From contig JAKAKD010000089.1 in NCBI GenBank assembly GCA_021824635.1, forward strand, positions 1 through 34,315: a DNA stretch of 34,315 nt, read 5' to 3'. The position numbers were made by a program, and so were the translations under genes. Shown here piece after piece: positions 1-34,315 of this stretch (position 1 is its first letter; each line of letters starts with the position of its first letter). Source of the stretch: Bacteroidota bacterium (GTDB lineage: Bacteria > Bacteroidota > Ignavibacteria > Ignavibacteriales > Melioribacteraceae). The notes under the pieces were generated by a model that did no database searches, was not told the DNA's origin, and saw nothing but the letters and a program-made list of their open reading frames with translations.

Positions 1-64
1 TGAGCATATTCAAAACATCTTGACGGAACTCTTTGCTATACCTTTTTCTTTTTTGGACTTCCAT
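1..64 (-). CDS. IS3-like transposase OrfA, N-terminal fragment (runs off left edge)
   Basis: Only the first 21 codons lie in the window. The peptide starts MEVQKRKRYSKEFRQDVLNM, which resembles the N-terminal helix-turn-helix start of IS3-family OrfA proteins (basic stretch, then Y-S-K-E-F). The ATG at 64-62 has a strong AGGAGG Shine-Dalgarno a few bases upstream on the minus strand. The rest of the element should lie to the left. Family assignment rests on this short stretch only, so another helix-turn-helix transposase is possible. Confidence 0.5.
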   Translation of the reverse strand, partial: MEVQKRKRYSKEFRQDVLNML

Positions 65-85
65 AGACACCTCCTACAAAGTAAT

Positions 86-258
86 TTAATACTTTTTTTC
101 TGTGTCTACCATTTGGGGGAAGCCCACATTTTGTTCGGATATCTTCTTTTCATTTATCAAGTACTCGTAATACTCCCTTATTGGATTATTGCCTCTTATC
201 GCCGCCAACGCTGCTGTCTTATATACTGATTTCAACCTTCGGCTATATCTTAAAAATT
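86..258 (-). pseudogene. IS110-family transposase C-terminal remnant
   Basis: The minus-strand frame contains RRLKSVYKTAALAAIRGNNP followed by IREYYEYLINEKKIS. This resembles the conserved C-terminal domain of IS110/IS116/IS902 transposases (pattern: small-residue AAL-AIR, then YY-L). There is no start codon, a stop lies upstream in frame, and the expected terminal 30-40 residues are replaced by unrelated codons ending at the TAA at 88-86. It is a broken remnant, probably cut by the adjacent IS3-like element. Confidence 0.45.
103..126. repeat. Putative terminal end of the IS3-like element
   Basis: On the minus strand the segment reads TGGGCTTCCCCCAAATGGTA followed by GACA. It lies just upstream of the OrfA start and exactly where the IS110-like reading frame stops making sense. 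A terminal inverted repeat of an IS3-like element is the simplest explanation. The partner end is outside the window, so this cannot be confirmed here. Confidence 0.35.
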
Positions 259-298
259 AGTATTTACTTTGGTTCACAAATAGGTTAACTTTGTCTGC

Positions 299-643
299 GT
301 GAGAGAAATAATATTTTATAAAACCGCTAATAATAAAATTCCGATTGAGGAGTTTCTTGAATCGCTTTCTGATAAGCAAGCAGAAAAGATTTTATGGGTT
401 TTACGTTTAATAAAGCAACTTGACAGAATTCCTGTTGAATATTTTAAGAAATTGGAAAGCACTAATGATATTTGGGAAGTAAGAGCTAGTTCGGGAAATA
501 ATGAATTTCGATTGCTGGGTTTTTGGCATAAATCCAACTTTATTGTTTTAACTAATGGATTTAGAAAGAAATCTCAAAAAACACCCAAAACAGAAATAGA
601 ACTGGCTGAAATTAGGAAAAAAGATTTTTTAGAAAGGAGCTAA
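299..643 (+). CDS. higB: HigB/Gp49-type toxin of a toxin-antitoxin pair
   Basis: The 114-residue protein has the RelE/ParE-fold pattern of phage Gp49-like HigB toxins: an N-terminal basic strand (REIIFYKT), a helix with [19 protein letters not shown], the typical [23 protein letters not shown] core, a strand [15 protein letters not shown], and a charged C-terminal helix. Known HigB toxins are mRNA interferases that cleave translated mRNA. The toxin-first order with the antitoxin one base downstream is typical of higBA. The GTG start at 299 has no Shine-Dalgarno and follows TAACTTTG at 286-293, a Bacteroidetes-like -7 element, so the message may be leaderless. Activity is inferred. Confidence 0.85.
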
Positions 644-644
644 A

Positions 645-920
645 ATGGATGATTTAGAGAAATATATAGTAAAGAGAAAAGGCAAGAGTAAAAAATTTGC
701 TAAAAATTTCGAAAAAGGTTACGAAAGTTTCAAGATTGGGATATTGCTTCGTCAAGCAAGAGAAGAAGTTGGGGTAACTCAAAAAGAGCTTGCAGAAAAA
801 CTCAGCACCAAAAAGTCTGCAATCTCTCGAATTGAAAACCACGCGGAAGATATTCGTCTCTCCACATTGAAGAGTTACTTAGAAGCATTAGGTAAAAAAT
901 TACAAATAAACATACAATAA
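645..920 (+). CDS. higA: HigA-type antitoxin, XRE-family helix-turn-helix
   Basis: This 91-residue protein has a charged N-terminal half and an XRE/Cro helix-turn-helix at about residues 30-88 ([20 protein letters not shown], then [12 protein letters not shown]). The closing [14 protein letters not shown] is common in HigA antitoxins. It starts one base after the toxin stop, with an AAAGGAG Shine-Dalgarno inside the toxin's last codons, so the two are translationally coupled. The protein should neutralise the toxin and repress the operon promoter; that is established for the family, not shown here. Confidence 0.87.
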
Positions 921-930
921 ATTAAATACT

Positions 931-1123
931 GTGTGCTAACAAGCCGCTCAACCGGACAGCTCTTTTCATGGTGGCTTTTCTTCATTTGTAAGTATTGTTT
1001 TTAAAATCGAATTGCTTATTCAAGTTTATTCTAACAAATAAATATTTCTAAAATAGATAAATGGTTGTGGCTAATTGGCATTGCTGTTCTGGGCTGCCGG
1101 TTAGCGGCAATGCCGTTGTATGT
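931..1123 (+). repeat. attC-like integron recombination site
   Basis: The left arm GCCGCTCAACCGGACAGC (943-960) is the near-exact reverse complement of the right arm GCTGCCGGTTAGCGGC (1093-1108). The only differences are two single unpaired bases, a T and a G on the bottom strand. Extrahelical T and G bases are the hallmark of attC sites. The left end is TGCTAAC (934-940) and the right end GTTGTAT (1115-1121), imperfect versions of RYYYAAC and GTTRRRY. The roughly 190-base length is long for an attC. It sits directly downstream of the toxin-antitoxin pair, as in a gene cassette. No integrase is in the window. Confidence 0.55.
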
Positions 1124-1362
1124 CTAACAGTGAATCCAAATAATTTTTCAGCATTCCCGCAATAAACCTTCATGACAAGTCCCTCCAATCTTTTCTAATT
1201 TTTCTTTATCTTAAGACCGGAAATAAAATTGTGATTGTAGTCCCCGGCAAAGAGGCGGGTTTGCAAAAAAAAGCATAGACAGACCGGGTACTTATAAGAG
1301 CCGGTTATTAGTTACCGCTAATGATAGAAGAGATTAGTTATTGTTAATTTTAGGGATAATTA
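1124..1362. other. Intergenic region with no recognisable gene
   Basis: No convincing coding frame or RNA gene is visible. It begins with GTCTAAC (1122-1128), a good RYYYAAC box that could open another degenerate attC-like site. The rest, including the stretch with GGCAAAGAGGCGGG near 1243-1260, is unassigned. The dihydrofolate reductase promoter probably lies at its right end, but I cannot pin it. Confidence 0.4.
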
Positions 1363-1839
1363 TTGAAAAAAATAATTATTGCGGCTGTCTCAAAAAATAA
1401 TGTTATAGGTGAAAAAGGTGCCGTTCCGTGGCATTCTAAAGAAGAACTTCAGCATTTCAAAAAAAATACAATCGGCTTTCCGGTAATTATGGGAAGAAAA
1501 ACCTGGGAAGCGATCGGCAAGCCGCTCGAAGGAAGACTGAATATAATTGTAACCGGGAATCAAGATTATCAAACATCATTTCGAGAAGTTGTAATTTTTT
1601 ACTCACTTCAACACGCATTGGATTTTTGTAAGACCAGCGTTTATGAAAAAGTCTTCATCATCGGAGGCGGAGAAATATTCAAACAAGTTATTAATGAAAC
1701 AGATGAGATGATAATTTCCGAAATGAATTTTGAGGTTGAAGGGGATGTTTACTTTCTGGAAATAGACGGAACTAAATGGATTCTGGAATCAAATGAATTA
1801 TACGACGATTTCATCGTTCATCATTATATTAGGAAGTAA
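1363..1839 (+). CDS. folA: Dihydrofolate reductase
   Basis: This enzyme reduces dihydrofolate to tetrahydrofolate with NADPH for thymidylate, purine and methionine synthesis. The 158-residue length is normal. Visible motifs are the N-terminal strand KKIIIAAVSKNNVIG, the active-site PW (22-23), GFPVIMGRKTWEAIGKPL for NADPH and folate binding, and VFIIGGGEIF. The catalytic acid is Glu28, aligned with E. coli Asp27; the conservative change suggests an active enzyme. The start is TTG at 1363, the first codon giving the canonical N-terminus. mutL follows after 22 bases. No thyA is in the window. Confidence 0.95.
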   Translation: MKKIIIAAVSKNNVIGEKGAVPWHSKEELQHFKKNTIGFPVIMGRKTWEAIGKPLEGRLNIIVTGNQDYQTSFREVVIFYSLQHALDFCKTSVYEKVFIIGGGEIFKQVINETDEMIISEMNFEVEGDVYFLEIDGTKWILESNELYDDFIVHHYIRK

Positions 1840-1861
1840 GAAAATAGAAAGAAGGGAATGA

Positions 1862-3709
1862 TTGACTAAGAAAATAAAAATACTGCCGGAAAATCTTGCG
1901 AATAAAATTGCTGCCGGAGAGGTTGTAAACCGTCCGGAATCAGTTGTAAAAGAACTGGTTGAAAACGCAATTGATGCCGGTGCGCAGAATGTTGACGTAA
2001 TGATAAAAGGCGCCGGTAAAATTTTGATTCAGGTTGCAGATGACGGCGAAGGGATGAATGAAGATGATGCTGAGTTATCAATCCAGCGGCATGCGACCAG
2101 CAAGATTGCCACAATTGATGATCTTGAGGCGATCGGCACATTCGGTTTCCGCGGTGAGGCGCTTGCTTCGATTGCGGCAGTGAGCATCTTTGAATTAAAG
2201 ACCGAAAGAAGAGATCAAGAACTCGGTACATTTATAAAGATTGATGACAATTCGGTCATAACAAAAGAAAAAGGTTCATTCTCAAAAGGAACATCAATTT
2301 CTGTGAAGAATCTTTTTTATAACGTTCCCGCGCGGCGCAATTTTTTGAAAAGCAATCAAACAGAACTGAAGCATATAATAGAAACATTTAAGAAGATTTC
2401 TCTAAGCCATCCCGAGATTTTATTCAAGTTTTACAACGATGACGAAGTGGTGTTTGATTTCCCAAAATCAACAATTCAAGAAAGGCTGAAATTGGTTTTT
2501 GCGGATAATATTCTAGACGCAACAATCGAAGTTAAAGAGATAACCGATTATATATCGTTGAGCGGATTTGTAACTAAGCCCGCATATTTACGCAGAAGCA
2601 AAGGAGAACAATACTTTTTTCTGAACAAAAGATATGTGCAGAGCAAAATTGTTAATCACGCAGTATTTACAGCCTTCGAAAATGTTTTAGAAAAAGGGGA
2701 TTATCCTTTTTTTGTTCTCTTTATGACAATTGACCAAAAGAAAGTTGATGTGAATGTTCATCCTTCTAAATTGGAAGTGAAGTTTGACGACGAGAAAGAG
2801 ATATATTCTTTTGTACAAGCTGTAATTAAAAAAACAATCGGAAGTTTTGATCTTGTACCGAGTATAACATTCAGCGGCAATCCAACCGAAAGGGAATCTT
2901 TACGCTTTCAGAATTTCAATCAAACAGACCGTAACGATTTTACGGACAGACCGTTTTCACCGCAGGCAAGTAATCAGCATAATAAACCTTCCGTTTTAAG
3001 TGAAGATGAAGTTGATCGTCTGTTCGATGATCTGAATAGAGAAATAAAGTCTGCGGCACCGGACGCGCGAGTAATAACACCGTTTGATGAGCGGCAGACA
3101 ACGGAAATCTATCATGAGAGCGGTACGATGCAGCATATGGAAACTCCTTTCCTTGTACTGCTTCACAACAAATACATTTTAACACAGATCAAAAGCGGAT
3201 TGATGATAATTGATTCTCACGTAGCTCATGAGCGTATATTGTACGAACTGGCGATGCAGTCATTCGAGGCGAACATTCCGTTTGCACAGCATCTTCTCTT
3301 TCCGCAGAAAGTAAATTTGGACCCGGCTGATTACCAGCTTGCAAAAGAATTAGAGCCGTATCTAACCAATCTAGGTTTCGAATTAAAATTCCAGACTAAA
3401 AATGTTTTGGTTATTGTCGGTATTCCATCGGATGTAAAAGTTGAACATGAAGTTGAAACATTGCTAGACATACTTCACGAGTACAGAAAGAATGAACAGC
3501 TCAATCAGCTTGAGAAAAGAGATAATCTTGCCAAATCATATTCATGCAAAGCCGCAATAAAAGCCGGGGATAAACTCACCGAAAATGAAATGCGGATTCT
3601 TGTAGATAAACTTTTTGCTACTTCAATGCCGTATGTTTGTCCGCACGGCAGACCGATTGTAATTAAAATTCCGCTTGAAGAGTTTGATAAGAGATTTGGA
3701 AGAACTTGA
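1862..3709 (+). CDS. mutL: DNA mismatch repair protein MutL
   Basis: MutL couples MutS mismatch recognition to strand incision. The N-terminal GHKL ATPase is complete: KIAAGEVVNRPESVVKELVE with Asn35, DDGEGM (60-65) and GFRGEALASIAAVS (about 95-108). The C-terminal dimerisation/endonuclease domain has DSHVAHERILYE near residue 450, SCKAAIKAGD near 560, CPHGRP near 593 and a final FGRT. The metal motif is usually DQHA-x2-E-x4-E; here Gln and Ala are replaced by Ser and Val, while the Asp, His and both Glu remain. Nicking activity is therefore likely but not certain. The start is TTG at 1862. It forms a tight pair with the upstream folA. Confidence 0.96.
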   Translation: MTKKIKILPENLANKIAAGEVVNRPESVVKELVENAIDAGAQNVDVMIKGAGKILIQVADDGEGMNEDDAELSIQRHATSKIATIDDLEAIGTFGFRGEALASIAAVSIFELKTERRDQELGTFIKIDDNSVITKEKGSFSKGTSISVKNLFYNVPARRNFLKSNQTELKHIIETFKKISLSHPEILFKFYNDDEVVFDFPKSTIQERLKLVFADNILDATIEVKEITDYISLSGFVTKPAYLRRSKGEQYFFLNKRYVQSKIVNHAVFTAFENVLEKGDYPFFVLFMTIDQKKVDVNVHPSKLEVKFDDEKEIYSFVQAVIKKTIGSFDLVPSITFSGNPTERESLRFQNFNQTDRNDFTDRPFSPQASNQHNKPSVLSEDEVDRLFDDLNREIKSAAPDARVITPFDERQTTEIYHESGTMQHMETPFLVLLHNKYILTQIKSGLMIIDSHVAHERILYELAMQSFEANIPFAQHLLFPQKVNLDPADYQLAKELEPYLTNLGFELKFQTKNVLVIVGIPSDVKVEHEVETLLDILHEYRKNEQLNQLEKRDNLAKSYSCKAAIKAGDKLTENEMRILVDKLFATSMPYVCPHGRPIVIKIPLEEFDKRFGRT

Positions 3710-3776
3710 AGCGTTTCGTATTTTTTCAACAAAACAGTATTAGTATTTGAAATAATCAAGGAAGGCAGAAGAGAAA

Positions 3777-5432
3777 ATGTTTTCAGAAGAATACAAGAAA
3801 GCAAAAAAGTCGTACGATAATAAACTTGCAAAGGCAGAAACAACCGGAACTAAGTTTACAACAGTTTCCGGTGAACCTATTAATCCGCTTTATTCACCGG
3901 ATGATATAGCCGGTCAAAATTTTTTAGATGATATAAACTTTCCCGGAGAATATCCTTTTACACGCGGAATTCATCCGACCGGTTACAGAGGAAGAGTCTG
4001 GACGATGCGGCAGTTTGCTGGATTCGGAACTCCTGAAGATACTAATGAGAGATTCAAATATTTATTGGGGCACGGGCAGACCGGTTTATCTGTAGCATTC
4101 GATCTTCCAACATTGATGGGATGGGATGCAGACGCACCGTTGAGTCAAGGTGAAGTTGGAATTTGCGGTGTGGCAATCTCTTCTCTTCAAGATATGGAAA
4201 TATTGTTCGATGGAATTCCATTAGACAAAGTTTCTACTTCGATGACCATAAACTCTCCGGCGGCAATGATATTTGCATTCTATCTTGCAGTTGCGCAAAA
4301 ACAAGGAGTAAGTTTTGACAAACTCCGGGGAACACTTCAGAATGATATTTTAAAAGAATATATAGCGCAGAAAGAATTTATTTTTCCTCCCCGTCCTTCA
4401 ATGCGTATCATAACAGATATGATAGAGTACTGCACAAATGAAGTAACTCAATGGAATCCGGTTTCAATCAGCGGATACCATATTAGGGAAGCTGGTTCAA
4501 CCGCAGCGCAGGAATTAGCTTATACGTTAGCAGACGGATTCGCATATATAGAAGCTTGTCTGGAAAGGGGAATGGATATAGATTCATTTGCGCCGCGGCT
4601 CTCATTTTTCTTTAATTCACATTTAGATTTTTTTGAAGAGATTGCAAAGTACAGAGCGGCGAGAAGAATTTATGCAAAAAGATTGCGTGAAAAATACGGT
4701 GCAAAAAATCCGCGCTCGTGGTGGTTACGTTTTCATACACAAACTGCGGGATGCACATTAACAGCTCAACAGCCGGAAAATAATATTGTGCGCACGGCGT
4801 TTCAGGCAATGGCAGCAGTTCTTGGCGGAACGCAGTCGCTTCATACAAATTCTATGGATGAAACTCTTGCGCTTCCAAGTGAGAAAGCTGTTAAAATTGC
4901 TTTACGAACTCAACAGTTATTAGCATATGAAACCGGAGTTATAAACACAGTTGATCCTCTAGGCGGAAGTTACTTTGTAGAATCTCTCACAAATAAAATG
5001 GAAGCCGAAGCAGAAAGAATATTCTCCGAAATTGATTCACTAGGCGGTGTTGTTCAAGCTATTGAACATGGATATTTCCAAAAAGAAATTGCTGACTCGG
5101 CTTACCGCTATCAAAAAGAATTTGAGAGAAAAGAAAAAATAATTGTCGGCATTAACGATTTTGTCGAAGAGAATGAAATAGTTGATATACCGATTCTACA
5201 AATCTCTCCCGATGTTGAAGAGCGGCAGAGAAAACGTCTTGCAGAATTAAAGCAGAGCCGTAATCAAGAAGCGGTTGAAAAAAGTTTAGAAGAGATTGGT
5301 GCTGCTGCACGTGATGGACGAAATCTAATGCCCGTTTTTGTGAAAGCCGCAAATAATTATGTTACTCTTGGCGAGATGGTTGACGAATTAAAACAACATT
5401 TTGGTATCTATGAAGAATCAGCTGTTTTCTAG
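3777..5432 (+). CDS. B12-dependent acyl-CoA mutase, large (catalytic) subunit; isobutyryl-CoA-mutase-like
   Basis: The 551-residue protein is the TIM-barrel catalytic subunit of the methylmalonyl-CoA mutase family ([56 protein letters not shown]). It lacks the C-terminal B12-binding domain, which must come from a separate small subunit not present here. Two specificity positions differ from methylmalonyl-CoA mutase: Phe80 (TMRQFAGFG) in place of the usual Tyr, and Gln198 (KEYIAQKE) in place of Arg. Phe80/Gln198 is the pair known from isobutyryl-CoA mutase IcmA. I therefore favour interconversion of isobutyryl-CoA and n-butyryl-CoA, or a related acyl-CoA, over methylmalonyl-CoA. The start codon of the next gene lies inside its 3' end. 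Confidence 0.88.
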
Positions 5433-6318
5433 GATTAGCAGTTATTTAAAACTTTTGCGGATAACAAGCTGGCCGAAGAATTTTTTTGTGTTTGTCCCGG
5501 CGGTCTTTGCAAAACTTCTTTTCGATGCGGACACATTCTATCTTACCGTATTGGGGTTTGCAACATTTTCGATAGCATCGAGCGCGGTTTATGTACTAAA
5601 TGATTTTTTTGACGCGCCGAAAGATGCTCTGCATCCGCACAAGAAGGACCGCCCAATTGCAAGCGGCAAAATTCCCCGCAAGCACGCACTGGCATTTGGA
5701 GCTTTTCTTTATCTCCTTCTTGTTCTAATCTCATTTAAAATGAATCTTGCTTTTGTAATTATTGTGTGGGTATATGTCTTTATCAATATTCTTTATACGG
5801 TGTTCCTTAAAGAGATAGTAATTGTAGATATTTTTTGCATCGCATCGGGATTTATGTTGCGAGTAATCGGGGGCGGTCTGTTGATATCCGTATATATTTC
5901 CAAATGGTTAATTCTTACTACAATGTTTCTAAGTCTTTTTCTGGCTGTAATGAAACGGCGTGTAGAAATTGCAAACAGTCCGGATGCCGAAGAACAGAGA
6001 TCCGTATTAAAGGATTACTCGCTCAGTTTTATTGATCAAATAGTAGCAATGACGGGAAGCGGAGTAATTCTCAGCTACGCATTATATTCAGTTGCAGATA
6101 AAACCGTAGAAAAATTTGGTACAGAAAGATTAATCTTCACAACAATGTTTGTGATATTTGGCATTTTTAGATACATGTATCTCGCCTATAAAAAAGATAA
6201 AGGTGAGAATGTTATTGAAGTGATACTAACCGATCCGCCGATGATTATTAATCTAATATTTTATGTCGCCTCGGCTTTATTTATAATTTATTTTTATAAA
6301 ATATGGACCATTTTCTGA
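5410..6318 (+). CDS. UbiA-family prenyltransferase, decaprenyl-phosphate phosphoribosyltransferase-like
   Basis: This is a polytopic membrane protein of about 302 residues with eight or nine hydrophobic helices. The first aspartate motif is NDFFD (64-68), followed by [14 protein letters not shown]. The N-terminus [20 protein letters not shown] and the KKDRPIASG signature resemble bacterial 5-phosphoribosyl-1-pyrophosphate:polyprenyl-phosphate transferases more than quinone-biosynthesis UbiA. Such enzymes make polyprenyl-phospho-pentose donors for cell-envelope sugars. I use the ATG at 5410; a TTG at 5401 is also in frame. It overlaps the mutase gene by 23 bases. The family is secure; the exact substrate is inferred. 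Confidence 0.85.
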
Positions 6319-6323
6319 GATAG

Positions 6324-7562
6324 ATGATGACAGATGATCTTTTAATATTGTTTTTACTTTTGATAATAAGTGCGTTTTTTTCCGCATCAGAAATCGCATT
6401 TGTTGTTGCCAACAAAATTAAAGTTGAAATTCGTGCCAGAAAAAATAATTTGTCTGCAAAGAATGCACACTATTTCATGAAGAACCCGGATCTATTCTTT
6501 TCTTCAATTTTGATTTCTAATAATATCGTAAATATCACTTTCGCTTCACTCAGCTCAATATTTCTTTTTAAGATTTTCGGTCTAGAAGAATTCACTATAC
6601 TGCTGATCACAACGGCATTGATACTCATATTCGGTGAACTAATTCCAAAATATTTCGGAAGAGAAGCAGCCGACCGGCTGGTAATGTTCTCGGCAATTCC
6701 TCTGCGTGTTCTAACAATTGTTATGTACCCGTTCGTAAAAACAATTTCTACCATTTCAACTGTATTGAGCAGAACAAACCGAAAAGAGGAAGAAAAAATT
6801 ATGCACATCTTTGATAAAGAAGATATGCAAAATCTCTTTGAAGAAAGTTCAGAAGCGGGGAAGATGGATGAAGAACAATCCGATATTATCAGCAAAGTAA
6901 TGGACATTAGAGAACAGCGTGTTTACGAAGCCATGACGCCGCGTACCGATATTGTTGGTGTTGAAATAAGCAGTTCAATGGAAGAAGTACTCAATACTTT
7001 TATCGAATCCGGCTATTCAAAAATTGTTGTCTATGATGAAAACCTTGATAACATAAAAGGGACTGTTTTTACCAAAGATATTTTTAAACAGCCTAAAGAT
7101 TTGAAATCAGTTCTAAGAGAAGTTTCATTTGTCCCGGAAACAAAAAAAAGTATGGAAATGCTTAATGAATTTCTGGACAAGCAATTTTCTTTTGCTGTTG
7201 TGGTTGACGAATTCGGTGGTACAGCCGGAATACTTACAGTAGAAGACTTAATTGAAGAACTGTTTGGGGAAATCCGTGACGAGTATGATGACGTAAATGA
7301 AAAAGTTGCCAGAAAAATTGATGCAAACGCTTATCTTCTAAGCGGCAAAGTTGAAATTGATTATCTGAATGAGGAACTGGATTTGAAAATTGCGGAAGGT
7401 GATTACGAGACTATTGCCGGATTTGTAACTTTCAAAATTGGAAGGATTCCCAAAAAGGGAGAAACATTTAAGATAGATAACTTTACAATTATGATTCTGA
7501 AATCGAGCAATACAAAAATTGACTTGCTTAAATTAACCATCGAACAAGAACCTCAAGAGTGA
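6324..7562 (+). CDS. CNNM/CorC-type membrane protein with CBS pair
   Basis: The 412 residues comprise an N-terminal DUF21/CNNM transmembrane domain (about 1-140, starting LLILFLLLIISAFFSASEIA), a CBS-domain pair at about 195-310 (MTPRTDIVGVEI, then FAVVVDEFGGTAGILTVEDL) and a C-terminal CorC/HlyC domain at about 325-405. Relatives act in magnesium or cobalt efflux, and some close Bacteroidetes homologues (GldE-type) associate with gliding functions; the sequence alone does not choose. It starts five bases after the prenyltransferase, so the two are probably cotranscribed. Confidence 0.88.
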   Translation: MMTDDLLILFLLLIISAFFSASEIAFVVANKIKVEIRARKNNLSAKNAHYFMKNPDLFFSSILISNNIVNITFASLSSIFLFKIFGLEEFTILLITTALILIFGELIPKYFGREAADRLVMFSAIPLRVLTIVMYPFVKTISTISTVLSRTNRKEEEKIMHIFDKEDMQNLFEESSEAGKMDEEQSDIISKVMDIREQRVYEAMTPRTDIVGVEISSSMEEVLNTFIESGYSKIVVYDENLDNIKGTVFTKDIFKQPKDLKSVLREVSFVPETKKSMEMLNEFLDKQFSFAVVVDEFGGTAGILTVEDLIEELFGEIRDEYDDVNEKVARKIDANAYLLSGKVEIDYLNEELDLKIAEGDYETIAGFVTFKIGRIPKKGETFKIDNFTIMILKSSNTKIDLLKLTIEQEPQE

Positions 7563-7609
7563 ATTAATTCTCAAATTCAGTTGTTACCCTAGAAAAGACC
7601 GGAGAAACA

Positions 7610-7957
7610 ATGAATATCCTTTCCTCGTTTTTATCTAAGACGAAAGATTTGCTAGATCTAGATAATTCTGAGTTTAAAAATTTGGCTAAACAAGAAAATG
7701 TTATAGTGTTAGATGTTAGGACTAAAGAAGAAAACTTTGAAAAGAGAATTCCAAATTCTATTCTGATTGATATTTACGAGCCGGATTTCTCCGGGAAAAT
7801 TGAAAAATTAGAGCGTGATAAAACTTACCTTGTTTATTGCCGTTCCGGTGTTAGAAGTAAAAATGCTTGCAACTTTATGAAACAGGCGGGATTTGAAAAT
7901 GTTTACAATCTCAAAGGCGGTATTATTGGCTGGAGCGGTAAATCTGAACAAGGATGA
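7610..7957 (+). CDS. Rhodanese-like sulfurtransferase domain protein
   Basis: This single-domain rhodanese has 115 residues. The core runs from VIVLDVRTKEENFEKRIPNS to NVYNLKGGIIGW. The catalytic cysteine is Cys77 in the loop CRSGVRS, the six-residue active-site loop of sulfurtransferases. There is no signal peptide, so it is cytoplasmic. Such proteins pass persulfide sulfur to acceptors; the acceptor here is unknown. An AGACCGGAGAAACA Shine-Dalgarno region precedes the ATG. Confidence 0.9.
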   Translation: MNILSSFLSKTKDLLDLDNSEFKNLAKQENVIVLDVRTKEENFEKRIPNSILIDIYEPDFSGKIEKLERDKTYLVYCRSGVRSKNACNFMKQAGFENVYNLKGGIIGWSGKSEQG

Positions 7958-7977
7958 AAATCATTAGCAACTCAATT

Positions 7978-9191
<1,214 letters not shown>

Positions 9192-9194
9192 TAA

Positions 9195-9521
9195 ATGGAA
9201 ATCTTATTAGCAATGGCACCAACACCAGACGGACAGGGCGGCGGCGGTTCAATGATAAGCACACTGATTATGTTCGGCGCAATCTTCGCCATTTTTTATT
9301 TTATGATTATTCGTCCCCAGCAAAAGAGAGCTAAAGAACAGAAAGCAATGCTCGAAGCAGTTCAAAAGGGAGATAAAGTTGTCCTTACCGGAGGAATGCA
9401 CGGTTCAATTGCCGGACTTGAAGATAAAACTGTTTTAGTTGATGTTGGCAACAACGTAAAAATTAAATTTGAACGCACAGCGATAGCTGCCGTAATCAAA
9501 GATAACGGCGACAAAAAATAA
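9195..9521 (+). CDS. yajC: Preprotein translocase auxiliary subunit YajC
   Basis: This 108-residue protein has one N-terminal membrane helix (about 20-40, STLIMFGAIFAIFYFMIIRP) followed by the family signature RPQQKRAKEQKAMLEAVQKG and the KVVLTGGMHGSI domain. YajC joins SecDF next to SecYEG. A glycine run (QGGGGS) precedes the helix. It is translated directly after tgt, with GAGGAG as Shine-Dalgarno. Confidence 0.95.
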   Translation: MEILLAMAPTPDGQGGGGSMISTLIMFGAIFAIFYFMIIRPQQKRAKEQKAMLEAVQKGDKVVLTGGMHGSIAGLEDKTVLVDVGNNVKIKFERTAIAAVIKDNGDKK

Positions 9522-9561
9522 TATAGCTCTTCTCTTTCTTTTTATTGGAAATATTATTGTT

Positions 9562-9621
9562 ATGCCGGGCTTGACCCGGCATCTATAAAAATACAATTGA
9601 ATTCTGAATCAAGTTCAGAAT
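9562..9621. repeat. Pair of palindromes (REP-like element)
   Basis: There are two perfect 8-bp stems, each with a 5-base loop: ATGCCGGG-CTTGA-CCCGGCAT (9562-9582) and ATTCTGAA-TCAAG-TTCAGAAT (9601-9621). The loops CTTGA and TCAAG are reverse complements, so the two hairpins are related modules in opposite orientation. The pair may also act as a terminator or mRNA 3'-end stabiliser after yajC. Confidence 0.6.
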
Positions 9622-9676
9622 GACAACTATAATTATTTTGATTTGTTTTTAAAATTGAGTTTTGTTTGAGGGAAAA

Positions 9677-10567
9677 ATGAAAGAACTCGGTATCAAGAAG
9701 AATTTTCTTGCCATAGAGAAAGAATATTCTAATTACAATGATTCTGAAATTGCAATTGTTTCTGCACCATTAGAAAAAACCGTCAGCTATGGAAAAGGAA
9801 CAGCTAAAGGTCCGGAAGAAATATTGGAAGCATCTCACTATGTTGAGTTTTATGATGAAGAGCAAAATAGAGAACTCTGTTTTGAAAAAGGAATTTGCAC
9901 TCTTGAGCCGCTTTATCTTCAAAAACTTTCCATCGAAAAATCTCTTGATAAGATTCACAAAGAAGTTGCAAAACATATTGACGCCGGAAAGTTTGTTGTA
10001 ACGTTAGGTGGAGAGCATTCATTATCAACAGCTCCTATTATGGCGTATCACGAACGTTTTCCAAATCTTTCAATACTGCAATTTGACGCTCATTCGGACT
10101 TGCGCGAAAGCTACGAAGGATCTAAATATTCTCACGCAAGCGTAATGGCACGCGTTGCCGAATTTAATTCGGATATTGTCCAAGTCGGAATTCGTGCACA
10201 GTGTAAAGATGAATCTGAATTTCGGAAAGAAAAAAAGATTAAAACATTTTACACACGTGAAATTAAGATGGGGATGTATGGCGACAATTGGCAGGAACTT
10301 GTTGTAAAAAATTTGAAAGAGAATGTTTACATTACATTTGATGTTGACGGCTTTGACCCCTCGTTCATGCCGGCAACCGGAACACCGGAACCGGGCGGTT
10401 TGTTCTGGGATGAAACTATGAACTTATTGAAAATTGTAGGACAAGAAAAAAATATTGTTGGATTTGATGTTGTCGAATTAGCACCGAACAAATTTCATCC
10501 CTCATCGAATTTTGTTGCTGCTAAATTGGTATACAAAATTTTGAATTACGCTTTTATGCGCCGTTAA
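9677..10567 (+). CDS. speB: Agmatinase/arginase-family ureohydrolase
   Basis: This is a 296-residue binuclear manganese hydrolase. The ligand motifs are all present: GGEHS (about residue 110), FDAHSD (about 135) and FDVDGFDP (about 220), plus PATGTPEPGGL near the substrate site. Members release urea from agmatine, arginine, guanidinobutyrate or formiminoglutamate. The overall pattern best matches agmatinase (putrescine synthesis), but the substrate is not provable here. I use the ATG at 9677, which has GAGGG five bases upstream; a TTG at 9662 is in frame. It stands alone behind the paired palindromes. Confidence 0.88.
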   Translation: MKELGIKKNFLAIEKEYSNYNDSEIAIVSAPLEKTVSYGKGTAKGPEEILEASHYVEFYDEEQNRELCFEKGICTLEPLYLQKLSIEKSLDKIHKEVAKHIDAGKFVVTLGGEHSLSTAPIMAYHERFPNLSILQFDAHSDLRESYEGSKYSHASVMARVAEFNSDIVQVGIRAQCKDESEFRKEKKIKTFYTREIKMGMYGDNWQELVVKNLKENVYITFDVDGFDPSFMPATGTPEPGGLFWDETMNLLKIVGQEKNIVGFDVVELAPNKFHPSSNFVAAKLVYKILNYAFMRR

Positions 10568-10655
10568 TAAGATGTGTTGAAATAGTTATTCTTTTTAAGT
10601 AAGTAGATGTTAGAAAATTTTCACGTCTCAAAGGATTATTGTCCGGAGGACTAAT

Positions 10656-11990
10656 ATGGTAAAACGGTTACTCTTCTTATTTATAAGCTTTTCACTTTTC
10701 ACAAATATTCTTGCCCAACACTCAAAAGTTTACATTGCGGATATTGAAGGAGAAATTGATCTCGGTCTTGCCCCTTATGTAACTAGAGTTGTTGATGAAG
10801 CGGCGAAAAATGATGCCAAGGCAATTATTTTTCGCATCAATACTTTTGGCGGAAGAGTTGATGCCGCAACTCAAATTAAAGACGCTATTCTCAACAGCAA
10901 AGTTAAAACGATTGCTTTTATTGATAAGCGCGCCATCTCTGCCGGCGCTTTAATTGCTCTTTCATGCGAAAAGATAGTAATGGTACCGGGCGCTTCCATT
11001 GGTGCTACTACTGTTGTAGATCAATCCGGGCAAAAGCAATCCGAGAAATACCAATCATACATGCGTTCAGAGATGCGTGCAACTGCAGAGAAGAATGGAA
11101 GACGTACTGATATTGCTCAAGGCATGGTAGATGAATCTGTTGTTGTAGCGGATTTGAATGATGATGATAAAAAATTAATAACACTTACTTCTGAAGAAGC
11201 TGTAAAATTTAAAATGGCTGATACTGTTTTAACAAGTATAGATGAAGTGAAAAAGCTTTATGGACTTGAAAATGCAGAAGACGTTATTGTTACTTCGAAT
11301 TGGGCAGAAAAATTTGTAAAATTCTTAAACAATCCAATAATTTCTTCTTTGCTGATTCTTATCGGAATGTTGGGAATTTTTACCGAAATAAAAATGGGAG
11401 TCTGGGGTTTACCTGGAACAATTGCTGTGATTGCTCTCGCTCTCTTCTTCGGATCAGGATACATTCTTCAACTTGCCTCGGCATTTGAAATTGTAATCTT
11501 TATTATTGGTGTAATTCTTTTGCTCCTTGAAATATTTGTTATTCCTGGATTTGGAATAGTTGGAGTTCTTGGAATTCTTATGATGATTGCCGGTTTATTT
11601 TTTGGATTAGTTCCGGACTTTGTTATGACCGACTATTCAACTCTCTCTATGGCTATTGTTCAATTTGCATCAGTTTTCGTATTAGCTGCTATTTTTATTT
11701 TTATTCTTTCTAAATTATTGCCTAAATCAACTATTTGGAATAGACTTATACTTCAAGACAACATTGTCACTAAATCCGGATACGCAACAAGACCGTCATT
11801 TGATCATCTGATTGGTGCAGAGGGAACTGCCTTAACAACTTTGCGTCCTGCAGGTTCAGCAATGATTAATGGAGAACGAATTGATGTTGTTACGGAAGGC
11901 GATTATATAAATCACGATTCTGAAATAGTAGTCAAGGCAGTAGAAGGATCAAAAGTTGTGGTGGGAATTAAAAAAAGTAGCACAGATTAA
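10656..11990 (+). CDS. NfeD-family membrane-bound ClpP-class serine protease
   Basis: The 444 residues start with a signal peptide (KRLLFLFISFSLFTNILAQ). A ClpP/SppA-like periplasmic protease domain follows to about residue 210: RINTFGGRVDAATQI, then the nucleophile Ser in RAISAGALIAL and GASIGATTV. Four membrane helices lie at about 225-350, and an OB-fold NfeD C-terminal domain (GAEGTALTTLRPAGSAMING) closes the protein. Family members partner with stomatin/SPFH proteins in membrane quality control; no such partner is in the window. The Shine-Dalgarno GGAGGA precedes the ATG. The stop codon lies in the terminator hairpin. Confidence 0.92.
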   Translation: MVKRLLFLFISFSLFTNILAQHSKVYIADIEGEIDLGLAPYVTRVVDEAAKNDAKAIIFRINTFGGRVDAATQIKDAILNSKVKTIAFIDKRAISAGALIALSCEKIVMVPGASIGATTVVDQSGQKQSEKYQSYMRSEMRATAEKNGRRTDIAQGMVDESVVVADLNDDDKKLITLTSEEAVKFKMADTVLTSIDEVKKLYGLENAEDVIVTSNWAEKFVKFLNNPIISSLLILIGMLGIFTEIKMGVWGLPGTIAVIALALFFGSGYILQLASAFEIVIFIIGVILLLLEIFVIPGFGIVGVLGILMMIAGLFFGLVPDFVMTDYSTLSMAIVQFASVFVLAAIFIFILSKLLPKSTIWNRLILQDNIVTKSGYATRPSFDHLIGAEGTALTTLRPAGSAMINGERIDVVTEGDYINHDSEIVVKAVEGSKVVVGIKKSSTD

Positions 11991-12003
11991 GAATCTGTGC
12001 TAC
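11977..12003. terminator. Bidirectional intrinsic terminator between convergent genes
   Basis: GTAGCACAGATT and AATCTGTGCTAC form a perfect 12-bp stem with a three-base loop AAG. The TAA of the NfeD gene is inside it. The run of seven A bases on the left is a U tract for minus-strand transcripts; the right side (TAGATTTTACT) is a weaker U tract for plus-strand transcripts. It separates the convergent nfeD and lipoprotein genes. Confidence 0.8.
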
Positions 12004-12013
12004 ATAGATTTTA

Positions 12014-13048
12014 CTACAATAGCTCAACAATATTTTTATTTATTGATAAGTCTTTTCTAATTGAGTGTCTCATCTTTTGAGTGGCGTCTTTTCCGTCAAC
12101 AGTAACACCCATTTCTACGTTTGTAGAAGTTTCGCTTTTAATCATAATACCTTTATCTACATCGAATAAAATAATTCCGTTGCCTATAACTTTAGGATCA
12201 TCAAAAACATAATCCATTCCTTCCTGTGTGCCTTTTTTGTTTCCGGTAGATTTAGATGTAAGTGTAGCGCTTAACTTTGCAATCTTATCTTCTCCGGCTT
12301 TTACAAAATCTTCCACCTTAAAAACGGAATTTGTTTCCACCTGAAATACAGCTAAAGTTGCCGTAGATGTTGATTGCCAAGATGAATCTTTAGCTACTTC
12401 CTTTGAAGTCAATTCTCGGAAAAGAAGTTGAGTCTTAGGTTTTATTTCTCCTTCGCTAATATTCTTTATAAGAGTTGCTTTCTGGTCAGCAGTAATTTTT
12501 TGCATTTCTGGTTTTAGTTTGATCATCTTATCTGCCATCTTATCAATTCGTGTAACTTCCAATATTTCACCTTTCTGATTTATACGAATGCGGTATGGCG
12601 AGTTAACAATAGTTTCAAACTCAGCAAATTTATCTTTCTCTTCTTTTGATAATTTTGCAGTTGAATTGTAATTCAATTTTTGTCCATTTGCATCAGTGCT
12701 GAAATTGATAGAAGAAATTGTTACATCTAGTTCTGCAACGTTATCCTTGTCAACATCAACTACTTCAATATCAAAAACGTAAGTAAGAGACTGATCGGAA
12801 TTCGATTTCATTAAAGAATCTACTTTAATCGTCTGAATTGAGTTTGAAATGGTAGTTAATTTATAACGCAGTTTTTCGTCTTTCTTGAATTTATATTTCA
12901 ATAATATTTTTTGTCCGCCCATATCAATGCTTTTGAGATTATTAACATTGATTGAAGCGGCGTTTGGTATAGTTTCTTTTTTACCGCAGGCAATTACAAT
13001 TGTAAGAGCAAGCAGAACCGAGACTATTTTAAAAAATTTGTTTGTCAT
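12014..13048 (-). CDS. Hypothetical lipoprotein, DUF6263-like
   Basis: This 344-residue protein starts with a lipoprotein signal peptide (KIVSVLLALTIVIACGKKE, lipobox VIAC), so it should be anchored in an envelope membrane. The body is beta-rich and polar, with the pattern LLKYKFKKDEKLRYKLT near the start, YRIRINQKGEILEVTRID mid-protein and DVDKGIMIKSET near the end. These resemble the DUF6263 family, which has no assigned function. It begins 60 bases past the ndk stop, beyond that gene's terminator, so it may be a separate unit. Confidence 0.7.
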   Translation of the reverse strand: MTNKFFKIVSVLLALTIVIACGKKETIPNAASINVNNLKSIDMGGQKILLKYKFKKDEKLRYKLTTISNSIQTIKVDSLMKSNSDQSLTYVFDIEVVDVDKDNVAELDVTISSINFSTDANGQKLNYNSTAKLSKEEKDKFAEFETIVNSPYRIRINQKGEILEVTRIDKMADKMIKLKPEMQKITADQKATLIKNISEGEIKPKTQLLFRELTSKEVAKDSSWQSTSTATLAVFQVETNSVFKVEDFVKAGEDKIAKLSATLTSKSTGNKKGTQEGMDYVFDDPKVIGNGIILFDVDKGIMIKSETSTNVEMGVTVDGKDATQKMRHSIRKDLSINKNIVELL

Positions 13049-13074
13049 TTAATTCTCTCTGTATGATTAAAAAA

Positions 13075-13094
13075 CTCCCCTTTAAGAAGGGGAG
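13075..13094 (-). terminator. Intrinsic terminator of ndk
   Basis: CTCCCCTT and AAGGGGAG form a perfect 8-bp stem with loop TAAG. On the minus strand it follows the ndk stop by 14 bases and is followed by a T run (TTTTTAA). Confidence 0.8.
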
Positions 13095-13108
13095 AGTGTC
13101 TAAATAAA

Positions 13109-13540
13109 TTAGAAACCGTTTATATCAAGAAGTTCTTTGCGCGAGAAGAAATGTAAAATTTCTTTTGCGGCGTTTTCGTCCGAGTCTGAACCATGTACAA
13201 TATTTTCCTGAATACTATCTGCATACAATTTTCTAATTGTCCCTTCCGCAGCTTTAGTTGGGTCAGTAGCTCCAATTAGTTTGCGAAAATCTTCAACAGC
13301 GTTTTCTTTCTCAAGAGCAATGGGAACGCATGGGCCTGAAGTCATATAAGCAATAAGGTCATTGAAGAAAGGACGTTCTTTATGTATCTCATAAAATCCT
13401 TTTGCCGAATCTTCTGTAAGCTTAACCATCTTTAATGCGCTTACTTTAAAGCCTGCACTTTGAATTTGTGTGATAACTTTGCCAATTAAATTTTTCTTAA
13501 CACAATCTGGTTTAAGAATCGCAAGTGTTTTGTTGTTCAA
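13109..13540 (-). CDS. ndk: Nucleoside diphosphate kinase
   Basis: Ndk transfers the gamma phosphate of ATP to nucleoside diphosphates through a phosphohistidine. The 143-residue length is typical. Visible motifs are the start [18 protein letters not shown]50-x2-H in [11 protein letters not shown], and the active-site His116 in [12 protein letters not shown]. It lies 27 bases downstream of sucD on the same strand and ends at a strong terminator, so the pair is likely one transcript. Succinyl-CoA ligase and Ndk are known to associate in some bacteria. Confidence 0.97.
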
Positions 13541-13567
13541 TCTCTAACTCCTTTATTAATTTTCATA

Positions 13568-14566
13568 TTATTTTTTCTTAGATATTTTTTTCTTTGGTAA
13601 TACTTTTTTTATTGCAACTTTCTTCACTGTTTTTTTCTCACTGGATATTTTCTTCTTTACTTCTTTCTTCTTTACTTCTTTCTTCTTCTCTTTATCTAAT
13701 GCTTTCTTCATTGTAATTCCAATCTCAGCGGGACTTTCAACAACATGAATTCCTGCTTTTTTCATTGCAGCCATTTTTTCTGCGGCTGTTCCTTTTCCGC
13801 CAGAAATTATTGCGCCTGCATGACCCATACGGCGTCCTGGAGGTGCTGTTCTTCCTGCAATAAATCCAACTACAGGTTTCTTGACATTCTTCTTAATAAA
13901 ATCAGCTGCTTCTTCCTCAGCGCTTCCGCCAATTTCTCCGATCATAATAATCCCTTCTGTACCGGGATCTTCATTGAACAATTTAATGACATCAATAAAA
14001 CGTGAGCCAATGATCGGGTCGCCGCCGATACCCACGCAAGTTGATTGACCAATGCCAAGATCGGTTAATTGTTTTACGGCTTCGTAAGTTAAAGTGCCGC
14101 TACGGGATACAACGCCAATTTTTCCTTGCTTGTGAATGAAGCCGGGCATGATACCAATTTTTGCTTTACCTGGTGAAATTACACCGGGACAATTTGGGCC
14201 AACCAGACGAACATTTTTTTCTTTGATAAGATTATAAACTGCAACCATATCTTTAGTCGGAATTCCTTCTGTAATGCAGACTACCAGTTTGATCCCTGCA
14301 TTAGCTGCTTCAAGAATTGCATCTGCGGCAAAGGATGGCGGTACAAAGATTGCAGACGCTTCTGCTTTTGTGGTTTTAACTGCATCGGCAAGAGTATTAA
14401 ATATTGGAACGTTAGTGTCTTCAAACTTTTGACCACCTTTGCCGGGTGTTACACCTGCAACAACGTTTGTTCCGTATTCGATCATCTGTTTTGTGTGAAA
14501 TGAACCTTCACCGCCGGTTATTCCTTGAACAACCACGCGTGTTTTTTTGTCGAGTAGTATACTCAT
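13568..14566 (-). CDS. sucD: Succinyl-CoA ligase alpha subunit with lysine-rich C-terminal tail
   Basis: The alpha subunit binds CoA and carries the phosphohistidine of the TCA-cycle ligase. Core residues 1-290 are standard: [57 protein letters not shown], and the phosphorylated His249 in [10 protein letters not shown]. An extra tail follows the usual end: residues 291-332 contain 22 lysines ([30 protein letters not shown]). The beta subunit sucC is not adjacent. ndk follows in the same orientation. Confidence 0.95.
13651..13680 (-). repeat. 15-bp perfect tandem repeat in the sucD tail
   Basis: TCTTCTTTACTTCTT occurs twice in direct succession and continues as TCTTCTTCTC. On the coding strand it encodes the repeated KKEVK units of the SucD tail, so repeat slippage probably built or lengthened the tail. 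Confidence 0.8.
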
Positions 14567-14629
14567 GTTTTTTCCTTGATAATTGATTCTAAAAATTGAC
14601 TGGCCAAAATTAAGAAAGGTTAGGGAATA

Positions 14630-16042
14630 TTACCTATCAAAAATTTGACTGAATTGAAGTAAACTTAGCTCATCAAACTGTCTTGACATCACCTGCATTC
14701 CGATTGGTAAACCTTGCATGTCTTTACCGATTGGAATATTTATTCCCGGAATACCTGCTAGGTTGGCAGAAGTGGTGTATATATCGCCAAGATACATCTC
14801 AAGGGGATCGCTTGTTTTTTCTCCAATCTTAAATGCGGTTGTTGGAGTTGTAGGTGTAAGAATGAGATCAACTTTTTCGAATGCTTTGTCAAAATCTTGT
14901 TTTAACAGTCGGCGTACTTTTTGAGCTTTGCGGTAATATGCATCGTAATAACCGGATGATAAAACATATGTGCCAAGCATTATTCTTCTTTTTACTTCAC
15001 TGCCAAAACCTTCCGAGCGGGAATTAACATACATGTTCAGCAAATTATTATCTTCTTTTGATCTGAATCCATAACGGACTCCATCAAAGCGTGCAAGGTT
15101 TGATGATGCTTCCGCTGTAGTTAATATGTAATAAGTTGCTATCGAGTATTCGGTGTGGGGGAGTTCAATTTCGTAGATTTCAAATCCTTGTTCTTTCAAG
15201 AATTCTACTTTTTCAAAAATTGCATTTCGTATCTCTTCATTCAATCCTTCTGCAAAATATTCTTTCGGTAAACCGATTCTAAGTTTTTTCCTTGAGTGCA
15301 GATTAGTAACGAAATTCGGAACATCTGTTTTAAAACTTGTAGAATCGTTTTCATCATAACCTGATATAACGGAAAGAACTAAAGCAATGTCATCAACATT
15401 TCTGGCAAATGGTCCTACAGTGTCGAACGAAGAAGCAAATGCGGTTAATCCGTAACGTGAGACTCGTCCGTAAGTTGGTTTCAATCCATAAATGCCGCAA
15501 AATGCTGCCGGCTGGCGGATTGATCCGCCCGTATCTGTTCCAATAGATGCATCGCAAAGATCTGCAGCAACCGCCGCTGCAGAACCGCCGCTTGAACCGC
15601 CGGGCACACGTGATGTATCAACTGGATTTAATACAGTTCCGAACGCAGAGTTTTCGTTTGATGAACCCATTGCAAATTCATCGCAGTTTGTTTTACCGAT
15701 TATAATGGCATCTTCATCAATTAATTTTTGAATAGCGGTAGCGGTGTAAATTGAAATGAAATCTCTTAAAATGTTAGATGAGCAAGTTAACGGTTTTTGA
15801 TTAATGGCAAGAACATCTTTAACGGCAATTACCATTCCGGCAAGTTTACCCGCTGAACCGTTTTTAATCTTTTGTTCAATTGATGAAGTCTGTTCGATGC
15901 AGTCATCAAAAACAAAATTAAATGCGTTCAGATTTGAATTTTCTTTGATGTTGTTTAGAAAGAAGGAAACATTTTCTTGCAAAGAAATGCTCCCTTCTTT
16001 AATCAAAGAAATCTTTTCTGAGTGATTTTTGTAATTAAGCAA
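14630..16042 (-). CDS. gatA: Aspartyl/glutamyl-tRNA amidotransferase subunit A
   Basis: GatA is the amidase subunit that releases ammonia from glutamine to convert Asp-tRNA(Asn) or Glu-tRNA(Gln). It has 470 residues of the amidase-signature family. The Ser-cisSer-Lys triad is Lys75 (IAVKDVLA), Ser150 (VPGGSSGGSAA) and Ser174 (GTDTGGSIRQPAA), each offset by four from S. aureus GatA. The start is TTG at 16042, with GGTGAT upstream. tatA lies 37 bases upstream on the same strand. gatB and gatC are elsewhere. Confidence 0.95.
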   Translation of the reverse strand: MLNYKNHSEKISLIKEGSISLQENVSFFLNNIKENSNLNAFNFVFDDCIEQTSSIEQKIKNGSAGKLAGMVIAVKDVLAINQKPLTCSSNILRDFISIYTATAIQKLIDEDAIIIGKTNCDEFAMGSSNENSAFGTVLNPVDTSRVPGGSSGGSAAAVAADLCDASIGTDTGGSIRQPAAFCGIYGLKPTYGRVSRYGLTAFASSFDTVGPFARNVDDIALVLSVISGYDENDSTSFKTDVPNFVTNLHSRKKLRIGLPKEYFAEGLNEEIRNAIFEKVEFLKEQGFEIYEIELPHTEYSIATYYILTTAEASSNLARFDGVRYGFRSKEDNNLLNMYVNSRSEGFGSEVKRRIMLGTYVLSSGYYDAYYRKAQKVRRLLKQDFDKAFEKVDLILTPTTPTTAFKIGEKTSDPLEMYLGDIYTTSANLAGIPGINIPIGKDMQGLPIGMQVMSRQFDELSLLQFSQIFDR

Positions 16043-16079
16043 ATTAAATCACCGGAAGAATTGTGAGAAGATTATAAAA

Positions 16080-16271
16080 TTATTTTTTCTCGTCTTTAGA
16101 ATCGGGTTTATCAGAAATTTTAATGTCTTCTTGAACGTCGTTCAAAGCTTTTTTGAACTCTCTCATACCTTTGCCAATACCTTGAGCAAGTTCAGGAATC
16201 TTTTTCGATCCGAAAAGAATTAAAATTACAAGCACAATTAAAAGTATCTCACCAGCTCCAAGATTGCCCAT
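16080..16271 (-). CDS. tatA: Twin-arginine translocase subunit TatA/E
   Basis: The 63 residues hold one N-terminal membrane helix ([15 protein letters not shown]), the hinge [20 protein letters not shown] that defines the family, and a short charged amphipathic tail. TatA oligomers form the passage for folded Tat substrates. tatC is not in the window. It lies between purQ and gatA on the same strand. Confidence 0.95.
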
Positions 16272-16317
16272 AATGACCTCAATATTTTATTTTGTGTTTT
16301 TATTCAAAACTGATTAC

Positions 16318-17013
16318 TTAGCTTAAATAATTTTCAGCTACCGAATTGAACAACAGTGCGCCGTCAGTGTTCCCAAGTATAGGGTCGCAGCACCTTTCCG
16401 GATGAGGCATAAGTCCCATAACGTTTTTTTTCTTATTTACTATTCCGGCAATATTATTTAAAGAGCCGTTGGGGTTAAATCCGTCAGCGACATTACCTTC
16501 CGGAGAAACATAACGGAATAAAACTTGTTTATTTGTCTCGAGTTCATTTAATGTAGTTTCATCGGCAAAATAATTGCCGTCTCCGTGAGCAACTGGAATT
16601 TTCAAAACCTTTTGATGAACTGATTTTGTGAAAATGTTGTCGTTGTGCTCAACTCTTAAATAGACATCTTTGCACACAAATTTTAGCGATTCATTCTTCA
16701 TCATAACGCCGGGAAGTAAACCCAATTCCAGTAATATTTGGAAACCATTGCAAATCCCGATTACAATGCCGCCGTTCTCGGCAAATTTATAGACAGATTC
16801 CATGATAGGGGAGAAGCGGGCTATGGCACCGGTGCGAAGATAATCTCCGTATGAAAATCCGCCCGGAAGAATTACTACATCGCTTCCTTTTAAATCTTTC
16901 TCTTTATGCCAGAGGAATTCAGATTGGTATCCTAAAATTTTTTTAACGGCAAAGTATGCATCGTGGTCGCAATTAGAGCCGGGAAAAACAACAACTCCAA
17001 ATTTCGGTTTCAT
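16318..17013 (-). CDS. purQ: Phosphoribosylformylglycinamidine synthase subunit PurQ
   Basis: PurQ is the glutaminase subunit of FGAM synthase in purine synthesis. It is a 231-residue class I glutamine amidotransferase with VVFPGSNCDHDA, LPGGFSYGDYLRTGAIA, the nucleophile Cys88 in GICNGFQ, and the His/Glu pair in MPHPERCCD. It overlaps purS by four bases (ATGA), so the two are coupled. The separate purS-purQ organisation implies a small-type PurL elsewhere. Confidence 0.97.
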   Translation of the reverse strand: MKPKFGVVVFPGSNCDHDAYFAVKKILGYQSEFLWHKEKDLKGSDVVILPGGFSYGDYLRTGAIARFSPIMESVYKFAENGGIVIGICNGFQILLELGLLPGVMMKNESLKFVCKDVYLRVEHNDNIFTKSVHQKVLKIPVAHGDGNYFADETTLNELETNKQVLFRYVSPEGNVADGFNPNGSLNNIAGIVNKKKNVMGLMPHPERCCDPILGNTDGALLFNSVAENYLS

Positions 17014-17261
17014 TTCACTTCTTCCAATGTGAATTCAAAATCTTCCATAATGGGATTTGAAAGAAGTTTCTGGCTGTATTCACGCACTTCTTTCTCGGCA
17101 ACAGTCTTATCATTGGTCTCAACAAAAAACTCGATGTATTTACCAATCCGGGTTTTTTTTACATTATTGAATCCAAGAAGTTTAGCGCCTTGCTCAACTG
17201 CTTTTCCTTCCGGATCTAAAATTTTTGGGCGGCGTTTTACGATAACAGTTGCTTTATACAC
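17010..17261 (-). CDS. purS: Phosphoribosylformylglycinamidine synthase subunit PurS
   Basis: This 83-residue protein matches the PurS fold: KATVIVKRRPKILDPEGKAV, then LGFNNVKKTRIGKYIE. PurS bridges PurL and PurQ for ammonia channelling. It overlaps purQ (four bases) downstream and pssA (eight bases) upstream. Confidence 0.95.
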   Translation of the reverse strand: MYKATVIVKRRPKILDPEGKAVEQGAKLLGFNNVKKTRIGKYIEFFVETNDKTVAEKEVREYSQKLLSNPIMEDFEFTLEEVK

Positions 17262-18018
17262 TTTTATTCTCCAGTGTTTTATTCCCGTTTCCGTTCTCGT
17301 CTTTCTTATTAATGACTAACAAATATATCTTTCTAAGAATTCCAAATAAGACAATTCCAAAAATGATGTAGAAAATAATTTCTCCATTTGTGAGAAGAGT
17401 CGTTATGAGTACAACAACTAGAATTGTAAACAGAAAAAATTTATCTCTGAAATTTTTGTCTCGGAGTTTTGGCAATGCATTGTAACGGATTTTACTTACC
17501 ATCAAAAGAGAAAGAAACAGAACGAGCGGGATAACAAAATAATTATATGGCTCAATGATTTTTCCGTCATGATGGAAAGACAAGACAAACAGAGCAATTG
17601 TTAGAGCTTGCATTGGAATTGGCAAACCTTTGAAGTCGCCCTTCGTATTCAAATCTTCAACTTGAATATTGAACCGAGCTAACCGTAATGCGCCAAATAT
17701 TAGTAACAATGAACTAAGCAAAATTCCCCAGCCGCCAAATTGAAAAGCGTATGCTTTGTAAATTAGGAATGCCGGCGCAGCACCAAAACTTACAACATCG
17801 GAGAGGGAATCGAGTTCAACTCCAAAACGGCTTGAAGTTCCAAGCAGACGGGCAACAATTCCGTCAAGCATATCAAAAATTGCGGCTGCAATAATCATTA
17901 TAGAAGCTCCCCGGAAATCATGTTGAGACGCAAACACGATTGAGAAGAATCCGCACAAAACATTAAACGTTGTAACAGTATTAGCAATAAATGATTTTTG
18001 AAATAAAGATTTATTCAT
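17254..18018 (-). CDS. pssA: CDP-diacylglycerol-serine O-phosphatidyltransferase
   Basis: PssA makes phosphatidylserine from CDP-diacylglycerol and serine. This 254-residue polytopic membrane protein has the full CDP-alcohol phosphotransferase motif: DMLDGIVARLLG, then SSRFGVELDSLSD. FGAAPAFL follows. It shares one base with psd, so the two consecutive steps to phosphatidylethanolamine are adjacent. The C-terminal tail is hydrophilic (NKKDENGNGNK) and overlaps purS. Confidence 0.95.
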   Translation of the reverse strand: MNKSLFQKSFIANTVTTFNVLCGFFSIVFASQHDFRGASIMIIAAAIFDMLDGIVARLLGTSSRFGVELDSLSDVVSFGAAPAFLIYKAYAFQFGGWGILLSSLLLIFGALRLARFNIQVEDLNTKGDFKGLPIPMQALTIALFVLSFHHDGKIIEPYNYFVIPLVLFLSLLMVSKIRYNALPKLRDKNFRDKFFLFTILVVVLITTLLTNGEIIFYIIFGIVLFGILRKIYLLVINKKDENGNGNKTLENKSV

Positions 18019-18665
18019 TATTCGATCTCGAAAAGAATTGTCTCGCCTGCAGTCACTACATCTCCAAGTTTAACTTTTAATTTCCAGTTAGCTGGAACAA
18101 TTACATCTGAACGGCTGCCAAATTTTATCATTCCAAAACGGGTTCCCATTTTAACAGAGTCGCCAACTTTCAAATCGCAAACAATTCGTCTTGCTATAAA
18201 TCCGGCTACTTGTGTGAAAAAGACTTTTCCTTTACTGTTTGTAATTCCAATTTCAGTTCGTTCGTTTCGTTTATCGGCTTTTTCATGAAAAGCGACTAAA
18301 TATTCTCCGGCAACATATTTGAAATATTCTACTTTACCGTCAATAGGAATCCGGTTAACATGCACATTAAGCGGCGACATAAAGATTGAAATTTGTTTGG
18401 CGTTCTCTTTTAAGAATTCTCCTTCGTACACATCTTTTATAATAACAATTTTCCCATCCGCCGGAGAAAGCACCACATTTTTTTTATTTGGAGACGTTCG
18501 CTCTGGATCCCGGAAAAAATTCAATGAAAAAAGGAAGAAAACGATTGAAAAAACTATAAGAGAGTACTTGATCCATCCATTTTGAATGAACAATGAACCA
18601 AGTATTAGTACAAGAGAGAATCCTGCACAGAATAAAAATGTATTTAGCCCATACTTTGTAATCAT
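18018..18665 (-). CDS. psd: Phosphatidylserine decarboxylase (short type)
   Basis: Psd decarboxylates phosphatidylserine to phosphatidylethanolamine with a pyruvoyl group formed by self-cleavage at a Gly-Ser bond. The cleavage motif is FGSR in GMIKFGSRSDVIVP near the C-terminus, the form seen in the short Psd class. Upstream are two membrane helices (about 10-55), LSPADGKIVIIKDV and MSPLNVHVNRIPIDG. I use the ATG at 18665 (215 residues); an in-frame TTG at 18686 would add seven residues, and neither has a clear Shine-Dalgarno. It is the first gene of the minus-strand psd-pssA-purS-purQ run. Confidence 0.93.
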   Translation of the reverse strand: MITKYGLNTFLFCAGFSLVLILGSLFIQNGWIKYSLIVFSIVFFLFSLNFFRDPERTSPNKKNVVLSPADGKIVIIKDVYEGEFLKENAKQISIFMSPLNVHVNRIPIDGKVEYFKYVAGEYLVAFHEKADKRNERTEIGITNSKGKVFFTQVAGFIARRIVCDLKVGDSVKMGTRFGMIKFGSRSDVIVPANWKLKVKLGDVVTAGETILFEIE

Positions 18666-18746
18666 ATAGAAAATGTTTGTGAACAATAACTATAAAACAC
18701 GTCTGCTAAAGACGGTGCAAATGTAATATTTTATCTCTTCAATTTC

Positions 18747-18773
18747 TTGTGAAACTTTTTTTTGCTAACTTTC
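18747..18773 (+). promoter_or_regulatory. Possible Bacteroidetes-type promoter for ybaB-recR
   Basis: TTG at 18747 and TAACTTTC at 18766-18773 are separated by about 16 bases, resembling the Bacteroidetes TTTG...TAnnTTTG promoter. The same TAACTTT(G) motif precedes the toxin gene at 286. It lies in the 180-base gap between the divergent psd and ybaB. The match is weak. Confidence 0.25.
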
Positions 18774-18844
18774 GCATGAACAAATCAAGAAAGAAAATCA
18801 CTCATACCAACAATTCGCAAATTTAATTTAATAACGGAGGATTA

Positions 18845-19171
18845 ATGAAATTAAACATGAACGACATGATGAAGCAAGTGCAGAAAATGCAAGCAGACAT
18901 GGCAAAAGTACAATCTGAATTGGAAAATAAAACTGTTACCGAAGAGAGCGGCGGGGGAATGGTTAAAGCAACAGCCAACGGAAAAAAAGAATTAGTATCT
19001 CTCTCAATTGATGAAGAAATAGCAAAAAGCGGCGATAGAGAAATGTTGGAAGACCTTGTTGTTGCCGCAGTTAATAAAGCTTTACAATCTGCCGGTAAAA
19101 TGGCGGAAGATGAATTGGGAAGTGTTACTAAAGGGATGTTGCCTCCTGGTATGAACATTCCGGGGTTTTAA
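18845..19171 (+). CDS. ybaB: YbaB/EbfC nucleoid-associated protein
   Basis: This 108-residue DNA-binding protein has the family's long N-terminal helix (MNDMMKQVQKMQADMAKVQS), then GGGMVKATANGKKELVSLSI and DLVVAAVNKALQSAGKMAE. It starts with GGAGGATTA upstream of ATG. It is immediately followed by recR, the conserved ybaB-recR pairing. Confidence 0.95.
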   Translation: MKLNMNDMMKQVQKMQADMAKVQSELENKTVTEESGGGMVKATANGKKELVSLSIDEEIAKSGDREMLEDLVVAAVNKALQSAGKMAEDELGSVTKGMLPPGMNIPGF

Positions 19172-19771
19172 ATGCTGATAGCAGAACCGTTACAAAAAGC
19201 AATAGATGAATTAAGCAAACTTCCTTCAATTGGGAATAAAACGGCTCAGCGCCTCGCTCTTCATATATTGAAAAGCGAATCTCAAACTGTTGATGCTTTG
19301 GTCAAGTCGCTGATTGAACTGAAAGAAAAAATTAGATTTTGTGAAGTTTGTTTTAATATTTCAACCGAAGAAAAATGTGAAATCTGCACAAGTCCCAAAC
19401 GTAATCGTTCTTTGATGTGTGTTGTTGAAGATGCCAGCGATGTAATAGCAATTGAAAAAACAAATGAGTATAACGGTCTGTACCATGTTCTTGGCGGTGT
19501 GTTAAATCCATTAGCTGGAGTTATGATTGATTCTCTGAAAATAAGAGAATTACTTCTTCGTCTTCAGACAAATGAAGTAAAAGAAATTATTCTTGCTCTT
19601 AATCCAAATTCTGAAGGCGATGCTACCTCGGTCTACTTGATGAATACATTAAAAAATTTACCTGTAAAAGTTTCTAGAATTGCGCGCGGACTTCCTATCG
19701 GCGGAGATCTGGAATTTGCAGATTCGGCAACAATTGGGCGTGCATTCATTGGCAGAATATCTATACAATGA
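19172..19771 (+). CDS. recR: Recombination protein RecR
   Basis: RecR works with RecO and RecF to load RecA on gapped DNA. In its 199 residues are a helix-hairpin-helix (LPSIGNKTAQRLALHIL), a zinc finger (Cys57, Cys60, Cys69, Cys72), a Toprim domain (CVVEDASDVIAIEKTNEYNG, then HVLGGVLNPLAG) and the C-terminal RGLPIGGDLEFAD. It starts directly after the ybaB stop and overlaps the following methyltransferase by four bases. Confidence 0.97.
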   Translation: MLIAEPLQKAIDELSKLPSIGNKTAQRLALHILKSESQTVDALVKSLIELKEKIRFCEVCFNISTEEKCEICTSPKRNRSLMCVVEDASDVIAIEKTNEYNGLYHVLGGVLNPLAGVMIDSLKIRELLLRLQTNEVKEIILALNPNSEGDATSVYLMNTLKNLPVKVSRIARGLPIGGDLEFADSATIGRAFIGRISIQ

Positions 19772-20502
19772 AAGAGTGGTTCAAGGATTGGTTCAGTTCT
19801 GAAGAATACTTAAGCGTCTATCAACATAGAAACAATGAGGATGCTCAAAAATTATTAGAACTAATTATAAGAGAGACGGAATTAAACAAAGACGCTTCTA
19901 TTCTTGACGCGGCGTGTGGAGCTGGCAGACATTCGATAAACCTTGCGTTAAAGGGATTTAATGTTACCGGATTCGATTTGAGCAAGTCTCTTCTTAAAAA
20001 AGCGAAATCGGATTCTGCTCTGCAACAAATTGAAGTTGATTTATTCTGCGCAGATATAAGAAATATCTGTTTGTCCAAAAAATTTGATCTTATTCTAAAT
20101 TTGTTTACAAGTTTCGGTTACTTTGATAATGACGAAGAAAATTTTTGCTTTGTTGGAACGGCATTTAATTTATTGAATGAAAACTCCTATTATGTTTTAG
20201 ATTTTCTGAACGCTAATTTTGTGCAAAATAACCTGGTGCCGGAAACAATTAAAGAAACCGAGAATAAAAAGGTTACTGAACGGCGGAAAATTGAGAATGG
20301 ACGCGTTGTAAAGGAAATCACAATACAAAGCGGAGAAATGACAAATTCATATTTGGAATCGGTTCAATTATATCCAAAAGAAAAAATAATTTCCGAATTT
20401 GAGAAAATTGGATTTAACTTCACTAAATTATTCGGTGATTATGAAGGTTCGATATTTAATGAACATAAATCTCCTAGATTGATTCTTTTTTTTAAGCGAT
20501 GA
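19768..20502 (+). CDS. Class I SAM-dependent methyltransferase
   Basis: In this 244-residue protein motif I is ILDAACGAGRHSINLALKG, followed by VTGFDLSKSLLKKA, the acidic FCADIRN, and DLILNLFTSFGYF. The fold binds S-adenosylmethionine; the substrate cannot be told. The gene overlaps recR (ATGA) and the next lipoprotein gene (ATGA), so it is embedded in the ybaB-recR transcript. Confidence 0.85.
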   Translation: MKEWFKDWFSSEEYLSVYQHRNNEDAQKLLELIIRETELNKDASILDAACGAGRHSINLALKGFNVTGFDLSKSLLKKAKSDSALQQIEVDLFCADIRNICLSKKFDLILNLFTSFGYFDNDEENFCFVGTAFNLLNENSYYVLDFLNANFVQNNLVPETIKETENKKVTERRKIENGRVVKEITIQSGEMTNSYLESVQLYPKEKIISEFEKIGFNFTKLFGDYEGSIFNEHKSPRLILFFKR

Positions 20503-21071
20503 AAAAAATAATATTTTTTTTGTTTTTTCTAAGTTTATCTTCATGCGATTTGCTGACTACTAGAAATGCGGAACAACCGGATACTCTTGCAAATAGTAAT
20601 ATACCTGCAACATCGCCGGATATTTTGTTCCAGAACTTGAAATCTTCAATAGAAGAAAAAGTTTTAGAAAATTATATACAATGTTTTGTGGATCCATCCT
20701 TCCTTAAAAAAGAATTTAAATTTTTCCCCTCAACCACACAGTATCCAGTTCTTAATAATTGGAATTTAGATATGGAGAAGCAAAATTTTGTTAATCTTAA
20801 AACTCGATCAAAAACAGGCAACTCAATTGTATTGGGACTATCACATACTAATCTAACTCAGTTCGGCGATAGCGCTATTTATCAATTTGATTATGATTTA
20901 TCTATCTCAGCAAATGACCAAAATGTTAATGGGGATTATAAGGGAAAAGGTGAATTCAAAATATTTCTGGATAATAGAAGTCTACAGCAATGGGTTATTG
21001 TTGAATGGCGTGACTTTGCCATAGAAAATTCATTAAGTTGGAGCGAACTCAAATGGAGGTTATATTATTAA
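20499..21071 (+). CDS. Small lipoprotein, possible NTF2-like fold
   Basis: This 190-residue protein has a lipoprotein signal (KKIIFFLFFLSLSSCDLLTT, lipobox LSSC). The body (DILFQNLKSSIEEKVLENYI, then a C-terminal LQQWVIVEWRDFA and SWSELKWRLYY) has the spacing of NTF2/SnoaL-like domains. The next gene has the same layout, so the pair looks like an old tandem duplication. The gene overlaps the methyltransferase by four bases. No function can be assigned. Confidence 0.75.
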   Translation: MKKIIFFLFFLSLSSCDLLTTRNAEQPDTLANSNIPATSPDILFQNLKSSIEEKVLENYIQCFVDPSFLKKEFKFFPSTTQYPVLNNWNLDMEKQNFVNLKTRSKTGNSIVLGLSHTNLTQFGDSAIYQFDYDLSISANDQNVNGDYKGKGEFKIFLDNRSLQQWVIVEWRDFAIENSLSWSELKWRLYY

Positions 21072-21561
21072 GCGTATTCTTTTTAGCGGAATAGTCTTAA
21101 TTACTCTTAATAGTTGCGTAAATCCTTTTGCGCCCAAAATTGATGATACGCTCGGTCAAGCAAAAGGATTGATCAGCGACCAACTAAACGTTGATGGTGT
21201 ATTCCAAAATTTTCAGTATGCATACACATTTAAGGATACGTTAATTTATAGTCAATTGCTAAATAAAAATTTTACTTTTAACTACCGAGATTATGATATT
21301 GGCGCTGATATTTCGTGGGGAAGAGATGAAGAAATGAAAGTCAGCAGCGGATTGTTCCAAAATTCACAGCGTTTAGATCTGGTTTGGAATAACATTAATT
21401 CAATGACGGATGATTCATCACGCATTGTAAGAAGTTTTAATTTAACAATAACGTTTAACCCGACTGATATTATTTACATTGACGGCAGAGTGGATTTAAC
21501 ACTGATTAAAGAAAATAATAAATGGAAAATCCTCCGTTGGGTGGATGAATCTAATTTTTAG
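21067..21561 (+). CDS. Small lipoprotein with apparent ATT start, related to its upstream neighbour
   Basis: The open frame extends upstream of the first TTG (21169) and encodes a clear lipoprotein signal: IKRILFSGIVLITLNSCVNP, lipobox LNSC. No ATG, GTG or TTG precedes that signal in frame. A GGAGG Shine-Dalgarno at 21055-21059 sits seven bases before ATT at 21067, so I infer an ATT start overlapping the previous gene's stop. The body (VFQNFQYAYTFKDTLIYSQL, then DLTLIKENNKWKILRWVDE) has an NTF2-like ending similar to the previous lipoprotein. Starting at 21169 would delete the signal peptide. Confidence 0.7.
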   Translation: MKRILFSGIVLITLNSCVNPFAPKIDDTLGQAKGLISDQLNVDGVFQNFQYAYTFKDTLIYSQLLNKNFTFNYRDYDIGADISWGRDEEMKVSSGLFQNSQRLDLVWNNINSMTDDSSRIVRSFNLTITFNPTDIIYIDGRVDLTLIKENNKWKILRWVDESNF

Positions 21562-21567
21562 GAATTC

Positions 21568-22437
21568 ATGATACTATTCTATCTAAAAGAAACTATAAGA
21601 ATATTCCGGAAATCATCGTTTGCTACGATTGTTACTATTACAATAACAACAATCGCAGTTTCACTAATGACAATTTCACTTTTCCTTGTATTCAGTACAA
21701 AGACACTAAGCGATCAGATTAAAAGATCAATTGAAGTAAATGTTTATTTAGAGGATTCACTAAACCAGGCAGATATTCAAACCATTGAAAGTAGCATTAA
21801 ACAAATCAGTGCGGTTCAGTCTGTTCAATTTATCAGTAAAGATGATGCTGTAAAAAAATTCTTAGCCGAAACCGGCGAAGATTTCAGAAAAGTGATAGAT
21901 CAAAATCCTTTGCCAAATTCGTTGGTAGTAAAATTTCAACCTCAATCTTTGGATGAAATCAACATTGAACAGTTCACAGATCAATTCAAGAAGATAAATG
22001 GCGTTACAGATGTTGTCTACGATTACAAGACTGTTCTGCGTATTCTTAATTTTCTAAGATCATTCAAGTACGTCATTTATATGTTATCTGTGATCTTAAT
22101 ACTTTTATCAATTTACCTTGTCTACAGCAATAATAAAATTCAGATGTATGGGAATAGGAATCTATATTTAACTATGAAATTAGTTGGAGCTGTTGAAAAG
22201 ACAATGAAGATACCGGTTATTATTAACGGTTTGTTCATTGGACTTATCTCATCGGTTTTTACTTTACTGATTTTCCACGGTGTTTTGATTTTATTGACTA
22301 AGATATATTATAACATTAAATTTATAATGTATTTAGAGTTTATGGATATCCTAATTCCTGTGATCGGTGTCTTATTGGGATTTATTGGAAGTTTTATATC
22401 TTCATTCAAGCTTTCTAATTTACTACACGAAAAATAA
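21568..22437 (+). CDS. ftsX: FtsX-family cell-division ABC permease
   Basis: The 289 residues hold four membrane helices: one near residues 18-42, then three after residue 165. A large periplasmic domain with VNVYLEDSLNQADIQTIESS lies between, and LVGAVEKTMKIPVIINGLFIG is the FtsX core. FtsEX controls peptidoglycan hydrolases at the septum. The ATPase gene ftsE is not next to it. It starts six bases after the lipoprotein gene and ends just upstream of the polysaccharide genes. Confidence 0.93.
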   Translation: MILFYLKETIRIFRKSSFATIVTITITTIAVSLMTISLFLVFSTKTLSDQIKRSIEVNVYLEDSLNQADIQTIESSIKQISAVQSVQFISKDDAVKKFLAETGEDFRKVIDQNPLPNSLVVKFQPQSLDEINIEQFTDQFKKINGVTDVVYDYKTVLRILNFLRSFKYVIYMLSVILILLSIYLVYSNNKIQMYGNRNLYLTMKLVGAVEKTMKIPVIINGLFIGLISSVFTLLIFHGVLILLTKIYYNIKFIMYLEFMDILIPVIGVLLGFIGSFISSFKLSNLLHEK

Positions 22438-22456
22438 TTTGATAAAGGAAGTGTCA

Positions 22457-22981
22457 ATGAAAATTACTATTCGGATTTTCATCATCTTAATATTAGGGTA
22501 CGTTTCCTTAGCTGCACAAGTTAAGGATTACGAATTAGGTGCTGATGTATTAGGGGCGCGACTGAATCCGCAAGGAGGATATTATAATTATTCAGATCCG
22601 GAAGCGGTCAATATTAAGGTCTCTGTTTGGGGATGGGTCAAATTTACCGGAAAATATACCGTGCCGAGTTATTCAACTGTTGCAGATCTCTTATCCTATG
22701 CCGGCGGTCCTACAGATGCAGCGGATCTTGAAGATCTAAGAATTTACCGGATAAATGACGATTCAACACAAACTATGATAAAATTTACTTATAACGACCT
22801 TCTTTATGAGTCTAAGCTTGAGACTAAATATAGAAAAGTCCCCAAATTGGAAGCAGGCGATATTTTAGTAGTTCCAGGTGAACCGAGATTATATTTCCGT
22901 GATCACTTTAGCATATGGATGTCTGTGTTCAGTGTTCTAATTTCATTATCAATTTTAGTACTTAATATTGTGAGAAAATAA
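22457..22981 (+). CDS. SLBB-domain exopolysaccharide export-type protein
   Basis: This 174-residue protein has a signal peptide (KITIRIFIILILGYVSLAAQ), a soluble domain with KFTGKYTVPSYSTVADLLSY and AGGPTDAADLEDLRIYRI typical of SLBB, and one C-terminal membrane helix (WMSVFSVLISLSILVLNIV). The ATG at 22457 has an AAGGAAG Shine-Dalgarno. It lies 12 bases before the Wzc-like kinase, so it is probably part of the envelope export complex. It lacks the N-terminal polysaccharide-export domain of full Wza proteins. Confidence 0.8.
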   Translation: MKITIRIFIILILGYVSLAAQVKDYELGADVLGARLNPQGGYYNYSDPEAVNIKVSVWGWVKFTGKYTVPSYSTVADLLSYAGGPTDAADLEDLRIYRINDDSTQTMIKFTYNDLLYESKLETKYRKVPKLEAGDILVVPGEPRLYFRDHFSIWMSVFSVLISLSILVLNIVRK

Positions 22982-22993
22982 AAGGAGTATTTC

Positions 22994-25231
22994 GTGATTA
23001 GTACCCAAACAAGTTCCCCAATATTACAAGAGACTCATACACTTAAGGACTATATAAATCTTGTCCGATTGAATTTTGTGCCTATCTTACTAATAAGTTT
23101 AACCGGGTTGCTGGTTGCTGTAATCTATGCTATTAATGCTCCAAACATATATAAGTCCACAACTGTTATTAAACTTTCAAAACCGCAGGGGAATATTCTT
23201 TCAGGGTCTCTTATTCCTGAGTTCCAGGATTTTGGAAGCGACCGTTTCATAGCTAATGAAATTGAGGTTTTAAAAAGTTATCATCTTAAAGATAAAGTTG
23301 CCAATTCGCTTATTGATAGTTTCAAAACAAGTCCTAACAAAAAGAACTTTTCTCTTATAATTGATGAAAACTTGAGTTCAAAATCCGGTTCACTAATTCT
23401 TAAGCCGATTGAAGCAATAGTTGCTATGTTAACTTCGAAGGTCTCTATAGATCAAAAACGTGGATTAGATATAGTAGAAATTTCAGCTGAGTCCACTTCG
23501 CCTTACGAGGCGGCTGTAATAGCAAACAGTTATGCTTCAGCATACAAAGAAATTAATTTGGCATACAATAGACAGCAATTAACGGTAATTAAAAATTTTC
23601 TTGCGAAGCAAAGAGACGAAAAGTTAGCATCTTTAGCCAGTGTTGAAGAAACTATGAAAAATTTTCAGGAGCAGCGCGGTATTGTGGAATTGCCGGAACA
23701 AGCGAAAGCTCTTATTACTGAATCTTCAGATATTCAAGCAAAAATGAATGCGACTAAAATTGATATGACCATCTCTGAGAAAACGCTTAATAATTATAAA
23801 GATGAGTTAAAAAAACGCGATCCTACATTAACTGCTTATATAGAAAATTTGGCAACTGAGCCGTACATTAAAAAATTACAAGAACAGATTGGCGCCTTAA
23901 CAATTCAAAAAGATAGGGCAATGGCTAATCCGAACAGTAATTCTCAAAAATTAGTTAAAGAAGCCGATGCTAATATTAGCGAATTAAAAAATAAACTTAA
24001 TAGTCAATTATCCGTTTTTCGTGCAGGGGTACTCGCATCAACTCCTGAAGAAATAAAAGATCTTACAAGAAAAGTTTTGGATGAAGAAGTAAAATATCAA
24101 GCGCTAACTGCTTCTTATAAAAAAATGAATGAGATTGTTGGCGATTATGATAAAAAGATGAATCTACTTCCTACTAGCACAATTGATCTAGCCAGACTGC
24201 AAAGAGAACAATCTGCAAATGAAAAACTTTATCTTCAGGTCGAGGAGCGCTATCAAGAAGCAATTATTAATGAGCAGTCGGTTCCGGGGAACGCATTGAT
24301 TATAGATGCAGGATTGGTTCCGCTGCTTCCTTCAAAACCGAATCGTTTATTAATTGTACTTATTGGATTGATTCTTGGTATTGGTCTGGGAGTTGGTTTT
24401 GCCTTTGTTAGAAACTATCTTGATAATACAGTAAAAACGCCTGAAGACATTTCAAACAGAAATATCAATGTTCTAGCGTGGGTTCCTCAAATTGAGGGAA
24501 TAGAATCTGGTAATAAGGATTTTGAATTTATTGTAGCTAAAAAACCGGATGCAAGTGCTAGCGAAGCTTACCGCGCTTTAAGAACTAGAATTAAATTCTC
24601 TAAACTTGATAAAGAAGCACTAAAAACTATTTTAGTCACTTCCGCTACGTCGCAAGAAGGCAAAACAACAACTTCAATCAACCTTGCCGGTAGTTTTGCT
24701 CAGGCAAATTTTAAAACAATTATTATTGATGCGGATTTAAGAAAACCTAGGATTCATACTGTCTTTAATCAAAAGAGATTTCCAGGATTTTCAGATTATT
24801 TTTTCGGTCAAGCTTCGTTTAGCGAGATTCTCAGAAAATCAGAAATTAATAATCTCGATTTCATAACTGCCGGAACAATTCCACCGAATCCTTCTGAAAT
24901 TTTGGGCTCCACACAGATGGAATCTTTTCTTGAGAAATTAAAAAATGAGTATGACTATATAATTATTGACTCTCCGCCAATTATTGCCGTAACTGATTCG
25001 GAAATCATGTCGAGTATGGTGGATGGAACCTTACTTGTTGTTTCAGCCAATAATACTGAGGTCGAACTGATGGAAAAAGCCGTTCAGTTATTGAGTCACG
25101 ACCGTTCTTCATTTATTGGGGTAGTTCTAAATAATTTTACTTACAGAAGCGGTTACGGATCGTACTATAAATATTATTATTACTATTCTAGACCGACAAA
25201 CGGCGCAAAGAAAAACCGTATAAAAGTATAA
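22994..25231 (+). CDS. Wzc-like polysaccharide copolymerase with tyrosine autokinase
   Basis: The 745 residues start with a Wzz domain: membrane helix at about 33-52 and, after a coiled-coil periplasmic region (about 190-425), a second helix near 453-473. The cytoplasmic BY-kinase follows: Walker A SQEGKTTT (about 551), Walker A' [11 protein letters not shown] (about 578), Walker B YIIIDSPP (about 655). A C-terminal tyrosine cluster ([14 protein letters not shown]) is the autophosphorylation tail. These proteins set the length and export of surface polysaccharide. The start is GTG with AAAGGAG seven bases upstream. UDP-glucuronate decarboxylase follows four bases later. Confidence 0.93.
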
Positions 25232-25235
25232 ACAA

Positions 25236-26177
25236 ATGAATAATAAAATTGCTGTTGTTACCGGCGGAGCAGGCTTCTTAGGGTCACATCTTTGCGATAG
25301 ATTAATCCATGAAGGATTAAAAGTAATTTGCCTTGATAATCTTTTAACAGGACGAATAGAAAATATTCAACACCTAATTTCAAATGAAAATTTCCAGTTC
25401 ATCAAATTAGATGTTACAAACTATATTCATCTTCCCGGCAATATAAATTATGTCTTACACTTCGCTTCACCTGCAAGCCCTATTGATTATTTGAAATATC
25501 CCATTCAAACATTAAAGGTAGGATCTCTTGGTACTCATAAGGCGCTTGGATTAGCTAAAGAAAAAGGTGCGACATTTCTGCTTGCAAGTACATCGGAAGT
25601 GTATGGTGATCCTCTAATTCATCCTCAGAGTGAAGATTATTGGGGAAACGTTAACCCTGTTGGTCCGCGTGGTGTTTACGATGAAGCCAAGCGTTTTGCA
25701 GAAGCTCTTACAATGGCATATCATCGTTATCATGGGCTTGATACTCGTATAGTAAGAATCTTCAATACTTATGGAACAAGAATGCGTCTTGATGACGGAC
25801 GGGCACTTCCGGCGTTCATATCCCAAGCTATGAATGGAGAAGATATCACAGTATTTGGGGATGGAACTCAAACTAGAAGTTTTTGTTATGTAAGCGATTT
25901 GATTGACGGAATTTTTAAACTACTTCTATCAAATGAAACAATGCCTGTCAATATCGGAAACCCAAACGAAATTACGATTGAAGATTTTGCCCAAGAAGTT
26001 ATCCGTTTGACAAATTCAAAAAGTAAAATTATTCATCAAGAATTGCCGATTGATGACCCTAAAGTTCGTCAGCCGGATATAACCCGCGCAAAAGAAATTC
26101 TTGGATGGGAACCGAAAGTGAGTAGGGAAGAGGGACTCAAATTAACTTTGGATTATTTTAAACAAATAAAGGAATAA
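25236..26177 (+). CDS. UDP-glucuronate decarboxylase (UDP-xylose synthase)
   Basis: This is a 313-residue extended short-chain dehydrogenase. The Rossmann motif is [13 protein letters not shown] (7-19). The catalytic YxxxK is Tyr148/Lys152 within YDEAKR, and [10 protein letters not shown] carries Thr119 and Glu121. [16 protein letters not shown] and [16 protein letters not shown] are typical of UXS, which converts UDP-glucuronate to UDP-xylose. Its place behind the Wzc-like kinase suggests a xylose-containing polysaccharide. A dTDP-glucose 4,6-dehydratase is the main alternative. Confidence 0.9.
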
Positions 26178-26178
26178 A

Positions 26179-26577
26179 TTGAATACACTCCTTTCGGAGA
26201 AAAATCATTTAGAAAGAATTCAATCCATTCTACGAATTGAAATACCGGCTTATCTTTTGATCTCCATCTCATTATTCTCCAGTATAGGATTTCTAATCTT
26301 GAAAATCTTGATTCTGTTTCTTTCTCCATATCTGATATTTATTCTGTTCCGATTGAAAAAGTTTGGATGGATTCCTTCTTTTTGTTTAATCGTTATAGTT
26401 CCTTTGATTCTATCTTGATTTAATTTTACAGGTTCTTTGCTCAGCACTATTTTCACCATTTTACCATATCTCACTTTCTTAATCTTCACATTCCTTTTGA
26501 AGATGGTAATTCCGGATTGGTTAGAGGAAATAAATGGTAAAATATTTCGTAGATACAAAACGGATTTGCCTAAATAA
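26179..26577 (+). pseudogene. Small membrane protein ORF interrupted by in-frame TGA
   Basis: From TTG at 26179 (AAAGGA Shine-Dalgarno) the frame runs 79 codons to TGA at 26416-26418. It then stays open in the same frame for 52 more codons to TAA at 26575-26577. Both halves have the same character: hydrophobic helices PAYLLISISLFSSIGFLILK before the stop, LLSTIFTILPYLTFLIFTFL after it, and a basic end (KIFRRYKTDLPK). The simplest reading is a 132-codon membrane protein with a nonsense mutation. A sequencing error (TGG) or read-through is possible. It is the last gene of the polysaccharide module; the function is unknown. Confidence 0.6.
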
Positions 26578-26580
26578 AAA

Positions 26581-26605
26581 GAGGCTGCCCTTTTGAGACG
26601 GCCTC
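26581..26605. terminator. Hairpin after the polysaccharide module
   Basis: GAGGCTG and CGGCCTC pair with one G-T wobble (7 bp, 11-base loop). An A run lies on its left and no U run on its right, so it would work better for minus-strand transcripts. For the plus strand it is at most a weak terminator. Confidence 0.4.
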
Positions 26606-26732
26606 GTGCATTAAATAACAGCCAACCTATGTTAGGACGACTCAATGCATAAATTTGATAAATCCATTTAAGGCGAATGAGCAAAGAACGGACGTAAGGT
26701 ATGAAAATCAAAAGGTATTAAGAAAATTTTTA
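26606..26732. other. Intergenic segment without a recognisable gene
   Basis: No convincing frame on either strand; a 153-codon minus-strand frame through 26250-26711 is a low-complexity shadow of the membrane ORF. A small palindrome CCTA-TGT-TAGG is present near 26626-26636. Confidence 0.4.
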
Positions 26733-26761
26733 TTGACAATAGATTTCTCAAATTGTAATTT
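26733..26761 (+). promoter_or_regulatory. Sigma-70-like promoter of the first T9SS unit
   Basis: TTGACA at 26733-26738 and TAATTT at 26756-26761 are spaced by 17 bases. The second T9SS unit has an equivalent TTGACA promoter, which supports both. Confidence 0.45.
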
Positions 26762-26910
26762 GCATTCAGTTACCAGCCGAAGTAACAAGAAAACATTAGT
26801 TTGTAATTAAAAATTAAATGCCGCGAGGGTGCGGTGGTTTACTTGTTTCTATATTGTATTACCAGCCAACAGCCGAAAAAAATATTTCTTAATTACATAA
26901 GAGGGTGCTT
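26762..26910 (+). promoter_or_regulatory. Long 5' leader of the first T9SS unit
   Basis: The leader of about 140 bases contains ACCAGCCGA near 26772, a small CCGC/GCGG hairpin (26821-26834), and a 3' block (26858-26910) shared with the second unit: ATTACCAGCC, ACAGCCGAAAAAA, then ATATTTCTTAATTACATAAG and AGGGT. The AAGAGGGT end is the ribosome binding site. The conserved part is longer than a Shine-Dalgarno needs, so it may bind a regulator. Confidence 0.5.
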
Positions 26911-29181
26911 ATGAAAAACAAACTTACGATTAGTGCTATTATTATTTTATTTTTTTCACAAATAATATTAGCACAGACACCAGCAAATTATGCGCTTGGT
27001 GTTTCAATTCTTCCGTCATTTGATTGGACGCTTACTCCTGGAACTGGTCCTAATTATCATTTATATGTAGATGATAATGCTGATTTCAGTTCTCCAGTGA
27101 TTGCACCGTCTATTGCAGTAACGGGTGCAACTACATATACTTTTACTTATTCAAGTACTGCTAGCGTGGTTCTTCAAAACGGTACATCGCTTGCCCCTAA
27201 AAAATATTATTGGAAAGTAACTGATGACGGCAACGCAGGTGCAATCTTAGTATCGAGAGAATTCAATACGGTGAACGAATCAGTACCTATGATCAGTCCG
27301 GTAATTCCAAGTGTTACATCTGCTTATGTTGGCTGGTCACCTGTTCCTTATTCTTCCGGTTTGAAATATGACCTAACTTACTCTCTTAATTCTGATATGA
27401 GTGCACCTGTTGGAACAATAAGCAATCTTACAACTCCTAATTATACTCTAACCGGTTTAACAAATAGTACAACTTACTATGTGCAAGTTCGCACAAAAAA
27501 CAGTACAGGTTCCGTTATAATCTCATATTCTACTGTATCAACATTTACAACCCTTGGTCCGCCAACTCCTATTAGATCATACCCAATAGATGCAGCGACT
27601 GTTTACGCTTCTAAACCAACATTCTTTTGGTATATAGAAGGGAATGAACCTGGATTAGATTATCAAATTAGATATAGGCTTTCTTCTGGTGCTTACGGTG
27701 TGCCTCAAGTATTAACAACATCAAATAAATTATACAAAACACTTACAACTAATTTAACTGCTGGTGAAACTTATGTTTGGCAAGTTAGATCATTTGCTGG
27801 TGCTACATATTCAAATTGGTCAACTGCAGGTGATTCAACATTTGTAATGTTCTCTAGTGTTGCAACAACACCCCCTGTTCCAATTCCATCTTGGCCGGAC
27901 GGCAGCCCAACGCCAACAATTTATACTAATCCTCCTGTGTTGTATTATTACATTGATGTTTATGCAACAGGCTTAGAATTCAGAGCTCAATATTCAACTG
28001 CCAATACATTGGTGGGAGGTGCAGGAACTGCTTTTAGTGTCGCACCTGTAACATTAGGTTGGACAACTGATCTATTTTCAGCAGTAGCTGTATCTTTAAT
28101 ACCAGGTACACAATATTATTGGCATGTTCAATCAAGATTAGCTGGTCCTCCGAATACAGAGTCTGCATGGTCTTCAACTGCAACATTTATTGTTGCAACC
28201 ACAGCAAGCGGTGCTGCAACCACACCAATACCTTCAACTCCAGTTGGGGGACAAATATTAGACAGCCCGCTTTCCGGAGTAACTTTGTTTTGGGCTGCAC
28301 CAGCAACAGAATCTCTGGATTATCAAGTAAGAATTGCGCAAAGTTCGAGTGTTGACGGAAGCGGAATGTTAAATCATCCTCTGGCAGTTTCAACCACCGC
28401 ATCTGGCGGATGGCCAGTTACTGATCCGACCAAATCTATTTTAGTAAGTGCAATACCATACTCATTAACGGCGGGAGCTACATATTACTGGCAGGTAAGA
28501 TCGAGATTAACGGCAACTCCTGCAATTTTCTCTTCTTGGTCAATGGTAGCCAGTTTTTCAACCGCCGCCGGATCTTCATCCGTAGTACCATTAGTTATAA
28601 GTCCTAACTATGGACAGCCGATAAATAATACAAGTGCAGTATTAACCTGGAAGATTCCGGTACCGACCGATTCTCATTTGAAATACGATTTACAATATTC
28701 AAAAAATTCAGATTTCAGTAGTGCACAAACGAAAGCAAATTTAAATGAACCAGTTGCACAAGTAACCGGATTAGATCAGAACTCCACATATTATTGGAGA
28801 GTATTATCAAAGACTGATAACGGATCGACATCGAGCTATTCAACAACTGGATCATTTAAGACAAGCGGTGCTACATCGGTAGAAGAACAAGAAACAATAC
28901 CAACAGCATATGAGTTATCACAGAATTATCCAAATCCATTCAATCCAACAACAAGGATAAATTTTGCAATACCTCAAAATTCTTTTGTTACAATAAAAGT
29001 ATATGATATGTTGGGTAGGGAAGTAAAAACCTTAATCAATCAACAAATGGTATCGGGGAATCATTCAATTGATTGGAACGCTGATAATAACTTAGGAATC
29101 AAAGTAGCCACTGGAATGTATATTTACAGAATTACAGCAGGAAACTTTGTTTCAACTAAGAAGATGGTATTAATTAAATAA
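26911..29181 (+). CDS. Large secreted fibronectin-III-repeat protein with T9SS sorting domain (unit 1)
   Basis: The 756 residues have a Sec signal peptide (KNKLTISAIIILFFSQIILA, then Q). About six fibronectin-III-like modules follow, with recurring TYYWQVRS / TYYVQVRTKN strands; the last starts at VVPLVISPNYGQPINN near residue 560. From about residue 665 comes the C-terminal sorting domain: YELSQNYPNPFNPTTRINFA, VTIKVYDMLGREVKTL, GMYIYRITAGNF and a lysine-ended tail (KKMVLIK). Such C-termini direct cargo through T9SS to the cell surface. No T9SS machinery is in the window. I use the ATG at 26911; a GTG two codons upstream lies within the Shine-Dalgarno. No catalytic domain is seen, so an adhesive or structural role is likely. 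Confidence 0.88.
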   Translation: MKNKLTISAIIILFFSQIILAQTPANYALGVSILPSFDWTLTPGTGPNYHLYVDDNADFSSPVIAPSIAVTGATTYTFTYSSTASVVLQNGTSLAPKKYYWKVTDDGNAGAILVSREFNTVNESVPMISPVIPSVTSAYVGWSPVPYSSGLKYDLTYSLNSDMSAPVGTISNLTTPNYTLTGLTNSTTYYVQVRTKNSTGSVIISYSTVSTFTTLGPPTPIRSYPIDAATVYASKPTFFWYIEGNEPGLDYQIRYRLSSGAYGVPQVLTTSNKLYKTLTTNLTAGETYVWQVRSFAGATYSNWSTAGDSTFVMFSSVATTPPVPIPSWPDGSPTPTIYTNPPVLYYYIDVYATGLEFRAQYSTANTLVGGAGTAFSVAPVTLGWTTDLFSAVAVSLIPGTQYYWHVQSRLAGPPNTESAWSSTATFIVATTASGAATTPIPSTPVGGQILDSPLSGVTLFWAAPATESLDYQVRIAQSSSVDGSGMLNHPLAVSTTASGGWPVTDPTKSILVSAIPYSLTAGATYYWQVRSRLTATPAIFSSWSMVASFSTAAGSSSVVPLVISPNYGQPINNTSAVLTWKIPVPTDSHLKYDLQYSKNSDFSSAQTKANLNEPVAQVTGLDQNSTYYWRVLSKTDNGSTSSYSTTGSFKTSGATSVEEQETIPTAYELSQNYPNPFNPTTRINFAIPQNSFVTIKVYDMLGREVKTLINQQMVSGNHSIDWNADNNLGIKVATGMYIYRITAGNFVSTKKMVLIK

Positions 29182-29211
29182 TAATTTTTAATACTAGAAG
29201 AGGAAACTAAA

Positions 29212-29304
29212 ATGAAAAATATCAGCGCTCGAATCATATTTTTTCTTGTAATAGCTGCGGTAGGTCTTGCTCTATACGCATGTCATCAAGCATATTTTGT
29301 TTAG
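29212..29304 (+). CDS. 30-residue lipoprotein-like peptide, copy 1
   Basis: ATG at 29212 is preceded by AGAGGAAACTAAA. The peptide is basic, then hydrophobic, ending GLALYACHQAYFV. LYAC fits a lipobox, so signal peptidase II would leave a lipidated CHQAYFV. A second copy follows the next T9SS gene (33333-33425) with the last 13 residues identical. Six of those 13 codons differ, all silently, which shows selection on protein. It lies between the T9SS gene and a hairpin terminator, so it is cotranscribed with the cargo. I recognise no family; the layout recalls colicin lysis lipoproteins and entericidins in size only. Confidence 0.75.
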   Translation: MKNISARIIFFLVIAAVGLALYACHQAYFV

Positions 29305-29336
29305 ATCAGATTAAAAAAAATAGATTCAATATTAAA

Positions 29337-29371
29337 AAGAAGGTCACCAATCGGTGGCCTTCTTGCGTTTT
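29337..29371 (+). terminator. Intrinsic terminator of T9SS unit 1
   Basis: AAGAAGGTCACC and GGTGGCCTTCTT form a 12-bp stem (one G-T pair) with loop AATC, followed by GCGTTTT. The AAGGTCACC core recurs in the terminator of unit 2. Confidence 0.8.
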
Positions 29372-29516
29372 AAACCTGCCTTATAAAGAAATCCATTTCA
29401 TCATTTTTTAGAAGCAAAATCATTTTATGCCGTAAGTAAATCTGCGATTTTGACCAATTTATAGCTTATTCAGAAGGAAATAGAGAAAAATAATTTAGAA
29501 AAAAGACAAAATATCC
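29372..29516. other. Spacer between the two T9SS units
   Basis: An AT-rich stretch of about 145 bases with no gene, hairpin or repeat that I can support. Confidence 0.4.
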
Positions 29517-29544
29517 TTGACAATTAATTTTAAAAAGATATATT
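29517..29544 (+). promoter_or_regulatory. Sigma-70-like promoter of the second T9SS unit
   Basis: TTGACA at 29517-29522 and TATATT at 29539-29544 are 16 bases apart, a near-consensus arrangement. Transcription would start around 29551, giving a leader of about 105 bases. Confidence 0.55.
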
Positions 29545-29590
29545 GCCCTATAAAATTGATTGAATAAGATACAGATTGTCTTGTTTCATC

Positions 29591-29657
29591 ATTACCAGCC
29601 GACAGCCGAAAAAAACAGCCGAAAGAAAATATTTCTTAATTACATAAGAGGGTATTT
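29591..29657 (+). promoter_or_regulatory. Conserved leader block of the second T9SS unit
   Basis: It repeats the block at 26858-26910: ATTACCAGCC, ACAGCCGAAAAAA, an extra ACAGCCGAAAG, then ATATTTCTTAATTACATAAG and AGGGT before the ATG. The AGCCGAA word is present twice here and once in the unit 1 block. It may be a binding site in DNA or RNA. Confidence 0.5.
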
Positions 29658-32600
29658 ATGAAAAACAAATTAACTGTTTTCGCAATTATAACGTTAATAA
29701 GTTTCAACGTTATCCTTGCACAAGTTCCCCCCGCTGCACCTGTAGCTTCAGCGGCGACTTCGATAACTGCAACATCTTTTACTGCAAACTGGGGTTCAGG
29801 CGGAGGAGCGGCAGAAACTGCTTACTATCTTGATGTATCAACAAGCAGTTCTTTCGCTTCATTTGTTCCCGGTTATAATAATTTAAATGTAGGTCTTGTT
29901 ACTTCCTACTCTGTTACCGGATTAACTGCCGGTCCAACTTACTACTATAGAGTAAGAGGATATAACGGATCGGGGAGTGGACCCAATTCAAGTACAATTG
30001 ATGTTGCTGGTATTTCAGTTGCGTCTGCTGCTACAGCAATTACAAATTCAGGTTTTACTGCTAATTGGAATGCGGTAGCTGGTGCTTCTTCATATACGTT
30101 AACAGTTGTTGGAGATGCTGGGAGTCCTTATACATTAATAGTTGGGACTTCTTATGCAGTCACAGGTTTAACGGCAGGTACATTATATTCATATACTGTT
30201 CAAGCAGTAAGTGCAAGTTTATCAACAAGCACTGCTTCAAATTCAATTAGTGTGTGGACTATTCCTGCCGATCCAGTTTCTTCCGCAGCATCTAATGTTG
30301 CCGGTACAAGTTTCTCGGCAAATTGGAGTGCTTCAACAGGTGCAACAGGATATTATTTAGATGTTGCAACTGATGTGGGATTTTCTTCCTTTGTTTCAGG
30401 TTATAATAGTTTAGCTCTGGGTAATGTTACAACTTATTCAGTAACGGGATTATCTTCTAACACACAATATTGGTATAGAGTAAGAGCATTCAATACCGGC
30501 GGAACAAGTGGAAATTCCGGAACACAGACTACTACTACCGGTCCGTTAGCAAATGCCGCTACATTAATAACTCAAACATCGTTTCAAGCAAATTGGGCAG
30601 TAGCAGCAGCAAATAATTATTTAGAAGTTTCTACTTCACCAACTTTTGCAGGTAACATCGGAGCTCCATACGATGGATTAACAGATGAAGGAGTGGTTTC
30701 AACTTTTACTGTGAGTGGTTTAACAGCCGGAACAATTTATTATTATAGAGTCAGCACTGCACCGGCAACACCGCCATATTCTAATACAATAACCGTTGTT
30801 ACCGTACCACCTGCGCCTGTTTCATCCGCTGCATCAAATGTTGCTGGTACAAGTTTCTCGGCAAATTGGTCTGCGGTTTCAAGTGCAACAGGATATTATT
30901 TGGATGTTGCAACAGATGCCGGGTTTACATCATTTGTTACCGGATTTAATAATTTGGATGTTGGAAACGTAACCACTTATTCCATTACCGGACTAATAAT
31001 TAATACTCCATATTATTATAGAGTACGTGCATATAATGCAAGCGGCACAAGCGGAAATTCTTCAACTCAAAATCCAACAACCGGTCCTTCAGTGCCTCTA
31101 ATTGGTGGTTCCAGTCCGGCAAATTATGCAGTCGGGGTTACAATCCAACCTTCTTTCTCATGGTCAGGTGGAACGAGTTACGACTTCCAAATTGATGACA
31201 ACAGTGATTTTAGTTCACCTATTGTATTTTTAAATTCAAATCCAAGTACATCATATAGTTTTGCACCATATGTAAATACATCAACTATTTTGCTTGCAAA
31301 CGGAACAACATATTACTGGAGAATTAGAAAGGTCGGTCCACCTAACAGCGATTGGACACCGACACAAGAATTTACAACAGTAAATGCTGCAACACCATAT
31401 ATGAATCCTGTTCTAACCGGTGTTACCACTGCATATATTTCATGGCATCCCGTTCCGTATTCTTCCGGTTTATATTATGATTTGTTGTGGTCAACTAATG
31501 CAAACATGTCTGGTTACACAACTGTAGCCCGGTTAGATACAACTTCATATACATTAACAAATTTGGTACAGGGTACTACATATTATGTTCAGGTTAGAGC
31601 TAAGAATACAGCGGGCACAGTTATAATAACTTATTCAACAGTAACAACTCCGTTTACTGCTACTGCGCCGCCGATTCCATATAGATCTTATCCAATAGAT
31701 GGTGCAATAAGTTACGCTTTAAAGCCGACATTCTTTTGGTTTATAAAAGGGAATGAACCATTTTTAGATTATCAAATACGTTACAGACTTTCTACAGATC
31801 CGTATCCGTTGACTCCTCAAGTAACAACGACATCCAATAAATTATACAAAACTATTTCTACGGATTTAGTCGCCGGCTCAACATATTATTGGCAGGTTAG
31901 ATCATTCATTGGCGGAGTTTATTCTAACTGGTCAACTGTAGGAGATTCATCGTTTGTAATGTATACAAGCTTAGCCAGTTCTCCTGTTGTTCCATACACA
32001 TCATGGCCGAACGGTGGTGCAACTGTATATGTAAATCCTCCGGTATTATATTATTACATTGATGTTTATGCAACCGGATTAGAATTCCAAGTTCAATATT
32101 CTACAAGTTCGTCAGTAGGCGGGGGTGGTGATTTTACTGTTTCTCCTGTTACATCTTCTTGGACTACCGATTTATTTATGGCATTGAATGCATCATTAAT
32201 TCCGAATCAACCTTATTATTGGCATGTGAGATCAAGACTAGCGGCAACACCGGCATCAATATCTGCATGGTCTTCTTCAGCAAATTTTATTGTTGCATCA
32301 ACTGCAAGCGGAGCGGCAACAACGCCAATTCCTTCTACTCCGGTCGGTGGACAAATTTTAGACAGTCCGCTTTCCGGAATAACTTTGTACTGGTCAGCAT
32401 ATTCTACACAAACACTCGATTATGAAGTACGACTTGCTCAAAGTTCAAGTGTAGATATTAATGGTATGTTGAATCATCCGTTGGCAACTTCGAGCGGATA
32501 TGTAACTACTGATCCGACTAAATCTATTTTAGTAAGTTCAATATCATACACTTTGACAGCTGGAGCTACATATTACTGGCAGGTAAGATCGAGATTGTCA

Positions 32601-33269
32601 ACAAACAATGCGATTTTCTCTCCATGGTCAATGGTAGCTAGTTTCTCAACCGCCGCCGGATCTTCATCTGTAGTACCATTAGTTATCAGTCCAAACTATG
32701 GACAGCCGATAAATAATACAAGTGCAGTATTAACTTGGAAGATTCCGGTACCAACCGAATCTCATTTGAAATATGATCTGCAATATTCCAAGAATGCTGA
32801 TTTCAGTAATGCGCAGACAAAAACAAATATTGATGAACCTGTAATGCAAGTTGCCGGGTTAGATCAAAACTCTATTTATTATTGGAGAGTTTTATCTAAG
32901 AACGATAATGGATCAATATCGAGTTATTCAGCAACCGGAACATTTAAAACAAGCGGAGCGACATCCGTAGAAGGACAAGAAACAATACCAACAGCATTTG
33001 AGTTATCGCAAAACTATCCGAATCCATTCAATCCAACAACTAGAATCACTTATGCACTTCCTCAGAATGCATACGTAACCATTAAGGTTTACGATATGTT
33101 AGGCAGGGAAGTAAAAACATTAGTAAGTAGCGAGATGTTGGCCGGAAGTCATTCAGTTGAGTGGAGAGGAGAGGACAATGTAGGTGGAAAAGTAGCAAGC
33201 GGTGCATACATATATAGAATAACCGCCGGCAATTTTATCTCTACTAAGAAGATGTTATTACTAAAGTAA
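29658..33269 (+). CDS. Giant secreted fibronectin-III-repeat protein with T9SS sorting domain (unit 2)
   Basis: The 1203 residues start with a signal peptide (KNKLTVFAIITLISFNVILA, then Q). Five fibronectin-III modules lie at about 24-118, 118-200, 203-293, 294-382 and 383-474, with the repeated pattern SSAASNVAGTSFSANWSA and TGYYLDVATD. From about residue 480 it is collinear with the unit 1 protein (SPANYAVGVTIQPSFSWS onward), including LVISPNYGQPINNTSAVLTW. It ends with the same T9SS domain: SQNYPNPFNPTTRITYALPQ, VYDMLGREVKTLV, STKKMLLLK. So it is unit 1 plus an N-terminal repeat array. Modules 3 and 5 are nearly identical, a sign of recent duplication. It is probably a surface or extracellular adhesin-like protein. 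Confidence 0.88.
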   Translation: MKNKLTVFAIITLISFNVILAQVPPAAPVASAATSITATSFTANWGSGGGAAETAYYLDVSTSSSFASFVPGYNNLNVGLVTSYSVTGLTAGPTYYYRVRGYNGSGSGPNSSTIDVAGISVASAATAITNSGFTANWNAVAGASSYTLTVVGDAGSPYTLIVGTSYAVTGLTAGTLYSYTVQAVSASLSTSTASNSISVWTIPADPVSSAASNVAGTSFSANWSASTGATGYYLDVATDVGFSSFVSGYNSLALGNVTTYSVTGLSSNTQYWYRVRAFNTGGTSGNSGTQTTTTGPLANAATLITQTSFQANWAVAAANNYLEVSTSPTFAGNIGAPYDGLTDEGVVSTFTVSGLTAGTIYYYRVSTAPATPPYSNTITVVTVPPAPVSSAASNVAGTSFSANWSAVSSATGYYLDVATDAGFTSFVTGFNNLDVGNVTTYSITGLIINTPYYYRVRAYNASGTSGNSSTQNPTTGPSVPLIGGSSPANYAVGVTIQPSFSWSGGTSYDFQIDDNSDFSSPIVFLNSNPSTSYSFAPYVNTSTILLANGTTYYWRIRKVGPPNSDWTPTQEFTTVNAATPYMNPVLTGVTTAYISWHPVPYSSGLYYDLLWSTNANMSGYTTVARLDTTSYTLTNLVQGTTYYVQVRAKNTAGTVIITYSTVTTPFTATAPPIPYRSYPIDGAISYALKPTFFWFIKGNEPFLDYQIRYRLSTDPYPLTPQVTTTSNKLYKTISTDLVAGSTYYWQVRSFIGGVYSNWSTVGDSSFVMYTSLASSPVVPYTSWPNGGATVYVNPPVLYYYIDVYATGLEFQVQYSTSSSVGGGGDFTVSPVTSSWTTDLFMALNASLIPNQPYYWHVRSRLAATPASISAWSSSANFIVASTASGAATTPIPSTPVGGQILDSPLSGITLYWSAYSTQTLDYEVRLAQSSSVDINGMLNHPLATSSGYVTTDPTKSILVSSISYTLTAGATYYWQVRSRLSTNNAIFSPWSMVASFSTAAGSSSVVPLVISPNYGQPINNTSAVLTWKIPVPTESHLKYDLQYSKNADFSNAQTKTNIDEPVMQVAGLDQNSIYYWRVLSKNDNGSISSYSATGTFKTSGATSVEGQETIPTAFELSQNYPNPFNPTTRITYALPQNAYVTIKVYDMLGREVKTLVSSEMLAGSHSVEWRGEDNVGGKVASGAYIYRITAGNFISTKKMLLLK

Positions 33270-33332
33270 GGTAAAAACAATTCAACTATAAGAGAGATAA
33301 CTCAAATAATTAAAAAGAAAAGAGGAAGAGAA

Positions 33333-33425
33333 ATGAAAAAGATAAGCGCATCACTCTTTTTGTTGTTCGTGCTGGCGGTAATAGGTCTAGCCCTTTACGC
33401 ATGTCACCAAGCGTATTTTGTATAG
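33333..33425 (+). CDS. 30-residue lipoprotein-like peptide, copy 2
   Basis: ATG at 33333 follows AAGAGGAAGAGAA, a good Shine-Dalgarno. The peptide begins MKKISASLFLLFVLAVI and ends GLALYACHQAYFV, identical to copy 1 over the last 13 residues, while the hydrophobic core has drifted conservatively. Both copies are exactly 30 residues and end in TAG. The position (about 60 bases after the T9SS gene, before a GGTCACC hairpin) is the same. A lipidated heptapeptide or a very small inner-membrane peptide are the two readings. The function is unknown. Confidence 0.78.
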   Translation: MKKISASLFLLFVLAVIGLALYACHQAYFV

Positions 33426-33459
33426 ACCTGAATAAAAAAAATAGAGCAATTAATATGAG

Positions 33460-33488
33460 AAGGTCACCAATCTTGGTGACCTTTTTTT
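33460..33488 (+). terminator. Intrinsic terminator of T9SS unit 2
   Basis: AAGGTCACCAA and TTGGTGACCTT form a perfect inverted repeat (central TC, so the innermost pairs probably stay open as the loop), followed by a run of T. It is the counterpart of the unit 1 terminator. Confidence 0.9.
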
Positions 33489-33538
33489 AAACTGAATTAC
33501 ACTTCTTATATTACAATGGTAATTATTTCAAGAATAGA

Positions 33539-34315
33539 ATGAAAATCTCGTACAAAAAATATTCGCTAGAGCTGAAAAATCAGTTCACAATAGCTTACAA
33601 CTCCAGAAAAACTACACCGGTTGTTTTGATAAAGATAGAACACAATGGGTTCATAGGTTACGGAGAAGCATCTTTGCCGCCGTATCTGCAGGAAACTCAA
33701 GATAGTGTGATTGAATTTTTTAGAAATGTAGCGAAGAAAAATTATAAAGATATCTCTGATTTGCCGCATCTGCTAAAAGATGTTGATGATATAGCTCCCA
33801 ATAACACAGCGGCTAAAGCTGCTATTGATATTGCACTGCATGATCTGGCTGGTAAAGTTAATCATCAACCTTGTTATAAATATTTGAACATCTCTAAAAG
33901 TATTCTGCCATTTACCTCTTTTACAATTGGAATTGACGAACCGGCAATAATGAAAAAGAAGATACAAGAAGCGGAACAATTCAAAATTCTTAAAGTGAAG
34001 TTAGGCACTGAGCAAGATGAAGAAATTATCAAACTTATTAGAGAAGAAACAGATAAGCCGCTTTATGTTGATATCAACCAAGGATGGAAAGATTTACATT
34101 ATGCGGTTAATATGTCTAATTGGCTTCATCATCAGAATGTTTTATTGATAGAACAACCGTTTAACAAAAATGATTTAGAAAGCAGTTCGCGGCTAACCGA
34201 GAAATCTCCCATACCAATAATTGCAGACGAATCTATGCAGAGGTTGAGCGATATTGAGAAAATTAAAAATTCATTCACCGGTATAAATATCAAATTGATG
34301 AAATGTACCGGGATG
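33539..34315 (+). CDS. Dipeptide epimerase (enolase superfamily), 3' end cut by window edge
   Basis: The ATG at 33539 opens a frame of 259 codons that is still open at the window end. It matches L-Ala-D/L-Glu epimerase-type members of the muconate-lactonizing subgroup: an N-terminal capping domain (TPVVLIKIEHNGFIGYGEAS), AAKAAIDIALHDLAGK, the K-x-K base ILKVKLG, metal ligands in VDINQGW, IEQPF and IADES, and the second lysine in NIKLMKCTG. Such enzymes recycle peptidoglycan dipeptides; others epimerise different dipeptides. About 80-100 residues are missing on the right. Confidence 0.9.
   Translation, partial: MKISYKKYSLELKNQFTIAYNSRKTTPVVLIKIEHNGFIGYGEASLPPYLQETQDSVIEFFRNVAKKNYKDISDLPHLLKDVDDIAPNNTAAKAAIDIALHDLAGKVNHQPCYKYLNISKSILPFTSFTIGIDEPAIMKKKIQEAEQFKILKVKLGTEQDEEIIKLIREETDKPLYVDINQGWKDLHYAVNMSNWLHHQNVLLIEQPFNKNDLESSSRLTEKSPIPIIADESMQRLSDIEKIKNSFTGINIKLMKCTGM

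Follow-up and report, generated by a model that had tools for sequence, protein, structure and literature searches.

A putative two-gene module of a membrane micropeptide and giant fn3/Ig-repeat T9SS cargo in Melioribacteraceae

Introduction

LptM is a small lipoprotein that assists an outer-membrane machine, and lipoprotein signals in general consist of a charged n-region and an apolar stretch, followed by a cysteine with a small residue at -1 and a leucine-like residue at -3. Other described systems place a partner beside an exported cargo: in colicins the lysis lipoprotein is the last gene behind the cargo, as set out in the accessible part of PMC9517006, and titles cited in PMC5727409 name a bacteriocin release protein whose signal peptide is stable and functions in release. 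T9SS cargo of type B, in the excerpts at hand of PMC12618676 and PMC9143113, has a specific PorP/SprF-like partner that is often the product of the adjacent gene and is needed for secretion or anchoring, and HP0135 of Helicobacter appears in the available text of PMC11768039 as a genus-restricted, ultra-small lipoprotein with a conserved C-terminal end.

In the window, by which we mean the whole 34,315-nt stretch of DNA analysed here (contig JAKAKD010000089.1 of the Melioribacteraceae assembly GCA_021824635.1), two giant genes with T9SS tails are each followed by an ORF of 30 codons that had been proposed from the sequence alone to encode a conserved lipoprotein-like peptide (the original prediction). 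By analogy, the nearest precedents for the logic of such a locus would be type B T9SS cargo with its adjacent shuttle and colicins with their lysis lipoprotein, to the extent that the available texts describe them. To the colicin lysis lipoproteins and bacteriocin release proteins (PF02402) the likeness, within what those texts cover, would lie in a small lipoprotein, a last gene and an exported cargo, and in a signal peptide that is itself functional (titles cited in PMC5727409); the micropeptide differs in that the PF02402 threshold was not reached (best E 0.09, in 4 of 17 members), in having only 6-7 residues from the cysteine on, and in a cargo that is a T9SS surface protein. Type B cargo resembles this locus, as far as the excerpts go, in having a cargo-specific partner that is often encoded beside it, but the PorP/SprF-like partner is an outer-membrane beta-barrel whereas the micropeptide, with 30 residues and one apolar stretch, falls outside that group, and the tails of both cargos in the window are hits to TIGR04183, the type A model (cargo 1 at 46.5 bits against a cut-off of 23).

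Results and discussion

Two 30-codon ORFs behind paralogous cargo genes

Both short ORFs are present as originally described, each behind a large fn3 ORF with a T9SS tail, and the features of this part of the window are as follows.

26905..29181, + strand: cargo 1, giant fn3/Ig-repeat protein (listed at 758 aa) with a type A T9SS sorting tail
29212..29304, + strand: micropeptide 1, 30 codons, 30 nt 3' of cargo 1, with a ribosome-binding-like motif
29338..29364, + strand: hairpin 1, terminator-like, 3' of micropeptide 1 (looser rule only, absent from the consensus scan)
29658..33269, + strand: cargo 2, 1203 aa, paralogous to cargo 1, likewise with a T9SS tail and fn3 domains
33333..33425, + strand: micropeptide 2, 30 codons, 63 nt 3' of cargo 2
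33458..33488, + strand: hairpin 2, terminator-like with a T-run, 3' of micropeptide 2 (looser rule only, absent from the consensus scan)

Micropeptide 1 translates to MKNISARIIFFLVIAAVGLALYACHQAYFV and micropeptide 2 to MKKISASLFLLFVLAVIGLALYACHQAYFV. The two hairpins were called by a looser rule of our own, and a stricter consensus terminator scan, which follows other rules, lists neither. Because it gives the better signal peptide fit, we prefer the ATG at 26911, two codons 3' of the listed GTG (26905; V-L-M-K-N-K), as the likelier start of cargo 1; a V-L-M start also recurs in relatives.

The last 13 residues of the two micropeptides are identical (GLALYACHQAYFV), and exactly six codon pairs differ between them (CTT/CTA, GCT/GCC, CTA/CTT, CAT/CAC, GCA/GCG and GTT/GTA), all synonymously, as had been reported; six random substitutions in this stretch were all silent in 21 of 300,000 trials. 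This had been read as a strong sign of selection on the peptide, a reading that stands as far as coding-level purifying selection is concerned, but the two-copy pattern alone is not extreme for a duplicated pair. Cargo 1 and cargo 2 share 495 of 719 aligned residues (492/743 when counted over alignment columns) at dN 0.23 and dS 1.20, and 63 of their 569 13-codon windows are fully conserved too, 18 of these 63 carrying at least six codon changes. Since equally conserved windows occur in the paralogous cargo pair, the two-copy pattern is too weak by itself; the micropeptide pair shows ordinary coding-level purifying selection after duplication, and the case must therefore rest on relatives.

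Distribution and coding selection of the family

A profile started from the two window sequences gave strong matches in relatives, and the alignment was then enlarged. Searching the 164 genomes of the order at E ≤ 0.001 recovered the family in 47 of them, 46 in Melioribacteraceae; the 47th genome (G056) belongs to another family and has a weak match (E 6.3e-4), which follows a large T9SS-like-ended ORF at a distance of about 90 nt. Within Melioribacteraceae 33 of 79 genomes had no match, three of the window's own genus among them, and some of these cases are due to broken contigs. Draws of further genomes, in which up to 20 first-look candidates were scored per genome, gave at least 18 genomes with a match out of 395 from the phylum (earlier profile), all in this family among the matches listed, and at least 31 out of 391 from the class, the matches listed comprising 30 from this family and G056. 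When genomes were scanned with a degenerate pattern, 19 of the 22 stretches found lay in Ignavibacteria, Melioribacter or Stygiobacter records, including Stygiobacter electus 09-Me. The other three (Marinirhabdus, Bacteroidales and Ezakiella), like a single stretch on a viral contig, have no short ORF of this form and were set aside as chance.

Across the family the three codon positions vary by 1.10, 0.64 and 1.56 bits, the third being the most variable, and dN is below dS in 382 of the 393 pairs with a usable dS (median ratio 0.44), so that the homologues with synonymous-biased substitution on which the prediction depended are found outside the window. The existence of a lineage-restricted micropeptide family under coding selection is, on these comparisons, well supported. 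The same data bear on whether the ORF might be a by-product of nucleotide-level conservation, for instance of a terminator leader, an idea prompted by the position of both window copies between cargo stop and hairpin; the codon-position pattern and the ribosome-binding-like motifs speak against it, as do the conservation of hydrophobicity and cysteine across strongly diverged DNA and the lack of any Rfam match anywhere in the window, and we regard it as scarcely credible.

Copy number ranges from one to six per positive genome, the copies being kept beside the same cargo type across the family, and both the window's own genome and Melioribacter roseus (G018) have two. Tandem arrays repeat the cargo and the peptide genes alike. 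The largest array seen, in G019 (L091 and L092; G019:C4:278452-296827), packs six micropeptides into about 18 kb, behind T9SS cargos arranged in tandem.

The family is previously undescribed. None of 17 members matched Pfam, NCBIfam or PHROGs at E ≤ 0.001 (best weak E 0.013, 0.024 and 0.0077), in agreement with the original statement that no described family with this ending was known to its author, and a literature search found no paper on the micropeptide among the matches listed, with coverage thin for subscription journals and absence thus unproven. LptM (NF047847) is comparable as a small lipoprotein but gave only sub-threshold matches in 9 of 17 members (best E 0.052), micropeptide 1 reaching 10.3 bits against a cut-off of 27.7 over residues 1-24 only, which places the family outside that model. 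HP0135 is likewise, in the available part of its source, a lineage-restricted ultra-small lipoprotein with a conserved C-terminal end, but the mature part given there has 28 residues, and one of the 17 members matched it weakly (E 0.45).

Peptide anatomy and the cysteine site

We described the anatomy from a main set of 50 distinct sequences from 35 genomes, with the cysteine-less third unit of G034 set aside and G033 outside the count. Family members mostly have 29-30 residues, that is 23 residues, a cysteine and then 5-6 residues with an aromatic pair. The cysteine is present in all 50 (position 24 in 47, position 25 in three), and the part from the cysteine on has 6 residues in 18 sequences and 7 in 32. 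The most conserved block sits directly before the cysteine, with A at -1 in 49/50, L at -3 in 46/50, L at -5 in 47/50 and no polar residue at -14 to -1 in any sequence, while beyond it +2 is H or Q in 45/50, +5 is Y or F in 46/50 and +6 is F or L in 50/50. Two copies, the third units of G034 and G033, have no cysteine. In G033 (L134, G033:C109) the membrane peptides behind three cargos are longer, at 42-52 residues, and carry a hydrophilic N-terminal extension; one of the three is the cysteine-less copy.

The proposal that LYAC is a lipobox is plausible, as the cysteine, the A at -1 and the L at -3 agree with the general rule for lipoprotein sites and signal peptidase II (LspA, PF01252) was found in 5/5 genomes searched; it is qualified by the two cysteine-less copies and by a site that differs at -2 and -1 from most local lipoboxes examined. 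Position -2 of the micropeptide is Y, I, V, L or M in 50/50 whereas local lipoboxes, a small control picked by pattern, have S, P, H, N or T in 18/21 (S or P in 14/21), and -1 is A in 49/50 whereas the same small control has S, N or G in 19/21.

These properties also suit an uncleaved single-pass micro membrane protein, in which the helix would stay in the inner membrane, lipidated or not, with a structural cysteine, and might act there, perhaps on the T9SS motor or on passage of the giant cargo through Sec. The stretch of about 20 apolar residues with its best-conserved block directly before the cysteine, the -2 and -1 residues unlike most of the 21 local lipoprotein signals, the two cysteine-less copies and the three N-extended copies of G033 would all fit such a protein. 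It accounts less well for a cysteine that is invariant in 50/50 sequences, always 6-7 residues from the end and preceded by L-x-A, a motif that fits the general lipobox rule well, and we see it as a real if minority possibility.

Comparison with a GH9 lipoprotein encoded nearby separates the conservation of the micropeptide from that of a neighbouring lipoprotein signal. Over the 12 residues before the cysteine, between-genome identity is 63% for the micropeptide vs 21% for the GH9 lipoprotein, both measured on one set of 18 genomes (from an initial 20, two were left out, for want of a cysteine and for an unclear start). The micropeptide is the more conserved in 150 of 153 pairs; when positions -16 to -5 alone are compared, this holds for 134 of 153. 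Because this identity is far above that of the GH9 signal and the site differs from the 21 local lipoboxes, the hydrophobic half is probably conserved for more than export, and the membrane segment itself is probably functional. In Gram-positives the signal peptides of lipoproteins serve as sources of pheromones, and so unusual a conservation of the signal part might also point to a pheromone, a hydrophobic fragment or the short tail being released to report cargo expression. Typical pheromones, however, diversify between genera whereas the residues of this peptide diversify little, and inspection by eye of the loci listed found neither a receptor nor a regulator that keeps a constant position next to it, which leaves a pheromone improbable.

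Linkage to one lineage of T9SS cargo

Among 70 distinct copies scoring at least 18 bits (one of them the part behind the stop of a broken copy in G015), 67 lie within 200 nt behind the end of a T9SS-tail ORF on the same strand. Two of the three others are cut by contig ends and one, in G030, is without upstream cargo. This adjacency was not selected for, since most loci were fetched by peptide and not by cargo. In the reverse direction, 53 of 60 ORFs with the T9SS-tail pattern have the peptide directly behind them across 40 stretches, counting the window but not L094, a share that is biased upward because these stretches were fetched for the peptide. The lone micropeptide of G030 (L098:8474-8557) is followed after 125 nt by a different T9SS cargo.

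That such a peptide follows each T9SS cargo gene is true of both cargos in the window but not genome-wide, as the window's own genome has 40 T9SS tails (E ≤ 0.001) and two peptides. Melioribacter roseus has 90 at the same threshold; tails are very many also in G053 (132) and G016 (91). No short ORF with a lipobox was found within 450 nt behind any of 35 other T9SS-tail genes (15 from the window's own genome, 20 from M. roseus). That the peptide always lies behind cargo, a point the original prediction had put up for checking, holds for the 67 of 70 copies, for one cargo lineage and not for T9SS cargo in general. In a tree of sorting tails, which has few columns and whose bootstrap had not settled, a single branch of 55 rows (support 95/89) contains 51 of the 52 linked cargos together with three unlinked ones and one other, and G013 has a linked cargo with a tail of another lineage. 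Of the 53 linked cargos, 45 were scanned for domains, giving fn3 in 43, a Por tail in 44 and an Ig/fn3-like model in 45. As judged from tails and domains, the peptide is a mark of one lineage of fn3/Ig-rich giant T9SS cargo. Peptide identity and sorting-tail identity are correlated (Mantel r 0.58, with 0 of 2000 permutations as high), a correlation that would also arise from shared inheritance alone, and the cargo-peptide linkage as a whole could reflect shared inheritance only.

Some cargos are without an intact peptide, namely in G002, G016, G030 and G015, the last with its stop-broken copy. Loci were also sought through a neighbouring fatty-acid-hydroxylase-like gene in 37 genomes of the family without an earlier hit and 11 genomes from other families of the order, and this marker was found in 19 of the 48; in G012, G038 and G100 the 13-15 kb examined at the locus hold neither cargo nor peptide, several other loci reach contig ends, and the G033 locus reached in this way has the longer peptides. 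In the sister family f3 (G057, G068 and G070) the same neighbourhood has T9SS-like cargos and no peptide, so such cargo can do without it. In-frame stops break two copies, a TAG in G015 (L040) and a TGA in G096 (L094).

Before the peptide, a ribosome-binding-like motif (loose pattern) occurs in 47/56 cases, a hairpin with a T-rich tail follows within 140 nt in 43/56, and a hairpin separates cargo from peptide in 5 of 38 gaps longer than 25 nt. Production of the peptide together with the cargo is suggested by the order of the two genes, by the hairpin after the peptide and by the duplication of both genes together. Taken with the linkage, micropeptide and giant fn3/Ig-repeat cargo would almost certainly form a two-gene module in Melioribacteraceae.

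A small lipoprotein as the last gene behind an exported cargo is also the layout of a lysis or release peptide, one that perturbs the envelope to release the cargo as colicin lysis lipoproteins do (PMC9517006, accessible part), and the bacteriocin release protein named in titles cited by PMC5727409 has a stable signal peptide that functions in release. The lysis option of the original prediction is weakly hinted at by Lysis_col matches in 4 of 17 members, but these are below threshold and, with a best E of 0.09, far from significant; moreover the cargo has its own exporter, and genomes across the family retain between one and six copies beside one type of cargo. We rate release by lysis as very unlikely. 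PorU is present in 5/5 genomes tested. A phmmer search of cargo 1 against PDB chains gave 0 matches, and an AlphaFold2 model of cargo 1 made with no alignment (mean pLDDT 32.5) was set aside.

Proposed role

A charged N-terminal end and an apolar stretch of about 20 residues predict membrane insertion with the cysteine outside. By this anatomy, insertion of the micropeptide is very probable; it would proceed through Sec/YidC and leave the cysteine and the short aromatic tail in the periplasm. The cysteine is a candidate for lipidation by Lgt, which we think fairly likely, and possibly for cleavage by LspA; that cleavage frees a lipopeptide of 6-7 residues is a proposal we find evenly poised. 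Held in the membrane, the peptide would act on cargo translated from the mRNA that also encodes it and assist in exporting that cargo or retaining it at the surface, with contact made between the membrane segment and C-x-x-x-aromatic-aromatic end on one side and the cargo or the T9SS on the other. Such a direct role in export or display is something we infer, with belief and doubt about equal. Our best reading overall, to which we would give an even chance, is a dedicated membrane micropeptide or micro-lipoprotein that partners the cargo in export or display. A stronger version, in which export or surface retention of one giant adhesin-like cargo depends on a T9SS micro-lipoprotein dedicated to it and the lipid plus C-x-x-x-aromatic-aromatic end forms a minimal membrane-cargo adaptor, is tentative and, we think, unlikely as it stands.

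If the partner reading is true, T9SS would have cargo-specific helpers smaller than gene finders usually accept, and the lineage of type A-tail cargo would have a dedicated partner; we know of no partner for type A-tail T9SS cargo. Micropeptides of this kind, confined to one lineage and encoded behind large surface genes, can easily escape notice. The role is directly testable thanks to the rigid anatomy, the up to six copies per genome and the natural variants that lack the cysteine or carry an N-terminal extension; Melioribacter roseus P3M-2 and Stygiobacter electus 09-Me are two named strains that lend themselves to it. The observation behind the original prediction was a good one, a real selected family linked to T9SS cargo; its statistical argument was weaker and its title too general.

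Gene neighbourhood and cargo leaders

A recurrent neighbourhood, shared by many members (L033-L052, L091-L110), holds a helicase-like gene (by eye), phosphofructokinase, an SNF symporter, cargo and peptide, an enolase-superfamily gene, the fatty-acid hydroxylase, the GH9 lipoprotein, a KaiC-like ATPase and a TPR protein. The TPR protein, 952 aa in L092, has a probable C-terminal outer-membrane barrel; we considered it as a surface-lipoprotein exporter and rejected this, as TPR_Slam matches were below the cut-off in the three proteins scanned. In the window, both cargo genes have a common leader directly before the start codon, TTACCAGCC(A/G)ACAGCCG (26859-26906 and 29592-29653), and a small GC-rich hairpin at 26819-26836 (consensus terminator scan) precedes the leader of cargo 1. 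Further on, the two leaders have an identical 27-mer, at 26880 and 29627, and they are possibly a common regulatory element.
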